Shown here one piece after another: positions 1 through 64,000 of a stretch of DNA of 64,000 nt. Positions within the stretch are counted from its first letter, which is position 1, and every line of letters begins with the position of its first letter. A model generated the notes under the pieces. The model made no database searches. It was not told the origin of the DNA and saw only the letters and a list, made by a program, of their open reading frames with translations. Position numbers and translations under genes: made by a program. This DNA comes from Nocardioides nitrophenolicus. GTDB lineage: Bacteria > Actinomycetota > Actinomycetes > Propionibacteriales > Nocardioidaceae. The stretch spans positions 1,302,001 through 1,366,000 of the forward strand of contig NZ_JAFBBY010000001.1 of the NCBI RefSeq assembly GCF_016907515.1. Reading direction: 5' to 3'.

Positions 1-141
1 GGCCGTACCGACCCGCAGCGCGCGGCGGCGCGAGGCACGGCGACCTCGGGCCAGGTCGCGGCGGACGGTCTCGTCGGTGGTGGCGGGCCCGTCACCGCCG
101 AGGCGGTGCAGTCGGTCCGCGAGGTCGGGCAGGTCGGTCAT
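1..141 (-). CDS. Hypothetical protein downstream of a SigE-family sigma factor (partial)
   Basis: Only the first 47 codons lie in the window; the gene runs off the left edge. The start ATG at 139-141 overlaps the stop of the sigma factor gene by four bases (ATGA), so the two are translationally coupled. The visible part begins MTDLPDLADRLHRLGG and continues with an Arg-rich stretch (DLARGRRASRRRALRVG). This pattern often precedes a membrane segment in proteins encoded next to SigE-family sigma factors in actinobacteria. A membrane-anchored partner or regulator of the sigma factor is therefore plausible, but no domain can be seen and this is inference from position. Confidence 0.7.
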   Translation of the reverse strand, partial: MTDLPDLADRLHRLGGDGPATTDETVRRDLARGRRASRRRALRVGTA

Positions 142-686
142 GACGGTTCTCCTTCGTAGGGGGCGGCCGGGATCGACTCGGCCTGCGGGAGGAGCTCCCG
201 CAGCTTGGCGAGACCGCGAGCCGTCTGGCTCTTGACCGTGCCCGGGCTGCAGCCGAGCGCGTCCGCGACGTCCTCCACGCTCAGGTCGGCGACGTGCCGC
301 AGCACGACCGCCGCCCGCATCCGCTCCGGCAGCGCCTTCAGCGCGGCGAGCAGCTCGGCGTCGACCGCCTCCGTCGCCAGCACCGTGGGCGCGGTCGGCA
401 CGACCGCACGGTCCGGGACGGCGTCGGTCACCGTCTCCCGCGCCACCGAGGGACGCCGACGGTGGTCGATGAGGGCGTTGACCAGCGCCCGCCGGGCGTA
501 GGCGTCGACCCCGCCGCGCCGGCTGGCCCGGCCCCAGGCGAGGTACAGCCGCACCAGCACGCCCTGGACCAGGTCCTCGGCGAGATGGTGGTCACCGGCG
601 GTCAGCACCACGGCGGTGCCGAGCAGGTGGGAGCGCCGGCGGCGTACGAACTCCTCGAACGCGGCGTCGCGGGCCTTCGGTCTCAT
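138..686 (-). CDS. SigE-family ECF RNA polymerase sigma-70 factor
   Basis: Alternative sigma factor that would direct RNA polymerase to a small promoter set. The 182-residue product has sigma region 2 at about residues 8-70 (FEEFVRRRRSHLLGTAVVLT, then HHLAEDLVQGVLVRLYLAW) and region 4 at about 110-165 (LKALPERMRAAVVLRHVADLS, SVEDVADALGCSPGTVKSQ). The length fits the actinobacterial SigE-like ECF group. It starts 46 bases behind the stop of the nucleoside phosphorylase gene on the same strand and overlaps the next gene by ATGA. No anti-sigma gene with a zinc finger is visible in the window; the truncated downstream gene may fill that role. Confidence 0.9.
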   Translation of the reverse strand: MRPKARDAAFEEFVRRRRSHLLGTAVVLTAGDHHLAEDLVQGVLVRLYLAWGRASRRGGVDAYARRALVNALIDHRRRPSVARETVTDAVPDRAVVPTAPTVLATEAVDAELLAALKALPERMRAAVVLRHVADLSVEDVADALGCSPGTVKSQTARGLAKLRELLPQAESIPAAPYEGEPS

Positions 687-732
687 GCTCCCTACACGTG
701 CGGCGGGCGGCCCCGGGTTGCATGCGCCCCGA

Positions 733-1056
733 TCAGCCGTAGTGGCAGACGTACCCCAGCGTCTCGGTGACCTCGATGTCGAACGACGAGTCGCCCGGCA
801 CGCTGAACGACTCGCCCGCGCCGTACTCCTGCCACTCCTCCGCGCCGGCGAGCCGGATCCGGCACCGGCCGGCGTTGAGCTCCATCACCTCGGGCGCGGC
901 GGTGCCGAAGGTCAGGCTGGCCGGGAAGATCACGCCGGCCGACTTCCGGGTGCCGTCGGCGAGGTGGAAGGTGTGGCTGACGCAGGCGCCGTCGAAGTAG
1001 ACGTTGGCCCGCGGGTCGAGGGTGACGTTCTCGTACGTCGGGTGCTCAGTGGTCAC
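733..1056 (-). CDS. ppnP: Pyrimidine/purine nucleoside phosphorylase (PpnP family)
   Basis: Small cupin-fold enzyme of the PpnP (YaiE, DUF1255) family, which cleaves nucleosides with phosphate to a base and ribose 1-phosphate. The 107-residue product matches the family's usual length of 90-110. It shows the typical order of a [22 protein letters not shown] block and a C-terminal [21 protein letters not shown] block. I chose the GTG at 1056 because a longer upstream reading in this frame is antisense to other genes. The GTG overlaps the stop of the alkyladenine glycosylase by four bases (GTGA), implying coupled translation. Nucleobase salvage next to base-excision repair makes sense but is inference. 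Confidence 0.88.
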
Positions 1057-1682
1057 GGCCGGAGCGTAGTGGGGTCGGCCGCCTTCGGCGCCCGGGGGCT
1101 TCGCTTGTACGCCGACACAGTCGGGTCGCCGTCGAGCCAGAACCGCCACGGCACGTCCGCCGCCTTGGACACCCCGACCCGCGGACCGCTGTTGATCCCG
1201 CGCGCCGCCCGGGTCTCGGGACCCAGGCGGACGCCGGTGAAGTCGCCACCGTCGTGCGCGGCGAGCAGGTCGGTGCCGAGGTCGTCGAGGGTGATGCCGA
1301 GCGCCTGGGCGAGATTCCCCGGACCGCGCGCCAGGTTGTCGTCGCGCTCCGGCGGGGTCTCCCCTCGCCGGAAGCGGGCCAGCTCGACGCCCTCGACGAC
1401 CCGCCCCGCGCGCAGCAGCACCGCCGCCCCGATCTCGGTGGGGCCGGTGACGACGTTCGCGCACAGGTGGATGCCGTAGGAGCGGTAGACGTAGAGCCGG
1501 TAGGCCGGGCCGTACATGATCTCCGAGCGGGGCGTCCGGGTGAACGCGTGCGACGCCGGGTCCTCGCGGCCACCGTAGGCCTCCACCTCCGTGATCCGCA
1601 CGCTCACGCCGTGGCCGACGATGGTCCGGCCGAGCAGCGCCCGGGCCCGGCGGACGACGTCGGCTCGGTCGGCTGCACTCAC
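1053..1682 (-). CDS. 3-methyladenine DNA glycosylase (AAG/MPG family)
   Basis: Base-excision repair enzyme of the alkyladenine glycosylase type, removing alkylated purines from DNA. The 209-residue product (GTG start) has the family pattern: LLGRTIVG, then [18 protein letters not shown] with the catalytic Glu in the TEVEAY motif, the [18 protein letters not shown] block, an [12 protein letters not shown] segment, and [13 protein letters not shown]. It diverges from a MutT-like Nudix gene across a 50-bp interval, and its end is coupled to ppnP. Together these genes suggest a locus for damaged or excess bases. The family call is firm; exact substrate range is not readable. Confidence 0.93.
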
Positions 1683-1732
1683 CCGACGACGATAGCCAAC
1701 GACGCGGCTCGCCGATCTGCGAGCATCGTGCT

Positions 1733-2122
1733 GTGGAGATCGAGGTCGTCGGCGCCGTTATCGTCCAGGACGGCCTGGTCCTGTGCGCCCGGCGCGGGCC
1801 CGGCGGCGATGCCGGCGGGAGCTGGGAGTTCCCCGGCGGCAAGGTCGAGCCCGGCGAGACTCCGGCCGCCGCCCTGGCTCGGGAGATCCGCGAGGAGCTC
1901 GGCTGCGTCGTCGAGGTCGGCGGCCCGGTGACCACGACGCGACACGTCGGGTCCTCCGTCGTGGTGGTGCTGTCGACGTACTGGTGCCGGGTGCTGTCCG
2001 GCAGCCCCGCGCCGGTCGAGCACGCCGCCATCCGGTGGCTGCGCCCCGATCGGCTCGACGAGCTCGACTGGGCGCCCGCCGACCTGCCCGCGGTCGAGCT
2101 GGTCGGCCGAAGCCTGGCCTGA
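1733..2122 (+). CDS. MutT-like Nudix hydrolase
   Basis: Nucleotide pyrophosphohydrolase of 129 residues with GTG start. The complete Nudix box is visible at about residues 38-60 ([20 protein letters not shown] followed by ELG), with all Glu residues that bind the metal. The N-terminal strand [20 protein letters not shown] and the GSWEFPGG block are typical of the MutT 8-oxo-dGTP diphosphatase or dCTP pyrophosphatase branch. It is divergent from the alkyladenine glycosylase gene, so sanitation of oxidised nucleotides is a reasonable role. Substrate cannot be read from sequence alone. Confidence 0.85.
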
Positions 2123-2168
2123 TCACACCCCTTCCCGCACCCCTTCATCCGGCGTTAGTGTCCGAAAG

Positions 2169-3224
2169 GTGAAACTTCGCCCGGCCGCCGCCGTCCTCAC
2201 CGTCATCCTTCCTCTCGCCGCCCTGGCTGCCCCGGCCGGCGCGAAACCCGCTCCCGGCATCACCACCGGCAGCGGGCTGGTCTTCGAGGTCAACCCCGTG
2301 CAGTCCAGTGGCGACGAGTCGCTCGTCGACGCCAAGGACTCGGCCAGTGCCGTGCCCGCTAGCGAGTACGCGCGGGTGCCGCTGCGGAACCTGGACGGCT
2401 CCGGCTACCTGCGTGGCCGCTGGGTCAGCGTCGAGTCGGCGACCGGCAAACCGGCGTACGCCGCCGACGGCGTCTTCGACTACAACCGCCAGGACGACCA
2501 GTTCGAGCAGGTCATGGCCTACTTCTGGGTGAACCAGGCGCAGGAGTACCTCCAGTCGCTCGGCTTCGGCTCCACGCTGCGCCCGGTCGTCAAGCAGCCG
2601 TTCAGCGTCAAGATCGACCAGTACGGCGGCGACAACAGCTACCAGACCGACAAGCCGTACCGGATCCGCCTGGGCAAGGGCGGAGTGGACGACGCCGAGG
2701 ACGCGGAGGTGATCGTGCACGAGTACGGGCACGCGGTGCACGCCTCCCAGGTGCCGGGCTACGGCACCTCGCTCGACGCCGGGTCGATCGGCGAGGCCTG
2801 GGGTGACTACCTCGCCGTGTCGGTGGGGCTGGACGCGGCCGCGCAGTACGACTGGCCGGTGCGGGCGCCCGAGGCGTGCGTCATGGACTGGGACTCCACG
2901 GCCTACACCGCCGGTCCGGTGCACTGCCTGCGCCGCCTCGACACCGACCTGACCGTCGCCGACCGCAAGGGCGAGGTGCACTACGACGGCCAGATCTGGA
3001 GCGGCGCCCTCTGGGACGCCCGCGCGGGCTACGCGTCGCTCGGCCTGACCTCACGCGCCTTCGACACCACGGTCATCGACGCCCAGTTCGACTTCGCCGC
3101 GGACACCTCGTTCGACGCGGCCGCTACGGCGGTCTACGACGAGGCGCTCACCCGCGACGGCGCCGCGGCCGCGGGTGTCATCGAGGACGCCTTCGCCGCC
3201 CGCGGCATCAGCGTCGCGCACTGA
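2169..3224 (+). CDS. Secreted zinc metallopeptidase, fungalysin/thermolysin-like
   Basis: Secreted protease of 351 residues. A signal peptide is visible at residues 1-25 (hydrophobic core, then APAGA and KPAPG). The zinc site is HEYGHAVH at 184-191, and the third ligand is likely Glu209 in GEAWGDY (208-214). That arrangement is typical of the M36 and M4 gluzincin families. Compared with full fungalysins it is short, with little or no FTP-type propeptide ahead of the catalytic part. It starts at GTG 2169 and ends at a strong terminator shared with convergent nrdJ. The metallopeptidase fold is clear; the M36 assignment is by motif only. Confidence 0.85.
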   Translation: MKLRPAAAVLTVILPLAALAAPAGAKPAPGITTGSGLVFEVNPVQSSGDESLVDAKDSASAVPASEYARVPLRNLDGSGYLRGRWVSVESATGKPAYAADGVFDYNRQDDQFEQVMAYFWVNQAQEYLQSLGFGSTLRPVVKQPFSVKIDQYGGDNSYQTDKPYRIRLGKGGVDDAEDAEVIVHEYGHAVHASQVPGYGTSLDAGSIGEAWGDYLAVSVGLDAAAQYDWPVRAPEACVMDWDSTAYTAGPVHCLRRLDTDLTVADRKGEVHYDGQIWSGALWDARAGYASLGLTSRAFDTTVIDAQFDFAADTSFDAAATAVYDEALTRDGAAAAGVIEDAFAARGISVAH

Positions 3225-3234
3225 GAACGACGAA

Positions 3235-3267
3235 CGGCCCGGCTCCCGCGAGAGGGAGCCGGGCCGT
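3235..3267. terminator. Bidirectional intrinsic-type terminator
   Basis: A perfect 13-bp stem (CGGCCCGGCTCCC at 3235-3247 with its complement at 3254-3266) and a six-base loop lie between the convergent stops of the metallopeptidase and nrdJ. The stem has no long T run on either side, as is usual in actinobacteria. It probably serves both genes. Confidence 0.75.
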
Positions 3268-3284
3268 CGTACGGAGCCGGGTGG

Positions 3285-6176
3285 TCAGCTGCAGCCGGAG
3301 GTGCTGCCGCAGCCCTCGCACACGTAGCAGGAGCCGGCGGGGCGCATCTTGGTGCCGCAGGTCATGCACAGCGGCGAGTCGACGGCGTGACCGGTGATCT
3401 GCTCGAGCAACTCGGCAGTGGTCTTGGCGACCTTGACCTCGGGGGCACCGGCGAGCGGGTCCTCCTCGACGGTCTCGACGACCTCGGCCTCCACCGGGGC
3501 GGACTTGGCGGCGGGCGCGGTCTCGACCAGCTCGGAGGCGTTGCCGGTCTCCTCGACGGGCTCGTACGAGCCGGTCTCGAGGTGGCGCTGGCGCTCGTCG
3601 GCGGAGTAGATGCCGAGGGCGGAGCGCTCCTCGAAGGAGAGGTAGTCGAGGGCCAGGCGACGGAAGACGTAGTCCATGATCGACTGCGCCATCCGCACGT
3701 CCGGGTCGTCGGTGAGTCCGGCGGGCTCGAAGCGCAGGTTGGTGAACTTCGAGACGTAGGTCTCGAGCGGGACGCCGTACTGGAGACCGATCGAGACCGC
3801 GATCGAGAACGCGTCCATCACGCCGGCCAGGGTCGAGCCCTGCTTGCCGAGCTTGAGGAAGATCTCGCCAAGGGTGTTGTCGTCGTGGGCACCCGAGGTC
3901 ATGTAGCCCTCGGCTCCGGCGACGGTGAAGGACGTGGTCCGGGCCTGGCGCGACTTCGGCAGGCGCTTGCGGGTCGGCGCGTAGACGACCTTCTCGACGA
4001 CCTTCTCGACGACCTTGGCGTCCGCGTCGGCCGCGTCGGCGGCGTCCTTCTTGGCCTTGCCGCCACCGTCGGCCAGCGGCTGGCCGACCTTGCAGTTGTC
4101 GCGGTAGATCGCGGTGGCCTTGAGGCCGAGCTTCCAGGACTCGAGGTAGATCTGCTCGATGTCCTCGATCGAGGCGGACTCGGGCAGGTTGACCGTCTTG
4201 GAGATGGCGCCGGACAGGAACGGCTGGCAGGCCGCCATCATCAGCACGTGGCCCATCGGCTTGAGCGAGCGCTCGCCCATGGCGGTGTCGAAGATCTCGT
4301 AGTGCTCCGGCTTGAGGCCGGGGGCGTCGACGACGTGACCGTGCTCGCCGATGTAGGCGACGATCGCCTCGATCTTCTCCTCGTCGTAGCCGAGCTTCTT
4401 CAGCGCCCGCGGGATGGTCTGGTTGACGATCTGCAGCGAGCCGCCGCCGACGAGCTTCTTGAACTTCACCAGGGAGAAGTCGGGCTCGATGCCGGTGGTG
4501 TCGCAGTCCATCATGAAGCCGATGGTGCCGGTCGGCGCGAGGACCGAGGCCTGGGCGTTGCGGTAGCCGTTGGTCTTGCCGAGCTCGACGACCTTGGCCC
4601 ACTCCTCGGTGGCCAGCTTGTGGACCTCGGCGTCGGCGATGTGCAGGGTGCGCACGTCGTCGTTGGCCGCCTGGTGCTTGCGCATCACCCGCTGGTGGGC
4701 CTCGGCGTTGCGGGCGTAGCCGTTGTAGGGGCCCACGATCGCGGCGAGCTCGGCCGAGCGGCGGTACGACGTGCCGGTCATCAGCGAGGTGACGGTGGCG
4801 GCCATCGCCCGGCCACCCTCGGAGTCGTAGCCGAGGCCCATCGCCATGAGCAGCGCGCCGAGGTTGGCGTAGCCGATGCCGAGCTGGCGGTAGTTGCGGG
4901 TGGTCTCGCCGATCGGCTCGGTCGGGAAGTCGGCGAAGCAGATCGAGATGTCCATCGCGGTGATGATCAGCTCGACGGCCTTGGCGAACAGCGGCGCGTC
5001 GAAGGTGTCGTCGTCGCGCAGGAACTTGAGCAGGTTGAGCGAGGCCAGGTTGCACGAGGAGTTGTCGAGCGACATGTACTCCGAGCACGGGTTGGACGCG
5101 GTGATCCGGCCGGTCTCGGGGTTGGTGTGCCAGTCGTTGATCGTGTCGTCGTACTGCAGGCCCGGGTCGGCGCAGGCCCACGCGGCCTCGCTGATCTTGC
5201 GGAACAGGGCGCGGGCGTCGACGGTCTCGATGACCTCGCCGGTCATCCGGGAGCGCAGGCCGAACTCGCCGCCGTTCTCGACGGCGCGCATGAACTCGTC
5301 GTTGACCCGCACCGAGTTGTTGGCGTTCTGGTACTGGACCGACGTGATGTCCTTGCCGCCGAGGTCCATGTCGTAGCCGGCGTCGCGCAGCGCGCGGATC
5401 TTGTCCTCCTCGCGCCACTTGGTCTCGACGAACTCCTCGATGTCGGGGTGGTCGACGTCGAGGACGACCATCTTGGCCGCACGGCGCGTGGCGCCACCCG
5501 ACTTGATCGTGCCGGCCGAGGCGTCGGCTCCGCGCATGAAGGAGACCGGGCCGGAGGCGGTGCCGCCGCTGCTGAGGAGCTCCTTGGAGGAGCGGATCCG
5601 GGAGAGGTTCAGACCGGCGCCGGAGCCGCCCTTGAAGATGAAGCCCTCCTCCTTGTACCAGTTGAGGATCGAGTCCATCGAGTCGTCAACCGAGAGGATG
5701 AAGCACGCCGAGACCTGCTGGGGAGCGGTGGTGCCGACGTTGAACCAGACCGGGGAGTTGAAGGAGAAGTACTGGTGGGCGAGCAGCCAGGTCAGCTCGT
5801 GCTCGAAGACCTCCGCGTCCGCCGCGCTCGCGAAGTAGCCGTGCTCCTTGCCCGCCTTGACGTAGGTCGACACCACCCGGTCGATGAGCTGCTTGAGGCC
5901 ACGCTCCCGCTCGGGCGTGCCGACGGCGCCACGGAAGTACTTGGTGGTGACGATGGTGGAGGCGTTGAGCGACCAGAAGTCGGGGAACTCGACCCCGAGC
6001 TGCTCGAAGACGGTCTCGCCGGTCTTCCAGTTGGTCTGGACGACGTCGCGCCGCTCCCAGGTGATCTCGTCGTACGGGTGCACCCCCTCGGTGCTGAAGA
6101 CCCGCTGGATCTTCAGTCCGTTCGTGGGGTAGCTGGCCGTCTCGCTGGGCGTCTGGCTGCGGGCCGTCTCGGTCAT
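3285..6176 (-). CDS. nrdJ: Vitamin B12-dependent ribonucleotide reductase (class II)
   Basis: Makes deoxyribonucleotides from ribonucleotides using adenosylcobalamin to generate the thiyl radical; works with or without oxygen. The 963-residue product has the active-site NPCSE motif at 362-366, Cys158 in the QVSACFIL block as a likely redox-active Cys, the SLDNSSCNLASLNLL block just after, and a C-terminal Cys-rich tail (CMTCGTKM, CYVCEGCG) that shuttles reducing power. I chose ATG 6176 because AGGAGA stands eight bases upstream; a longer reading begins inside the nrdR leader. It follows nrdR by 164 bases on the same strand and is very likely cotranscribed under NrdR control. No class I reductase gene is in the window. 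Confidence 0.97.
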   Translation of the reverse strand: MTETARSQTPSETASYPTNGLKIQRVFSTEGVHPYDEITWERRDVVQTNWKTGETVFEQLGVEFPDFWSLNASTIVTTKYFRGAVGTPERERGLKQLIDRVVSTYVKAGKEHGYFASAADAEVFEHELTWLLAHQYFSFNSPVWFNVGTTAPQQVSACFILSVDDSMDSILNWYKEEGFIFKGGSGAGLNLSRIRSSKELLSSGGTASGPVSFMRGADASAGTIKSGGATRRAAKMVVLDVDHPDIEEFVETKWREEDKIRALRDAGYDMDLGGKDITSVQYQNANNSVRVNDEFMRAVENGGEFGLRSRMTGEVIETVDARALFRKISEAAWACADPGLQYDDTINDWHTNPETGRITASNPCSEYMSLDNSSCNLASLNLLKFLRDDDTFDAPLFAKAVELIITAMDISICFADFPTEPIGETTRNYRQLGIGYANLGALLMAMGLGYDSEGGRAMAATVTSLMTGTSYRRSAELAAIVGPYNGYARNAEAHQRVMRKHQAANDDVRTLHIADAEVHKLATEEWAKVVELGKTNGYRNAQASVLAPTGTIGFMMDCDTTGIEPDFSLVKFKKLVGGGSLQIVNQTIPRALKKLGYDEEKIEAIVAYIGEHGHVVDAPGLKPEHYEIFDTAMGERSLKPMGHVLMMAACQPFLSGAISKTVNLPESASIEDIEQIYLESWKLGLKATAIYRDNCKVGQPLADGGGKAKKDAADAADADAKVVEKVVEKVVYAPTRKRLPKSRQARTTSFTVAGAEGYMTSGAHDDNTLGEIFLKLGKQGSTLAGVMDAFSIAVSIGLQYGVPLETYVSKFTNLRFEPAGLTDDPDVRMAQSIMDYVFRRLALDYLSFEERSALGIYSADERQRHLETGSYEPVEETGNASELVETAPAAKSAPVEAEVVETVEEDPLAGAPEVKVAKTTAELLEQITGHAVDSPLCMTCGTKMRPAGSCYVCEGCGSTSGCS

Positions 6177-6298
6177 GGCTCTCCTGGTCTCCTCTGTCGG
6201 CGTGTCTGTCGGCGGTCTGTCGCGGGCGGTGCGTGTGGGCGGAGCGTCGGCGATGCGGCGGGAGCCGCGCGGGCTCCCGCGGAACGGGGAAGGTGGTG

Positions 6299-6332
6299 GC
6301 CCGGCAGGCAGCTTCCCCACTACCTGCCGGGC
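6299..6332. terminator. Hairpin between nrdR and nrdJ
   Basis: Ten-bp inverted repeat (GCCCGGCAGG at 6299-6308 and its complement at 6323-6332) with a 14-base loop, directly after the nrdR stop. No T run follows on the minus strand. It could be a partial terminator, an mRNA-processing or stability hairpin, or an attenuator setting the ratio of NrdR to NrdJ. Confidence 0.5.
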
Positions 6333-6340
6333 GTCTGTGG

Positions 6341-6832
6341 TCAGCCCGTCGCGGCGGGCTGGGCTCCCTCGGACTGGAGCTGGCGCTCGGCCCGCATCAG
6401 GGAGATCTCGTTCTCGAAGTCGGCGGCCGAGTCGAAGCCGCGGTAGACGGAGGCGAAGCGGAGGTAGGCGACCTCGTCGAGACGGCGCAGCGGCGAGAGG
6501 ATCGCCAGGCCCACCTCGTGGGCCGCGATCTCGGGGCTGCCGGCCAGCCGGAGCTGGTCCTCGACCTCCTGGCCCAGCCGGGCCAGGTCGTCCTCGTCCA
6601 CCGGGCGACCCTTGCAGGCCTTGCGGACACCGGCGACGGCCTTCTCGCGGGTGAACGGCTCGGTCGCGCCGGAGCGCTTGAGCACGGTCAGCTGCATGGC
6701 CTCGACGGTCGTGAACCGCTTCTCACAGCTCGGCGACTGGCAGACCCGGCGACGCCGGATCGAGCAGCCGTCGTCGGAGACGCGGGAGTCGAGGACCTTG
6801 GTGTCGTGGTGCTTGCAGTACGGACAGTGCAT
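6341..6832 (-). CDS. nrdR: Transcriptional repressor NrdR
   Basis: ATP/dATP-sensing repressor of ribonucleotide reductase genes. The 163-residue product has the N-terminal zinc ribbon (CPYC at 3-6, CQSPSC at 31-36) and then the ATP-cone domain ([16 protein letters not shown] to about residue 140), the full family layout. The start ATG follows a strong GGAAGGAGGGG site. It is the first gene of the nrdR-nrdJ unit, and its promoter region carries two NrdR boxes, so autoregulation is expected. Confidence 0.97.
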
Positions 6833-6860
6833 GGGTCCCCTCCTTCCCGAGCCTACGACC

Positions 6861-6887
6861 TGTGGACAAGCCCCAGCCTGTGGAAAA
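6861..6887 (-). promoter_or_regulatory. DnaA-box-like sites upstream of nrdR
   Basis: Read on the nrdR coding strand, TTGTCCACA (6861-6869) matches the high-GC actinobacterial DnaA box exactly and TTTTCCACA (6879-6887) differs at one base. Two further one-mismatch sites, TAGTCCACA (6944-6952) and TTCTCCACA (6954-6962), lie in the same orientation and overlap the first NrdR box. DnaA control of ribonucleotide reductase is established for E. coli nrdAB; here it is inference from the sites. Confidence 0.5.
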
Positions 6888-6945
6888 GTCGGGGCGATCT
6901 GTGCGTTTCCACTCTTGTCCTGTGGGTGACGAAGGGTCGCCTTGT

Positions 6946-6992
6946 GGACTAGATGTGGAGAACTACATCGTTGTAACTACTAGATGTAGTGG
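6946..6992 (-). promoter_or_regulatory. Tandem NrdR boxes upstream of nrdR-nrdJ
   Basis: Two 16-bp sites (6946-6961 and 6977-6992) share the core ACATCTAGT on the nrdR coding strand and fit the NrdR-box form with C and G half-sites around an A/T-rich centre. Their starts are 31 bp apart, about three helical turns, which is the classic tandem spacing for NrdR. They lie 114-160 bases upstream of the nrdR start. The rest of the 353-base gap up to the next gene at 7186 shows no gene. Confidence 0.8.
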
Positions 6993-7185
6993 TAACCGTA
7001 CGCCTCGGCCACCAGTGATGCAAGCGCGGGCCGCGGCGAGTTCGAGAGCGGGTCGCGTCCGACGGCATTTGCGCAGGTCACCCCGCATGACAGCCCCGGC
7101 GACGGCTCCGGAACCGGCGTTTCGCGGCCGGCCAAGCGGGGTCGAGGGCGCGTTGGCTGAGCATTCCACCCACCCATCGGCAACA

Positions 7186-7524
7186 ATGACCGCCGTGACG
7201 GGTGGCAAGCGGGCTGGCGATCGAGCGAAGGCGACGTTCCGTCCCGCCCTGCTGCTCATCGCCGCGGGCGCCACCGCCTCCGTGGTCGCGTGGGGATATC
7301 TCGTCATCGCCGCGATCGACTTCGGCGCGACCGGACGCCACGACGGCAAGACCAGCGCGTGGGTGCTGATGGGCGTCGCGTCGCTGGGCGCCATGCTCTG
7401 CCTGTTCCTCACCTTCATGCTGGCGATCCGCCTCTCCCGCGCGCTCGGCATGTCCCACCACCACGAGCCGCGGCCCAAGCGGGACCCGGCCACCCCCAAG
7501 GGCGGCAAGCGCGCCGCTCGCTGA
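7186..7524 (+). CDS. Small membrane protein of unknown function
   Basis: A 112-residue protein with two predicted membrane helices: about residues 18-42 (ALLLIAAGATASVVAWGYLVI) and 60-85 (WVLMGVASLGAMLCLFLTFML). The C-terminus is basic and probably cytoplasmic (HHHEPRPKRDP, KGGKRAAR). I chose ATG 7186; GTG 7195 is possible. Longer upstream reading would run through the nrdR promoter and is rejected. No family is recognised. It lies between nrdR and the LysM-lexA pair and ends at a bidirectional terminator. Confidence 0.7.
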   Translation: MTAVTGGKRAGDRAKATFRPALLLIAAGATASVVAWGYLVIAAIDFGATGRHDGKTSAWVLMGVASLGAMLCLFLTFMLAIRLSRALGMSHHHEPRPKRDPATPKGGKRAAR

Positions 7525-7564
7525 CCGCGCGACGTACGCCGCGGCCACGCGACCCGAGGACGCG

Positions 7565-7603
7565 CGAGGGGCGGGATCCGGTTCGGTCGGATCCCGCCCC
7601 TCG
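7565..7603. terminator. Bidirectional terminator
   Basis: A perfect 16-bp stem centred on GGCGGGATCCG and its complement, with a seven-base loop (7581-7587), sits between the convergent membrane-protein and LysM genes. On the plus strand a short TCTTCCCC tract follows. Confidence 0.8.
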
Positions 7604-7692
7604 TCTTCCCCAAGGCCAATGCTGGCCGGTCTCCGCTGGGGTCGAGTCAGCGGAGAGCTCGTGGACGGGCGGCGCGGCCGCCCGGGAACCGC

Positions 7693-8082
7693 TCAGTGCG
7701 TCGGGACGCGCAGCTCCTGGCCGACGTAGACCACGCTGCCGTCGAGGGTGTTGAGCTGCTGGATCGTCTGCATCATGTCGCGCACGTCGTCGCCCGAGGT
7801 GGCGGCCGCGTCGCTGGCGATGTCCCACAGCGTGTCGCCCGGACCGACCGTCACCAGCTGGACCTGCGGCGCGCCGCCGCCGTCGCGGGTGGCGGCGGAG
7901 CCGGCGGCGAGCCAGACCGCGGCCAGGGTGACGGCGACCAGGGCCAGCAGGAACACGACCGCACGGCCGCGCCGGGTCAGCCGGACCTGGCCCCGCGGAG
8001 CGGGGCGAGCGGCGACGGGGCGGGCGGCGGTCGCCGAGCGGCGGACCTGGGTGACACGGGGTGCGACGGTGAGGGTGCTCAT
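7693..8082 (-). CDS. LysM-domain membrane-anchored protein, SOS-controlled by position
   Basis: A 129-residue protein with a basic N-terminus, one membrane helix at about residues 43-63 (AVVFLLALVAVTLAAVWLAAG) and a C-terminal LysM fold (QLVTVGPGDTLWDIASDAAA, then NTLDGSVVYVGQELRVP) outside the cell, binding peptidoglycan. ATG 8082 is chosen because GGAGG lies eight bases upstream. It is divergent from lexA, and an SOS-box-like site lies about 95 bases upstream. This layout resembles yneA of Bacillus and divS-type genes next to lexA, whose products delay division after DNA damage. The division-inhibitor role is inference from layout. Confidence 0.8.
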   Translation of the reverse strand: MSTLTVAPRVTQVRRSATAARPVAARPAPRGQVRLTRRGRAVVFLLALVAVTLAAVWLAAGSAATRDGGGAPQVQLVTVGPGDTLWDIASDAAATSGDDVRDMMQTIQQLNTLDGSVVYVGQELRVPTH

Positions 8083-8175
8083 GGTGATGACCTCCGGGGG
8101 AAGGGACGGGGCTGTCTGCAACCAGGGAGGTTGTATCCAGGGGGTCCGACGGAAGGTGTTCGATCAGGCGTTCGA

Positions 8176-8191
8176 TCGAACATGTGTACGA
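8176..8191 (-). promoter_or_regulatory. SOS (LexA) box for the LysM gene
   Basis: TCGAAC-ATGT-GTACGA differs at one base from the actinobacterial LexA palindrome TCGAAC-N4-GTTCGA. It lies on the side of the divergent region nearest the LysM gene, 94 bases from its start. Confidence 0.6.
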
Positions 8192-8264
8192 GATTAGATC
8201 AGGTGTTCGAAGATTTCCAGCACCGTTCGAAAGTTCGTTCGACCGGCGTGTCGCGACACGCGGT

Positions 8265-8280
8265 TCGAACAGGTGTTTGA
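8265..8280 (+). promoter_or_regulatory. SOS (LexA) box for lexA
   Basis: TCGAAC-AGGT-GTTTGA differs at one base from TCGAAC-N4-GTTCGA and lies 85 bases upstream of the lexA start, as expected for an autorepressed lexA. More GTTCGA-like half-sites lie between the two boxes. Confidence 0.72.
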
Positions 8281-8365
8281 AACCGGCGGGTGGGTTCGGT
8301 TAGCGTCGTCACACGGGCCCGGTCGATCCGGGCCACACCACCCGATCCGATCTGGAGGGCGATCC

Positions 8366-9115
8366 ATGGCTGAGCGCAAGGGCACTGAGCGCAAGGACGG
8401 CGGGCCGGCCAGCAGCGTCACCGAGCTGCCCGACGGCCCCGCCGACGCGACCGGGCTGACCCCGCGCCAGCAGCGGGTCCTGGCCCACATCAAGGACAGC
8501 ATCGAGAAGCGGGGCTACCCGCCCAGCATGCGCGAGATCGGCCAGGCGGTCGGGCTCACCAGCACCTCCAGCGTCGCCCACCAGCTGCGCACCCTCGAGG
8601 AGAAGGGCTACCTCAAGCGCGACCCCAACCGGCCCCGCGCGCTCGAGGTGTTCCTGCCCGAGGTGATGGCGGCGCGCCGAGCGATGGGCGCCGCCGAGGA
8701 GACGACGTACGACGAGACCGGGATCGGCGACGCCGCGCCGGCGCCCGCCAACGTCCCCGTCGTCGGCCGGATCGCGGCCGGTGGCCCGATCCTCGCCGAG
8801 GAGCGGGTCGAGGACGTCTTCCCGCTTCCGCGCCAGCTCGTCGGCGACGGCCAGCTGTTCCTGCTCGAGGTCAGCGGCGAGTCGATGATCGAGGCCGCGA
8901 TCTGCGACGGCGACTACGTCGTCATCCGCCAGCAGCCCACGGCCGAGAACGGCGAGATCGTCGCCGCGATGATCGACGGCGAGGCGACGGTCAAGACCTT
9001 CCAGCGCAAGGCAGGTCAGGTCTGGCTGCTCCCCCACAACCCGGCGTTCGAGCCGATCGACGGCACGAACGCGACCATCCTCGGCAAGGTGACGGCGGTG
9101 CTCCGGCGGGTGTGA
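8366..9115 (+). CDS. lexA: SOS-response repressor LexA
   Basis: Repressor of DNA-damage genes that cleaves itself when stimulated by RecA filaments. The 249-residue product has a winged HTH (about 31-95, with [20 protein letters not shown]), the scissile Ala138-Gly139 in RIAAGGP, and the catalytic dyad Ser173 (SGESMIEA) and Lys210 (EATVKTF). ATG 8366 is chosen for the GGAGGG site upstream; earlier in-frame codons fall inside the operator region. A 30-residue N-terminal extension rich in charged residues precedes the HTH, as common in actinobacteria. It is divergent from the LysM gene. Confidence 0.98.
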
Positions 9116-9124
9116 GGTTTGCCC

Positions 9125-9179
9125 GACCGGCCGGTGACATAGGGTCAGCCATGTCCTGTCGCCCTACCCTAGGCCGGTC
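9125..9179 (+). other. Long imperfect hairpin with an embedded 10-codon reading frame
   Basis: GACCGGCC (9125-9132) pairs with GGCCGGTC (9172-9179), and TAGGGT (9140-9145) pairs with ACCCTA (9166-9171), giving a two-part stem between lexA and the metalloprotease gene. It encloses a reading frame ATG 9151 to TGA 9183 (MSCRPTLGRS). That stop overlaps the next start as TGATG. It could be the lexA terminator, a leader element of the next gene, or both. The metalloprotease has no clear ribosome binding site of its own. Confidence 0.4.
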
Positions 9180-9182
9180 CTG

Positions 9183-10766
9183 ATGCCTCGTCGCAGCCAC
9201 TTCCCCTTCATCGGGCTGCCCCTCCCCCTCCTGCTCAGCGCTCTGCTCGCGGCCCTGCTCGCCGTGCCCTTCCTGGGCGCCGCGGCGCAGGCCGACGACA
9301 CCGTCCCCGCGCCCCCTGCCGGCGTCGCCGTGCCCGTCGACGTCGACGACACCGCCCAGGAGACCGCCGAGCAGGCGCTCGCGACGGTGCAGGACATCGT
9401 GGAGACGGCGCCGACGGGCACCCCCGAGACCGGTGCCGACCTGACCATGGCGCTGCGCGACCTCGCGCTGACCCGCGACGACCTGCCGGCCGGTCTGCAG
9501 GACGACGCCGCCCGGCTGCTCGCCCGCCCCGGCACCGGCTACCGGCCGCCGCCGGGCTCGGGTGGCATCGAGTGCACCAACGGCTCCGGGCTCCCCTGCT
9601 ACACCGCGCCCGAGGCGACCCCCGAGTGCGGCGGCAACATCTGCGTCCACTACGTCGCGAGCTCGTCCGACGCCTCCTCCCAGGCCTGGGCGCAGCAGGT
9701 CCGGTCCGTCATGACGAACGTCGCGAGCCGCTACGTCGCCGCGGGCTACCGCACTCCCGTCGGCGACGGGGCCGTGGGCCAGGCCGCCGGCGGCACCGGC
9801 AACGGCGCCAACGTCTTCGACGTCTACCTCGCCGACCTCGGCAAGCGCGGCCTCTACGGCTACTGCACGACCGACCAGCGGGTCGCCGGCCACGTGACGG
9901 CGGCGGCGTACTGCGTCCTCGACAACGACTACGCCGAGTTCGGCCCGGTCCCCGGCCCGATCGGCAATCTCCAGGTGACCGCGGCCCACGAGTACTTCCA
10001 CGCGGTGCAGTTCGCCTACGACGTCAACGAGGACACCTGGCTGCTCGAGGCCACGGCCACCTGGGCCGAGGACGAGGTCTACCCGGACATCAACGACAAC
10101 CGCCAGTACCTCAAGGGCGGACCGCTCGGCCAGCCCGCGCAGCCGATGGACCACCGCCAGGGCCTCGCGCCGTACGGCGCCTGGATCTTCTTCAAGTACC
10201 TCAGCGAGCACTTCCCCGCCGCCAACGGCCCCGGCGGCATGCCGGTCGTGGTGCGCGACATCTGGGACCTGGCCGCCGGCCCCGCCAACGCGCGGCAGGC
10301 GATCAACGCCGCGCTGGCGGCGCGCGGCACCGACCTGCGCACCCAGTTCGGCTGGTTCGCGGCGGCCAACCGGCGCCCGGCGCAGAACTACGCCGAGGGT
10401 GCCGCCTACCCGCGCGCGAAGCTGTGGCGGGGCGCCAAGCTGTCGACGTCGCGCCGGTCGGTCTCCGACTCCGTCGAGCTGCGCCACCTCGCCTCGCGCA
10501 CCATCCGGTTCAAGTCCAAGGTGCGCGGCAAGGCCCACCTGCGGGTGCACGTGAACGGCCCCTCCCGCAAGAAGGGCGGCTACGTCCTGGTCACCATCAA
10601 GAAGAAGGGCCAGGTGCCGCTCACCAAGCTGGTCAAGATCAACCGCAAGGGCGACAAGACCAAGCGCTACCAGTTCGGCAAGAAGGTGCAGTGGGTCGAG
10701 ATCACCTTCGCCAACAGCGGCAAGAAGGACGCGACCGCGAAGGTCAGCGCGACGGTCGTCCGCTGA
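9183..10766 (+). CDS. Secreted zinc metalloprotease, MXAN_6640-like family
   Basis: A 527-residue secreted protein. The signal peptide covers residues 1-37 (long hydrophobic core ending GAAAQA). The catalytic motif is HEYFH at 269-273, followed by WLLEATATWAEDEVYPD (286-302), whose Glu289 or nearby Glu is a likely third ligand. This pairing is the mark of the MXAN_6640-type putative metalloproteases. Six or more Cys in the middle part suggest disulfides. The C-terminal about 110 residues are Lys-rich and beta-like, perhaps for surface binding. The start is unusual: no clear ribosome site, but a TGATG overlap with a tiny upstream reading frame. Confidence 0.82.
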   Translation: MPRRSHFPFIGLPLPLLLSALLAALLAVPFLGAAAQADDTVPAPPAGVAVPVDVDDTAQETAEQALATVQDIVETAPTGTPETGADLTMALRDLALTRDDLPAGLQDDAARLLARPGTGYRPPPGSGGIECTNGSGLPCYTAPEATPECGGNICVHYVASSSDASSQAWAQQVRSVMTNVASRYVAAGYRTPVGDGAVGQAAGGTGNGANVFDVYLADLGKRGLYGYCTTDQRVAGHVTAAAYCVLDNDYAEFGPVPGPIGNLQVTAAHEYFHAVQFAYDVNEDTWLLEATATWAEDEVYPDINDNRQYLKGGPLGQPAQPMDHRQGLAPYGAWIFFKYLSEHFPAANGPGGMPVVVRDIWDLAAGPANARQAINAALAARGTDLRTQFGWFAAANRRPAQNYAEGAAYPRAKLWRGAKLSTSRRSVSDSVELRHLASRTIRFKSKVRGKAHLRVHVNGPSRKKGGYVLVTIKKKGQVPLTKLVKINRKGDKTKRYQFGKKVQWVEITFANSGKKDATAKVSATVVR

Positions 10767-10789
10767 CCCACTGACCGTCCGCTGGTGCG

Positions 10790-12787
10790 TCAGGCCCGAC
10801 CGCTGAGGCGGCCCAGGGCCTGGCGCACCACCGCGGGGTCACTGGTCGGCCACATCGGCGGCAGGCTGGCCTTGAGGAACGAGCCGTAGCGCGCGGTCGC
10901 CAGCCGCGGGTCGAGGACGGCGACCACGCCGCGGTCGCTGGTGGTGCGGATCAGCCGCCCGGCGCCCTGCGCGAGGAGCAGGGCGGCATGGGTGGCGGCG
11001 ACCTGCATGAAGCCGTTGCCGCCGGCCTGGTCGGCGGCCTTCTGGCGCGCGCTCATCAGCGGGTCGTCGGGCCGCGGGAACGGGATCCGGTCGATGATCA
11101 CCAGCTGGCAGGTGTCGCCGGGGACGTCGAGGCCCTGCCACAGGCCGAGGGTGCCGAACAGGCAGGTGTGGGGGTCCTCGACGAACTGGCGGGCCAGCTC
11201 GGGCAGCTGTGCCTCGCCCTGGGCGAGGGTGGTGAGGTGGGGCAGCGCCTTGCGGACGTGCTCGGCGGCCGCCTCGGCCGCGCGACGGCTGGAGAACAGC
11301 CCGAGGGTGCGGCCGTCGGCCTGGTCGACCAGCTGGGTGATCTCGTCGAGCTGGGCCGGCCCCAGGCCGTCACGGCCGGGCGGGGGCAGGTGGCGGGCGA
11401 CGTACAGGATGCCCTGCTTGGCGTAGTCGAAGGGGCTGCCGACGTCGAGCCCGCGCCACGGCTGGGCGTCGTCGGGCCAGTCCGAGCGGGGCGCCTCGGG
11501 GGCCACCCGCTCCGACGGCTTGAGCCCGACCGAGCCGGCGACGGTCGCGAAGTCACCGCCGAGCATCAAGGTGGCGGAGGTCAGCACGACGGTGTTGTCG
11601 GACAGCAGCTTGTCGCGCATCTGGGCCCACACCTGCAGCGGGGCGACGCACAGCATCGGCGGGATCCGGTCGGTGCCCTCGGTGCGCCACAGCACGTCGG
11701 CCTCGGAGTTCGCGGCCATCCGCTCGGCGGTCGTCAGCACCTCCTGGACCATGCCCTTGGCCTGGGTCATCGCCGCGTCGGGCTCGCTGCCGGACTCGGT
11801 CCGGGGGAAGGCGCCCACGCAGGCGCGCGCGGCGTCGCGGACGAGCACCAGGGCGTCGGCGAGCGCCTCGGGCAGCTCCTCGAAGCGGCCGGCCGGGGCG
11901 TCGGTGATCGCGGCCCGCAGCGCGTCGGCGGCATCGGCGAGGTCCTCGGCCTCCTCCCCCTCGACGTGGCGGATGCTGCGCCGGGCGGCCCGCTCGACCT
12001 CGGCGGCCCACAGCTCGTCGGTGGCGGCCTGGGTCACCCGCGCGGCGAGCTCGTGGGCCTCGTCGATCACCACGGCGTCGTACTCGGGGATCATCGGGAT
12101 CCCCTCGATCGCGTCGATGGCGAGCAGGGAGTGGTTGGTGACGATGAGGTGGGACTTCTGCGCCTTCTCCTTGGCGCGCTCGGCGAAGCACTCCTCGCCG
12201 AAGGGGCACTTGCTCGCGCCGACGCACTCGCGCGCGGTCACGCTGACCTGACGCCACTCCTTGTCGGTGTGGCGGGGGGCGTCGTCGCGCTCGCCGGTCG
12301 TGCGCTCCTCGGCGGCCCGCTCGGCCCACTCCCGCAGCGCCAGCACCTTGCGGCCCATCGCGCCCATGGCGTCCTCGGCCTGGATCAGCTCGCCTTGGTC
12401 GTCGGGAGCACCCTCGCGGATGCGGTGGAGGCAGGCGTAGTTGGAGCGCCCCTTGAGCACGGCGTACGACGCGTCGACGCCCGGGACCGTGCCGACGGCC
12501 TTGACCAGCCGGGGCAGGTCGCGCTCGACGAGCTGGTGCTGCAGGGCGAGGGTGGCGGTGGCGATCACGACGCGCTGGTCGTGGAGCAGCGCGGGGACGA
12601 GGTAGCCGAGGGACTTGCCGGTGCCGGTGCCGGCCTGGACGAGGAGGTGCTCCTTGTCGGCGAAGGCGTCGGCGACCGCCTCGGCCATCGCGACCTGGCC
12701 GTCGCGCTGCTCGCCGCCGAGCGCCGCCACCGCCGTCGCGAGCAGGTCGCGGACCGGGGAGGTGCGGTCGGCAGCGGTGGTGGTCAC
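10790..12787 (-). CDS. ATP-dependent DNA helicase, DinG/XPD family
   Basis: Superfamily 2 iron-sulfur helicase of 665 residues (GTG start). Walker A is GTGTGKS at 53-59 and the DEAH box is at 242-245 (VVIDEAHE). Four Cys between them (119, 188, 194, 200) match the iron-sulfur cluster of DinG/XPD proteins. Downstream are the SGGD-type motif III region (VVLTSATLMLGG), GLFSSRRAAE and the C-terminal motif VI (QGAGRLIRTTSDRG). It probably unwinds R-loops or recombination intermediates from 5' to 3'. It stands near lexA but no SOS box was seen upstream. Confidence 0.92.
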   Translation of the reverse strand: MTTTAADRTSPVRDLLATAVAALGGEQRDGQVAMAEAVADAFADKEHLLVQAGTGTGKSLGYLVPALLHDQRVVIATATLALQHQLVERDLPRLVKAVGTVPGVDASYAVLKGRSNYACLHRIREGAPDDQGELIQAEDAMGAMGRKVLALREWAERAAEERTTGERDDAPRHTDKEWRQVSVTARECVGASKCPFGEECFAERAKEKAQKSHLIVTNHSLLAIDAIEGIPMIPEYDAVVIDEAHELAARVTQAATDELWAAEVERAARRSIRHVEGEEAEDLADAADALRAAITDAPAGRFEELPEALADALVLVRDAARACVGAFPRTESGSEPDAAMTQAKGMVQEVLTTAERMAANSEADVLWRTEGTDRIPPMLCVAPLQVWAQMRDKLLSDNTVVLTSATLMLGGDFATVAGSVGLKPSERVAPEAPRSDWPDDAQPWRGLDVGSPFDYAKQGILYVARHLPPPGRDGLGPAQLDEITQLVDQADGRTLGLFSSRRAAEAAAEHVRKALPHLTTLAQGEAQLPELARQFVEDPHTCLFGTLGLWQGLDVPGDTCQLVIIDRIPFPRPDDPLMSARQKAADQAGGNGFMQVAATHAALLLAQGAGRLIRTTSDRGVVAVLDPRLATARYGSFLKASLPPMWPTSDPAVVRQALGRLSGRA

Positions 12788-12837
12788 CGGGAAACCCTAG
12801 AGGGTGGCGCCGACGTTCTCGCGCGCCCCTCCACAGC

Positions 12838-13509
12838 TCAGCGCAGGAGCTCGCGCACCCGCTGCGCGACGCGGTCGCCGAACACCCGGTGCCCGGCCGC
12901 GTCGGGGTGCAGCCGGTCCGGCTGGTAGGTCAGCTCGACGTCCAGCATCGAGAGGTACGGCGTCGCCCGGGCCGCCGCGAGCTCGGCCAGACGGGCGTCG
13001 ACCGCCGCCACGGCGTCGTACGGAAGCAGGGGTGCGGGCGGCGGGCCGACGACCAGCACCGAGTGGTCGCCGAGGGCACGCAGCAGCCGGTGATAGCCGG
13101 TCTCCAGGTCGGCGAGAGGCTGGTCGGCGTCGTTGAGGCCACCCTCGACGACCACCAGGTCCACGCCGGCGAGCCGCTCGCGGGCCGCCCGGGTGGCGTA
13201 CGACACGTCTCCGCACGGACTCGCGCCCACGCTGAAGCCGCTGCCGGAGAAGCCGTCGACGCGGACCCGGCCGGGCAGCCGCACCGGCCACGACTGGTCG
13301 GGGCGCACCCCGGCGCCGACCGAGTAGGAGTCGCCGATCACCAGCACCCGCGCACCCGCTCCGGTCACCAGCACTCCCCTCTCCTCGGCCCGCTCCCGCT
13401 TCGTCGCGCACGGGTCCGGGCGCGCGCCGGCGCGCGCCAGCAGCGTGGTGCTCGCCACGGTGGCGAGCACGAGCGCGAGCAGTCCGAGCAGGATCCGGTG
13501 CCGAGTCAC
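12838..13509 (-). CDS. SGNH/GDSL-family hydrolase, exported
   Basis: Esterase- or lipase-like enzyme of 223 residues with a signal or anchor helix at the N-terminus (HRILLGLLALVLATVASTTLLA). Block I GDSYS (with the catalytic Ser), block III GGLND and block V DRLHPD (with Asp and His) are all present, so the site is intact. I take GTG 13509 as start; a TTG at 13536 would add nine residues but lies inside a long inverted repeat. It follows hflX on the same strand. The substrate is unknown; cell-wall or lipid esters are possible. Confidence 0.85.
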   Translation of the reverse strand: MTRHRILLGLLALVLATVASTTLLARAGARPDPCATKRERAEERGVLVTGAGARVLVIGDSYSVGAGVRPDQSWPVRLPGRVRVDGFSGSGFSVGASPCGDVSYATRAARERLAGVDLVVVEGGLNDADQPLADLETGYHRLLRALGDHSVLVVGPPPAPLLPYDAVAAVDARLAELAAARATPYLSMLDVELTYQPDRLHPDAAGHRVFGDRVAQRVRELLR

Positions 13510-13521
13510 GCCGGGATCATC

Positions 13522-13584
13522 CGTCGTACCCGGCAATCAGGTTGCCGAATTGGGGAAATCGCAACGGAATTGCCGGGTACGACG
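13522..13584. terminator. Long inverted repeat between hflX and the SGNH hydrolase
   Basis: Two perfect 16-bp arms, CGTCGTACCCGGCAAT (13522-13537) and its complement (13569-13584), flank a 31-base loop. Inside, GTTGC (13541-13545) can pair with GCAAC (13561-13565). It lies 18 bases past the hflX stop, so a terminator is the simplest reading. The long loop and lack of a T run leave room for a protein-bound or processed element. Confidence 0.55.
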
Positions 13585-13601
13585 CGGGGAACCCGACCCA
13601 C

Positions 13602-15092
13602 TCAGACCGCGTACGCCGCGAGGTCGCCGGCCAGCGCCTCGGTGGCGCGGCCGGTGACGCGGGTGCCGTCGGCGGTGTGCTCGAGGGTGCCGATCTCGCC
13701 GTCCTTGTGGATCCGGTCGATCAGGTCGCCACGGGCGTAGGGCACCAGCGCGCTGAACTCGACCCGCGGGCGCGGCAGCTCGGCCTCGACGGCGGCGATC
13801 GCGGCGGCGACGCCCTCGCCGGTGCGGGCCGAGACGGCCACGGAGTGCGGCTCGCGACGCAGCACCCGGTCGACCACGACCGGGTCGGCGGCATCGATCT
13901 TGTTGACGACGACCAGCTCGGGGACCTCGGTCGCGCCGATCTCGGCCAGCACCTCGCGCACCGCGGCCAGCTGGCCCTCGGGGTCGGGGTGGGAGCCGTC
14001 GACGACGTGGACGATCAGGTCGGCGTCGGCGACCTCCTCCAGGGTCGAGCGGAAGGCCTCGACCAGCTGGTGGGGAAGGTGGCGCACGAAGCCGACCGTG
14101 TCGCTCATCGTGTAGACCCGCCCGTCGGCGGTGGACGTGCGGCGGGTGGTCGGGTCGAGGGTCGCGAACAGCGCGTCCTCGACGAGCACCCCGGCACCGG
14201 TCAGCCGGTTGAGCAGCGAGGACTTGCCGGCGTTGGTGTAGCCGGCGATCGCCACCGACGGCACCTCGTTGCGGCGGCGCTCCTGGCGCTTGGTGTCGCG
14301 GGTGCCCTTCATGACCTTGAGGTCGCGGCGCAGCTTGGCGATCTTGTCGTTGATCCGGCGCCGGTCGGTCTCGATCTTGGTCTCACCGGGTCCACGGCCA
14401 CCGATGCCGTCACCGCCGGCGGCCCGGCCACCGGCCTGCCGGGACAGGTTGCCGCCCCAGCCGCGCAGCCGCTGCTTCATGTAGTTGAGCTGAGCCAGCT
14501 CGACCTGCGCCTGGCCCTCCCTGGACTTCGCGTGCTGCGCGAAGATGTCGAGGATCAGGGCGGTCCGGTCGACGACCTTGACCTTGACCCGGTCCTCCAG
14601 GTTGCGCAGCTGGGACGGGGCGAGCTCGCCGTCGCAGATCACGGTGTCGGCGCCGGTGGCCTGCACGATCTCGCGCAGCGCGTCGACCTTGCCGCGTCCG
14701 ATGTACGTCGCGGGGTCGGGTGAGGAGCGGCGCTGGTAGATCGCGTCGAGCACCTCGGAGCCCGCGGTCTCGGCGAGCAGCGCCAGCTCGGCCATCGCGT
14801 TCTCGATCTCGGAGATCGCGCCACCGGTCCAGACCCCGACGAGGACCACGCGCTCCAGGCGGAGCTGGCGGTACTCGACCTCGGTGATGTCCTCGAGCTC
14901 GGTGCGCAGGCCGGCGACCCGGCGCAGCTCGTGGCGCTCGACCAGGTCGAGGTCGCCGGTGGTCAGGTCCTCGGGGTCGGGCTCGTCGGCGTACCCGGAC
15001 TCGAAGTCGTCGAATTCGGTGTCGGGGTCGTCCCAGCCCTCGGTGGCTCGCAGGGCGTCGGCGAGGGTGAAGTCTTCAGCACGGTTCGTCAT
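13602..15092 (-). CDS. hflX: Ribosome-associated GTPase HflX
   Basis: GTPase that splits stalled 70S ribosomes under stress. The 496-residue product has the N-terminal HflX domain (about 75-250, including YIGRGKVDALRE and GGRGPGETKIETDRRRI) and the G domain: G1 GYTNAGKS at 284-291, G3 DTVGF, and G4 NKID. The N-terminal 70 residues are acidic, typical of actinobacterial versions. ATG 15092 is chosen; earlier codons in frame would run through the phosphatase gene. Position between dapF/miaA on one side and lexA/nrdR on the other is conserved in actinobacteria. Confidence 0.96.
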   Translation of the reverse strand: MTNRAEDFTLADALRATEGWDDPDTEFDDFESGYADEPDPEDLTTGDLDLVERHELRRVAGLRTELEDITEVEYRQLRLERVVLVGVWTGGAISEIENAMAELALLAETAGSEVLDAIYQRRSSPDPATYIGRGKVDALREIVQATGADTVICDGELAPSQLRNLEDRVKVKVVDRTALILDIFAQHAKSREGQAQVELAQLNYMKQRLRGWGGNLSRQAGGRAAGGDGIGGRGPGETKIETDRRRINDKIAKLRRDLKVMKGTRDTKRQERRRNEVPSVAIAGYTNAGKSSLLNRLTGAGVLVEDALFATLDPTTRRTSTADGRVYTMSDTVGFVRHLPHQLVEAFRSTLEEVADADLIVHVVDGSHPDPEGQLAAVREVLAEIGATEVPELVVVNKIDAADPVVVDRVLRREPHSVAVSARTGEGVAAAIAAVEAELPRPRVEFSALVPYARGDLIDRIHKDGEIGTLEHTADGTRVTGRATEALAGDLAAYAV

Positions 15093-15136
15093 AGGCGTAT
15101 CCAGAGTAACGACGAGGGTGCCGAGATGCTTCCCGA

Positions 15137-16756
15137 TTACGCCTCCGGCTCCAGCGCCCGCTCCCACAGCACGCTCCCCGCGCCGTCGTACAGCCGCACG
15201 GTGAGGATCCCCGAGGCGGCCAGGTCGAGCTGGCCGAAGTACTGGTTGGTCGGCTGCGGGGCGACGTCGAGCCGGCCGACCTCGGGCTCCCCCTGGGAGA
15301 AGACGACCTCGGGACCGAAGGTGCGGTCGAGCTCGTCGTCCTTGAGCCAGAACGGCGAGGAGGCGACGGGACCGGAGATGAACTCCCAGAACGGGTCGAA
15401 GTCGGTGAACGCCGCCTTCTCGGGCGTGTAGCGGTAGGCGGCGGTGTAGTGGACGTCGCCGGTGAGCCAGATGACGTTGCGGACCTGGTGCCGCTTGATC
15501 GCCGAGAGGATCCGGGCCAGCTCCGGCTCGCGGCCGAGGGGACGGCCGCCGTCCTTGTTGGCGTAGCCGTCGAGGTCGGTGACCCGGTTGGTGGGCGCCG
15601 ACAGGGGCATGTCGGCGCAGATCGCCTTCCAGGTCGCGCTGGAGGAGCGCAGTTGGCGGATCAGCCAGTCCGCCTGCTCCGCGCCGAGCAGGCCGGCCTG
15701 GGTGCGGTCGGCGACGACGGCGGGATCGGTGTCCGGGTTGGGGCCGCGCCAGCTGCGCATGTCGAGGCAGAACAGGTCGAGGTGCTGGCCGCGCGGGACT
15801 CTCCGATAGAGCCGCTGTCCGACGAAGCCGTCGCCTCCGGGCGCGACCAGCCGCTTGACCGGAACCGGCTGGTACTCCTGCCAGGCCCGGCGGCCGCGGA
15901 TGGCGAGGACGTCGGCCCGGCGCTCGCCGTACCTGTCGTCGTCGATCACCTCCCCCGGCCACCAGTTGTTGCAGGTCTCGTGGTCGTCCCACATCGACAC
16001 GGTCGGGACGGCGGCGTAGAAGGCGCGGACGTGGTCGTCCCGGAGCGGGTAGCGGTGCCGGCCGCGGAGCTGGTCGAGGGTCTCGGAGACCGCCATGACG
16101 TCCTCGGTCAACTCGTTGCGCCAGGTGGTGCCGTCGGGCAGCAGCACCGACTCGTCCATCGGCTCGTCGGCGTAGATGGTGTCGCCGACGTGGACGAAGA
16201 GGTCGGGGTGCAGCCCCGCCATGGTGCGGTACGTCGTGAGCCCACCTCGGGCGCGGTCGATCCCCCACCCCTGGCCACAGGTGTCGCCCGACCACACGAT
16301 CGACTGCGCGGCGGCGTGCACCGGCGCGGTCGCGAAGGTCAGTCGCTGGGGAGCGCTGCGCTCGCCGTCCGGGCTCTCGAACCAGACCTTCGCGTCGTAG
16401 GGCCGGCCGGGCGCGAGGTCGGTGAGGTGCACCCGCGCGGTGAAGTCGCTCCGCTCGTCGGTCCACGGCCCGCGGACCAGCCGGCGGTGCCGGCCGTCGC
16501 TGTGGAGACGGACCATCAGCCGGCTGGGCCGGACGCCGCGCGACCAGATCACGGCGGAGCTGGTGGTGACCTCGCCGCTGCGGACGCCGGAGGTCAGGTC
16601 GCGCCGGCGCTCCACGAACGCGGGCGAGCGACCGAGCATGCCGAGGGCGGGGACCGACGCACCGGAGAGGCCGGCCACGATCGTCGTACGACGGCCGACG
16701 CGGAGCTCGCCGAGTCGGCCGGTCAGGCGGGTCTGGTCGTCCCAGAGCAGCGTCAC
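15137..16756 (-). CDS. PhoD-like alkaline phosphatase/phosphodiesterase
   Basis: Secreted phosphomonoesterase or phosphodiesterase of 539 residues (GTG start) with a PhoD-type N-terminal beta domain and metallophosphatase core. Metal-site blocks are visible: WSGDTCGQG, VGDTIYADE, SMWDDHETCNNW and LTGDVHYTAAYRY. The N-terminus carries a twin-arginine-like stretch (GRRTTIVAGLSGASVPALGML), which fits Tat export of PhoD enzymes, though the spacing from the start is longer than usual. It would release phosphate from phosphoesters outside the cell; no PHO box was identified. Confidence 0.88.
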   Translation of the reverse strand: MTLLWDDQTRLTGRLGELRVGRRTTIVAGLSGASVPALGMLGRSPAFVERRRDLTSGVRSGEVTTSSAVIWSRGVRPSRLMVRLHSDGRHRRLVRGPWTDERSDFTARVHLTDLAPGRPYDAKVWFESPDGERSAPQRLTFATAPVHAAAQSIVWSGDTCGQGWGIDRARGGLTTYRTMAGLHPDLFVHVGDTIYADEPMDESVLLPDGTTWRNELTEDVMAVSETLDQLRGRHRYPLRDDHVRAFYAAVPTVSMWDDHETCNNWWPGEVIDDDRYGERRADVLAIRGRRAWQEYQPVPVKRLVAPGGDGFVGQRLYRRVPRGQHLDLFCLDMRSWRGPNPDTDPAVVADRTQAGLLGAEQADWLIRQLRSSSATWKAICADMPLSAPTNRVTDLDGYANKDGGRPLGREPELARILSAIKRHQVRNVIWLTGDVHYTAAYRYTPEKAAFTDFDPFWEFISGPVASSPFWLKDDELDRTFGPEVVFSQGEPEVGRLDVAPQPTNQYFGQLDLAASGILTVRLYDGAGSVLWERALEPEA

Positions 16757-16892
16757 GTTGCGTCAGGCAACCGCCCGGCGACGACCGCACCCTGAGCAGC
16801 ACGCTGCGCGTCGGTGAACACGGGAGGGACACCGTGGGACGGAACACGCCGGCTGCCCATAGCGAGGCGCGGGGTCCGGTCGTTGGCGTGGT

Positions 16893-17468
16893 GTGCGTGC
16901 TCTACGGCCGGGGGGCGAGAGCAGGACCTTCATGCTGTTCGCCTCCGTCATCGTCATCGTCATCGTCGGCAGCTTCCTCTTCCTGCGCCCGGGGGCGCGG
17001 GAGAGCGCGGTCGACCCCGACTCCGGCGTCCGGGAGGAGCCGACGCAGGTCCCGACGACGGCGCAGCCGAGTGAGCCACCGTCGGCGACGGCGACGACCA
17101 CCGACGCGGCGGACCTGTTCGGAGGGCACACCGGCGGCCTCGGCGTACCGCCGGGACTGCAGGGCGCCGGCTCCTACACACACCTGCCGAAGCACCAGCT
17201 GACCATCACGATGAGCACCAAGGGCCAGCTCGGCACGGTCGCCTGGATCATCCCGACGAGCGTGGAGAACGACCGCGGCGCCGCGAAGGTGCTGGAGAGC
17301 ACCTGGTCGCTGAGCACGACGGTCTACGGCAACCCGGACTATGCGGTGGTGTTCGGCCAGCAGGGGCGGGTCGACCAGCCGGTGACCTGCACGATCACGG
17401 TCGACGGCAAGGTCACCGAGCGCCGTTCGACCCAGGGGGCGTTCAGCGCGATGTGGTGCGAGGGCTGA
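16893..17468 (+). CDS. Membrane-anchored MmpS-like protein
   Basis: A 191-residue protein with one N-terminal membrane helix (residues 14-31, MLFASVIVIVIVGSFLFL), a Pro/Thr-rich linker and a C-terminal beta domain ending VTCTITVDGKVTERR and a final Cys. The two-Cys ending (VTC and MWC) with the DG turn resembles the outer domain of mycobacterial MmpS proteins. No MmpL partner is adjacent. GTG 16893 is given as start; ATG 16932, preceded by AGCAGGA, is an alternative giving 178 residues. It is divergent from the PhoD gene and convergent with the SDR gene. Confidence 0.65.
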   Translation: MRALRPGGESRTFMLFASVIVIVIVGSFLFLRPGARESAVDPDSGVREEPTQVPTTAQPSEPPSATATTTDAADLFGGHTGGLGVPPGLQGAGSYTHLPKHQLTITMSTKGQLGTVAWIIPTSVENDRGAAKVLESTWSLSTTVYGNPDYAVVFGQQGRVDQPVTCTITVDGKVTERRSTQGAFSAMWCEG

Positions 17469-17495
17469 GCCGCCCCCGCACCCACCGCACGCGGA

Positions 17496-18272
17496 CTACT
17501 TCGGGGGCATCCTGATGCCGCCGTCGACGCGGACGACCTCGCCGTTCATGTAGGAGTTGGTCAGGCACTCGATGACCATGCTGGCCAGCTCGGCGCCCGT
17601 GCCGAGGCGCTTGGGGAAGAGCACGTTCTGGCCGAGGTTGGCCTTGAACGCCTCGGCGGCCTCGCCCTCGCCGTAGATCGGGGTGTCGATCAGGCCGGGT
17701 GCGACGGTGTTGAGCCGGATGCCCGACGCCGCGAGGTCGCGGGCCACCGGCAGGGTCATGCCGACGACGCCGCCCTTGGAGGCGGAGTACGACGCCTGGC
17801 CGATCTGGCCGTCGAAGGCCGCCACGCTGGCGAGGTTGACGATCGCGCCCCGGCAGCCGTCCTCGTCGGGCTCGTTCTGGCTCATCGCCGTGGCCGCCTG
17901 GCGGACCATGTCGAAGGTGCCGATCAGGTTGATCGCGACCACCTTGGTGAACGCCTCGAGCGAGTGGGCCGACTCGAGCTGGCCGTCGCGGCCGATGGTG
18001 CGCTGGGCCCACCCGATGCCGGCCGAGTTGACGACGGCGCGCAGCGGCGCGATCTCGGCGGCGGCCCTGACGGCGCCGGCGATCTGCTCGGTGTCGGTCA
18101 CGTCGACCTGGGCGAAGACGCCGTTGATCTCGGCGGCGAGGGCCTCGCCCTTGTCGGCCTGCAGGTCGGCGACCACGACGGTGGCGCCCTGGGCGGCGAG
18201 GGCCCGGGCGGCGGCCGCGCCGATGCCCGAGGCGCCGCCGGTGACGATGGCGGAGGATCCGGTGAGTTCCAT
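17496..18272 (-). CDS. SDR dehydrogenase, 3-hydroxyacyl-CoA dehydrogenase type
   Basis: NAD(P)-dependent short-chain dehydrogenase of 258 residues. The cofactor motif is TGGASGIG (residues 11-18), the conserved NSAG follows, and the catalytic set is Ser in VNLASVAAF, Tyr in YSASK, and Lys. Sequence style (GASGIGAAAARALAAQGA and LDTPIYGE-type loop) resembles type II 3-hydroxyacyl-CoA dehydrogenase (HSD10), a fatty-acid oxidation enzyme. ATG 18272 is chosen; an in-frame ATG at 18323 lies inside a palindrome just upstream, likely an operator. Substrate is inference. Confidence 0.85.
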   Translation of the reverse strand: MELTGSSAIVTGGASGIGAAAARALAAQGATVVVADLQADKGEALAAEINGVFAQVDVTDTEQIAGAVRAAAEIAPLRAVVNSAGIGWAQRTIGRDGQLESAHSLEAFTKVVAINLIGTFDMVRQAATAMSQNEPDEDGCRGAIVNLASVAAFDGQIGQASYSASKGGVVGMTLPVARDLAASGIRLNTVAPGLIDTPIYGEGEAAEAFKANLGQNVLFPKRLGTGAELASMVIECLTNSYMNGEVVRVDGGIRMPPK

Positions 18273-18298
18273 GGTCGGGAGCATAGGACCCGGGCTCG

Positions 18299-18323
18299 AT
18301 GGTGACACCGTCGGTGTCACCAT
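18299..18323. promoter_or_regulatory. Perfect 25-bp palindrome upstream of the SDR gene
   Basis: ATGGTGACACCG (18299-18310), one central T, and its exact complement (18312-18323) lie 27-51 bases upstream of the SDR start and 22 bases past the dapF stop. Two and a half direct copies of GTCACCATCGG follow on the dapF side. The TGACACC-GGTGTCA core is the kind bound by TetR- or GntR-type repressors. The regulator is not identified. Confidence 0.6.
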
Positions 18324-18344
18324 CGGGTCACCATCGGGTCACCG

Positions 18345-19184
18345 TCACAGATCGGTGACGCCCTCGGCGACCACGACGGCGGGGCCGGTCATCAGGATCC
18401 GGTCGTCGGCGGTCCAGGTGATCCGCAGCGTGCCGCCCGGCAGGTCGACCCGGTACGCCGTGTCCCGCGGGGCTCGGTCGGCCAGCGCGGTCGCGACCAT
18501 GACCGCGCAGGCGCCGGTGCCGCAGGACCGGGTCTCGCCGGAGCCGCGCTCGTGGACCCGCATCGCGACGTGGCCCGGCGCCCGGCGTACGACGAACTCG
18601 ACGTTGACGCCCGCGGGGTAGACGGCGGGGTCGTGGCGGGGGGCCTCCAGCAGCGGGCCGACGTCGGCGAGGTCGGCGCCCTCGCCGAGGAAGGCGACGG
18701 CGTGGGGGTTGCCCATGTCGACGTGGAGCGCCGGCCAGGAGCGCTCGCCGATCGCGACCGAGGTCTCCTCGAGCACCTTCGGGATGCCCATGTCGACGGT
18801 GATCTCGCCGTCGGCGGCGCCGCCGGCGAAGGTCAGCACCTTGGTCCCGGCGCGGGTCGCGACCGGGACCGGCGCCGCCGGGTCGACCAGGCCCTGCTCG
18901 GCGAGATGGCGCCCGAAGACGCGCACGCCGTTGCCGCACATCTCCGAGACCGACCCGTCGGCGTTGCGGTAGTCCATGAACCACGTGGCGTCCTGACCGG
19001 CACCGGCGTCGCCGACCGCGGAGGTGCGGATCACCCGGAGCACCCCGTCGCCGCCGAGGCCGGCCCGGCGGCCGCAGAGCGCGCGGACCCGCGCGGCGCT
19101 CAGCTCGCCGTGGACGGAGCCGTCGGGGTCGGGCAGCAGGACGAAGTCGTTCTCGGTGCCGTGGCCCTTGAGGAAGGGGTACAC
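18345..19184 (-). CDS. dapF: Diaminopimelate epimerase
   Basis: Converts L,L-diaminopimelate to the meso form for lysine and peptidoglycan synthesis. The 279-residue product (GTG start) has both catalytic Cys regions: the first half-site SEMCGNGVRVFG and the second GSGETRSCGTGACAVMVA, plus the N-terminal KGHGTENDFVLL and GNPHAVAF blocks. GTG 19184 begins VYPFLKGHG, the usual family start. Its place near hflX and miaA is conserved in actinobacteria, though here miaA lies 10 kb away. Confidence 0.96.
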   Translation of the reverse strand: MYPFLKGHGTENDFVLLPDPDGSVHGELSAARVRALCGRRAGLGGDGVLRVIRTSAVGDAGAGQDATWFMDYRNADGSVSEMCGNGVRVFGRHLAEQGLVDPAAPVPVATRAGTKVLTFAGGAADGEITVDMGIPKVLEETSVAIGERSWPALHVDMGNPHAVAFLGEGADLADVGPLLEAPRHDPAVYPAGVNVEFVVRRAPGHVAMRVHERGSGETRSCGTGACAVMVATALADRAPRDTAYRVDLPGGTLRITWTADDRILMTGPAVVVAEGVTDL

Positions 19185-19281
19185 GCGTCCAGCGTAGTGG
19201 GACCACGGGTGGACGCGGCGGCGGCCGGATCCGCCCACGGACCGACGCGGCGCGAGCCGGCCCGCTCCTAGCGTCGTGCTC

Positions 19282-19950
19282 ATGACCCGCACCCTCACCC
19301 TGGCCACCGGCGCGCTCGTGGTCGCCGTCGTCCTCGCGCCCGAGCTGCTGGCCGGCCTGCTCACCGGTGGCTTCTCCGACGTCGGCGCGCTCCGCGACGC
19401 GCTCCCCGGCGCGTTCGCCGACCACTGGCGCGCCGGCGACGGCGCCGTGACCGGTGAGCTGGCGGACGCCGTGCGCTACTGGGCGGCCTTCCACATCGTC
19501 AAGGCGGTCGCCGCGGCGGCGCTGCTCGGGACCCTGGTCATCGCCCTCGACGGGGTACGACGCGGCCCGGGCCGGGTGGTCCTGCTCGCCCTCGCCACCC
19601 TGGCGGCCGTCGTCCTGGTCGCGAACGTGCAGGGCGCCGTGGCCCCACTCTCCTCACTGCTGTCGATGCTGTCCTCCGGTGCCGCCGACGTCGCGCTGAC
19701 GTCGTCGGGCACGCCCGCGTTCGCCGCGCTGGTGCGGGACTTCGCGCTCTACCACCTGGCGATGGTGCTGCTGGCGGGCGGCGCCGTCCTGGTCCTGGCG
19801 TGGCTCGCCCTGCGGGCCGGGCGCCGCGGCCGTCGGGCCGCCGCCGGCATCGCCGCGGTGGGTGCGGTGCTGCTGGGCGTGGTCACGCTCGCCAACGTCT
19901 CCACGGTGGCGGAGCCGGAGCCCGCGCTGGTCGACTTCCTCCGGAGCTGA
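19282..19950 (+). CDS. Integral membrane protein of unknown function
   Basis: A 222-residue protein with four predicted membrane helices: near residues 5-25, 70-90, 98-118 (VVLLALATLAAVVLVANVQGA) and 158-205 (two closely spaced stretches). No catalytic motif is seen. ATG 19282 is chosen; GTG 19276 adds two residues. It is divergent from dapF and its end abuts the convergent secreted-protein gene at 19952. Confidence 0.6.
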   Translation: MTRTLTLATGALVVAVVLAPELLAGLLTGGFSDVGALRDALPGAFADHWRAGDGAVTGELADAVRYWAAFHIVKAVAAAALLGTLVIALDGVRRGPGRVVLLALATLAAVVLVANVQGAVAPLSSLLSMLSSGAADVALTSSGTPAFAALVRDFALYHLAMVLLAGGAVLVLAWLALRAGRRGRRAAAGIAAVGAVLLGVVTLANVSTVAEPEPALVDFLRS

Positions 19951-19951
19951 C

Positions 19952-20383
19952 TCAGGGGCAGCGCTTGGGGTTGCTCACGTCGATCCAGTCGGTGAGCGGC
20001 GGCTTCTCGGAGCGCGTGCGGATGCGGACCTTGATCTGCACCGAGGTCTTGCTCCCGGACCCGAAGTTCTGGAGCTCGTCGATCCCGCGGCGGCGCCACG
20101 CGGACGACGATCCGGGGAAGGTGTCCCAGATCCCCTGCGCCAGGTACTGGACGCGGACGCGTGCCTTGACCGACTTCCGGGCCTTGCGCGCGTCGAGCCG
20201 CATCTGCAGGCCCCAGCCCCAGTTCTCGCGGCGCTGGCAGACCTGGATCTTCGCGCCCACCCGCTGGTGCACCGTGGTCCAGCCCCGGTCGGCTCTCGCG
20301 GCGGCACCGGCCGGCGCGACCGCGGCGGGGATCAGCACCAGGAGCAGGGCGGCGACCAGCCCGGCGATCGTCGTACGACCCAT
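19952..20383 (-). CDS. Secreted hypothetical protein
   Basis: A 143-residue protein with a clear signal peptide (residues 1-28, ending PAGAAARA). The mature part is basic and Trp-rich (TVHQRVGAKIQVCQRRENWGWG, split here by description only at residues 37-58) with two Cys that may form one disulfide (Cys49 and the C-terminal NPKRCP). GGAGG stands just upstream of ATG 20383. No family is recognised; a small beta protein working outside the cell is likely. Confidence 0.6.
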   Translation of the reverse strand: MGRTTIAGLVAALLLVLIPAAVAPAGAAARADRGWTTVHQRVGAKIQVCQRRENWGWGLQMRLDARKARKSVKARVRVQYLAQGIWDTFPGSSSAWRRRGIDELQNFGSGSKTSVQIKVRIRTRSEKPPLTDWIDVSNPKRCP

Positions 20384-20413
20384 GGGAACCTCCGAGAGTT
20401 CGATGCGGGGCGC

Positions 20414-21040
20414 TCAGCGGTAGAGACGCTCGGCGTAGCTCGGGCCGTAGTGGGCGTCGAGCTCCTCGAGACTATCGTCAGGACGCTCCAGCCGTTGCGC
20501 GAGCACGGCCCGGCGGGGCACTCGCGCCTCCGGCGCCCAGGTCTCGGGCCGCCACAGCTCGGAGCGCAGGAACGCCTTCGCGCAGTGGAAGAAGACCGTC
20601 TCGATCTCGACCACGACCGCGAGCAGGGGGCGGTGGCCCTTGACCACCATCGCGTCGAAGAACGGCGCCTCGCTGACCAGCCGGGCCCGGCCGTTGACGC
20701 GCAGCGTGTCGCCGCGACCGGGGATCAGGAAGTTCAGCCCGACCTGGGGGTTGGCGAGGATGTTGCGGTAGCCGTCGGCGCGGCGGTTGCCCGGCCGCTC
20801 CGCGATGGCGATCGTGGTGTCGTCGAGGACGTGCACCAGCCGGCCGGCCGGGTCGCCCTTCGGGGACGCGTCGCAGCGCCCCGCCGCGTCGGCGGTCGCC
20901 ATCATGCAGAACGGCGAGGCCGCCAGCCAGTCGCGGTCGGTATCGGTGAGCGCCGTCCGCTCCTTGTCGCGGGCGGCGTCGGTGGGTACGCCGAGCAGGG
21001 CGGCGAGGGCGGCGGCGTCGGTGATCTCGGTCCAGCTCAC
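20414..21040 (-). CDS. FMN-dependent PPOX-class flavoprotein
   Basis: Pyridoxamine-phosphate-oxidase-fold protein of 208 residues (GTG start), of the MSMEG_1061-like subgroup. Visible signs are FCMMATADAAGRCDASPKGDPAG (residues about 45-67, written here as a range of one conserved block), IAIAERPGNRRADGYRNILA, and the C-terminal FHCAKAFLRSELW block. Such proteins bind FMN or F420 and reduce varied substrates. It is the last of three coupled genes; its GTG overlaps the stop of the DHFR-like gene (GTGA). Confidence 0.82.
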   Translation of the reverse strand: MSWTEITDAAALAALLGVPTDAARDKERTALTDTDRDWLAASPFCMMATADAAGRCDASPKGDPAGRLVHVLDDTTIAIAERPGNRRADGYRNILANPQVGLNFLIPGRGDTLRVNGRARLVSEAPFFDAMVVKGHRPLLAVVVEIETVFFHCAKAFLRSELWRPETWAPEARVPRRAVLAQRLERPDDSLEELDAHYGPSYAERLYR

Positions 21041-21603
21041 CCGCCCACGGTAGGCCGGTCCTCCAGGAGCGGGCCGTCGAGGGTGTAGCGGGCCGTGACG
21101 AAGGCGCCGTTGCGCGCGGTCTCCTCGAGCCTGAGGTCGAGGCGGCGCGGCAGCAGCGGGCGGCCGGCGCCGAGCACGACCGGCGCGATCGAGACGACGA
21201 CGCTGTCGAGCAGGCCCGCGTCGGCGAACTGGCCCGCCAGGTCGCCGCCACCGACCACCCACAGGTCCCGCTCCCCCGCGGCGGCGCGCAGGTCGTCGTA
21301 CAGGTCGCGGACCTGGCCCCTCGCGAAGCGGACGTCGGCGCCCTCGGGGACCGGCAGGTCACGGCTGGTGAGCACCCAGGTCGGCTGGGTGTAGTACCAG
21401 GGCTCGCCGGTCTCGGCGAGGTGGGCGAGCACCCACTCGTAGGTGGTCGAGCCCATGACCAGCGCGCCGACGGTGGCGATGAAGGTCGCATAGTTCTGGG
21501 GACCCGACTCGTCGAGGTCCTGGCGCAGCAGCCACGCCAGCGAGTCGTCGGGGTCGGCCAGGAAGCCGTCGAGGGTGGTGGCGGTGTAGTAGACGGTGCT
21601 CAT
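21037..21603 (-). CDS. Dihydrofolate-reductase-like (RibD C-terminal) family protein
   Basis: A 188-residue reductase of the YwjB/RibD-C type. It begins with MSTVYYTATTLDGFLADPDD, and has GALVMGSTTYEWVL and the NADPH-binding VVGGGDLAGQF block. These proteins share the DHFR fold but are usually not the housekeeping DHFR. Its ATG overlaps the stop of the AraC regulator (ATGA), and its stop overlaps the flavoprotein start, so regulator and two reductases form one coupled unit. Substrate is unknown. Confidence 0.85.
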   Translation of the reverse strand: MSTVYYTATTLDGFLADPDDSLAWLLRQDLDESGPQNYATFIATVGALVMGSTTYEWVLAHLAETGEPWYYTQPTWVLTSRDLPVPEGADVRFARGQVRDLYDDLRAAAGERDLWVVGGGDLAGQFADAGLLDSVVVSIAPVVLGAGRPLLPRRLDLRLEETARNGAFVTARYTLDGPLLEDRPTVGG

Positions 21604-22517
21604 CGGTGGTCCTCTCCGAGGTCGCGGCGCAGCCAGGTGATCGGGTCGCCGTCGTCGGCGTCGACGCCGGCGGCGCGCAGCCAGACCCGGGTGAGCTGGC
21701 GGCGGTACGCCGAGAAGGTCAGCACGTGCGCCACGATGCTGCTCAGCACGAACGACTCCGGCGGCTCGCAGAGCGCGTCGACGATCCGGTCGTCCCAGGC
21801 GTCGCGGCGGTCGATGTCGCGGACCGCGGCCAACCAGCGCGCGGCGGCGTCGTCGTGCCTCTCCAGCAGGCCGGCGGGAGACGGCTCGCGGTCGACGTCG
21901 GGGAAGTCGGCGCCCTCGATCGCCGCCAGCCAGACCTCCTTGGCGAAGACGGTCCGCTCCAGCACCGCCGCGAGCGACTCCTCCGGTCCCTCCCAGGCGG
22001 CCACCTGGTGGCCGGGGGCACGGACCTCGCGCCAGGCGGGCTCGGCCAGCCCCTTGGCGAGCTCGATCAGCACCCGGGTGTCGTCGAGGTCGTGCCGGAT
22101 CATCTGGTCGGTGACGGGACTCATCGTCTGCTCTCCTGCACGGACCCACAGGCTCGTGGGCGGATGGAAGTGGATGCCGTTGGCGGCGGGCAGCCAGACG
22201 CTGCCGACGTCGGCGGTGGCCTCGCTCGGCGGATGCCCGTAGGCCCGGGCGAACGCGCGGCTGAACCCCTCCAGCGACTCGTAGCCCGCCTCCCAGGCGG
22301 CATCGGTGACGTTCCCGCCCCCGCGGATCCGCCACGCCGCGCGCTCCAGCATCACCCGGCGCCGCATCGCGACGGGAGCCTCGCCGGCGGCGCGGGTCAG
22401 CACCCGAGTGAAGTGGTACGGCGACGCGAACGCCCCGCCCGCCATGTCGCCCAAGGTGCGGTGGTCCTCGTCGAGGACCGCGTCGAGGAGCTCGCGGAGG
22501 CGGTCACGGCCGGTCAT
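21600..22517 (-). CDS. AraC-family regulator with a DinB-like C-terminal domain
   Basis: A 305-residue protein with an N-terminal AraC double HTH (about residues 5-100: FASPYHFTRVLTRAAGEAP and VTDAAWEAGYESLEGFSRAF) and a C-terminal helical part (about 130-300) resembling the DinB/YfiT four-helix fold (RHDLDDTRVLIELAKG, SSIVAHVLTFSAYRRQL). Such fusions may sense small molecules or thiols through the C-terminal part. It heads the operon with the two reductases and probably controls it. Confidence 0.83.
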   Translation of the reverse strand: MTGRDRLRELLDAVLDEDHRTLGDMAGGAFASPYHFTRVLTRAAGEAPVAMRRRVMLERAAWRIRGGGNVTDAAWEAGYESLEGFSRAFARAYGHPPSEATADVGSVWLPAANGIHFHPPTSLWVRAGEQTMSPVTDQMIRHDLDDTRVLIELAKGLAEPAWREVRAPGHQVAAWEGPEESLAAVLERTVFAKEVWLAAIEGADFPDVDREPSPAGLLERHDDAAARWLAAVRDIDRRDAWDDRIVDALCEPPESFVLSSIVAHVLTFSAYRRQLTRVWLRAAGVDADDGDPITWLRRDLGEDHR

Positions 22518-22565
22518 GGGTCCAGTGTGCTGGGCGGTCGGCCGACGGCGCTTGACCGTTCTTGC

Positions 22566-23813
22566 TCAGCCGCCCGCCGGCCGCAGCAGCACCTCCGGCG
22601 CGAGCCAGCGGCACGCGATCAGCGCCAGCTCGAGGTCCAGCCGCTCCTCGCCCAAGGGCCGGCCGCGGGCCTCGACCGCCCGGTCGACGCGGTACTTGAC
22701 CGTGTTCTTGTGCAGGTGCACCCGCGCGGCGGTCGCGACATAGCTCTCCCGCTCCTCCAGGAACGCCAGCAGCGTCTCGCGCAGGCGGGCCGCGCCGTCG
22801 GTGTCCTCGGCGAGGGAGCCGAGGGAGCGCCGGACCAGCTCGCGGGTGACGGGCAGGTCGCGGGAGAGCAGGGCCGCGGCGCGGACCGTCGGGTCGTCGT
22901 ACCGGATCACGTGGCCGGGCGGGCACTGGCCGAGCTGGGCGACCTGCTGGGCGGCGGCGGCGCCGAGGTGGCTGGTCCGGAAGCCGGGCTCCCCCGCGCC
23001 GACCGGGCCGACGGCGACCGACACCTGGCCGTCGCGGGCGCCGAGCAGGTCCTCGATGGCGTCCGGGTCGGTCGCGGCGTCCCGGCCGATCGGCACCCAG
23101 GCCCAGGCCGTCTCCCGGTCGCGGGGGACGAACAGCGGATGACCGGCACCGAGGCGCTCGGCGATCGCGCCGACCGTGCGCTCGGCGGCGGCGAGGTCGC
23201 CGGCGCCGGGACCGGTCCACAGGACCAGGCCGAGGTGGTGCTGGCGCAGCCGGTACCCGAGCGAGGACTCGGCGGTCGTGACGTCGCGTCGCTCGTCGCG
23301 CAGCAGCGCCTCGACCGTCTCCCGCTGGACCGCGCTGCGGTTGGCGAGCCACCGCTCGCGCTCGGCCTGATAGGCCTCGACGACGTCCTCGGAGACCGCG
23401 TCGATGTAGCGGAAGGAGGTGTCGGTCAGCAGCTGCGCGGTCCGCAGCGCCAGCGTCGGGTCGGCGACGCGCACCAGCTGGGCATGCGCCCACTGCAGGA
23501 TCAGCTGCTGGCCGATCCGGTAGGCACGCAGCAGGGCGCTGGGCGAGGTGCCGCGCTGGGCGAGCCGGCGCGCGTACTCCACGGCCGCGACCGGGGCGTG
23601 CACGTCCTCGACCTTCATGTGCCCGCGCATCAGGTGCACGAAGGTCTCCAGGTTGGCCCCCGAGCTGCCGACCAGGAGCTCGACCAGCGCCGGGTCGGTG
23701 GGCAGCTCCGGGATCCGCTCGCGGAAGGCGTCGACCAGCTCGGCGGTGAGCTCGCGATGGCGCTCGGCCAGCAGGACGGCGATCCGCTGCAGCTCGGTCT
23801 CCGGGTCCGACAC
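22566..23813 (-). CDS. PucR-family transcriptional regulator (CdaR/GGDEF-like plus HTH_30)
   Basis: A 415-residue regulator. The N-terminal helical region and a central GGDEF-like regulatory domain are followed by the C-terminal PucR HTH at about 345-405 (RLRETLLAFLEERESYVATA, then ARVHLHKNTVKYRVDRA). GTG 23813 is chosen for the AAGGAGG site right upstream. It is divergent from the fadD-DUF3556-FAD operon, and similar PucR proteins often control the neighbouring catabolic operon, so it is the likely regulator. Ligand unknown. Confidence 0.88.
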   Translation of the reverse strand: MSDPETELQRIAVLLAERHRELTAELVDAFRERIPELPTDPALVELLVGSSGANLETFVHLMRGHMKVEDVHAPVAAVEYARRLAQRGTSPSALLRAYRIGQQLILQWAHAQLVRVADPTLALRTAQLLTDTSFRYIDAVSEDVVEAYQAERERWLANRSAVQRETVEALLRDERRDVTTAESSLGYRLRQHHLGLVLWTGPGAGDLAAAERTVGAIAERLGAGHPLFVPRDRETAWAWVPIGRDAATDPDAIEDLLGARDGQVSVAVGPVGAGEPGFRTSHLGAAAAQQVAQLGQCPPGHVIRYDDPTVRAAALLSRDLPVTRELVRRSLGSLAEDTDGAARLRETLLAFLEERESYVATAARVHLHKNTVKYRVDRAVEARGRPLGEERLDLELALIACRWLAPEVLLRPAGG

Positions 23814-23844
23814 GACTCGCCTCCTTCGGTCCCCCGCACCAACG

Positions 23845-23940
23845 GTGACGGCGGTCACGTCATGGTGCCAGAGCGGGACATCCCGTCGCCTTGGCCGCCC
23901 GACCCCGAATCCGGAGGACGACTTTGGTTCCGGAGACCAA
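23845..23940. promoter_or_regulatory. Divergent control region with two inverted repeats
   Basis: GTGAC-GGCG-GTCAC (23845-23858) lies near the PucR start, and TTGGT (23924-23928) with ACCAA (23936-23940) around TCCGGA lies 35 bases upstream of the acyl-CoA synthetase start. Either may be an operator for the PucR regulator. These are visual repeats only. Confidence 0.35.
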
Positions 23941-23974
23941 GAGCGCGCCGGTACGCCGGACCTAGCGTTCCGGC

Positions 23975-25399
23975 ATGACCCTGGACCACCTCCCCTGGCA
24001 CCGCCCCACGGCGTACGACGAGCGCCCGTGCGTCCGCGACGAGCGGACCGAGCTGACCTACCGGCAGTTCGCCGAGCGCGTGGACGCCGCGGCCGAGCAC
24101 CTCGCCGCGCGGGGCGTCGGCCCGGGCGCGGTGGTCGCGGTGATGCTCCCGAACCGGGTGGAGCTGCTGGTCGCGATCATGGCCGCCTGGCGGCTGGGCG
24201 CCGCCGCGACGCCGGTCAACCCCACCTTCACCGCGACCGAGGCGCGCCACCAGGTCGGCGACTCCGGCGCGATCCTGGTCATCGACGCCGACAACGTCGG
24301 CGAGCTGCCCACCACGCCGGCGGGCACCCTGCCGCCCGCCACCACGCGGCCCGGCGACCTGGCGCTGCTGGTCTACACGAGCGGCTCGACCGGCCGCCCG
24401 AAGGGCGTGATGCTCGACCACGGCAACCTCGAGGCGATGATCGGCAGCATGGGCGAGGCGATCGCCATCGGACCGGACGACCACTGTCTGCTGGTGCTGC
24501 CGCTCTTCCACGTCAACGCGATCTGCGTCAGCTTCCTGACCCCGATGTCGGCGGGCGCGCAGCTGACGGTGCTGGAGCGCTTCCACCCCGTCGAGTTCCT
24601 GCGGGCGATCGAGAGCGGGCGGCCGACGTACTTCTCCGCGGTGCCGACGATCTACGCCCACCTGGTCGCTCTCCCCGAGGAGATCGCGCCCGACGTGAGC
24701 TCGGTGCGGTTCGCGATCTGCGGCGCCGCGCCCGCGCCGCCGGACCTGCTCGCGGCGGTCGAGGAGCGCTTCGGCTTCCCGGTGGTGGAGGGCTACGGGC
24801 TCTCGGAGGGCACCTGCGCGTCGACCTGCAACCCGGTCGACGGGCTCCGCAAGCCGGGCACCGTCGGTCCCGCCCTGCCCGGCCAACTGGTCGCGATCAT
24901 GGCGCCGGACGGCACGCTCGTCACCGACGGCGAGCGGGGCGAGGTCGTCATCAAGGGCGCCAACGTGATGCGCGGCTACCTCAACCGCCCCGAGGCCACG
25001 GCCGAGACGCTCGGCGACGGCTGGCTGCACACCGGCGACGTCGGGATCCTCGACGAGGACGGCTACCTGCGCATCGTCGACCGGATCAAGGACATGATCA
25101 TCCGCGGTGGCGAGAACATCTACCCCAAGGAGATCGAGAACGTCCTGCACGCCGCCCCGGAGGTCCTGGAGGCGGCCGTCGTCGGCGGCCCGGACCCGGT
25201 GTACGGCGAGGTGGTCGTCGGCTTCGTCTCCGCCCGGCCCGGTGCGGCGCTCGAGGTCGACGCGCTGCTCGCGCGCTGCCGCGCGGAGCTGACGAAGATC
25301 AAGGTTCCGGTGGCGCTCCACGTGCTGGATGCTCTTCCCAAGAACCCCGTCGGAAAGATCGACAAGCCCGCGCTGCGGGCCCGACTGAGCGGAGCCTGA
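23975..25399 (+). CDS. Acyl-CoA synthetase (AMP-forming, FadD type)
   Basis: Activates a carboxylic acid to its CoA thioester through an acyl-adenylate. The 474-residue product has the AMP-binding motif YTSGSTGRPKGV (134-145), the YGLSEGT motif, GWLHTGDVG, the hinge region DRIKDMIIRGGENIYPKEIE and the C-terminal Lys motif NPVGKIDK. It is about 30-50 residues shorter than many FadD proteins, with a short region before the P-loop, but all motifs are intact. It leads an operon with the DUF3556 and FAD genes; one base separates it from the next start's region. Substrate is unknown, perhaps a medium-chain or isoprenoid acid. Confidence 0.92.
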   Translation: MTLDHLPWHRPTAYDERPCVRDERTELTYRQFAERVDAAAEHLAARGVGPGAVVAVMLPNRVELLVAIMAAWRLGAAATPVNPTFTATEARHQVGDSGAILVIDADNVGELPTTPAGTLPPATTRPGDLALLVYTSGSTGRPKGVMLDHGNLEAMIGSMGEAIAIGPDDHCLLVLPLFHVNAICVSFLTPMSAGAQLTVLERFHPVEFLRAIESGRPTYFSAVPTIYAHLVALPEEIAPDVSSVRFAICGAAPAPPDLLAAVEERFGFPVVEGYGLSEGTCASTCNPVDGLRKPGTVGPALPGQLVAIMAPDGTLVTDGERGEVVIKGANVMRGYLNRPEATAETLGDGWLHTGDVGILDEDGYLRIVDRIKDMIIRGGENIYPKEIENVLHAAPEVLEAAVVGGPDPVYGEVVVGFVSARPGAALEVDALLARCRAELTKIKVPVALHVLDALPKNPVGKIDKPALRARLSGA

Positions 25400-25400
25400 C

Positions 25401-27236
25401 ATGGGATTCCTCAAGCCCGCGCCCGAGCCGATGCCGCCCGCGGAGTTCCTGGCGCTGCCGTTCCAGGAGCGGATCCGCGTCCTGAGCACGAACTGGGTCA
25501 CCGAGGGCTTCAACACCCCGCGGATGCTGCACGTGGTCTACATCCTCAAGATGCTCGGCCTCTACTTCGCCGTCGGCCTGGCCATCACGTCGTGGACCAC
25601 CGAGCACGTCGCGTTCACCGACCCGAGCACCTGGTTCGACAACATCGTCGTCTACCAGAAGCTCGCGATCTGGCTGATGCTGCTCGAGGTGATCGGCCTC
25701 GGCGGCGCCTTCGGCCCGCTGTGCGGCCACTTCGCGCCGATGCTCGGCAACATCCGCTACTGGCTGCGTCCCGGCACCATCCGGATGGCCCCGTGGGGCC
25801 GGCACGTTCCCGGCACCGGCGGTGACGAGCGGACCGTCCTCGACGTCGTCCTGTACCTCGCCGTGCTGGCCAGCCTCGTCCTCCCGCTCCTCGTGCACGC
25901 CGAGGCGGTGCCCTTCGTGCCCGCCGGCACCGGGCCCCAGGAGTTGGTCCCGCCGCTCGCGTTCCTGCCGATCCTGGTGACGATGCCGCTGATGGGCCTG
26001 CGCGACAAGGTGGTCTTCCTGGCCGCGCGCTCCGAGCAGTACCTGCCGATCATGCTGTTCTCCGCCACCCTCGGCGCGCTCGCGCTGCGCGAGGGCGCGA
26101 GCGGCGCCGACTTCGTCGACCTCGTCGTCGCGTTCAAGATCATCATCTGCGTCGTGTGGATCGGCGCCGGCGTCTCCAAGATCGGCGAGCACTTCGTCAA
26201 CGTCGTCCCACCGATGGTCTCCAACAGCCCCGGCCAGCTCAACGTGGTCAAGCGACTGCACTACCGCCGCGCGCCCGACGACCTCCGGCCCAGCCGACTC
26301 GCCTGGTTCATGGCGCACGTCGGCGGCACCACCGTCGAGATCATCATCCCCGTCGTCCTGCTCACGACGACGAACGACACCGTCGCCCTGCTCGGCGCCG
26401 TCGCGATGCTGGTCTTCCACATCTTCATCACCTCGACCTTCCCCCTGGCGGTGCCGCTGGAGTGGAACGTCTACTTCGGCTACATCGCGATCGTGCTGTG
26501 GGGCGGCTTCGGCGACGGCTTCCACGCGTCGACGTACAACCTCTGGGAGTTCTCCCAGCCGTTGCTGCTGATCCCGGTCTTCGTGCTGCTGCTGTTCGGC
26601 CCGGTGCTCGGCAACCTGCGGCCCGACCTGGTCTCGTTCCTGCCCTCCATGCGCCAGTACGCCGGCAACTGGGCCTCCGCGGTGTGGGCGATGAAGCCGG
26701 GCGTCGAGCAGCGGCTCAACGAGCTGCTGCTCGTGGAGACCCAGAACGACCAGCTGCAGCGGATGCCCGGGATGAGCTACACCCCCGACGAGGCCGAGAT
26801 GACCGTGCAGAAGGCGCTGGCCTGGCGCTCGATGCACAGCCAGGGCCGCGGCCTGTTCTCGGTGCTGATCGAGCACCTCGACGACCTCGAGACCCGTGAC
26901 GTGCGCGAGGGCGAGTTCATGTGCAACATCCTGGTCGGCTGGAACTTCGGCGACGGTCACCTGCACGACGAGCGGTTGATCGCAGCGGTCCAGAAGCGGC
27001 TCGGGCTCGAGCCCGGCGACCTGGTCGTCGCCTACTGCGAGTCGCAGGCGACGCCGTGGCGGAGGGCGCGGCCCCAGGAGTACCGGGTGATCGACGCCGC
27101 GCTCGGCGTCGTCGAGCGCGGCAGCTGGGACGTGCGCGACTGCGTCCGCGAGCAGCCGTGGCTGCCCAACGGCCCGGTGCCGCTGCGGGTGGACTGGACC
27201 GCGTCCGGGTACCGCCGCAAGGATGCAGTGTCGTGA
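25401..27236 (+). CDS. DUF3556 polytopic membrane protein
   Basis: A 611-residue protein of the DUF3556 family, whose function is not established. The first about 400 residues carry eight or so membrane helices (for example HVVYILKMLGLYFAVGLAI, LAIWLMLLEVIGLGGAFG, IIICVVWIGAGVSKIGEHF). The last about 180 residues are soluble, with FSVLIEHLDDLETRDVREGE and VVAYCESQATPWRRARPQEY. The start lies one base after the fadD stop, so the two are cotranscribed. The helix block with HxxK-type loops recalls HTTM/gamma-carboxylase-like membrane enzymes, but that is only a visual impression. Confidence 0.85.
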   Translation: MGFLKPAPEPMPPAEFLALPFQERIRVLSTNWVTEGFNTPRMLHVVYILKMLGLYFAVGLAITSWTTEHVAFTDPSTWFDNIVVYQKLAIWLMLLEVIGLGGAFGPLCGHFAPMLGNIRYWLRPGTIRMAPWGRHVPGTGGDERTVLDVVLYLAVLASLVLPLLVHAEAVPFVPAGTGPQELVPPLAFLPILVTMPLMGLRDKVVFLAARSEQYLPIMLFSATLGALALREGASGADFVDLVVAFKIIICVVWIGAGVSKIGEHFVNVVPPMVSNSPGQLNVVKRLHYRRAPDDLRPSRLAWFMAHVGGTTVEIIIPVVLLTTTNDTVALLGAVAMLVFHIFITSTFPLAVPLEWNVYFGYIAIVLWGGFGDGFHASTYNLWEFSQPLLLIPVFVLLLFGPVLGNLRPDLVSFLPSMRQYAGNWASAVWAMKPGVEQRLNELLLVETQNDQLQRMPGMSYTPDEAEMTVQKALAWRSMHSQGRGLFSVLIEHLDDLETRDVREGEFMCNILVGWNFGDGHLHDERLIAAVQKRLGLEPGDLVVAYCESQATPWRRARPQEYRVIDAALGVVERGSWDVRDCVREQPWLPNGPVPLRVDWTASGYRRKDAVS

Positions 27237-27264
27237 GCAGCCGATGAGCAGCCGATGAGCAGCG
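27234..27264 (+). repeat. Short tandem repeat at a gene junction
   Basis: The 11-base unit TGAGCAGCCGA occurs twice, with a third partial copy, across the DUF3556 stop and the next start. It creates an extra ATG at 27244 that is closed by TGA after four codons, so only ATG 27255 opens the FAD gene. It is probably a recent slippage duplication. Confidence 0.7.
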
Positions 27265-28679
27265 CCGTGGTCGTCGGCAGTGGACCCAACGGGCTCGCCG
27301 CCGCCATCCGGCTGGCCCAGGCCGGCCTGGCCGTCACCGTGCTGGAGGCGCAGGACCGTCCCGGGGGCGGCACCCGCACCAGCGAGCGCACCCTGCCGGG
27401 CCTGCTCCACGACGAGTGCGCCGCCTTCCACCCCACCGGCGTCGCCTCGCCGTTCTTCGCCTCGCTCGGCCTGGAGCGCCACGGCCTGCGCTGGCGCTGG
27501 CCGGAGATCGACCTCGCGCACCCGCTCGACGACGGCCGGGCCGGCGTCGCCGCCCGCGACCTGGACGCCTCGGTGGCCTCGCTCGGCGACGACGGGGCGC
27601 GCTGGCGGCGGACCTTCGAGCCCATCGTGCGCCACTTCGACGACCTGATGGCCGAGGTCTTCCAGCCCGTCGTCCACCTGCCGCGCCACCCGCTCACCCT
27701 GGGCCGGTTCGGCGCCAAGGCGCTGCTGCCGGCGACCTGGACCGCCGCCCGGTTCCGTGACACCCCGGCGCGGGCGCTGTTCATGGGCGTCGCGGCGCAC
27801 GCCTTCGGCCGGCTCGACACCCCGCTGAGCGGCTCCGTGGGCCTGATGCTGACCGGCACCGCCCACGCGGTCGGGTGGCCGGTCGCCGAGGGCGGCACCG
27901 AGGCCATCACCCGCGCGCTGCTGGCCGAGCTGGCGTCGTACGGCGGGCGGGTGGTGACCGGCGTCCGGGTCACCTCGCTCGACGAGCTGCCCGGCCTGGT
28001 CGGCGAGGCACCGGACCTGGTCCTGCTCGACACCGCACCGGCCGGCGTACTCGACATCGTGGGCGACCGGCTCCCCGCGCGGGTGCGCCGCTCGCTGTCC
28101 CGCTACTCCTACGGCCCGGCCGCGTTCAAGGTCGACCTCGCCGTCGAGGGCGACATCCCGTGGACCAACGAGGCCTGCCGCCGCGCCGGCACCCTCCACC
28201 TCGGCGGCCCGGCCGAGCAGATCGCAGCCATCGAGAGGGAGACCGTGCGCGGCCGGATGCCCGACCGGCCGTTCGTCCTGCTCGGCCAGCAGTACCTGTG
28301 CGACCCGACGCGCTCCGCCGGATCGGCCAACCCGGTCTACGCCTACGCCCACGTCCCCCACGGCTACCCCGGGGACGCGACCGAGGCGATCCTCGGCCAG
28401 ATCGAGCGGTTCGCCCCCGGCTTCCGCGAGCGGGTGCTGGCGGTCGCGACCCGTGGGCCCGCGGACTGGGAGGCCTACGACGCCAACTACGTCGGCGGCG
28501 ACATCTCGGCGGGGGCGAACACCGCGCGCCAGATCGTGTTCCGGCCGCGCCCCGCGCTGGATCCCTATGCCCTGGGAGTGCCCGGGGTCTACCTGTGCTC
28601 GTCGGCGACGCCGCCGGGGGGCGGGGTGCACGGCATGGGCGGCTTCAACGCGGCGGAGTCGGCGCTGCGGCGGCTCTGA
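27255..28679 (+). CDS. FAD-dependent oxidoreductase, phytoene-desaturase-like
   Basis: A 474-residue flavoprotein of the carotenoid desaturase/isomerase (CrtI-like) superfamily. It has the FAD Rossmann motif VVVGSGPNGLAAAIRLAQAG at residues 5-24, followed by VTVLEAQDRPGGGTRT, and the C-terminal FAD block LGVPGVYLCSSATPPGGGV plus GMGGFNAAESAL. It is the third gene of the fadD operon. No prenyl synthase or phytoene synthase is nearby, so a carotenoid role is not supported; the family also contains desaturases of other polyprenyl or lipid substrates. Confidence 0.87.
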   Translation: MSSAVVVGSGPNGLAAAIRLAQAGLAVTVLEAQDRPGGGTRTSERTLPGLLHDECAAFHPTGVASPFFASLGLERHGLRWRWPEIDLAHPLDDGRAGVAARDLDASVASLGDDGARWRRTFEPIVRHFDDLMAEVFQPVVHLPRHPLTLGRFGAKALLPATWTAARFRDTPARALFMGVAAHAFGRLDTPLSGSVGLMLTGTAHAVGWPVAEGGTEAITRALLAELASYGGRVVTGVRVTSLDELPGLVGEAPDLVLLDTAPAGVLDIVGDRLPARVRRSLSRYSYGPAAFKVDLAVEGDIPWTNEACRRAGTLHLGGPAEQIAAIERETVRGRMPDRPFVLLGQQYLCDPTRSAGSANPVYAYAHVPHGYPGDATEAILGQIERFAPGFRERVLAVATRGPADWEAYDANYVGGDISAGANTARQIVFRPRPALDPYALGVPGVYLCSSATPPGGGVHGMGGFNAAESALRRL

Positions 28680-28683
28680 GCGG

Positions 28684-29259
28684 TCAGCCGGCGCAGGACG
28701 CGCGGATGAGCGGGAGGCCGGCCACCACGAGCTCGTGGGTGGCGATGGTGTCCCGCAGCCGGACGGTCGGCTCGAGCCCGAGCCCCACCTGCCCGCCGCC
28801 GTCGCACCGCGGGTCGCGGTACTCGACGCGGATCCAGAGCACCATCTCCTGGCCCGGGGCGAGGGTGCGCGCCTCACCGAAGGAGCTGTCGGTGACTGCG
28901 GCCCCGGTACCGCCGCCGAAGCCGTCGATCCGCGAGCCCCCGACCTCGATGTCGTGACCGGACTCGTTGACGACCTTGACGCTCAGGGTGCACGCGGACC
29001 CCGGCCTCATCGTGATCGCGGTCCGCCGGAAGCCGCCGTCGGCCGCGGCCGAGCCGAAGGCGTCGTCGACCGCCGCCGGCTCGGTGCCCCGGCAGTCGGG
29101 CACGCCGGCGAAGGCGACCACCGCCAGGGTCGCGCGGTAGCCGACCCACCACACGACCAGCGGGCTCGCCAGCACGGCCAGCGTCGCGACGGCGGCGAGG
29201 CCGATCCCGAGCTGGCGCCGGCTCGGGCGCCACGGAGGCGGGGGCACGACGTCGGTCAC
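28684..29259 (-). CDS. Membrane-anchored hypothetical protein
   Basis: A 191-residue protein (GTG start) with a short cytoplasmic Pro-rich head, one membrane helix at about residues 17-41 (LGIGLAAVATLAVLASPLVVWW) and a 150-residue outer domain with four Cys (DCRGTE, ACTLSV, RCDGG, ASCAG) that probably form two disulfides. The outer part looks like an all-beta domain with a VNESGHDIEVGG strand. No family is recognised. It follows miaA by seven bases on the same strand and is probably cotranscribed. Confidence 0.65.
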   Translation of the reverse strand: MTDVVPPPPWRPSRRQLGIGLAAVATLAVLASPLVVWWVGYRATLAVVAFAGVPDCRGTEPAAVDDAFGSAAADGGFRRTAITMRPGSACTLSVKVVNESGHDIEVGGSRIDGFGGGTGAAVTDSSFGEARTLAPGQEMVLWIRVEYRDPRCDGGGQVGLGLEPTVRLRDTIATHELVVAGLPLIRASCAG

Positions 29260-29266
29260 CAGGGCA

Positions 29267-30190
29267 TCATGCCGCCCCGATCGCCGCCAGCGCCTTCGCG
29301 ACGCGCTCCGGGTCGTCGTACTCCAGCCAGGTGATCCGGGGGTCCTTGCGCCACCACGCGAGCTGGCGCCGGGCGAACTGCCGGGTCGCGACGGCGGTCC
29401 GCTCGATCGCCTCCTCGACGCTCAGCTCGCCGGCGAGGACGCTGATCGCCTGGCGGTAGCCGATGGCGAGCGCGGCGGTCCGCCCCTCGGCGAGCCCCTC
29501 GTCGAGGAGTCCGGCGACCTCGTCGAGCAGTCCGCCGTCGAACATCTCCCGGGTCCGTACGGCGATCCGCTCGTCGAGCGTGTCGCGGTCGATGGCGACG
29601 CCGAGCTGCACGGTGTGGGGATCGACGTACTCCTGGACGGGGAGGTTCGCGCTGAACGGGGCGCCGGTGATCTCGATGACCTCGAGGGCGCGCACCACCC
29701 GACGGCCGTTCTCCACCTCGATCCGCCGGGCGGCCTCCGGATCGAGCTCCCGCAGCCGGGCGTGCAGCGCCGGGCTGCCGGCCTCGGCGAGCTCGGCCTC
29801 GAGCCGGGCCCGCACCTCCGGGTCGGTGCCGGGGAACTCGAACCGGTCCAGGATCGCCCTGGTGTAGAGCGCGGATCCGCCGACCAGCACCGGGGTGGCA
29901 CCCCGACCGCGCAGCTCGGCGATCGCCGCGCGCGCCCAGCCCTGGAACTCCGCGACCGTGGCCGGGTCGCGGACGTCGAGGGTGTCGAGCAGGTGGTGCG
30001 GGATGCCGCGGCGCTCGGCGGGTGGCAGCTTCGCCGTGCCGATGTCCATACCGCGGTAGACCTGCATCGCGTCGGTGTTGACCACCTCCCCGGCCAGCTC
30101 GGCGGCGAGGTCGAGCGAGAGCGACGTCTTGCCGCTGGCCGTCGGGCCCACGATCGCGACGATCGGCGGCGTGGTGGACGTTTCCGGCAT
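29267..30190 (-). CDS. miaA: tRNA dimethylallyltransferase
   Basis: Adds a dimethylallyl group to A37 of tRNAs that read UNN codons. The 307-residue product has the P-loop GPTASGKTSLSLDLA (15-29), the NTDAMQVYRGMDIGTAK block, the LVGGSALYTRAIL motif and a C-terminal TRQFARRQLAWWRKDP motif. Its partner miaB lies 2.2 kb further along on the same strand. Divergent from the tandem small antitoxin-like genes. Confidence 0.97.
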   Translation of the reverse strand: MPETSTTPPIVAIVGPTASGKTSLSLDLAAELAGEVVNTDAMQVYRGMDIGTAKLPPAERRGIPHHLLDTLDVRDPATVAEFQGWARAAIAELRGRGATPVLVGGSALYTRAILDRFEFPGTDPEVRARLEAELAEAGSPALHARLRELDPEAARRIEVENGRRVVRALEVIEITGAPFSANLPVQEYVDPHTVQLGVAIDRDTLDERIAVRTREMFDGGLLDEVAGLLDEGLAEGRTAALAIGYRQAISVLAGELSVEEAIERTAVATRQFARRQLAWWRKDPRITWLEYDDPERVAKALAAIGAA

Positions 30191-30275
30191 GGGATTAGTG
30201 TGTCAATGACCCACATCCAGCGGCCCATGGAGGCTCGCCCGAGCACCTCCACGGCCGGACCACGAGGAGCAGAGC

Positions 30276-30524
30276 ATGGGATTCCTGGACAAGCTGAAGG
30301 GCGCCAAGGACACCGTCACCGAGAAGGTCGGCGAGGCGGTCGACAAGCACGGCGACAAGATCGAGTCCGGCCTCGACAAGGCTGCGGGCTTCGTCGACGA
30401 CAAGACCGGCGGCAAGTACCACGACAAGATCGAGAACGCGACCGGAAAGGCCAAGGACGCGCTCGGCAAGCTCGACGACGGCGACGACACCCCTCCGCCG
30501 GCCGACGCCCCGCCGACACCCTGA
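30276..30524 (+). CDS. Rv0909/MT0933-like antitoxin-family small protein (copy 1)
   Basis: An 82-residue, highly charged protein opening MGFLDKLKGAKDTVTEKVGE, with repeated Lys/Asp-rich amphipathic segments and the family core KHGDKIESGLDKAAGFVDDK, TGGKYHDKI. It matches the MT0933-like (Rv0909) putative antitoxin family. The C-terminus is acidic and Pro-rich. No toxin gene of the SRPBCC type is adjacent, so the antitoxin label is by family only; such proteins also resemble CsbD-like stress proteins. GAGGAGCAGAGC precedes the ATG. Confidence 0.75.
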   Translation: MGFLDKLKGAKDTVTEKVGEAVDKHGDKIESGLDKAAGFVDDKTGGKYHDKIENATGKAKDALGKLDDGDDTPPPADAPPTP

Positions 30525-30588
30525 TCCTCTAGGGTGACCGCGGTGACCCAGATCGGGTCGTCGTACATCTCACCGATGGGGGTTTCTC

Positions 30589-30792
30589 GTGGGTTTTCTC
30601 GATGACGCCAAGGACAAGCTGACCGACGCGGTCGACAGCCAGGGCGACAAGATCGGCGACGCGGTCGACAAGGCGGCCGACTTCGCCTCCGACAAGACCG
30701 GTGGCAAGTTCGACGACAAGATCGACCTCGGCGCCGACAAGGCCAAGGACGCCCTCGACTCCCTCGACGGCAAGAACGACGACATCAGCTGA
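30589..30792 (+). CDS. Rv0909/MT0933-like antitoxin-family small protein (copy 2)
   Basis: A 67-residue paralogue of the gene 64 bases upstream (GTG start), opening MGFLDDAKDKLTDAVDSQGD and containing DKAADFASDKTGGKFDDKID. The two share the pattern MGFLD, GDKI, DKAA, DKTGGK, DKI. It lacks the acidic tail of copy 1. Close spacing on the same strand suggests a tandem duplication and cotranscription. Confidence 0.72.
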   Translation: MGFLDDAKDKLTDAVDSQGDKIGDAVDKAADFASDKTGGKFDDKIDLGADKAKDALDSLDGKNDDIS

Positions 30793-30823
30793 CCGGCCGA
30801 GCCCGGCAGAAGCGAGCGCCTCG

Positions 30824-31318
30824 GTGACCGTCCAGGACCCCGTGACCGGCAGGACCCGGTTCGCCGTGGTCCCCGCCTCCTATGTCTTCCTCCTGCGGGA
30901 GACCGACCCGGGAAGCGGGACGGGCACCGAGGTGCTCCTGCAGCTGCGGCAGAACACCGGCTACATGGACGGCTTCTGGGCGGCCGCCGCGGCCGGGCAC
31001 GTCGAGCGCGGCGAGACCGCCGAGGCCGCCGCGCGCCGCGAGGCGCTGGAGGAGATCGCGGTCGCCGACCTCGAGCTGAGGTTCGCGACCGCCATGCAGC
31101 GCACCGCCCACGACCTGCCGATCGACGAGCGGGTCGACTTCTTCTTCACCGCCCGGTCCTGGTCGGGTGAGCCGCGGATCGTCGAGCCCGCCAAGTGCGC
31201 GGACCTGCGGTGGTTCCGCCTCGACGCGCTGCCCGAGCCCGTCGTACCGCATGAAGCCGTGGTCCTCGCCGGGCTGCGCCGGGGCGACTTGCCCGCACTG
31301 AGCCACCACGGCTTCTGA
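30824..31318 (+). CDS. Nudix hydrolase
   Basis: A 164-residue Nudix protein (GTG start, 31 bases after the small gene upstream). The Nudix box is GHVERGETAEAAARREALEE at about residues 59-78, continuing IAV; the Gly that usually follows is replaced by Ala, while all catalytic Glu and Arg residues are kept. The N-terminal FAVVPASYVFLLRE strand and the late VDFFFTARSWSGEP block are typical of the broad ADP-ribose or isopentenyl-type branch. Substrate is unknown. Confidence 0.82.
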   Translation: MTVQDPVTGRTRFAVVPASYVFLLRETDPGSGTGTEVLLQLRQNTGYMDGFWAAAAAGHVERGETAEAAARREALEEIAVADLELRFATAMQRTAHDLPIDERVDFFFTARSWSGEPRIVEPAKCADLRWFRLDALPEPVVPHEAVVLAGLRRGDLPALSHHGF

Positions 31319-31411
31319 CCGGCCCTCCGGATCTCCGCGCCCGGCGCGGCCGTGTGGGATCGCGGCGTCCGGTTACCACTCCTCCAGGTGCTCCCCGTCG
31401 AGAGGAGAGTC

Positions 31412-31663
31412 ATGGACCAGGAGCTTCCACCCCGACCCGATCCGGTCACCGAGCCGCCGGCGCCGCCGCCGGGCGGTCCGCACCGGATCGAGGGAGTCGG
31501 CGGCGACGGGGCCTACAGCACCGAGCCGCGAGACCTCGCGCCCCAGCGCAATCCCGCGACCGACGACGAGCTGCCCGCCGAGACCGTCACCCCCGAGGAC
31601 ACCGACACCGAGGCGACCAGGGGCAACCCGGACGTGCCGCCCGAGCGGGAGTCACCCGCGTAG
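31412..31663 (+). CDS. Small acidic, proline-rich hypothetical protein
   Basis: An 83-residue protein (ATG after GAGAGGAGAGTC) that is mostly Pro, Glu, Asp and Thr and looks disordered (PPRPDPVTEPPAPPPGG, ETVTPEDTDTEATRGN). A central block RIEGVGGDGAYSTEPRDLAP may be the conserved part. Its last 12 bases overlap the convergent peptidase gene. No family is recognised. Confidence 0.55.
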   Translation: MDQELPPRPDPVTEPPAPPPGGPHRIEGVGGDGAYSTEPRDLAPQRNPATDDELPAETVTPEDTDTEATRGNPDVPPERESPA

Positions 31664-32386
31664 CAGCCGGGTGTCGAGCCGGGTCTCGACGGCGCCGCCG
31701 TCGGGACCCCGCTCGACGAGGTACGCCGCCTTGCCGGGCTGCTCGGTCAACGCCTCGACCAGCTCGGTGCCGCGGTAGTGGAGCCCGGCGCCGTCGTCCG
31801 TGGCGTAGCCGGTCGGGAGCGTGCCCGCCGCGACCAGCTCCTGGAAGAGCGGGCGTCGCTGCTCCTCGGAGTCGTAGTGGACGCCGTTGGACCACGGCAC
31901 CAGCCCGAGGCCGTTGGTGACCGGGCGCAGGTCGGGACCGAACGAGTCGGTGGTGCCGCCGCTGTGCCAGCAGATCGAGCCGGCCGACACGCCGGTCAGC
32001 ACCACGCCCGCCTGCCAGGCCTCGCGCATCACCTCGCCGACGCCGTGCAGCTCCCACATCGCGAGCAGGCCGGCGACGCTGCCACCCCAGACCCAGATCA
32101 CGTCCTGCGAGAGCAGGTGCTCTCGGATGTCGTCCACATTGGGCATCGCGAAGAGCGAGAGGTGGTTGCCGTGGAAGCCCGCCTCCTGAGCCAGGTCGTA
32201 GAAGTCGCGGACCACCGCGGGCTGGTCGCCACAGGCCGTGGCCAGGAAGCACACCCGGGGCGCGCGGCCGCTCACCCCCGCCAGGTCGACGGCGTACGTC
32301 GTCAGCGGGCCGACCGACCACCTGATCCGGGCGCCGGGGACGACCCCGCCCGAGGTCGCGACGATGGTGGGCGCGTCGGCAGCCAT
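31652..32386 (-). CDS. Peptidase E-like protein (S51 family)
   Basis: A 244-residue serine peptidase of the dipeptidase E/cyanophycinase clan. The nucleophile is Ser134 in the GVSAGSICW motif, preceded by VWGGSVAGLLAMW (oxyanion-side loop), with a His in WHSGGTTDSFGPDL. Family members cut Asp-X dipeptides. It follows miaB by five bases on the same strand and is probably cotranscribed. Confidence 0.88.
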   Translation of the reverse strand: MAADAPTIVATSGGVVPGARIRWSVGPLTTYAVDLAGVSGRAPRVCFLATACGDQPAVVRDFYDLAQEAGFHGNHLSLFAMPNVDDIREHLLSQDVIWVWGGSVAGLLAMWELHGVGEVMREAWQAGVVLTGVSAGSICWHSGGTTDSFGPDLRPVTNGLGLVPWSNGVHYDSEEQRRPLFQELVAAGTLPTGYATDDGAGLHYRGTELVEALTEQPGKAAYLVERGPDGGAVETRLDTRLLRG

Positions 32387-32391
32387 CGGCC

Positions 32392-33888
32392 TCAGCCGCA
32401 GACGGGCGCGTCGGGCAGCGGCGCGGGCACGCCGACCGACGGCATCCCGAGGCCGACGCCCTTCGGGGCCGCCGGCTCGGAGGTGCGCCGCTCCCAGGCG
32501 TCACCCGACCTGGTCCGGCGCAGCGCGCGGACCGGGCCGTCGGCGACGAGGTGGTGGGGCGCGGCGTAGGTGACCTGGACGGTGACCATGTCGCCGGGGC
32601 GCGGCTCGCCGTCGACAGCCGCGAAGTCGGCCTCGAAGTGGACCAGCCGGTTGTCGGGAGCGCGTCCGGAGAGCCGGCGGGTCTCGGCGTCCTTGCGGCC
32701 CTCGCCCTCGGCGACCATCAGCTCGAGCTCACGACCGACCAGCTGCTTGTTCTCGTCCCAGGTGATCTCGTTGACCAGCTCGACGAGACGGTTGTAGCGG
32801 TCGGTCACCTCGGCCTGGTCGACCTGGTCGGGCAGCGTGGCGGCCGGCGTACCGGGGCGCTTGGAGTACTGGAAGGTGAAGGCGCCGGCGAAGCGGGCCT
32901 CCCGGACGACCTTGAGGGTCTCCTGGAAGTCCTCCTCGGTCTCACCGGGGAAGCCGACGATGATGTCGGTGGTGATCGCGGCGTGCGGGATCGCGGCGCG
33001 CACGCGCTCGATGATGCCGAGGAAGCGCTCCTGGCGATAGGAGCGGCGCATGTCCTTGAGCACCTTCGAGGAGCCGGACTGCAGCGGCATGTGCAGGCTC
33101 GGCATCACGTTCGGCGTCTCGGCCATCGCCTCGATCACGTCGTCGGTGAACTCGGCCGGGTGGGGGCTGGTGAACCGCACCCGCTCCAGGCCCTCGATCT
33201 CGCCGCACGCGCGCAGCAGCTTGGAGAATGCCTGCCGGTCGCCGAACTCGACGCCGTACGCGTTGACGTTCTGGCCCAGCAGGGTGATCTCGGAGACGCC
33301 CTCGGCGACCAGCGCCTCGATCTCGGCGAGGATCTCCCCCGGCCGGCGGTCCTTCTCCTTGCCGCGCAGGCTCGGGACGATGCAGAAGGTGCAGGTGTTG
33401 TTGCACCCCACGCTCACCGACACCCACGCGGCGTACGCCGACTCGCGCTTGGTCGGCAGCGTCGACGGGAACACGTCGAGCGACTCGAGGATCTCGACCT
33501 GCGCCTCCTGCTGGCTGCGCGCCCGGTCGAGGAGCGCCGGCAGCGACCCGATGTTGTGGGTGCCGAACACCACGTCGACCCACGGCGCCCTCTTCACCAC
33601 CGTGTCGCGGTCCTTCTGCGCCATGCAGCCGCCGACGGCGATCTGCATGCCGGGCCGCTTCGCCTTGACCGGCGCCAGGTGGCCGAGGTTGCCGTAGAGC
33701 CGGTTGTCGGCGTTCTCGCGCACCGCGCAGGTGTTGAACACGACGACGTCGGCCTGCTCGCCCTCCGCCGCCGCGAGATAGCCGGCGTCCTCGAGGAGGC
33801 CCGAGAGGCGCTCGGAGTCGTGGACGTTCATCTGGCACCCGTAGGTGCGGACCTCGTAGGTCCTCGGCTGTTCTGCGGTGGCGCTCAT
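32392..33888 (-). CDS. miaB: tRNA-2-methylthio-N6-dimethylallyladenosine synthase
   Basis: Radical SAM methylthiotransferase that adds the 2-methylthio group to i6A37 of tRNA. The 498-residue product has the N-terminal cluster Cys in [14 protein letters not shown] and GGCMAQ, the radical [11 protein letters not shown] motif, the [10 protein letters not shown] block and a C-terminal TRAM domain (about 380-450). It acts after MiaA, encoded 2.2 kb away on the same strand. About 50 residues after the TRAM domain are Pro-rich and probably flexible. Confidence 0.97.
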
Positions 33889-33959
33889 GACCGGTCAAGG
33901 GTACGGCGAGCCGGGGCGCGGGCCCGAATCCCTTCACCCGCCTCAACTAAGGTCGGGGC

Positions 33960-34355
33960 ATGGCTGACTCCGCTCCCCCGGGCTTCGTCGCGCGCAACAA
34001 CGAGGTCATCGGCAGCATCCTCAGCATCGTCGCGCTGCTCGTCTCGGTCGGGATGGGCGCCGGGCTGATGTTCGGCACCGGCACCCGTGGGGTCTCGGCG
34101 ATCCTGACCGTGCTCACGGTCGCGGGCGGCGCGTTCACGCTGCTGCTGCTCGGGCTGGGTGCGGTGCTCCGCGGCGCCACGCCGAGCGCGCAGTGGGACG
34201 CCGAGGAGACGGCGTGGCGGGCCGAGCGCGGCCTGGACCCGCTCACCGACTCCGAACGGGCCGCGTCGGCGAAGGCGCACCGTCAGGCCGCGCTGCTCGC
34301 CGTCGCCGCCCTGTTCGTGGGCCTGGCGCTCAGCGTGCTGCCCGACATCTTCTGA
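33960..34355 (+). CDS. Small membrane protein of unknown function
   Basis: A 131-residue protein with three predicted helices: residues 16-38 (VIGSILSIVALLVSVGMGAGL), 46-69 (ILTVLTVAGGAFTLLLLGLGAV) and 108-128 (AALLAVAALFVGLALSVLPDI). The loop between the second and third is charged (WDAEETAWRAERGLDPLTDSE). It is divergent from miaB. No family is recognised. Confidence 0.6.
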   Translation: MADSAPPGFVARNNEVIGSILSIVALLVSVGMGAGLMFGTGTRGVSAILTVLTVAGGAFTLLLLGLGAVLRGATPSAQWDAEETAWRAERGLDPLTDSERAASAKAHRQAALLAVAALFVGLALSVLPDIF

Positions 34356-34383
34356 CCGGCTCCCCCGAGCCCGGGCCGACCCG

Positions 34384-34863
34384 TCACTTCTTCTTGCTGG
34401 TCACCCACAGGTTGATGGTGCCGTCGATGACGACCGTGCCGTCGGCGAGCTCGCCGCGCACCCGGACCGGCAGGTCGCCCTCGGCGGTGTCCCACTGCTC
34501 CTGGTCGGTCTCGGCGATGCAGGTGACGTCGCCGGTGGCCTTGGCGGTGTAGGAGACCGTCATGCCCTTGGGGATCCAGCGCTTGGTGCTCGGGATGGTG
34601 GCCTCGGCGAGACCGCCCATGGCCATCTCGAGCCCGTTGCACAGCGCGATCGCGTGGACGGTGCCGAGGTGGTTCTGCACGCTGCGCCGCTTCGGGATGA
34701 GCACCGAGGCGTAGTTGGGGCGCAGCTCGGTCACCCGCGGGTGGATCGAGGCGAAGTACGGCGCCTTCTGGCTGAACGCGATCGAGAACACGCGCTTGCC
34801 GAGGGTGCCGCCGACCACGGGGAGGCTCGTGGTGGTCTTCCAAAGGCTGTGGACCTGGGTCAT
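34384..34863 (-). CDS. Hotdog-fold (DUF4442) thioesterase-like protein
   Basis: A 159-residue hotdog-fold protein of the DUF4442 type. The block VQNHLGTVHAIALCNGLEMA (61-80) matches the active helix region of hotdog thioesterases, where an Asn/His or Asp-type site acts on acyl thioesters. TINLWVTSKKK ends the last strand. It may cut acyl-CoA or acyl-protein thioesters; the substrate is unknown. Confidence 0.8.
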   Translation of the reverse strand: MTQVHSLWKTTTSLPVVGGTLGKRVFSIAFSQKAPYFASIHPRVTELRPNYASVLIPKRRSVQNHLGTVHAIALCNGLEMAMGGLAEATIPSTKRWIPKGMTVSYTAKATGDVTCIAETDQEQWDTAEGDLPVRVRGELADGTVVIDGTINLWVTSKKK

Positions 34864-34905
34864 GGGCCTCAGATTACTCGCCGGTAACCTCCGGGGCGAG
34901 CCCGC

Positions 34906-36378
34906 TCACGGGTTCGTGCCGACGATCACACCGTCGGGCCCGACGCCCACCTTGATCGGCAGCCCGGGCAGGTCGACCTCGACCGTCAGCCCCGGGTCGT
35001 CGCCGTCGGGGACCGTGATCGTGACCGGTCCGGCACAGATCTGGCGACCGCCGCAGTCGCTCGGCTTCGGCTGGGTCGTGGGCGCCTGGGTCGGCGGGCT
35101 CGTCGCCGGGGCGCCCGGTCCGGCTCCCGGTCCCGCTGCGGGGGTGTCGTCGGCCTGCGGCGTCTTGGTGGGCTTCGGCGGCGGGTCGGACCCGGGCGCC
35201 TGGCTCGGGGCCGGGCTGCTCGGGCTCGCGGCCGGCGCGGTCGTCGGGTCGGCCCGAGGCGCGGGGTCGGCGGGCGCCGGATCCGTCGCGAGCGTCGGCG
35301 CGGGGCGCTCGGCCGCGTCGTCCTCCTGGCTCGCCGCCACCGAGGTGCGGGCTGCGGACGGCGCCCGGTCGGGCCGGTCGTCGCCGCCGAAGGCCGCGAA
35401 CGCGGCCACCGCGGCCACCGCCACCGCGGCGGCCACCGCCGTGGCCGGACCGGCCACGCCGGCCAGGGCGCCCGACGCGCCACCGGCCGCACCTCCGGAC
35501 GCTCCGCCCGACGCGGCGCCCGACGCACCCGACGCCGCGGCACCCGACGCGCCGGCGGCGGCGCCACCGGCCGCCGTACCACCGGCGAGCCAGAGCAGGC
35601 CCTTGCCGGCCGCGGGGACGGCGAGCAGCACGATCGGCAGCACATGGACGGCGAGCTTCTGGTTGACCCGGTCGACGACCAGGAAGGCGCTCTGACACGA
35701 GGCGCAGCCGTCGAGGTGGGCACCGAACTTCTGCTCGGCGCGGGCGCTGAGATCGCCCCTGGCGTACTGGCTCATCCGGCTGTGGACCCAGCGGCACTGC
35801 TCGCGGGCCGGCTCGGGCCCGGCGTGCAGGTCGAGGTAGGCGCGCTTGAGGCCCTCGCGGGCGCGGTGGGCGAGGGAGGACACGGCGCGCGGCTTCAGGT
35901 CCATCAGCGTGGCGACCTCGGCCGGCTTGCGGCCCTCGACCTCGACATGCCACAGCACCGTGCGCCAGCTCTCGGGGAGCGCGGCGAGCGCCTCGACCGC
36001 GACCGTCTCGTCGAGCTCCTCGACGGCCTGCTCCGGCGTGACCTCACCGGTCTCGGCCTGCTCGAAGAGCCAGGGCTGGTCGGAGGCGACCGACTCACGC
36101 TGCGAGCGCAGGCCGTCGCGATAGCCGTTGCGGATGGTGACGTGGAGATAGGAGCGGAAGCTCGAGGTCGGACCGCCGCCGGAGCTCAGCTGGCCGAGCA
36201 CCCGCGAGAAGGATTCCGCGACCAGCTCCTCGGCGGCATCGACGCCGACCAGGATCCGGGCGAGATGGCGGGCGCCGTCGATGTGATCGCGGTACAGCTC
36301 CTCGAACGCGCCGGTGTCGCCGGCACGCACCCGCGCGAAGAGCTCCTCCTCCGGGGTGCGGGACGCGTCCTCGCCCAT
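34906..36378 (-). CDS. ECF sigma factor fused to a zinc-finger and membrane anti-sigma-like part
   Basis: A 490-residue protein. Residues 1-185 form an ECF sigma factor (region 2 about 25-95, region 4 about 128-182 with LPESWRTVLWHVEVEGRKPA and AVSSLAHRAREGLKRAY). A zinc finger of anti-sigma type follows (Cys195, His221, Cys225, Cys228 in HLDGCASC). Then come hydrophobic stretches at about 242-268 and 312-340, an Ala/Gly-rich segment between them, a Pro/Thr/Ala-rich linker and a C-terminal 50-residue beta-like domain with two Cys (SDCGGRQICAGP). Sigma, anti-sigma and outer sensor thus lie on one chain. Such fused ECF groups exist in actinobacteria; release mechanism is not known from the sequence. 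Confidence 0.87.
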   Translation of the reverse strand: MGEDASRTPEEELFARVRAGDTGAFEELYRDHIDGARHLARILVGVDAAEELVAESFSRVLGQLSSGGGPTSSFRSYLHVTIRNGYRDGLRSQRESVASDQPWLFEQAETGEVTPEQAVEELDETVAVEALAALPESWRTVLWHVEVEGRKPAEVATLMDLKPRAVSSLAHRAREGLKRAYLDLHAGPEPAREQCRWVHSRMSQYARGDLSARAEQKFGAHLDGCASCQSAFLVVDRVNQKLAVHVLPIVLLAVPAAGKGLLWLAGGTAAGGAAAGASGAAASGASGAASGGASGGAAGGASGALAGVAGPATAVAAAVAVAAVAAFAAFGGDDRPDRAPSAARTSVAASQEDDAAERPAPTLATDPAPADPAPRADPTTAPAASPSSPAPSQAPGSDPPPKPTKTPQADDTPAAGPGAGPGAPATSPPTQAPTTQPKPSDCGGRQICAGPVTITVPDGDDPGLTVEVDLPGLPIKVGVGPDGVIVGTNP

Positions 36379-36579
36379 CCGATCCTCCGCCGTCGTTCCG
36401 TGTCCAGTGGGGTGTCGCGGAGCGTCCGCGACCCCTGTTCAACGACCGAACGCCTCCGATGATGCACCGAATCGGAAAACTTTCTAACTCGTCGGGAAAA
36501 ACGCGTGATGTTCGGGCCGCTTCTCCGTCCTGTTCGGTGACGGGCCGCGCGAGGGGCGGCACCCGACGATCGGAGAGAG

Positions 36580-37449
36580 ATGAGTACGACGCGCTCGACC
36601 ACCGCGCGCGGCACGCAGCCGTTGCCGCCGGTCGTCGCCCTGCGCCCGCGCTCCCTCGCCCGCCGCGCCGGGGTGCTCCAGACCCGGGTGCGGGTGCGCC
36701 GCTCGCTCGGCCTGCCCCACGAGGAGCTCTTCCTCGAGGTCATCGACGACACCCTCGACCGGACCGCCGCCGTGGCCGGCGACGATCACGACGTGTGGAC
36801 CCGCCTGATCGCGCTGGTCGAGGAGCACGACGACATCTCCCACACGCTCCCGGCCTGCGCAGCCACCGCCAACCTGGTCGGGCTCGCCCTGTTCGGCCGC
36901 GTCGAGGACCACACGGCGCTCGCCGCGCTCGCCGACGAGCTCGGCCACGACCGGCTGGCCCGGATCCAGCACCGCTACGGCACCGCGCTCGAGACCGACT
37001 CCCGGCTCCCGATGACCACGGCCGCGCTGCGGCGGATGCTCGTCCCCGGGCTGGGTCGGCGGCTCGCGCGTCATCCCCGCATCGGAGCCCACAGCGCCGC
37101 CATCGACGACGCGTGCCTGCGCGCGGCGCACGCCCTGCTCGTGCAGGGCATCGACCGCGCCTGGACCGTCCCGAGCCTCGACTCGGTCGAGGAGCTCGCC
37201 GACATCGCTGCCCACGGCACCATCGCCGAGTGGCGCCATCACGTCGCGATGGTCGTCGCGGACCCCTGGTCGCCGTACGTCAGCCGGATCATCGACCTCG
37301 CCCACCAGGCCGGCGCGACCCACGCCGCGTCGGGCCTCACGGCCATCATCGACCTGTGCCGGGAGCAGGACCTCGGAGCCGTCGACCGGCCGCGTCCCCA
37401 TCCCGCGACCCGGCGCTGCCGATATCCGGGCGGCCGCGCCGCCCCATGA
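36580..37449 (+). CDS. Hypothetical protein, helical
   Basis: A 289-residue protein with no recognised domain. After a basic, low-complexity N-terminus, it appears largely alpha-helical (LPHEELFLEVIDDTLDRTAA, LADELGHDRLARIQHRYG, LDSVEELADIAAHGTIAEW) and has no signal peptide or membrane helix. The 201-base gap from the sigma-fusion gene contains an AT-rich stretch near 36475-36515 that probably holds promoters. A GC-rich hairpin terminator follows at 37604. It could belong to the regulon of the adjacent sigma factor, which is inference only. Confidence 0.6.
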   Translation: MSTTRSTTARGTQPLPPVVALRPRSLARRAGVLQTRVRVRRSLGLPHEELFLEVIDDTLDRTAAVAGDDHDVWTRLIALVEEHDDISHTLPACAATANLVGLALFGRVEDHTALAALADELGHDRLARIQHRYGTALETDSRLPMTTAALRRMLVPGLGRRLARHPRIGAHSAAIDDACLRAAHALLVQGIDRAWTVPSLDSVEELADIAAHGTIAEWRHHVAMVVADPWSPYVSRIIDLAHQAGATHAASGLTAIIDLCREQDLGAVDRPRPHPATRRCRYPGGRAAP

Positions 37450-37603
37450 GCCGCCGAGGCGGCTGCAGCGTCGTTCCGATCCGGCTGGGGGGCGGGAGGG
37501 AACGACGAGGGTCCGAAGCATCTGGGGGGTGCTGCGGGCCCGACGTCCTCGGACAGGGACCGCAGTCGCCTCGGCACCGACCACACCACGGTGGGAGCAG
37601 CAG

Positions 37604-37640
37604 CCGCCGGGGTTCCCCGGAGGGAGGGGAATCCCGGCGG
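37604..37640 (+). terminator. Intrinsic terminator
   Basis: A 15-bp stem (left arm 37604-37618, CCGCCGGGGTTCCCC; right arm 37626-37640) with one G-T pair and a seven-base loop is followed by TTGTCTTTGC. It ends transcription of the hypothetical gene at 36580-37449. The 150 bases between that gene and the hairpin show nothing else. Confidence 0.8.
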
Positions 37641-37666
37641 TTGTCTTTGCACTGTGACGATCCCGG

Positions 37667-38452
37667 TCAGGCCGGGACCCGGGCCACCACGAAGATCCGG
37701 CGGAACGGCAGCACGACCCCGTGCCCCTCGTCGGGGTACGCCGCGCGCAGCCGCGCCTTGAGCTCCTCCTCGAACCGCGGGCGCAGGTCGTCGGGCAGCG
37801 CCTGCAGCGTCGGGCGGGCACCCGTGCCCGTGACCCAGGTGAACACCGGGTCCGGGCCGTGCAGCACGTGGAGATAGGTCGTCTCCCATGCATCCACCTC
37901 GCAGCCGAGCGCCTGGAGCGCGCGGAGGTAGGTCGTCGCGTCGTGGGCGTACGGCGCCGCGACCTGCGCGGTGTGAGTGGCATACGGCGGCTCGGCGGCG
38001 AGCTCCGCCCGCAGCGTGTGGCTCGGCTCGCCGTGGTTGCCCGGCACCTGGAAGGCCAGCCAGCCGCCCGGCCGGACCGCACGCACCAGGGCGGGAAGCA
38101 GGTCGAGATGATCGGGCAGCCACTGCAGCGTCGCGTTCGACACCAGCACGTCGACACCCCCGCTCGGCGCCGCCGCGAGCCAGTCGCGCAGGTCGGCCCT
38201 GTGGAAAGAGACCCGGTCCGCTACCGAAGTGTCGGAGGCTGCGGCGATCATGGCGTCACTGGAGTCGACACCAGTGATCGCGGCCGCCGGCCAGCGATCG
38301 GAGAGAGAGGAGGTGAGATTGCCAGGTCCACAACCGAGATCCACCACGATCCGGGGATCGACGGCCGCCACGCGGCCGACGAGGTCGAAGAACGGGCGCC
38401 CGCGCTCGTCCGCGTAGGCCAGATAGCGAGCGGGATCCCAGGTCAGGCTCAT
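37667..38452 (-). CDS. Trans-aconitate 2-methyltransferase-like SAM enzyme
   Basis: A 261-residue class I methyltransferase. SAM motif I is VVDLGCGPGNLTSSL (36-50), then GVDSSDAM, the VLVSNATLQWLPDH block and LAFQVPGNHGEPSH, which together match the Tam family that methylates trans-aconitate to protect aconitase. The ATG overlaps the stop of the alpha/beta hydrolase (ATGA). Tam identity is likely but a close relative with another substrate cannot be excluded. Confidence 0.85.
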   Translation of the reverse strand: MSLTWDPARYLAYADERGRPFFDLVGRVAAVDPRIVVDLGCGPGNLTSSLSDRWPAAAITGVDSSDAMIAAASDTSVADRVSFHRADLRDWLAAAPSGGVDVLVSNATLQWLPDHLDLLPALVRAVRPGGWLAFQVPGNHGEPSHTLRAELAAEPPYATHTAQVAAPYAHDATTYLRALQALGCEVDAWETTYLHVLHGPDPVFTWVTGTGARPTLQALPDDLRPRFEEELKARLRAAYPDEGHGVVLPFRRIFVVARVPA

Positions 38453-39354
38453 GGACGTGCCCCTTCGCGCAGATGATCGAGGATGCGGGCGTTCACGACA
38501 TCGGGACGCTCGAGCTGGAGGAAGTGCCCGGCGCCGTCCACCACGGCCACCCGACTACCGGCCGGCAGGCGGTCGCCGATCCGTCCGGTCCATCGCACGT
38601 CCAGGCAGCCGTCGTCGGCTCCATGCAGGTACAGCAGCGGCACCCGGGGTTCGCGGGTCCAGTCGTGCGCCAGCGACTGGTACCGCGCCGGGGTCTGGCG
38701 CGGCCGCCGCTGGGCCCGGTAGTAGCCGATGACGGCCGCCTTGCGGGCGTCGTCAGGCACGGCGGCCGCCAGGTGCGCGAGATCCTCGCTCGCGTCATAG
38801 CCGGGCGACCACCGCCGCCACAGGTGGGCGACGAGGGCGTCGAAGCGACGCTCGGGGACCCGGGGCAGCTGGTTGAAGAGCGTGTACCAGCTGAGCCCTG
38901 CCTGCCGCGGCAGGATCCCCAGCCAGCGGGCGAGGTCGTCTCGCCGCGGGTTCATCACGGAGAAAGGAGGTACGGACAGCGACACGATCGCACCGAAGGG
39001 GTTGGCCGGCGACGCCGCGACACCGTTCGCGGTGATGGCGCCCCAGTCGTGCCCGACGAGCACGGCGCGCCCGTCACCGTCGTGGGCGCGGTGCAGCGCG
39101 ATCGCGTCGTGCATGAGGGCCGGCACGTGGTAGCTGCCGTCGGCGGGGATGCCGCTGGGGGCATAGCCGCGGGTGAAGGGTGCGACGACCCGGTAGCCCG
39201 CGCCGGCGAGGGCAGGGCCGAGGTGCCGCCAGCTGTGGGCGGTGTCCGGGAAGCCATGAAGGAGGACGGCCAGGGGCCGGCCTCGGTCGTCGGGGTCGCC
39301 CCAGACCAGACAGGTCAGGGCGACCGGACCGAGGTCAAGAGTGCGGGTTTCCAC
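38449..39354 (-). CDS. Alpha/beta hydrolase, epoxide-hydrolase/haloalkane-type
   Basis: A 301-residue hydrolase (GTG start). HGFPDTAHSW is the oxyanion-hole block and VGHDWGAITANG carries an Asp nucleophile in the G-H-D-W-G elbow, the form found in epoxide hydrolases and dehalogenases. GADDGCLDVRW and GAGHFLQLERPD give the acid and His. It is divergent from a MarR regulator across a region with a perfect 16-bp palindrome and is coupled to the methyltransferase downstream. Confidence 0.85.
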   Translation of the reverse strand: METRTLDLGPVALTCLVWGDPDDRGRPLAVLLHGFPDTAHSWRHLGPALAGAGYRVVAPFTRGYAPSGIPADGSYHVPALMHDAIALHRAHDGDGRAVLVGHDWGAITANGVAASPANPFGAIVSLSVPPFSVMNPRRDDLARWLGILPRQAGLSWYTLFNQLPRVPERRFDALVAHLWRRWSPGYDASEDLAHLAAAVPDDARKAAVIGYYRAQRRPRQTPARYQSLAHDWTREPRVPLLYLHGADDGCLDVRWTGRIGDRLPAGSRVAVVDGAGHFLQLERPDVVNARILDHLREGARP

Positions 39355-39377
39355 GGGGCCGACCCTACGCTCAATTT

Positions 39378-39393
39378 ATCTTGATATCAAGAT
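39378..39393. promoter_or_regulatory. Palindromic operator, probably for the MarR regulator
   Basis: ATCTTGATATCAAGAT is a perfect 16-bp palindrome in AT-rich DNA between the divergent hydrolase and marR genes. Its form and place fit a MarR dimer site that would repress both promoters. Confidence 0.75.
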
Positions 39394-39420
39394 TCTCGAC
39401 CGGTCAGATAAGGTGGGGGC

Positions 39421-39909
39421 ATGCGGGACGAGGTGGACGAGCTGGTCGAGGCGTGGGCGCGCGAGCGCAGCGACCTCGATCTCGGTCCGGTCTCGGTCTT
39501 CAGCCGGATCTCGCGGCTGGCCCACCACGTCGACCGCGCCCGGCGGCACGCGTTCACGACCCACGACATCGAGTCCTGGGAGTTCGACGTACTGGCGGCG
39601 TTGCGGCGGGCGGGCGAGCCGTACGAGCTCTCCCCCGGACGCCTGCTGCGCGAGACCCTGGTGACCAGCGGCACCATGACCAACCGGGTCGACCGGCTGA
39701 CCATCCGCGGCCTGGTGGAGCGGCACCCCGACCCCACCGACCGGCGCGGCGTCCTGGTCCGGCTCACTCCGGAGGGCAAGGACGCGGTCGACGGCGCGTT
39801 CGCGGCGCTGCTCGACGCCGAGCGCGAGCTGCTCACCGGCTTCTCCCCCGAGGATCAGGCGACGCTGGCCGGCCTGCTCCGGCGCTTGCTGGTGCCGTTC
39901 GCAGGCTGA
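39421..39909 (+). CDS. MarR-family transcriptional regulator
   Basis: A 162-residue winged-helix repressor. The recognition region is about 73-92 (ETLVTSGTMTNRVDRLTIRG), with the wing HPDPTDRRGVLVRLTPEGKD (102-121) carrying the conserved Asp-Arg pair. The N- and C-terminal helices would form the dimer. It is divergent from the hydrolase-methyltransferase pair and likely controls it and itself through the palindrome at 39378. Confidence 0.92.
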   Translation: MRDEVDELVEAWARERSDLDLGPVSVFSRISRLAHHVDRARRHAFTTHDIESWEFDVLAALRRAGEPYELSPGRLLRETLVTSGTMTNRVDRLTIRGLVERHPDPTDRRGVLVRLTPEGKDAVDGAFAALLDAERELLTGFSPEDQATLAGLLRRLLVPFAG

Positions 39910-39942
39910 CGACCGCCCGCCCCGCCCGCCGACGCGCGTGAC

Positions 39943-41778
39943 TCAGTCGAGCAGCTCGGCGGCCTCCAACCACTCCAGCTCGGCCGCCTCCTTCTCCTCC
40001 TGCAGCGCGGTGAGCTCGATCCCGAGCGCGGTCAGCCGGTCCGGGTCCGTCGCGTTCGCGGCGAGATCGGCGGTGAGCTCGGCCTCGCGGGCGGAGAGTC
40101 GTTCGAGGACCTTGTCGAGCCGGGCCACGGTCTTGCGGGCGGCGCGCTCCTCCGCCGAGCCGGGCTTGGCCTTGGGCGTGCCCGTGGACGGGGTGCCGGA
40201 CGCGGTGGGAGAGCCGCTGGCGGCGACGACGGCGGGGCTCGCCGGAGCGGAGGCCGATGACGCCGACGCATCGAGGTGCATCGCCTGCGCCCGCCGCTCG
40301 AGGTACTCGTCCACGCCCCGCGGCAGCATGGAGATCTGACCGTCGCCGAGGAGTGCCCAGACGGAGTCGGTGACCCGCTCGAGGAAGTACCGATCGTGCG
40401 AGACGACGACGAGGGTGCCGGGCCAGCCGTCGAGGAAGTCCTCGAGGACGTTGAGTGTCTCGATGTCCAGGTCGTTGGTGGGCTCGTCGAGCAGGAGCAC
40501 GTTCGGCTCGGTGAGCAGCAGCCGCAGCAGCTGGAACCGGCGCCGCTCGCCGCCGGAGAGGTCGCCGATGCGGGCGGTGAGCCGGTCTCCGGTGAACCCG
40601 AAGCGCTCGAGCATCGAGGTCGCGGAGATCTCGCCGTCGGCGGTGCGGGTGACCCGGCGGATCGACTCGACGGTGGCGAGGACGCGGGCCTCGGGGTCGT
40701 CGAACTCGACGTTCTGGGAGAGGTGCTGGAGCGCGACGGTGCGGCCGTGGCGCACCTTGCCGACGGATGGGCTCGCCTCGCCGGACAGCAGGGAGAGGAC
40801 CGAGGTCTTGCCGGCGCCGTTGACGCCGACCAGGCCGACGCGGTCGCCGGGGCCGAGGCGCCAGGTCGCGTGGGAGAGCAGCTGTCGGGTGCCGCGGGAG
40901 AAGTCGACGTCCTCGACGTCGATCACGTCCTTGCCGAGCCGCTGGGTGGCGAAGCGCTGCAGCTCGAGCCGGTCGCGGGGCGGGGGGACGTCCTCGATGA
41001 GGGCGTTGGCGGCGTCGATGCGGAACTTCGGCTTGGAGGTGCGGGCGGGGGCGCCGCGACGCAGCCAGGCGAGCTCCTTGCGGACCAGGTTCTGCCGGCG
41101 CTGCTCGGAGGCCGCGGCCTGGCGCTGACGCTCGGCCTTGGCGAGCACGAAGGCGGCGTACCCACCCTCGTACAGGTCGACGACGCCGTCGTGGACCTCC
41201 CAGGTCTGCTGGCACACGGCGTCGAGGAACCACCGGTCGTGGGTCACGACGACCAAGGCCGACGAGCGGGACGCGAGGTGCGCGGCGAGCCAGGCGACGG
41301 CCTCCACGTCGAGGTGGTTGGTGGGCTCGTCGAGCACGATCAGGTCGTGGTCGCCGAGCAGCAGTCCGGCGAGCGCGCAGCGGCGGCGCTCGCCACCGGA
41401 CAGGCCGTGGACGGCGCGGTCGAGGTCGACGCCGGCGAGGAGCACGTCGACGATCTCGCGCAGCCGGGCGTCGGCCGCCCACTCGTGGTCGGCCATGCCC
41501 TGGAGGACGACCTCGCGCACGGTGTGGGCGTCGTCGAAGTCGTCCTGCTGGGACAGTACGCCGAGCAGCAGGCCGCGCTGTCGCGACACCCGGCCCTCGT
41601 CGGGCTCCTCGGCGCCGGTCATGATCCGCAGCAGGGTGGTCTTGCCGTCGCCGTTGCGGCCGACGATGCCGATCCGCTCGCCGGCGCCGATGCCGAGGGA
41701 GACGTCGGTGAGGAGGGGGCGGATGCCGTACGACTTGGAGACCCGCTCGAGGTTGAGGAGCGAACGCGGCTCAGGCAT
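39943..41778 (-). CDS. ABC-F ATPase, Uup-like
   Basis: A 611-residue protein with two ABC domains and no membrane part. Walker A motifs are GRNGDGKTT (39-47) and GVNGAGKTS, both signatures read LSGGERRR, and both Walker B motifs are intact (IVLDEPTNHLD, LLLDEPTNDLD). The linker between domains and the C-terminal coiled coil (about 545-611, rich in Glu, Ala and Leu) match Uup-type ABC-F proteins that act on ribosomes or branched DNA. Its start overlaps the ispE stop by eight bases. Confidence 0.93.
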   Translation of the reverse strand: MPEPRSLLNLERVSKSYGIRPLLTDVSLGIGAGERIGIVGRNGDGKTTLLRIMTGAEEPDEGRVSRQRGLLLGVLSQQDDFDDAHTVREVVLQGMADHEWAADARLREIVDVLLAGVDLDRAVHGLSGGERRRCALAGLLLGDHDLIVLDEPTNHLDVEAVAWLAAHLASRSSALVVVTHDRWFLDAVCQQTWEVHDGVVDLYEGGYAAFVLAKAERQRQAAASEQRRQNLVRKELAWLRRGAPARTSKPKFRIDAANALIEDVPPPRDRLELQRFATQRLGKDVIDVEDVDFSRGTRQLLSHATWRLGPGDRVGLVGVNGAGKTSVLSLLSGEASPSVGKVRHGRTVALQHLSQNVEFDDPEARVLATVESIRRVTRTADGEISATSMLERFGFTGDRLTARIGDLSGGERRRFQLLRLLLTEPNVLLLDEPTNDLDIETLNVLEDFLDGWPGTLVVVSHDRYFLERVTDSVWALLGDGQISMLPRGVDEYLERRAQAMHLDASASSASAPASPAVVAASGSPTASGTPSTGTPKAKPGSAEERAARKTVARLDKVLERLSAREAELTADLAANATDPDRLTALGIELTALQEEKEAAELEWLEAAELLD

Positions 41779-42664
41779 AGGTCACCACGTGGGCTCCGGC
41801 GACGGGTCCGGGGGCGAGGGTGCAGCGGTGTCCCTGCTCGGTGAGCTGGGCGACGGTGGCGCGCGCCTCCTCGACGTCCTCGTGGAGCAGCAGCAGGGTG
41901 GGCCCGGAACCGGAGAGCAGGACGCCGTCGGGCGCCAGGCTGCGCAGCTGGACCTCGACGTCGACCAGGTCGGGGCGCAGGTCGCGGGCGGCGGGCCACA
42001 GGTCGTTGGCGAGCAGGTCGCCGATCTCGTCGGTGTAGCCGGTGCCGAGGGCGGCGATCAGGTCGTCGGGGATGGGCGGTTCGGCGGGGGCGTCGGGTGA
42101 GAGCTCGTCGAAGTGGCCGTAGACCGCGGGCGTCGACAGGCCGCGATCGGACAGCACCACGACCCACCAGACCGAGCTGGCGTCGGCGATCGGGGTGACG
42201 ACCTCGCCGTGACCGGTGCCGAGGGCGGTCCCGCCGAGCAGCGCGAAGGGCACGTCGCTGCCGAGCGTGCCGGCGATCCGGAGCAGGTCCTCGTCGGAGG
42301 TCTGCAGGTCCCACAGCCGGTCCAGCGCGAGCAGGGTCGCGGCGGCGTCGGCGGACCCGCCGGCCATCCCGCCCATGACGGGGATGCCCTTGGCGATGGT
42401 GATCCGGGCCGCCCGCTCGAGGCAGTGGTGCGCGGCGAGCGCGCGGCCGGCGCGGATGGCGATGTTGTCGTCGTCGAGAGGTACGCCGTCGACCGGCTCG
42501 GTCAGCCCGACCGCCCAGTCGTCGGCCTCGACGACGGTGACGTCGTCGTACAGCCCGACGGCCTGGTAGACCGTCGCGAGGGCGTGCTTGCCGTCCGGTC
42601 GCAGCCCGCCGACTCCGAGGTGGAGGTTGATCTTGGCGGGAGCCCGGACCGTGACCTGTGTCAT
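41771..42664 (-). CDS. ispE: 4-diphosphocytidyl-2-C-methyl-D-erythritol kinase
   Basis: GHMP kinase of the MEP isoprenoid pathway. The 297-residue product opens with the [14 protein letters not shown] block and has the ATP-binding motif [20 protein letters not shown] (91-110) and a late [10 protein letters not shown] motif. It overlaps rsmA by ATGA, giving the conserved actinobacterial order rpfB-rsmA-ispE, here followed by the ABC-F gene. Confidence 0.96.
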
Positions 42665-43551
42665 GAATCGCCCTTCGGGCCGTCTCCGGCCGTCGCATGG
42701 AGGGCGACCGCGATCGCCACGAACTCGTCGATCCCGAGTGCCTCGCCGCGGGTGAGCGGGTCGATGCCCGCGGTCCGCAGCGCGGCTTCCGCCTGCTCGG
42801 CGCCACCGGCGAGGGTGCGCAGCGCGCCGCGCAGGGCCTTGCGTCGCTGCGCGAACGAGGCGTCGATGACGGCGAACACCTGCTCGCGGGTCACCTCGTC
42901 GGTCGGCGGCGCATGGTGGGTCCAGGCGACCAGGCCGGAGTCGACGTTGGGGGCGGGCCAGAAGACGTTGCGGCCGATCGCCCCGGCCCGGCGTACGTCG
43001 GCGAACCAGGCCGCCTTCGCCGACGGGACGCCGTAGGTCTTCGACCCCGGAGGCGCGGCCAGCCGGTCGGCGACCTCGGCCTGCACCATGACCAGACCGT
43101 GCTGCAGGGAGGGCAGCAGCGCCATCAGGTGCAGCAGCACCGGCACCGAGACGTTGTAGGGCAGGTTGGCGACGAGCGCCTGGGGCGGCGGGCCGGGGAT
43201 CTCGGTGACGCTCAGCGCGTCGGCGCGCAGCACCCGGAACCGCGCGGCCTGGTCGGGTGCGAAGGCCCGGATGGTGGTCGGCAGCTCGTCGGCGAGCAGC
43301 GGGTCGATCTCGACCGCGGTCACCTCGGCCCCGACCTCGAGCAGCGCCAGGGTCAGCGAGCCCAGCCCGGGACCCACCTCGACCACGACCTCGCCCTCGG
43401 TGACGCCGGACTCGCGGACGATCCGGCGCACCGTGTTGGCGTCGATCACGAAGTTCTGGCCGCGCTGCTTGGTCGGGCGCACGCCCAGCCGGGCTGCCAG
43501 CTCCCGAACCTCCGCCGGGCCCAGCAGCCGCGGCGCGGAGGTTTCAGGCAT
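42661..43551 (-). CDS. rsmA: 16S rRNA dimethyladenosine transferase RsmA
   Basis: Dimethylates two adjacent adenosines near the 3' end of 16S rRNA (KsgA). The 296-residue product has SAM motif [21 protein letters not shown], the VTAVEIDP acid loop, and the catalytic NLPYNVSVP motif (N-L-P-Y). It starts at ATG 43551, 17 bases past the rpfB stop, and overlaps ispE. Confidence 0.97.
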
Positions 43552-43568
43552 GGGGTCAGGCTATCGGT

Positions 43569-45049
<1,481 letters not shown>

Positions 45050-47125
45050 ATGCCCACCAGCGCCCCGGGCGACGTCGTCGCGGCCGTGCTCCACGGCGCT
45101 GCAGCCGACCCCGGCACCGCGCTCCTGGTGGTCGAGCTGTCCGCGCTCGGTGAGCCCGCCGTCCGGTGGAGCAACGCGGGAGCAACCGAGCTCCTGGGAC
45201 GCGCGGGCTCGGACCTGCAGGGCGAGCCGCTCCACGGCTACATGAGCACACCCGAGGGCGGCTCGCTCTTCGCGATGTTTCGCAGGGAGCGACCGACGAC
45301 CACGCTCATGACGCTGCGCACCGCCGTCGGGGAGAGCGTGGCGTGCCGGGTCCGCGCGACGCCGGCGCCGGGCGGTCGACTGTGGGCGCTGCGCGTCGAT
45401 CCCGCTCAGTCGGAGCTGGAACTGGCGCTGCGCGCGTCGGCCGACGCGCACGAGCAGCGGTTCAAGGTGCTGGCGGAGCGCTCACCGGTGCCGACCCTGA
45501 TGTCGGAGCAGGGCATGCGACTCGGGCACGTGAACGATGCCTTGTGCACGCTGCTCGGGGTGACGGCGGACAAGCTGATCGGGATCGGGTGGATGGCCTA
45601 CGTCCACCCCGAGGACCTGGAGCGGATCGCGGCCACCGTCCTCGACGTCCTCGCCGGCGAGGAGCGGGAGCTGGAGGCACGCTTCCTCGACAGCGCGCGG
45701 GAGGTCCGCCACACCGACATGAGGTTCACTCCGCTGCGGACGCCGGGCGTGGGCGACGGCTTCGTCGCCACCCTCGAGGACGTCACCGAACGCCGGGCGT
45801 TCGAGGACCGGCTCAACCACCAGGCCACCCACGACTCGCTGACCGGCCTGCCGCGCCGGTCCCGGTTGTGGGAGCACGTGAACGCGGCGATGGCGACGCC
45901 CGACGTGGGACTCGCCTGCATGTTCCTCGACCTCGACAACTTCAAGGTCGTCAACGACAGCCTCGGCCACACCGCGGGTGACGCCCTCCTCGTCGAGATC
46001 GCCCACCGCCTGATCCGTGCCGTCCGCCCCGGCGACCTGGTGGCGCGCTTCGGCGGCGACGAGTTCGTCGTCGCCTGCGCGACCTCCAGCGTGGACGGGG
46101 CGATCGACGTCGCCAACCGGATCCTGCGCGTGCTCTCCGAGCCGGTCGATCTCAACGGCGTGGAGATCCGCCCCCGCGGCTCCATCGGCGTCGTCCTGCG
46201 CGGGCCGGACCACCAGTCCGCGGACGACCTGATCCGGGACTGCGACATCGCGATGTACCAGGCCAAGTCCCGCGGCAAGGGCCGGATCATGGTGCTCGAC
46301 GAGAGCGCCCGCAGCGCCGCACACGACACCCTCATCCTGGTCTCGGACCTGCGCCAGGCGATCGAGGAGCGCCAGATCACCCTCGACTACCAGCCGATCG
46401 TGGCGTACGACGGCCAACGCCCCCAGCTGGTGTCGGCCGAGGCGCTGGCCCGCTGGCGGCACCCGCGCCGCGGCTCGGTCCCCGCCGACACCTTCGTGCG
46501 CCTGGCCGAGGAGCACGGCATGGTGCGCGAGTTGAGCGAGCTGGTGCTGGAGACCGCCTGCCGGGCGCTCACGGAGTGGCGGGTGCGGCTGGGCCCGCTC
46601 GCGCCCGCGCGGGTCAACGTGAACCTGTCCGCCTTGCAGATGAGCGACAACCTGCTCGTGCAGACGGTCCAGCAGACGCTGCGCCGCTGCGGGCTGCACC
46701 CCGAGCAGCTCTGCGTGGAGATCACCGAGTCCGCCCTGATGATGGACCCGGACACCGCGGCCACGATCCTGCGTGAGCTGCGCGAGCACGGGGTGCAGGT
46801 CGCCATCGACGACTTCGGCACCGGCTACTCGTCGATGGCCTACCTGCAACGACTGCCCGTGAGCTATCTCAAGGTGGACCGCTCGTTCGTCGCCGAGCTC
46901 GAGGACGGTCGCACCGCCGTCGCACAGGCCGTCGTCAGCCTGGCCCACAACCTCGGGATCGGGGTGGTCGCCGAGGGCGTGGAGACCACGGCCCAGCACG
47001 CGATGCTCACCGAGATGGGCTGCCGGGTGATGCAGGGCTTCGCGATCAGCGCCCCGCTGCCCGAGCCCTCCTTCGTCGAGTGGTGCCGCGACAGCTTCCC
47101 GGCGGCTCCAGGAGCCCTGCGGTGA
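45050..47125 (+). CDS. Diguanylate cyclase/phosphodiesterase with PAS-like domains
   Basis: A 691-residue cyclic di-GMP enzyme without membrane helices. PAS-like sensing regions cover about 8-120 and 134-250, the GGDEF domain about 255-420 and the EAL domain about 430-685. The cyclase site is intact (RFGGDEF, 333-339) with an inhibitory RxxD site (RPGD, 326-329) five residues before it. The phosphodiesterase site is also intact (EAL 464-466, ITES, DDFGTGYSS from 587, Lys608, AEGVE). Both activities are thus possible. ATG 45050 is chosen for GGAGGAGG upstream. Its stop overlaps the HDOD gene. Confidence 0.95.
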   Translation: MPTSAPGDVVAAVLHGAAADPGTALLVVELSALGEPAVRWSNAGATELLGRAGSDLQGEPLHGYMSTPEGGSLFAMFRRERPTTTLMTLRTAVGESVACRVRATPAPGGRLWALRVDPAQSELELALRASADAHEQRFKVLAERSPVPTLMSEQGMRLGHVNDALCTLLGVTADKLIGIGWMAYVHPEDLERIAATVLDVLAGEERELEARFLDSAREVRHTDMRFTPLRTPGVGDGFVATLEDVTERRAFEDRLNHQATHDSLTGLPRRSRLWEHVNAAMATPDVGLACMFLDLDNFKVVNDSLGHTAGDALLVEIAHRLIRAVRPGDLVARFGGDEFVVACATSSVDGAIDVANRILRVLSEPVDLNGVEIRPRGSIGVVLRGPDHQSADDLIRDCDIAMYQAKSRGKGRIMVLDESARSAAHDTLILVSDLRQAIEERQITLDYQPIVAYDGQRPQLVSAEALARWRHPRRGSVPADTFVRLAEEHGMVRELSELVLETACRALTEWRVRLGPLAPARVNVNLSALQMSDNLLVQTVQQTLRRCGLHPEQLCVEITESALMMDPDTAATILRELREHGVQVAIDDFGTGYSSMAYLQRLPVSYLKVDRSFVAELEDGRTAVAQAVVSLAHNLGIGVVAEGVETTAQHAMLTEMGCRVMQGFAISAPLPEPSFVEWCRDSFPAAPGALR

Positions 47126-47919
47126 CACGCATGGTCCTCGACGTCGACGACGTCCTGGACGGGCTGGACCAGCTGTCGTCGCAGCGACCGGTGGCGGCCC
47201 GGATCGTCGCGACCAGCAACAGCGACAGCGCGGGCGCCGCCGACCTGGCGACCGTCCTCGGCGCCGACATGGCCCTCGCGGCGCGAGTGATGAAGCTGGC
47301 AAACTCCGCCTACTTCGGGCTGTCCGGCCGCGTGACCAGCCTGCAGCTCGCCGTGACGGTGGTCGGGTTCAACACCGTGCGCTCGGTCGCGACCGTGGCT
47401 CTCGCGGGCATCGACGACGCGCGGCACCTCCCCGACGACTTCTGGACCATCTCGGTGCATCTCGCGGCGTCCGGCGGCGCGCTCGGCCCGCGCTTCCAGG
47501 CGACGGCGGCGGACGCCCTCAGCCTGGGCCTGCTCGCCCAGCTCGGCGCCGCCCTCCTGCACCAGGCCGATCCCGACGGGTACGCCGACCTGCTCGCCTC
47601 GACCGGCCTCGGGGTCGAGCGGTTCCGGGCCGAGGCCGACCGCTACGGGATCTGCTCGCCCCAGCTGACCGGCGAGGCGTTGGCCCGGTGGCACTTCCCC
47701 GCCGCCATGGTCGACGCCCTGCGAGCGGTGCACGCGGGATCCGAGGGAGCCCTGCTGCGCACGGCGTACGAGATGACGGCTCGGCTGCTGCACCCACAGC
47801 ACCGGAAGGTGACGCTGGACCGGGTCTCGGACGGCCGGATGACCGAGGCCCAGGCGCCCGCGCGCCTGATGGCCATCCGCTCCGACGTCCTGCAGCTGCA
47901 GGCGGCGCTCGGGCTCTGA
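47122..47919 (+). CDS. HDOD-domain protein
   Basis: A 265-residue protein (GTG start, GTGA overlap with the cyclase gene; AGGAG eight bases upstream). The HDOD fold covers about 10-200 (LDQLSSQRPVAARIVATSNS, MALAARVMKLANSAYFG, LQLAVTVVGFNTVRSVA). HDOD proteins are non-catalytic or degenerate HD relatives that act in signalling, often with c-di-GMP enzymes. Coupling to the GGDEF-EAL gene supports a shared pathway. Target unknown. Confidence 0.9.
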   Translation: MTRMVLDVDDVLDGLDQLSSQRPVAARIVATSNSDSAGAADLATVLGADMALAARVMKLANSAYFGLSGRVTSLQLAVTVVGFNTVRSVATVALAGIDDARHLPDDFWTISVHLAASGGALGPRFQATAADALSLGLLAQLGAALLHQADPDGYADLLASTGLGVERFRAEADRYGICSPQLTGEALARWHFPAAMVDALRAVHAGSEGALLRTAYEMTARLLHPQHRKVTLDRVSDGRMTEAQAPARLMAIRSDVLQLQAALGL

Positions 47920-47927
47920 GCGGGTGG

Positions 47928-48782
47928 CTACCAGCTGCCGCCGAAGGCGGCCTCGGTGTTGGCGTCGATCGCCACGCACAGCTCGGCGAGGTCCTCCCCC
48001 CGCTCGGCCGCCATCGCGCGCACCGTCAGCGGCACCAGGTACGACGCGTTGGCCCGCCCGCGGTGGGGCGCGGGCGTCAGGTAGGGCGCGTCGGTCTCGA
48101 CCAGCACCCGGTCGCGCGGCGCGACCCGCAGCGCCTCGCGCAGCGGCTCGGCGTTCTTGAAGGTGACGGTGCCGGCGAAGGAGAGGTAGGCGCCGCGGTC
48201 CAGGCAGGCCCGGGCGAAGTCGGCGTCGCCGGAGAAGCAGTGCATCACCCAGCGCTCGGGCGCGCCCTCGGCGTCGATCACCTCGAGCACCTCGTCGTGG
48301 GTCTCGCGGTCGTGGATGACCAGGGTCTTGTCGAGCCGCTTGGCGAGGTCGACGTGCCGCCGGAAGGACTCGACCTGCACGGCCCGCCCGTCGGGGCCGG
48401 TGCGGAAGGCGTCGAGTCCGGTCTCCCCGACCGCGCGCACGTCGGCGTGGGCGCCGGCCAGCTGCTCGATCTCGGCCCAGGCCGCCTCCAGCGCGGCCCG
48501 GCCGCCCTCCGCGAGGATCCGGGGCGCCTCGTTGGGGTGCAGCGCGACGCCGGCGACCAGCTCCGGGTGCTCGCTCGCCGCTGCGACCGCCCAGCGCGCG
48601 CCGGGCAGGTCGCAGCCGATCTGCACGATCCGTCGTACGCCGACCGCCACCGCCGCGTCGATCGCCTCCCGGGCGTCCCAGGGCGCCGCGCCGCGCCCGT
48701 CACGGCTGATGTCGAGATGGCAGTGGTTGTCGACGACCGGGTGCGGCAGCGGCTCCGGGACCGGCGGACGCTCGTCGCTCAC
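47928..48782 (-). CDS. tatD: TatD-family metal-dependent DNase
   Basis: A 284-residue TIM-barrel hydrolase (GTG start). Metal ligands are seen in VDNHCHLD (His-x-His), GETGLDAF (Glu), VIHDRETHDE (His), HCFSGD (His) and VETDAPYL (Asp). TatD proteins are 3' exonucleases and D-tyrosyl-type deacylases. In mycobacteria tatD directly precedes rpfB; here two c-di-GMP genes on the other strand separate them. Its start overlaps the stop of the hydrolase gene (GTGA). Confidence 0.95.
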   Translation of the reverse strand: MSDERPPVPEPLPHPVVDNHCHLDISRDGRGAAPWDAREAIDAAVAVGVRRIVQIGCDLPGARWAVAAASEHPELVAGVALHPNEAPRILAEGGRAALEAAWAEIEQLAGAHADVRAVGETGLDAFRTGPDGRAVQVESFRRHVDLAKRLDKTLVIHDRETHDEVLEVIDAEGAPERWVMHCFSGDADFARACLDRGAYLSFAGTVTFKNAEPLREALRVAPRDRVLVETDAPYLTPAPHRGRANASYLVPLTVRAMAAERGEDLAELCVAIDANTEAAFGGSW

Positions 48783-49633
48783 GACGCCGTGGACCGCACC
48801 CGGTCGAGGATCGCGTTGGCCAGGGCCTCCGGCGCCTGGGTCGGGATCCAGTGCGAGACGCCGTTGAGCTCGACGAACCGGTACGGCGCGTCGACCAGCG
48901 ACGCGGTGCGCTCGACCCCCCACCGGCCCAGGGCGATGTCCTCGTCGCTCCACACCATCGTGGTCGGCACCCGCACCCGGCCGCGGGTCAGCCGGGGGTC
49001 GCCGAGGGGCATCGCGCGGTACCAGTTGAGCGCGGTCCGCAGCGCGCCGTCGTCGACGATCTCGGCACGGAACCGGGCGAGGTCGTCGGCGGTCAGGCCG
49101 GCGGCGCGCAGCTGGCGGGCCCCGATCTCGCCCTTGCGGCTGAGGACGTACTCGGGCAGCCACGGGAGCTGGAAGGCCAGCATGTACCAGGACTTCAGGC
49201 CCTGGGTGGAGCGGACCATCGAGGCGAGGAAGGCCTGCGGGTGGGGCACCGACACCGCGGTGAGGCTGGCGACCAGGTCGGGGTGGTGCATCGCCAGCAG
49301 CCACGACGGGATCGCGCCCCAGTCGTGGCCGACGACGTGGGCCCGGCCGCCGGCCTGCTCGACGAGCGCCCGCGCGTCGCCGAGCAGCTCGGCCATCACG
49401 TAGTCGCGGCGTCGGCGCGGCCGGGCGCCCGGGGCGTACCCGCGCTGGGTCATCGCGAGCGTGCGGTAGCCGGCCTCGTTGAGGATCGGCGCCACCAGGC
49501 GCCAGCAGGAGGCACGCTCGGGGAAGCCGTGGAGGAGCAGGATCGGCTCACCCCCGACGGGTCCCTCGTCGAGGACGTCGAGCACCAGCCCGTCGCGCTC
49601 GACCGTCGTGATCCGGGTCGTCGGCTCAGCCAT
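48779..49633 (-). CDS. Alpha/beta hydrolase, epoxide-hydrolase-like
   Basis: A 284-residue hydrolase. HGFPERASCW is the oxyanion-hole block, VGHDWGAIPSWLL carries the Asp nucleophile, and NGVSHWIPTQAPE carries the His; WSDEDIALGRWG gives the acid. It resembles the hydrolase at 38449-39354 in layout. ATG 49633 is chosen; longer reading would enter rsmI. It overlaps rsmI by eight bases and tatD by four, so rsmI-hydrolase-tatD is one coupled unit. Confidence 0.87.
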   Translation of the reverse strand: MAEPTTRITTVERDGLVLDVLDEGPVGGEPILLLHGFPERASCWRLVAPILNEAGYRTLAMTQRGYAPGARPRRRRDYVMAELLGDARALVEQAGGRAHVVGHDWGAIPSWLLAMHHPDLVASLTAVSVPHPQAFLASMVRSTQGLKSWYMLAFQLPWLPEYVLSRKGEIGARQLRAAGLTADDLARFRAEIVDDGALRTALNWYRAMPLGDPRLTRGRVRVPTTMVWSDEDIALGRWGVERTASLVDAPYRFVELNGVSHWIPTQAPEALANAILDRVRSTAS

Positions 49634-50462
49634 CGATGTGCACCACCTGGTAGACGTCTCGTTTGGGGAGTCCAGCCTGCCCGGCGACCACGGCGATCGC
49701 CTCCTTGCGTCGCATGCCGGACTCCTCGAGCCCGGCGACCGCGGCCCGCAGGCTCTCGGGGTCGGTCGCGATCGCGGCGCCCGGGGTGGCGCCGGTGACG
49801 ACGATGGTGACCTCGCCACGCACGCCCGCCGCCGCCCAGTCGACGAGGCCGCCGAGCCCGTCTCGGCGTACCTCCTCGTGGGTCTTGGTCAGCTCCCGGC
49901 ACACCGCGGCCGCCCGGTCGGCACCGAAGGCGTCGCGCATCGCCTCCAGCGCGGCCTGGGTGCGGTGCGGCGCCTCGAAGAACACCATCGTGCGCTGCTC
50001 GGCGGCGAGGTCGGCGAGCCGGCGCGCGCGCTCCCCCGCCTTGCGCGGCAGGAAGCCCTCGAAGCAGAAGCGGTCGACGGGCAGCCCGGACACGGCCAGC
50101 GCGGTGAGCACCGCCGACGGTCCCGGGACGGCGGTCACCCGGATCCCGGCCTCGACCGCGGCGGCCACCAGCCGGTAGCCCGGGTCCGACACGCTGGGCA
50201 TGCCGGCGTCGGTGACGAGCACCACCCGCTCACCGCTCTCGAGCGCCTCCACCAGCGCGGGGGTGCGCGCGGACTCGTTGCCCTCGAAGTAGGAGACGAC
50301 GCGGCCGGACAGCTCGATGCCGAGGTCGGTGACCAGCCGGCGCAGCCGGCGGGTGTCCTCAGCGGCGACGACGTCGGCGGCGGCCAGCTCCTCGGCCAGC
50401 CGCGGCGGCGCGTCGCCGACCCGGCCGATCGGCGTACCGGCCAGCACCAGGACTCCAGTCAC
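49626..50462 (-). CDS. rsmI: 16S rRNA (cytidine-2'-O)-methyltransferase RsmI
   Basis: Methylates C1402 ribose of 16S rRNA. The 278-residue product (GTG start) has the N-terminal LVLAGTPIGRVGDAPPRLAE block, VVAAEDTRRLRRLV, VTDAGMPSVSDPGYRLV and AVPGPSAVLTAL, all hallmarks of the family. It is divergent from pmt across 40 bases, an arrangement conserved in actinobacteria. Confidence 0.96.
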   Translation of the reverse strand: MTGVLVLAGTPIGRVGDAPPRLAEELAAADVVAAEDTRRLRRLVTDLGIELSGRVVSYFEGNESARTPALVEALESGERVVLVTDAGMPSVSDPGYRLVAAAVEAGIRVTAVPGPSAVLTALAVSGLPVDRFCFEGFLPRKAGERARRLADLAAEQRTMVFFEAPHRTQAALEAMRDAFGADRAAAVCRELTKTHEEVRRDGLGGLVDWAAAGVRGEVTIVVTGATPGAAIATDPESLRAAVAGLEESGMRRKEAIAVVAGQAGLPKRDVYQVVHIDG

Positions 50463-50502
50463 GTCCCGATCCTTGCAGACGCCTCATCTAAGGTTTTCCT
50501 CC

Positions 50503-52251
50503 GTGACCGTCGTCGGCCTGTCCCGCACCGCGCTCGGCCAGCGGGTGCCGCTGGCGGTCGAGCGGGCCGTCGGCCCGATCCGGCGGCTGTCCGGGCGGCA
50601 GCGACTGGTGGGCTGGCTCGCGCCGATCGGGCTCACCCTGCTCGCGTTCGGCCTGCGCCTGGTGGGGCTCGGCAACCCCCACCGGTTCGCCTTCGACGAG
50701 ACGTACTACGCCAAGGACGCCTGGTCGCTGCTCAACAACGGCTACATCGAGACCTACCTGAGCGACGCCGACGGCAACACCAAGACCGACATCAACGCCG
50801 ACATCCTCGCCGGCCACACCCAGCACGTGTGGACCGGCGAGCCGTCGCTGGCGGTGCACCCCGACGTCGGCAAGTGGCTGATCGCGCTCGGCGAGAAGGC
50901 GTTCGGGATGGACCCCTTCGGCTGGCGGATCGCGTCGGCAGTGGCGGGCGCACTGATGGTGCTGGTCATCTGCCGGCTGGTCCGGCGGATGACCGGCTCG
51001 ACCATGCTCGGCTGCATCGCGGGCACCCTGCTCATGCTCGACGGCCTGCACTTCGTGCTCTCACGGCTGGCCCTGCTCGACATCTTCCTGGCGCTCTTCC
51101 TGCTCTGCGCGGTGTCCTGCCTGGTCGCCGACCGCGACTGGCACCGGGCCCGGCTGGCCGAGCGGGCCCGTCGGACCGACGAGGGGGTCGCACTCACCGG
51201 CTGGGGGCCGCGGATCCTGTTCCGCCCCTGGCTGCTGGCCGCCGGCGTGTGCTTCGGTCTCGCGGCCGGCACCAAGTGGACGGCCGCTTACCCGCTCGCC
51301 GCGCTGGGCGTGCTGTGCTGGGTCTGGAGCGCCGGCGCCCGCCGCTCGCTCGGCATCCGCTGGGCGCTGGCCAAGGGCGCGGTCGCCGACGGGATCCCCG
51401 CGTTCCTCTCCCTGGTCGTGGTGGCGCTGCTGGTCTACATCGCCACCTGGGGAGGCTGGCTGGCGCACGCGAAGGACTACGAGGAGCACCTCAGCTCGAC
51501 GCAGTACCGCCAGTACACCGGGCAGGGCCACTGCGAGAAGGACACCGACTCCGAGGACCAGCACTACGTCGCCGACAACCTCGACACGTCGCGGAAGTGG
51601 CCGACCGCGACCGAGAAGGACGCCACCGGGCTCGGCGAGGCATGGCAGTCGTTGCGCTCGCTCTGGTACTACCACCAGGACGTCTACACCTTCCACACGC
51701 ACTTCCTGAACTGCTCCACCCACTTCTACGAGTCCAAGCCGTCGAGCTGGCTGCTCATCAACCGGCCGGTCGGGGTCGCCGTCACCAACGACATCTCCCC
51801 CGACGCGCCCGGCTGCGACGCGCCCGCCGACAGCACCTGCATCAAGCAGGTGCTGCTGCTGCCCACGCCGGTGCTGTGGTGGGGCGGCGTGCTGGCCCTG
51901 GTCTTCGCCGTCGTGATGTGGATCGGCGCCCGGGACTGGCGCTACGGCCTCGCGGTCGTGGGCGCGCTGTCGACCTGGCTGCCCTGGCTGATGTACGACG
52001 ACCGGCCGATCTTCCTCTTCTACGCCATCGCGATCCTGCCGTTCACGGTCATCGCGATCACGCTCGCGATCGGGACCATGATCGGGCCCTCCCGCGCACC
52101 CTCGCCCCGGCGTACCGCGGGCGTGGTGGTGGGCGGGGCGTTCGTCGTCCTGACCCTGGTGAACTTCGCCTGGTTCTGGCCGATCTGGACCAACCAGATG
52201 CTGACCCACAGCGAGTGGCTGGACCGGATCTGGTTCTCGCGCTGGGTCTGA
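50503..52251 (+). CDS. pmt: Dolichyl-phosphate-mannose-protein mannosyltransferase
   Basis: Membrane glycosyltransferase (GT39) that O-mannosylates secreted proteins from polyprenyl-phosphate mannose. The 582-residue product (GTG start) has about ten membrane helices, the catalytic Asp-Glu in the first outer loop (AFDETYYAKDAWSLLNNGY), HPDVGKWLI, a GTKWTAAYPL helix and the C-terminal VLWWGGVLALVFAVV and PWLMYDDRPIFLFYAIA blocks. It is divergent from rsmI and ends at a nested inverted-repeat element. Confidence 0.95.
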   Translation: MTVVGLSRTALGQRVPLAVERAVGPIRRLSGRQRLVGWLAPIGLTLLAFGLRLVGLGNPHRFAFDETYYAKDAWSLLNNGYIETYLSDADGNTKTDINADILAGHTQHVWTGEPSLAVHPDVGKWLIALGEKAFGMDPFGWRIASAVAGALMVLVICRLVRRMTGSTMLGCIAGTLLMLDGLHFVLSRLALLDIFLALFLLCAVSCLVADRDWHRARLAERARRTDEGVALTGWGPRILFRPWLLAAGVCFGLAAGTKWTAAYPLAALGVLCWVWSAGARRSLGIRWALAKGAVADGIPAFLSLVVVALLVYIATWGGWLAHAKDYEEHLSSTQYRQYTGQGHCEKDTDSEDQHYVADNLDTSRKWPTATEKDATGLGEAWQSLRSLWYYHQDVYTFHTHFLNCSTHFYESKPSSWLLINRPVGVAVTNDISPDAPGCDAPADSTCIKQVLLLPTPVLWWGGVLALVFAVVMWIGARDWRYGLAVVGALSTWLPWLMYDDRPIFLFYAIAILPFTVIAITLAIGTMIGPSRAPSPRRTAGVVVGGAFVVLTLVNFAWFWPIWTNQMLTHSEWLDRIWFSRWV

Positions 52252-52262
52252 CCCCCGCGCTC

Positions 52263-52378
52263 GCCGACCCGGCAGAAACTGGCCCCGAAAACTCGCTGAC
52301 CCGGCAGAAAGTGGCGCATTGCAGCGCCACTTTCTGCCGGGTCGGCGCGCAACCAGAGCGACTTTCTGCCGGGTCGGC
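52263..52378. repeat. Nested inverted-repeat element with four copies of one core
   Basis: The core GACCCGGCAGAAA occurs four times, two in each direction. The inner pair forms a perfect 20-bp stem (52298-52317 with 52324-52343) and a six-base loop ATTGCA. The outer pair forms an 18-bp stem with one mismatch (52263-52280 with 52361-52378). The element fills the gap between convergent pmt and the Rho-N-like gene, and its right end supplies that gene's stop codon. It may act as a bidirectional terminator or be a REP-type dispersed repeat. Confidence 0.85.
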
Positions 52379-52647
52379 TAGTGGTGGCGCAGCGCGTCGA
52401 TCAGCTCGTCCTTCTTCATCGACGAGCGACCCTCGATGTCCAGCTCGCGGGCGCGCTTGCGCAGCCTCTCGACGGTCCAGTCGTCGTAGTCACCGGCCTT
52501 GCCGCCGCGGCGGCCGACCTTGCTGGCGCCCTGGGAGGCCATGGCGTTGGAGATCCGGGCGGCCTTCTCCTTGCTGGCGCCGTCCTTGCGGATCTCCTCG
52601 TAGGCGTCCGGGTTCTTGATGCCGGGTCCGTGCTTCTTGCCGGGCAT
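52378..52647 (-). CDS. Small Rho-N/SAP-like domain protein
   Basis: An 89-residue basic protein. The N-terminal half (MPGKKHGPGIKNPDAYEEIR, KEKAARISNAMAS) is a small conserved block seen in actinobacterial plasmid- and stress-linked proteins. The C-terminal 35 residues (DDWTVERLRKRARELDIEGR, SSMKKDELIDALRHH) match the helix-extended-helix Rho termination factor N-terminal/SAP fold that binds nucleic acid. Good GGAGGAG precedes the ATG. Role is unknown; DNA or RNA binding is likely. Confidence 0.78.
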   Translation of the reverse strand: MPGKKHGPGIKNPDAYEEIRKDGASKEKAARISNAMASQGASKVGRRGGKAGDYDDWTVERLRKRARELDIEGRSSMKKDELIDALRHH

Positions 52648-52692
52648 GGCTCCTCCTTCTCGCTCGCGAGGGACTCGACGTACGTCCCGGCG

Positions 52693-53391
52693 TTACCCGC
52701 GCAGCGGCGAGAGAGACGTGCCGGGAGCGATCCGCACCTCGTCGGCCTCGCGGTCGATCTCGACGCCGGCGCCGAGCTCGACGATGCGGGCGTGGCGGTG
52801 CAGCCAGTGGATGACGGCCGCGACGACGGCGGGGCCGGGCTCGCTGCGGCGGTCGTAGCCGAACAGCGCACCCGGGCGCCCGGGGCCGACGAGGAGGGCG
52901 ACCACCCGGTGCTCGCCGGAGGTGTCCGGGGAGCCGACCAGGCGCAGGTCCAGGATCTTGGATCGGCGGGGCAGGTCGGCGCAGCGCACCGGCATGCCGA
53001 GCAGGCTGCCGACCCGGCACCGGCGCGGGTCGGCGGCGCGCTCGTGGGCCATCCGGTGCAGCAGCCCGTGCGCCGGCTCCGAGAGGCGGACCTCGCTGGT
53101 CACCTCGGCCACCAGCTCGAAGTCGGCCACCAGCGGCAGCTCCTGGTCGGCGGCCGCCTCGCGGACCAGCCGGTGGGCGCGGGTGAGCGCACCGCCGAGG
53201 CGTCGTCCGAAACGCGGCAGCAGGGCCGGCAGGCCCATCAGCAGCGCGGTCGGCACCAGGCCGCCGGCCTCCTCGACGAACAGCTCGATGTCGTCGACCT
53301 TGCCGACCAGGCGGTCGTCGGCGCCGATCACCTGGCGGTCGAGCAGGTGCAGCCCGACGTCGTACCCGTTGCGCTCGGCAGGCGTGCTCAT
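52693..53391 (-). CDS. PRC-barrel-like domain protein
   Basis: A 232-residue soluble protein. The N-terminal segment HLLDRQVIGADDRLVGKVDD (15-34) matches a PRC-barrel strand pair, and a second similar strand set (LPLVADFELVAEVTSEVRLS) and a third (ILDLRLVG) suggest a duplicated small barrel. The last 60 residues include a helix AVVAAVIHWLHRHA. PRC-barrel proteins occur in stress and RNA-related roles. It heads the run with the Nramp-like transporter 14 bases... downstream on the same strand in transcription order. Confidence 0.65.
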   Translation of the reverse strand: MSTPAERNGYDVGLHLLDRQVIGADDRLVGKVDDIELFVEEAGGLVPTALLMGLPALLPRFGRRLGGALTRAHRLVREAAADQELPLVADFELVAEVTSEVRLSEPAHGLLHRMAHERAADPRRCRVGSLLGMPVRCADLPRRSKILDLRLVGSPDTSGEHRVVALLVGPGRPGALFGYDRRSEPGPAVVAAVIHWLHRHARIVELGAGVEIDREADEVRIAPGTSLSPLRG

Positions 53392-53404
53392 CGACCCATC
53401 CTCC

Positions 53405-54637
53405 TCAGCCCTGCCCCATCGAGGTGAGGATCATGAGCGGGATCGCGGCCAGGGCCGCGATCGTGATCACGACGAGGTAGCAGACCCCGAGCGCGTTGGC
53501 GACCGGTCCGTTGACGTGCTCGCCGAGGTAGTCGGGGTCGTTGGCGACCACCAGGATCGGGAAGTACGTCAGTGGCAGCGCGATCGCGGAGAAGACCACC
53601 GACATCTCGGTGACCATGATCGGGTCGACACCGGTGAGCAGCACGCCGGCGGCGACCGCCGTCGCGACCAGCAGGATGAGGTGGAAGCCGGCGGCCTCCT
53701 TCGGCCGGACGAACTTCCCCCACGGGAAGCCGAAGTACTGCGCGAGGCTGTAGCCGGTCGACAGGCCGGTCTCGCAGGCGGCGCCGAAGGTCGCGGCGAA
53801 GAAGCCGAGCACGACGACCGCCAGCCCGATCTTGCCGAGACCGATGGCGACCGGCAGGCCGACCTGGCCGAGGGTCTCGACCGAGACCCCCACCGGCAGG
53901 AAGACGGTCGCGGCGCAGGCGGCGATCGCGACCGACAGCAGCCCCCCGAGCGGGAAGCCGATGAAGACGTTGGCCCGCATCACGCCGATGTCCTTGACCG
54001 TCCAGCGCTCCTCGACGCCGCCGCTGGAGAAGAAGAACACCTCGTACGGCGTCATCGCGGCGCCGAACAGCGCGACCGCGAAGTAGGCGTAGGTCGCCCA
54101 GCTCTCCGCCGCGGGCTTCTCGGCCGGCGAGAGCTGGTGGACCAGCTCGCCCCAGTCCGGCCCGAGCTGCCACAGCGCGACCGCGAAGGCGATCAGCGCG
54201 AGCCCCATCAGGCCGAGCACGTTCTCGATCGAGGAGAACTTCGCGCGCCACAGCACGACCCACACCGCGACGGCGACGAACGGGACGATCAGCAGGTGGT
54301 GCACCGAGCTGACCAGCTGCAGCGCGAGTGCGACGCCGCCGATCTCGGCGATGAAGGTCAGCAGCGTGACCAGCATCGAGCCGACCAGGTTGAGGAAGCC
54401 GATCCGCGGGCCGAGCCGCTCGCGGATCAGGTCGAAGGTGGCCCGCCGGCTGACCGCGGCGATCCGCCCGGACATCTCGGCGAACACGCAGATCCCGACC
54501 ACCCCGACCGGGATGATCCAGGCCAGCGACAGCCCCAGTCGGGCGCCGACCTGGGCGTTGGTCACCAGGTCGCCGATGTCGACGAAGCCGCCGATGGCGG
54601 TCAGGATCCCCAGGAGGACCGCGAAGTAGCGCTTCAC
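53405..54637 (-). CDS. Nramp-like divalent metal transporter with altered metal-site motifs
   Basis: A 410-residue protein (GTG start) with about eleven membrane helices and the Nramp fold (YFAVLLGILTAIGGFVDIGD at the start, TFDLIRERLGPRIG, FFAATFGAACETGLSTGYSLAQ). Canonical Nramps have DPGN in helix 1 and a Met-Pro-His stretch in helix 6; here these read DIGD (20-23) and AMTPYE (194-199), so the Met that selects transition metals appears replaced by Thr. Substrate may be Mg2+, another hard ion or something else. Its start overlaps the stop of the upstream lipoprotein gene (GTGA). Confidence 0.82.
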   Translation of the reverse strand: MKRYFAVLLGILTAIGGFVDIGDLVTNAQVGARLGLSLAWIIPVGVVGICVFAEMSGRIAAVSRRATFDLIRERLGPRIGFLNLVGSMLVTLLTFIAEIGGVALALQLVSSVHHLLIVPFVAVAVWVVLWRAKFSSIENVLGLMGLALIAFAVALWQLGPDWGELVHQLSPAEKPAAESWATYAYFAVALFGAAMTPYEVFFFSSGGVEERWTVKDIGVMRANVFIGFPLGGLLSVAIAACAATVFLPVGVSVETLGQVGLPVAIGLGKIGLAVVVLGFFAATFGAACETGLSTGYSLAQYFGFPWGKFVRPKEAAGFHLILLVATAVAAGVLLTGVDPIMVTEMSVVFSAIALPLTYFPILVVANDPDYLGEHVNGPVANALGVCYLVVITIAALAAIPLMILTSMGQG

Positions 54638-55089
54638 GGCGCCGCCTGCCGGAGCTGGTCGGACAGGTGGTCGAGCCGCTCGACGAGCGCCCGGTCGTCG
54701 TACCTCCCGGCGACGGCGTGCGCCCGGGCCTCGCCGACGAGGTCGACCGCCTGGTCGAGGAGGTCGAGGACCTGCGCCGCGTCGTCGGCGCGGCCGGGGG
54801 GCACCTGCAGCCGCGCGAGGTCCTGCTCCGCCTTCCCCGCCGCCTCCTCGGCCTCGGCCACGATCACGGTCGTGTACGCCGACCAGGTGCGTCCCCGGCG
54901 CGCCGACTCGAGCGCGAGCCGGGCGGTGGCCACCTCGCTCCCGGCGTCGGTGAGCGCCTGTGTGGCCTGGTCGTCCCAGGCGGTCGGGTCGGGCCTGCTC
55001 ACCACGCCGCAGCCGGCGAGCAGGAGGGCGAGGAGGACGGTCGAGGCGACGAGGACCGCGACGACGGTCGGTCGCTGCGAGCGGTTCAC
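54634..55089 (-). CDS. Putative lipoprotein, helical
   Basis: A 151-residue protein (GTG start) with a lipobox LLAGC after a hydrophobic stretch (VVAVLVASTVLLALLLAGCG), so Cys around residue 25 is probably lipidated. The rest is helical and acidic (DDQATQALTDAGSEVATARL, VLDLLDQAVDLVGEARAHA), perhaps a coiled coil on the outer face of the membrane. It overlaps the genes on both sides by four bases. No family is recognised. Confidence 0.75.
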   Translation of the reverse strand: MNRSQRPTVVAVLVASTVLLALLLAGCGVVSRPDPTAWDDQATQALTDAGSEVATARLALESARRGRTWSAYTTVIVAEAEEAAGKAEQDLARLQVPPGRADDAAQVLDLLDQAVDLVGEARAHAVAGRYDDRALVERLDHLSDQLRQAAP

Positions 55090-55559
55090 CTCGTGCGGCC
55101 CCACCACGGGACCGCAGCCCACATCAGGGTGAACGCGAGCGCGACCGCCGCCGCGGCGATCAGGGCGGCGCGGTTGCCGAGCACGACGTCGAAGACGAGC
55201 AGCACCACGGCGGCCGAGACGGTGGCCAGGCCGACCAGGCCCGCCAGCGCGCAGCGCTGGGCGGCGGCCACGATCCACTCCCGCCGGCCCTGCCGGAACA
55301 GCAGCCGGTGGTAGCAGACCGGCGCGACGATAACGAGCGTGGTCAGCACCGCGGTGACCAGGATCCCGAGATAGAGCCGCTGCTGCGTCTGGTTCAGGTC
55401 GCCGAAGCGATCGGTGAACGGCACGGTCAGCAGGAAGCCGGTGAGGATCTGCACCCCGGTCTGCATCACCCGGAGCTCCTGGAGCAGCTCGTTGAGGTTG
55501 CGGGTGATCTGCTGGGGCGGTCGGCGCCCCTCCCGGGTCCCCGCCGGCGCGGTGTTCAC
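55086..55559 (-). CDS. DUF6328-family membrane protein
   Basis: A 157-residue protein (GTG start, GGAGGAGG upstream) with four membrane helices and the N-terminal block LNELLQELRVMQTGVQILTG that marks the DUF6328 family. Function is unknown. These proteins are common in actinobacteria near stress genes. It is coupled to both neighbours by GTGA overlaps. Confidence 0.85.
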   Translation of the reverse strand: MNTAPAGTREGRRPPQQITRNLNELLQELRVMQTGVQILTGFLLTVPFTDRFGDLNQTQQRLYLGILVTAVLTTLVIVAPVCYHRLLFRQGRREWIVAAAQRCALAGLVGLATVSAAVVLLVFDVVLGNRAALIAAAAVALAFTLMWAAVPWWGRTR

Positions 55560-55723
55560 GCGCGGTCCTCCTCCGCCTCCTCGGCGTGGGGATAGTCCTG
55601 CTCGGGGTCGACCTCCACCACCGGCTCGTCGAGCGGGGCCTCCGGGTCGGTCGGTACGTCGGGGTCGTCGGGCACGGGCGGTTCGTCCGGCGCGACGGGG
55701 CGTTCGGGGTCGGGGATGGTCAT
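55556..55723 (-). CDS. Very small acidic, proline-rich protein
   Basis: A 55-residue protein, MTIPDPERPVAPDEPPVPDD to the end AEEAEEDRA, with about 20 acidic residues and no predicted fold. GGAGGAG stands right before the ATG, and four-base overlaps link it to both neighbours (ATGA before, GTGA after). The coupling and strong ribosome site support a real gene despite its low complexity. Role unknown. Confidence 0.6.
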   Translation of the reverse strand: MTIPDPERPVAPDEPPVPDDPDVPTDPEAPLDEPVVEVDPEQDYPHAEEAEEDRA

Positions 55724-55923
55724 CGCTCCTCCTCCACATCCTGGTTTCCGGTGCGGGCGTTGGGCCCGGCCTTGCCCTCCTGCACGTCGCGGTCCGTCGG
55801 ATGACCGGCGACGGAGTCCGACGGGGAGACGACCTCGCCGGCGTCGTCGAGGCGGCTCACCTCGGACACCTGGCCCTGCTCGCGCTCGACATCGTCGGCC
55901 GGCTTCGGGGATCGGTTCTCCAT
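55720..55923 (-). CDS. Small acidic hypothetical protein
   Basis: A 67-residue hydrophilic protein (MENRSPKPADDVEREQGQVS, then VSRLDDAGEVVSPSDSVAGH) that looks disordered. Its stop overlaps the next start (ATGA), so it opens the coupled run of six genes ending with the Nramp-like and PRC-barrel genes. No family is recognised. Confidence 0.6.
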   Translation of the reverse strand: MENRSPKPADDVEREQGQVSEVSRLDDAGEVVSPSDSVAGHPTDRDVQEGKAGPNARTGNQDVEEER

Positions 55924-55948
55924 GACTGCGTGGTACCCCGCGGCCCGG

Positions 55949-56809
55949 TCAGAACACGGGTTTGCCGCCCGTCACGCCGAGCACCGTGCCCGAGACGTAC
56001 GACGCGTCGGCCGGCGAGGCGAGGAAGACGAACGCGGGCGCCACCTCGGCGGGCTGTCCGGCCCGCCCGAGCGGGGTGTCGGTCCCGAACTGCTCGACCT
56101 TCTCGGGCTCCTGGGTGGCCGGCTGCAGCGGGGTCCAGATCGGGCCCGGCGCGACCGCGTTGACCCGCACTCCGTCGCGGCCCAGCGAGGCCGCGAGGTT
56201 CACGGTGAGGTTGTTGATCGCGGCCTTCGTGGCGGCGTAGTCGAGCAGCGTCTCGGAGGGCTCGAAGGCCTGGATCGAGGCGTTGTTGACGATGCAGCCC
56301 GGCCGCTTGCGCAGGTGCGGCGCGGCGGCGCGCACCAGCCACAGCAGCGCGTACAGGTTGGTCTTGAGCGTGCGGTCGATCCGCTCGTCGCTGAGGTCGT
56401 CGACGGCATGGTCGCGCGCCATCTGGTAGCCCGCGTTGTTGACCAGCACGTCGAGCGCGCCGAGCTCCTCGACGGTGCGCCGGACCGCTTCGTCGCACGC
56501 CTCGCTGCTGCGCAGGTCGAGCGGCAGTGCCAGCACCCGCCGGCCGGCGTCACCCACCAGCGCGGCGGTCGTGTCGGCGTCGGGCTGCTCCTCGGGCAGG
56601 TAGGTGAACGCCACGTCGGCGCCCTCCCGGGCGTAGGCGATCGCCACGGCCCGGCCGATGCCGGAGTCGCCCCCGGTGATCAGGGCGACCTGGCCGTCGA
56701 GACGGCCGTGGCCGACGTACGACTGCTCGCCGTGGTCGGGCTCGGGCGCCATCTCTCCCGTCAGTCCGGGGGGCGTCTGCTGCTGGGCGGGGAAAGCCGT
56801 GTCGGTCAT
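55949..56809 (-). CDS. SDR oxidoreductase, YghA/glucose-dehydrogenase-like
   Basis: A 286-residue short-chain dehydrogenase with the 35-residue N-terminal extension typical of YghA/GsiB-linked SDRs (PGLTGEMAPEPDHGEQSYVG). The cofactor motif is TGGDSGIG, followed by VNNAGYQMA, the Ser in NNASIQAF, and YAATKAA for Tyr and Lys. The ending SGTVLGVTGGKPVF is also typical. Such enzymes are induced in general stress; substrate is unknown. Confidence 0.88.
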   Translation of the reverse strand: MTDTAFPAQQQTPPGLTGEMAPEPDHGEQSYVGHGRLDGQVALITGGDSGIGRAVAIAYAREGADVAFTYLPEEQPDADTTAALVGDAGRRVLALPLDLRSSEACDEAVRRTVEELGALDVLVNNAGYQMARDHAVDDLSDERIDRTLKTNLYALLWLVRAAAPHLRKRPGCIVNNASIQAFEPSETLLDYAATKAAINNLTVNLAASLGRDGVRVNAVAPGPIWTPLQPATQEPEKVEQFGTDTPLGRAGQPAEVAPAFVFLASPADASYVSGTVLGVTGGKPVF

Positions 56810-56871
56810 CTCCGGCCGTTACCCGGGTGGACCGCGGGGAGTCGGGTACGGCGGTGGGCGAAGCGACGAGC

Positions 56872-57570
56872 TCAGTCGGGCTGGTTTCCCCGAGCCGCCC
56901 GGCTGGCGGTGAGGTCGTCGAGCAGCGCGTCCAGCAACCGGCGCAGTCCAGGATGGCTGACATGCCCCTCCCGAGCCACCTGGATCAGCCGCTCGGCGAC
57001 CTCCCGCACCTTCACGTTGCGGTTGCGTGACCACCACTTGAGCATCGCGAACGCCGCGTCGGCGTCGAGGCCGTAGCCGAGCATCAAGATGCCCTTGGCC
57101 TGCTCGATCTTGTCGCGGGACGCGGCGGAGGCGGCCACGGCGGCGTCCGCGGCGGCCGTCGTCTCGGCCTCGAGCTCGGGTGTGAGGTCGAGGTAGTAGC
57201 CGACCAGCCGGTCGACCTTGCCGCTGCTGCGGCCGTCGTCGTACTGGCCCTCGCCGCACAGCACGACGTTGCGGACCGCGCCGCCGACCAGGATCCGGTA
57301 GTAGACGTTGAACGGCGCACCGTCGCCGATCGCCTCCTGCAGCGTCTGCTCGACCAGCTCGCGGTCCAGCTCGTGCTTGTGGCGCATGATCAGCTCGGTC
57401 GTCGGCTCGACCTCGCCCGGCCGGTAGCCGTGGATGGCGAAGACGTCGTCGTCCCACTCCCAGCGCTCGTCGGCGACGTGGAAGACGAACCGTCCGGTCT
57501 GTCGCGCGGCGTCCGACGCGACCAACCCGGCCAGCGCTGCCGGGTCACCCCCCGGGACTCCTCGACCCAT
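56872..57570 (-). CDS. PAS-ANTAR domain RNA-binding regulator
   Basis: A 232-residue protein with a PAS sensor (about 25-130, FVFHVADERWEWDDDVFAIH, GYRPGEVEPTTELIMRHKHE) and a C-terminal ANTAR domain (about 150-205, IEQAKGILMLGYGLDADAAF, then KVREVAERLI). ANTAR proteins bind paired hairpins in nascent RNA and block termination. ATG 57570 is chosen for GGAGGATCAG upstream. It diverges from the diiron-enzyme operon, so that operon's leader is a natural target to test. Confidence 0.9.
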   Translation of the reverse strand: MGRGVPGGDPAALAGLVASDAARQTGRFVFHVADERWEWDDDVFAIHGYRPGEVEPTTELIMRHKHELDRELVEQTLQEAIGDGAPFNVYYRILVGGAVRNVVLCGEGQYDDGRSSGKVDRLVGYYLDLTPELEAETTAAADAAVAASAASRDKIEQAKGILMLGYGLDADAAFAMLKWWSRNRNVKVREVAERLIQVAREGHVSHPGLRRLLDALLDDLTASRAARGNQPD

Positions 57571-57617
57571 CTGATCCTCCGTGCGGGTGCTCGTGACTGC
57601 GTATGCCTGCCGACGCC

Positions 57618-57629
57618 CGGGGTACCCCG
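57618..57629. promoter_or_regulatory. 12-bp palindrome in the PAS-ANTAR/diiron operon interval
   Basis: CGGGGTACCCCG is a perfect palindrome in the 81-base divergent gap, 22 bases upstream of the first operon start. It could be an operator or overlapping GGGTA-type -10 elements of a SigB-like sigma factor in both directions; no convincing -35 was seen. Confidence 0.35.
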
Positions 57630-57651
57630 CATCCATCCGGAGGAGGCCGCC

Positions 57652-57804
57652 ATGGGACGTCGGACCGTCTGCGATGAGAACTATCCCGAACACCGCGGGA
57701 AGCGCACAACGGGGGGTCACCTCCTCGCGCTGATGCGGCTGCGTCGGGTACTGCTGCGCCTGATCCTGGGCGAGCCGTGGGAGGGAAGGACGAGAACCGG
57801 ATGA
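57652..57804 (+). CDS. Small basic protein opening the diiron-enzyme operon
   Basis: A 50-residue protein, MGRRTVCDENYPEHRGKRTT followed by a Leu/Arg-rich helix (LLALMRLRRVLLRLILG). GGAGGAGG lies right before the ATG and its stop overlaps the next start (ATGA), which support a real gene. The helix is amphipathic and basic and might bind the membrane or RNA. One Cys at residue 7. Unknown family. Confidence 0.55.
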   Translation: MGRRTVCDENYPEHRGKRTTGGHLLALMRLRRVLLRLILGEPWEGRTRTG

Positions 57805-58829
57805 AGTTGCCCGAGCCCTGTGGACCGCTCAGCGCGGGCGTCGTCGAGACGCTGCGGGCGCGACCGCACGGACCGCACGCCGTGCCCGAGCCGAGGGCGA
57901 TGGGCGATGTCACCTATCCCCTCACCGATCGCGACTTCCAGCTCGCGCTGTGGGTGCTCTACGAGCTGCACTACCGCGGCTTCGACGACGTGGACGATCC
58001 GCACGCCGAGTGGGATCCCCTGCTCCTGGTGAGCCGGGCGGCACTGGAGCGCACCTTCGAGCACACCGTGCGCCAGCTGGTTCAGGACACGCCCGCCGAG
58101 GCGCCCGCGCTGGATGACCTCGGCGACACGCCCACCGCGCAGGTCACCGCCGCCCTGGTGCGGATGACCGCGCGCTCGGGTCCGTCGGAGCTCGCGCAGT
58201 TCCTGCACCGCCGCGCCACCCGCGAAGAGTTCCAGGCATACCTCTCCGAGCGCGCCGTCTACCACCTGCGCGAGTCCGACCCGCAGAGCTTCGTGCTGCC
58301 GCGCATCGGCGGCGCCGCCAAGGTCGCCCTCGCCGAGCTGCAGTACGACGAGTACGGCGGCGGCCGGGCGGAGCGGCTGCACCAGGCGCTCTTCGCCCGC
58401 GCGCTGGCATCCCTGGACCTGCCGACGGACCTCGCGCCGTATGTCGCGCAGGCGACGGGCGCGACCCTCGCGTCGGTGAACCTGATGTCGCTGTTCGCCC
58501 TCAACCGCCGCCTGCGCGGCGCCGCGATGGGACACCTGGCCGCCTTCGAGGCGACCAGCTCGCTGCCGTGCGAGCGGATCCTGCGCGGTGCGCGGCGGCT
58601 CCGGCTGCCGGACGCGGTCGCCGACTACTACGACGAGCACGTCGAGGCCGACGCGGTGCACGAGCAGCTCGCGATCCGCGGCATCTGCGCCACCCTCGTC
58701 GAGGACGAGCCCGAGCTGGCGCCGGACGTCATCCTCGGCGCGACCGCCTGCCTCGCCGTGGACGGGCTGGCCGGCGAGGTGCTGCTCGACGGCTGGCGGT
58801 CCCGCCGCGAGGACCGGGCAGCGGGGTGA
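57801..58829 (+). CDS. Haem-oxygenase-like diiron (iron-containing redox) enzyme
   Basis: A 342-residue all-helical protein of the iron-containing redox enzyme family, which shares the haem-oxygenase fold and binds two metal ions. Candidate ligands are Glu150/His155 (LSERAVYHLRESDP), Glu179-Glu184 (LAELQYDEYGGG) and Asp278/His280/Glu282/His287 (YYDEHVEADAVHEQ); these are read from motif spacing, not proven. Related enzymes oxidise amino-acid-derived or lipid substrates, cleaving C-C or N-C bonds. ATG 57801 overlaps the small upstream gene (ATGA). It is followed by a CDGSH iron-sulfur protein that could serve as electron donor. Confidence 0.85.
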   Translation: MKLPEPCGPLSAGVVETLRARPHGPHAVPEPRAMGDVTYPLTDRDFQLALWVLYELHYRGFDDVDDPHAEWDPLLLVSRAALERTFEHTVRQLVQDTPAEAPALDDLGDTPTAQVTAALVRMTARSGPSELAQFLHRRATREEFQAYLSERAVYHLRESDPQSFVLPRIGGAAKVALAELQYDEYGGGRAERLHQALFARALASLDLPTDLAPYVAQATGATLASVNLMSLFALNRRLRGAAMGHLAAFEATSSLPCERILRGARRLRLPDAVADYYDEHVEADAVHEQLAIRGICATLVEDEPELAPDVILGATACLAVDGLAGEVLLDGWRSRREDRAAG

Positions 58830-58836
58830 GCCGGCG

Positions 58837-59037
58837 ATGAGCAAGCGACGGGTCGTCGTCACGGACTGTCCCGGAGGCCCGCTCCTGGTGCGCGGCGCCG
58901 ACGAGGTGGTCGGCCTCGACGGGAGCACCGCGCCCGTGGAGCGCGCGGTCGTCGCGGTGTGCCGCTGCGGCCGCTCCGACCGGATGCCCTGGTGCGACGA
59001 CAGCCATCGAGACCGACGCAGGAGGAAGCAGCCATGA
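58837..59037 (+). CDS. CDGSH iron-sulfur domain protein
   Basis: A 66-residue protein with one CDGSH-type site: Cys42, Cys44, Cys53 and His57 in CRCGRSDRMPWCDDSH. The usual Gly after C-D is replaced by Asp (C-D-D-S-H). The four ligands for a 2Fe-2S cluster are kept. Such small domains carry electrons or clusters. It lies between the diiron enzyme and the alcohol dehydrogenase and overlaps the latter by ATGA, so all three are probably made together. Confidence 0.88.
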   Translation: MSKRRVVVTDCPGGPLLVRGADEVVGLDGSTAPVERAVVAVCRCGRSDRMPWCDDSHRDRRRRKQP

Positions 59038-60215
59038 GAGCCGTGACCTGGCAGGGCAAGGGCCAGATGAGCGTCGAGGACGTCCCGGACCCGTGGATCC
59101 AGGAACCGGACGACATCGTGATCCGGGTGACCTCGAGCGGGCTGTGCGGCTCGGACCTGCACCTCTACGAGCCCCTGGCGCCGTTCATGGACGTCGGCGA
59201 CGTGGTCGGCCACGAGCCGATCGGCGTCGTCGAGGAGGTCGGGCGCGACGTCTCCTCGCTGCGCCCCGGCGACCGCGTCGTCGTACCGTTCAACGTGAGC
59301 TGCGGCCACTGCTGGATGTGCGCCCGCGGCCTGCAGAGCCAGTGCGAGACGACCCAGAACGCGGAGCAGGGCACGGGTGCGAGCCTGTTCGGCTACAGCA
59401 AGCTCTACGGCCAGGTACCGGGCGCGCAGGCGGAGTACCTGCGGGTGCCGTTCGCCGACCGGCTGCCGATCAAGGTGCCCGACGGGCCGCCCGACGACAG
59501 GTTCGTCTTCCTCTCCGACGTGCTGCCGACCGCCTGGCAGGCCGTGGAGTACGCCGACCTGCGGCCCGAGGACACCTTGCTGGTGCTCGGGGCGGGGCCG
59601 ATCGGCGACATGTGCGCGCGGATCGCGCTGATGCGCGGGATCCGGGTGTTCGTGGTGGACCCGGTGCCGGAGCGACTGGAGCGCGTCTCGGCGTACGGCG
59701 CCGAGGTGATCGTCACCGACAGCGACGCCGACACCGTGACCTCCGTCCTCGAGCTGACCCGCGGGCGCGGCGCCGACGCCGTGATCGACGCCGTCGGCAT
59801 GGAGGCGCACGGCTCACCGGTCGCCGGGTCGATGGCCAAGGTGGTCGGGCTGCTGCCCGACCGGGTCGCCGCACCGCTGATGAGGCACGCCGGCGTGGAC
59901 CGGCTGGCGGCGCTGCACCTGGCGATCGACGTGGTGCGGCGTGGCGGCACCGTCTCGGTCGTCGGCGTCTACGGCGGCCCGATGGACCCGATGCCGCTGA
60001 TGGAGATGTTCGACAAGCAGGTGCAGCTGCGGATGGGCCAGGCCAACGTGCGCCGGTGGAGCGACGACATCCTCGCGCTGCTGCTGGAGCCGACCGACCA
60101 TCTCGGCGTCGAGTCCTTCGCCACCCACCACCTCCCGCTGGAGGAGGCGCCGGCGGCCTATCAGGACTTCCGCGAGAAGAACGACGGCATGGTCAAGGTG
60201 CTCTTCCGCCCCTGA
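59034..60215 (+). CDS. Zinc-dependent alcohol dehydrogenase, glutathione-independent formaldehyde/threonine-type
   Basis: A 393-residue medium-chain dehydrogenase. Catalytic zinc ligands are Cys38 in SGLCGSDLHLYE and the GHEPIGVVEEV His/Glu; the structural zinc loop is CGHCWMCARGLQSQC; the NAD(P) motif is LVLGAGPIGDMCARIA. The long inserts (NAEQGTGASLFGYSKLYGQV) match the formaldehyde-dehydrogenase-like subgroup. ATG 59034 overlaps the CDGSH stop by four bases. It may oxidise the alcohol or aldehyde product of the diiron enzyme, which is inference. An IS110 element lies seven bases past its stop. Confidence 0.9.
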   Translation: MRAVTWQGKGQMSVEDVPDPWIQEPDDIVIRVTSSGLCGSDLHLYEPLAPFMDVGDVVGHEPIGVVEEVGRDVSSLRPGDRVVVPFNVSCGHCWMCARGLQSQCETTQNAEQGTGASLFGYSKLYGQVPGAQAEYLRVPFADRLPIKVPDGPPDDRFVFLSDVLPTAWQAVEYADLRPEDTLLVLGAGPIGDMCARIALMRGIRVFVVDPVPERLERVSAYGAEVIVTDSDADTVTSVLELTRGRGADAVIDAVGMEAHGSPVAGSMAKVVGLLPDRVAAPLMRHAGVDRLAALHLAIDVVRRGGTVSVVGVYGGPMDPMPLMEMFDKQVQLRMGQANVRRWSDDILALLLEPTDHLGVESFATHHLPLEEAPAAYQDFREKNDGMVKVLFRP

Positions 60216-61640
60216 GACGCTTCTATGGGTTGTCAACCCCCTCTGCGGCGAGGTGGCGGTAGATCTCGCGTGCGACGTAGCGCTTGAGGCAGCGCCGGAT
60301 CCGTCTCTTGCTGAGTCCTTGTGCGGTGCGGCGGGCGACGTAGTCGCGGGTGCGTTCGTCGTGTCGCATGCGAGAACTGGCGATGGTGTGGAACGCGCTG
60401 TTGAGCTGGCGGTCGCCGGTCCGGTTGAGCCGGTGCTCGTGCCTGTTTCCGGAGGCGACCTCGAGCGGACTCACGCCCGCGAGTTTCGCGAACGCGGCCT
60501 CATCGCGGACGCGGCCGGGGTGGGACCACGCGGCCAGCACGACCGCTGCTGTGGTCGGCCCCAGGCCGGGCAGGTCGAGCAGCGAGGCGTGGGTGTCGGT
60601 GACCATCTCGAGCAGGGCCTGCTCGTTGGCGTCGACCTCGCTGTCGAGGGCCACGACCCGGGTCGCGAGACGGATCGCCTCGGCTCGCGCCGTCGCCAAG
60701 GCGAGGGTGTCGGACTTGCGCACACGCCAAGCGGCGATGACACGGATGGTGGGCCGGTTGACCTTCTTGCGGGCATCGACGCCCAGGGCGTGGGTGCGCA
60801 GTAGCGCGTTGAGGGCGTTGACCATCCGGGTGCGCTCGCTGGTCATCGCGGCGCGTGCGGTGAGCAGGATTTGCAGGGTGGTCGAGGTGTCCCCGGCGCG
60901 GGCGTCAGCGAGTTGGTCGAGCCTCTTGTGGAGGGTGCCGCGGGCGGCGACGACGGCGTCGATGGTGTCGTTCTTGCCGGTGCCACGTTCCCGCTTCGGC
61001 GACGGCGCGTCCACCACGCGATAGCCGGCCTGGGCCATGAGCGCGGCGATCTGAGCGCCGTAGCTGCGGGTGCCCTCGATGCTGACCAACACTCGGTCCA
61101 GATCGCCTTTGGTGGGTTCGCCCGTGCGGCGGGTGACCCAGGCCGCGGCGCGGAGCAGTCCCTTGGTGTTGGTGGGGAACTCGGCGTCATCGACGATTCC
61201 GCCGGTACGGGTGTCGATGATCGCGTAGTGGTGGGTCGCGGCATGGGTGTCGACCCCAACCACGAACAGGTAGGTGTCTGCGACGATAGGAGCGCCGGTC
61301 ATGAGCGATGTGTTCCTCCTGGTAGGTGGACTGTCGTTGACCGGTCGAACCGGCCGGACCATCCCGGGGAGAATCACTACGCGGCACTACTGTGATGGGT
61401 CACCACGCCCCGCGCGAACGAGGTGTGGGACAGGCTTCTGATCAGGCCAACGTGGTGGGCCGGGTGGCCGGCCGGTTCACCACCGTGATCGGACAAGTCT
61501 CAGACAGGACACCGACGACACGAGTCGTCGGGTCAGCCTAGATCGGGGTCACGATCACGGAGGAGAACCAGCCGGGGATCACCCTGCCAGCCAGCCCCGG
61601 GCCAGCCAGGAGCAACTCTCACAGCCTGGAACCACCGGCT
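60216..61640 (-). mobile_element. IS110-family insertion sequence (ends approximate)
   Basis: One transposase gene, almost no sequence beyond its 3' end, and a 340-base noncoding stretch ahead of it. IS110 elements lack terminal inverted repeats, so the ends cannot be fixed by eye: the right end lies between the dehydrogenase stop (60215) and the transposase stop (60223), the left end before the ANTAR gene stop (61649). The element looks complete and its gene intact, so it may still be active. Confidence 0.8.
60223..61302 (-). CDS. IS110-family DEDD transposase/recombinase
   Basis: A 359-residue recombinase. The N-terminal RuvC-like DEDD site reads Asp18 (VVGVDTHAATHH), Glu76 (VSIEGTRSYG), and Asp112/Asp115 (KNDTIDAVVAA). 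The C-terminal Tnp domain has LDLPGLGPTTAAVVLAAW and the catalytic Ser region EVASGNRHEHRLNRTGDRQL. All key residues are present and the length is normal. ATG 61302 follows AGGAGGAAC. In this family the target is chosen by a noncoding RNA from the element's own end. Confidence 0.95.
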   Translation of the reverse strand: MTGAPIVADTYLFVVGVDTHAATHHYAIIDTRTGGIVDDAEFPTNTKGLLRAAAWVTRRTGEPTKGDLDRVLVSIEGTRSYGAQIAALMAQAGYRVVDAPSPKRERGTGKNDTIDAVVAARGTLHKRLDQLADARAGDTSTTLQILLTARAAMTSERTRMVNALNALLRTHALGVDARKKVNRPTIRVIAAWRVRKSDTLALATARAEAIRLATRVVALDSEVDANEQALLEMVTDTHASLLDLPGLGPTTAAVVLAAWSHPGRVRDEAAFAKLAGVSPLEVASGNRHEHRLNRTGDRQLNSAFHTIASSRMRHDERTRDYVARRTAQGLSKRRIRRCLKRYVAREIYRHLAAEGVDNP

Positions 61641-61648
61641 GAGGCGGC
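61303..61648 (-). ncRNA. Candidate bridge RNA region of the IS110 element
   Basis: The 346 bases between the transposase start and the next gene hold no supported gene but several hairpins. GTGGTG-GGCCGG (61452-61463) pairs with CCGGCC and CACCAC (61468-61483), and CCGACGAC (61512-61519) pairs with GTCGTCGG (61524-61531). IS110 elements of this layout are known to make a bridge (seek) RNA from the 5' noncoding end that base-pairs with donor and target DNA. The exact RNA ends and guide loops are not resolved here. Confidence 0.45.
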
Positions 61649-62356
61649 TCACTGCTTCGGACGGTGCCCGTCGACGACCTGGCCCGCGATCGTGGCCAAG
61701 CGGACGTTGAGGCGGTTCGACGTGTCACGCAGCAGGGCGAAGGCCTCCGTGTCGCTCACGTCGTAGGTGGCCATCAGCAGGCCGATCGCCTTGCCGATCT
61801 CACGGTTGCTCGCCAGGCCGGCGCGCAGGCTGTCCGCGGCCTCACGCTCGTTGGCCGCCGCGACAGCGACCGAGGCGAAGGACGCGATGATCGCCCCGAG
61901 GTCCGCCGACTCGCGGGTGAAGGCTCCCGGTGTGTCGGAGAAGAGGTTGAGCGCGCCGACCTTCCGCTCGCCGATGATCACGCGATACCCGATCATCCCT
62001 CGCACCGGCGTCTGGCGGAGCACCCGCTCGGCCAGCCGCGGCCACACGGCGTCGTTCGCGATGTCGGGATCGCGCTCGAACCGCTGGGTGCGGATGGCGT
62101 CGACGCAGGGTCCCTCGCCTACCTCCCACTCGAGCGCGTCGACGGTCCGGGCGATGGCATCCGTCGTCGCCGCGAGCACCGGCCGCTGGCCGGCCTGCAC
62201 CGTGGTGATGCAGGCATGGTCGCATCCCGGCACCACCGCGAGGGCGGTCGCGCACAACGCCTCGTAGACCTCGGGGAAGGAGTTGCCGGCGTAGAGACGC
62301 TGGGCGAAGGACCAGAACGCGGACGCGGCCCCGTCCAGGGGAATCGATGCGGTCAC
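61649..62356 (-). CDS. GAF-ANTAR domain regulator
   Basis: A 235-residue protein (GTG start) with a GAF sensor (about 30-165, VPGCDHACITTVQAGQRPVL, WEVGEGPCVDAI, GERKVGALNLFSD) and a C-terminal ANTAR domain (about 175-228, REIGKAIGLLMATYDVSDTE, AFALLRDTSNRLN). It probably binds nascent RNA to prevent termination in response to a small ligand or redox signal. GAGAGGA lies about nine bases upstream of the GTG. A longer start at 62503 would add 49 residues without family support. Confidence 0.9.
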   Translation of the reverse strand: MTASIPLDGAASAFWSFAQRLYAGNSFPEVYEALCATALAVVPGCDHACITTVQAGQRPVLAATTDAIARTVDALEWEVGEGPCVDAIRTQRFERDPDIANDAVWPRLAERVLRQTPVRGMIGYRVIIGERKVGALNLFSDTPGAFTRESADLGAIIASFASVAVAAANEREAADSLRAGLASNREIGKAIGLLMATYDVSDTEAFALLRDTSNRLNVRLATIAGQVVDGHRPKQ

Positions 62357-62614
62357 GTGCGGGGTCCTCTCTCGCCAGCCGATCGCCTGAGCGACCGGCG
62401 TCAGTATGGCCGCTGGGTCCGGCGGACACCACTCGGGGAGGACGTCCTTTCCCGAGATCCACGACCGCCGCCCGGGCCCGGAGACGGGACGGCCGTGTGA
62501 CATGATCGTGGCGGCTCGAGAAGCAGGGGCCCATCACAGGCGTTCGCCGCCCGTCGCACCGCAGCCGCGGTCCGGCGCCCGGCGCGGCGAGGGTCATGTG
62601 CAGGACGGGCAGCG

Positions 62615-63316
62615 ATGATCTTCGACCTTGCCGGTCCCGGGCCTCTCTGCGCGCAGACCCCCGGGCAACGACCTGGCGCCCAGCCGCGGCTCGCCGGGAG
62701 GTTCTCCTACGTCCCGCGGCGCGACCAGTGGCGGTGGGACGCGGTGGCCGCCCGTCTCCACGGGCTGGAGGACGAGCCGGCGCGCGTGACCACGGAGCGG
62801 CTGCGCGCCCTGGTCCACCCCTCCGACGGCGGCCGGGTGGACCAGCTCGTGACCTCGCTCGGGCAGGAGCGCGGGCCGTTCGCCGTCGGCTACCGCGTCG
62901 AGCTACCCCGCGGGCCCCAGCGCAGGATCCTCGTGGTCGTCGGGCCGCGCGGGCCGGCGCCGTACGCCGAGGGCTTCGTCGTGGACGCCACCGCCTCTCT
63001 CGGTCCCGAGATCCAGCGCGTGGTCTCGGCCTCGGTCGCGTACGCCGTCGGCGACACCGCCGTCGTCGAGCAGGCGGCCGGAGCCCTGTGCCTGGCCTAC
63101 GGCTTCGACCTCGGCCAGGCGAGGACGCAACTGGCCCGCTGGGCGGAGCAGAAGGCGGTCACCGTCGCCGAGGTCGCCCGCTGGATCGTCGACGCACTCG
63201 TCGGCGGAGACCATGCCCGGCCGGGCCTGAGCATCGTCTTCGACGCCCTGCTCCATGACCTCGCCACCGAGACGAGGCGCGCCGGGCGCCTCACCGATCC
63301 ACGGCCGGGCGGGTGA
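62615..63316 (+). CDS. PAS-ANTAR-like regulator with a degenerate ANTAR core
   Basis: A 233-residue protein. Residues 28-125 look like a short PAS domain (GRFSYVPRRDQWRWDAVAAR, LVHPSDGGRVDQLVTSLGQE). Residues 150-205 keep the ANTAR pattern (VEQAAGALCLAYGFDLGQAR, VTVAEVARWIVDALV), though several usual residues differ (EQAAGALC in place of EQAKGILM). It is divergent from the GAF-ANTAR gene and its 3' end overlaps the next ANTAR gene by 26 bases. Confidence 0.78.
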   Translation: MIFDLAGPGPLCAQTPGQRPGAQPRLAGRFSYVPRRDQWRWDAVAARLHGLEDEPARVTTERLRALVHPSDGGRVDQLVTSLGQERGPFAVGYRVELPRGPQRRILVVVGPRGPAPYAEGFVVDATASLGPEIQRVVSASVAYAVGDTAVVEQAAGALCLAYGFDLGQARTQLARWAEQKAVTVAEVARWIVDALVGGDHARPGLSIVFDALLHDLATETRRAGRLTDPRPGG

Positions 63317-63917
63317 GGGTGAGTCCCAGGTCCCCGAGGACGGCGTCGGACCGCGCCGCCAGCTCGGCCGCGAGGACGGGGTTCGCGCGCGCCTCGATCA
63401 GGGCGCCGGCCAGGGTCCGCAGCTTCACGTTGTGGTTGCGCGACCACCACCGCAGCATCTCGAAGGCGGCGTGCGGGTTGACGGAGTACCCCAGCATGAG
63501 CGCACCCTTGGCCCGCTCGATCACGATCCGCGACGAGACCGCCGCCGCCACCGCCTCCTCGATCTCGGCGGCCGCGACCGTCGCCAGCTCCGCCGTCACA
63601 TCGACGTACAGCAGGTCGACGCGGCCCGGGGCGGCATCGTGCGCCTCGGCCCCGACCAGGACGACGACACTGCCGTCGGAAGCCGTCTCCGGGCGGACCC
63701 GGTAGTCGGCCGAGAAGGGACGGGCGGCGTCAGCACGGCACGCGGCCGTCCCCGATGCGGCGACGTCACGATCGAGGTCGGTGGGTGCGGCTCCGGGCTG
63801 CCGGCCGTGCATCCGACCGGCCTCGTCGTCCCAGTGCAGCGAGTCGGCGAGCGGGTCGTAGCAGCCGAGTCCGACGCGGTGCGCAGCCAAGTCGGTCTCC
63901 GTCGGGCCGGTGTTCAC
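63291..63917 (-). CDS. PAS-ANTAR domain regulator
   Basis: A 208-residue protein (GTG start) with a shortened PAS region (about 12-110, HRVGLGCYDPLADSLHWDDE) and an ANTAR domain (about 130-180, IERAKGALMLGYSVNPHAAF, NHNVKLRTLAGALIEA). Its ANTAR part is very like that of the protein at 56872-57570 (both read LRWWSRN/LKWWSRN), so the two are probably paralogues. It is convergent with, and overlaps, the ANTAR gene before it. The last 83 bases of the window hold no supported feature. Confidence 0.87.
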   Translation of the reverse strand: MNTGPTETDLAAHRVGLGCYDPLADSLHWDDEAGRMHGRQPGAAPTDLDRDVAASGTAACRADAARPFSADYRVRPETASDGSVVVLVGAEAHDAAPGRVDLLYVDVTAELATVAAAEIEEAVAAAVSSRIVIERAKGALMLGYSVNPHAAFEMLRWWSRNHNVKLRTLAGALIEARANPVLAAELAARSDAVLGDLGLTLTRPAVDR

Positions 63918-64000
63918 GATGTCGCCGGAGGGCGTCCGGGGCGCGGGCAGCGACCGACAGCGGTCCGCCGGCGGTGTCCCCCGAGCGTATCGAGGGACCG

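Follow-up and report, generated by a model that had tools for sequence, protein, structure and literature searches.

A predicted heme-oxygenase-like diiron oxidase and a CDGSH iron–sulfur protein form a near-obligate gene pair

To our knowledge, bacterial CDGSH proteins have no agreed client. Heme-oxygenase-like dimetal oxidases (HDOs) form a large family, of which about a dozen members have been validated (PMC13108848). Two described systems are of particular relevance. MboA and MboB are an HDO and its dedicated partner, possibly the first such pair to be described (PMC13185094). DtpC of Acinetobacter baumannii is presented as a protective HDO that depends on its ligands (PMC13232832). Here we describe an HDO gene and a gene for a single-domain CDGSH protein that lie together in a 64,000-nucleotide stretch of the Nocardioides nitrophenolicus genome (the window). 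The pairing is strong and appears to be undescribed in the literature searched, where the titles and abstract beginnings contain no description of it.

The pair is part of a run of four genes on the forward strand; the features of the region are as follows.

55949..56809, − strand: SDR oxidoreductase; best model PRK06128, with a score under the cut-off of that model
56872..57570, or from 57720 with an upstream GTG, − strand: divergent PAS-ANTAR regulator, local (ANTAR 3.5e-17, PAS_3 1.6e-8)
57601..57627, + strand: SigB/SigF-type promoter-like site (GTAT, N15, GGGTAC; GGGTA at 57620-57624), also in near relatives (L031-L036)
57652..57804, + strand: small basic open reading frame (ORF), 50 aa, pI 11.4, without family, in near relatives only
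57801..58829, + strand: HDO, 342 aa; PF14518 Haem_oxygenas_2, E 1.6e-50
58837..59037, + strand: single-domain CDGSH [2Fe-2S] protein, 66 aa; PF09360 zf-CDGSH, E 4.8e-15; motif CRCGRSDRMPWCDDSH
59034..60215, + strand: zinc-type medium-chain dehydrogenase (ADH), 393 aa; ADH_N and ADH_zinc_N; local operon passenger
60223..61377, − strand: IS110 transposase, left edge of a stretch of about 3.8 kb, outside the system

ORFs and Pfam matches confirm the four genes that the initial annotation had named (small basic protein, diiron oxidase, CDGSH protein and zinc dehydrogenase), and the divergent PAS-ANTAR gene is present as well. That annotation had also counted three tight junctions out of four; the overlaps are real, but a run of four genes has only three junctions, every one of them overlapping or almost so, with ATGA start/stop overlaps at 57801-57804 (small ORF/HDO) and 59034-59037 (CDGSH/ADH) and a gap of 7 bp from the HDO to the CDGSH gene. 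The block stands above chance, since it is syntenic in five near relatives and its HDO–CDGSH part is found far beyond those. The genome encodes one HDO (P0002 search) and one CDGSH gene. Between the ADH gene and a downstream sigma gene, the stretch of about 3.8 kb (approximately 60216-64023) holds IS110 and three ANTAR genes, at 61649-62503 (GAF-ANTAR), 62615-63316 and 63291-63917. This stretch is missing at the corresponding place in the five relatives (L031-L035). The IS110 protein has a single further match in the genome, 32% identical.

The HDO is predicted to adopt a heme-oxygenase-like helical fold, closest to those of the N-oxygenases HrmI, RohS and SznF, and N-oxygenases are also its nearest relatives in sequence. 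Alignment identifies three histidines and three carboxylates as predicted metal ligands (E158, E184, H194, H280, D284 and H287). All six are aligned with SznF and invariant in 130 of 130 sequences, and this complete set upholds the diiron-oxidase identity proposed initially. Alignment A1 covers 27 of 30 loci, leaving out L026, L028 and L030. HrmI has a phenylalanine at the position aligned with E158, where misalignment is possible. Position 191, three residues before H194, is glutamate or aspartate in 87 of the 130 sequences; it may be the position of the extra (seventh) carboxylate ligand of SznF, which in HDOs of this 3H/4C type comes from an auxiliary helix. Judged by sequence and fold prediction, the window protein is a member of the HDOs, with metal binding and O2 activation as its predicted properties.

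The partner protein carries a zf-CDGSH domain with three cysteines and one histidine (PF09360, 56 bits against a cut-off of 29.5) in the ligand motif CRC..PWCDDSH. The HDO is acidic and the CDGSH protein basic in 80 of 94 pairs. These opposite charges lend weak backing to docking between the two, because acidic proteins are common. In five genomes (G024, G127, G111, G043 and G029), one open frame contains two CDGSH matches and does not adjoin an HDO.

In the order sample of 147 genomes, 93 have an HDO match, 94 a CDGSH match and 92 both. Thus, CDGSH is found in 92 of 93 genomes with an HDO versus 2 of 54 without one, counting genomes as independent and ignoring relatedness. The exceptions are G054, with an HDO only and no CDGSH remnant detected by tblastn within 4 kb of it (L030), and G024 and G127, with CDGSH only, in each case as two domains in one frame. 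The CDGSH gene lies within 526 bp of the HDO at 92 of 97 HDO places (median 84 bp), a count made by position where a stop interrupts the frame (as in G049 and G075:C2) and after dropping three short-fragment HDO rows (G079 at 256917, G002 at 8148736 and G060 at 2821103, the last of which adjoins a CDGSH gene). Relative to the HDO, the CDGSH gene is downstream on the same strand in 55 pairs, divergent in 29, convergent in 5 and upstream on the same strand in 3. The orientation changes and the pair stays, which points to function rather than inherited order.

The 80 named loci were those matching the query best, hence a near sample, and they overlap in part with the order sample (L039 and L002, for instance, are from one genome); 79 of them have CDGSH, and in 78 it lies within 6.5 kb. 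In L060, which has none, the sequence stops 253 bp past the HDO. The phylum sample (119 genomes) has 20 HDO places of at least 170 bits. CDGSH lies within 1.4 kb at 17 of these; of the remaining three, G224 is a second copy, G171 has its CDGSH 7.6 kb away and G186 is close to the end of a contig. The 34 weaker, distant HDO places in this sample are all unpaired, so the pairing is a feature of a single branch of HDOs. Four HDOs of family f17 (G221, G155, G197 and G243; 164-170 bits) have no CDGSH near by, and are possibly a sister branch using another donor. No HDO–CDGSH fusion occurs among 100 loci, no PF09360 domain was found in HDO homologues among the 120 of 7996 matches listed, and a PHROGs search gave no match. 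Outside Actinomycetota, the 5 kb around a distant HDO on a Paraburkholderia plasmid, from the 3 of 28 plasmid records examined, carry no CDGSH annotation. HDO–CDGSH adjacency is common elsewhere, and the deeply conserved unit is this pair, a smaller system than the four-gene one first envisaged and a far more widely distributed one.

The remaining neighbours are more variable. Their counts come from six-frame searches; gene-caller clusters were left unused because of antisense errors. An ADH gene immediately 3' of CDGSH is seen in 5 of 80 named loci (L031-L035), and an ADH match above 300 bits lies within 6.5 kb of the HDO in 12 of 80 named and 1 of 20 phylum loci. The ADH scores 145.7 bits against NCBIfam TIGR02819 (FdhA-type glutathione-independent formaldehyde dehydrogenase), below the cut-off of 636.95. 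The small ORF is present in 6 of 80 named loci, with a broken frame in one of the six (L034). The four-gene order is therefore rare elsewhere; both outer genes of the run are local, and the four-gene system was rejected. An SDR relative lies within 6.5 kb of the HDO in 13 of 80 named loci. Directly beside the HDO (26-138 bp), a gene resembling family 2 glycosyltransferases (GT2) is found in 7 of 80 named and 7 of 20 phylum loci. The family matches of this neighbour are weak (L053, L081, L117, L119, L120, L125, L132 and others), and it adjoins the HDO also in two loci without adjacent CDGSH. Methyltransferases related to a gene of L040 occur within 6.5 kb of the HDO in 22 of 80 named loci, those related to a Kitasatospora gene in 6 of 80 named and 5 of 20 phylum loci, and a YbdK ligase in 6 of 80 and 1 of 20. 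In one Kitasatospora locus (L134, 4884-8942), the gene order is YbdK ligase, dimethylargininase, HDO, CDGSH and HemK2/MTQ2 methyltransferase. SznF acts on a methylated arginine, and an arginine-linked substrate is therefore a lead for this row.

Control of the operon is better explained, as far as sequence allows, by a SigB/SigF-type promoter and a nearby sigma gene than by ANTAR. The window site (GTAT-N15-GGGTAC) has one mismatch to GTTT; the search used GTTT with one mismatch allowed, a spacing of 14-18 and GGGTA, and the mycobacterial SigF consensus is GGWWT-N16-17-GGGTAY (PMC7693655). Such sites are enriched before HDO genes (23 of 80, versus 45 of 815 other genes of those loci, relatedness again ignored), and they precede the HDO in 10 of 30 order loci, the window included, and in 4 of 20 phylum loci. 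The other 57 of the 80 HDO genes have none, among them those of all 12 Micromonospora loci, although 11 of these have a sigma gene of the same cluster near by. Just past the window (64037-64843 in window coordinates) lies the sigma gene (93% identical) that in the five near relatives directly follows the ADH gene. For the protein of the near relative L032, the best model is TIGR02980 SigBFG with a score of 207, below the cut-off of 234.35; the L073 protein scores 241.2, above it. A sigma gene is found within 6.5 kb of the HDO in 23 of 80 named and 3 of 20 phylum loci. In one Kitasatospora locus, SpoIIE, STAS, ATP-binding and CsbD proteins are encoded next to the pair.

The initial annotation had instead suggested control by ANTAR antitermination, an idea that finds no support in these data. 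ANTAR genes are rare around the HDO, with 9 of 80 named and 0 of 20 phylum loci having one within 6.5 kb, and the leader lacks structure. Placed from the site at 57601-57627, the leader before the first start codon would be about 20 nt. Folding of the RNA 57632-57804 is not above shuffles (z 0.38), and an Rfam search of 56800-60300 returned four sub-threshold matches to unrelated families. A further element, AACTATCCCGAAC, lies inside the small ORF at 57679-57691. With one mismatch to TATCCCGAAC allowed, 7 of the 80 named loci have it upstream of the HDO, namely L031-L036 and also L040, which lacks the small ORF. It shows no structure and no Rfam match.

Starting from what is directly observed (pairing, ligand conservation, predicted fold, promoter-like site and sigma neighbour), a mechanism can be proposed. 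The HDO would hold two irons through the six predicted ligands and activate O2 (or peroxide), leading to small-molecule oxidation or oxidant consumption; the CDGSH protein would re-reduce the diiron site and so permit turnover. In a Nocardioides-like lineage, the small ORF and the zinc dehydrogenase would have joined the pair to form an operon under a SigB/SigF-type promoter, and this operon, beside a sigma gene of probable SigB/F/G type, would be expressed in the general stress response. The near-constant co-occurrence of the two genes in the actinobacteria examined, often close to a gene for a stress-response switch, suggests a small protein that works for the enzyme. Because genomic linkage makes it the partner of the HDO, a role as electron donor is reasonable, and transfer of electrons to the diiron site is its most likely contribution, with MboA/MboB as the precedent. 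In our best reading, the CDGSH protein is thus the dedicated electron donor, or iron–sulfur helper, of the HDO in a stress-induced operon; the proposed mechanism as a whole has about an even chance of being right. The broader proposal, more tentative and, on balance, doubtful, is that Actinomycetota have an ancient system of two components for oxidant defence or oxidation, in which a dedicated CDGSH protein keeps the diiron enzyme reduced.

A stress role is called into question by the closest solved relatives, which are biosynthetic N-oxygenases and not stress proteins. Stress-inducible small-molecule biosynthesis, with the HDO as an N-oxygenase or other oxidase of an amino acid or derivative, CDGSH as reductant and lineage-specific tailoring by family 2 glycosyltransferases, HemK2/MTQ2-like methyltransferases, dehydrogenases or carboxylate-amine ligases, is a less probable explanation than the preferred one. 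The nearness of the HDO to HrmI, RohS and SznF in fold and sequence fits it, as do the neighbouring GT2-like, methyltransferase and YbdK genes and, at one locus, the dimethylargininase. Against this, the other enzymes would be expected to persist in a pathway whose product is fixed, yet no accessory gene is constant, and only HDO and CDGSH are; in the window itself, nothing matches GT2 or a methyltransferase of this kind. The linkage data would fit equally well a CDGSH protein that metallates or protects a labile diiron site as a cluster or iron chaperone, or as a redox sensor, rather than donating electrons. NEET-type clusters are transferable. Many HDOs have labile diiron clusters (PMC13108848). 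MboA/MboB, however, is a case of an HDO needing a dedicated electron donor, and we consider the chaperone or sensor role unlikely. The original idea of a four-protein oxidation path, in which the dehydrogenase acts on the HDO product under ANTAR antitermination, draws on translational coupling across all four genes, synteny in the five near relatives and ADH relatives near the HDO at what we presume to be more than the random-gene level. It is very improbable in view of the rarity of ADH behind CDGSH and of ANTAR genes near the HDO, and of the unstructured leader.

With the two genes paired in 92 of 93 genomes, a near-obligate arrangement, the re-reduction of HDOs and the client of CDGSH both become testable with two small genes of a harmless soil bacterium. 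The pairing would also connect the general stress response with an enzyme family familiar from natural products. If the two-component system exists, it would provide the first defined client for bacterial single-domain CDGSH proteins and bring HDOs into the general stress response.

Compared with known single-domain CDGSH (NEET) proteins such as PDB 3tbm (matched at E 2.8e-8), the window protein has the common PF09360 domain and the C-x-C ... C-D-x-x-H ligand motif, but CDDSH replaces CDGSH, and its partner is known from linkage. MboA/MboB resembles the pair in that an HDO gene has its own redox partner gene; MboB, however, is an NAD(P)H-flavin-Fe2S2 reductase, whereas the partner here is a 66 aa CDGSH protein without a reductase domain, and MboA/MboB belongs to the mangotoxin operon, not to stress (PMC13185094). 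DtpC is likewise an HDO outside natural-product operons and linked to stress. In residue spacing, the only feature compared, its E143-H153 interval of 10 matches E184-H194 of the window HDO, and its H153-H232 interval is 79 versus 86. DtpC is co-transcribed with KatE, and the main text of the paper mentions no CDGSH protein (PMC13232832). HrmI, RohS and SznF, about 20% identical to the window HDO, are described as biosynthetic, whereas the window HDO is paired with CDGSH and stress genes. By analogy, it may be protective like DtpC, or a maker of small molecules like the N-oxygenases.
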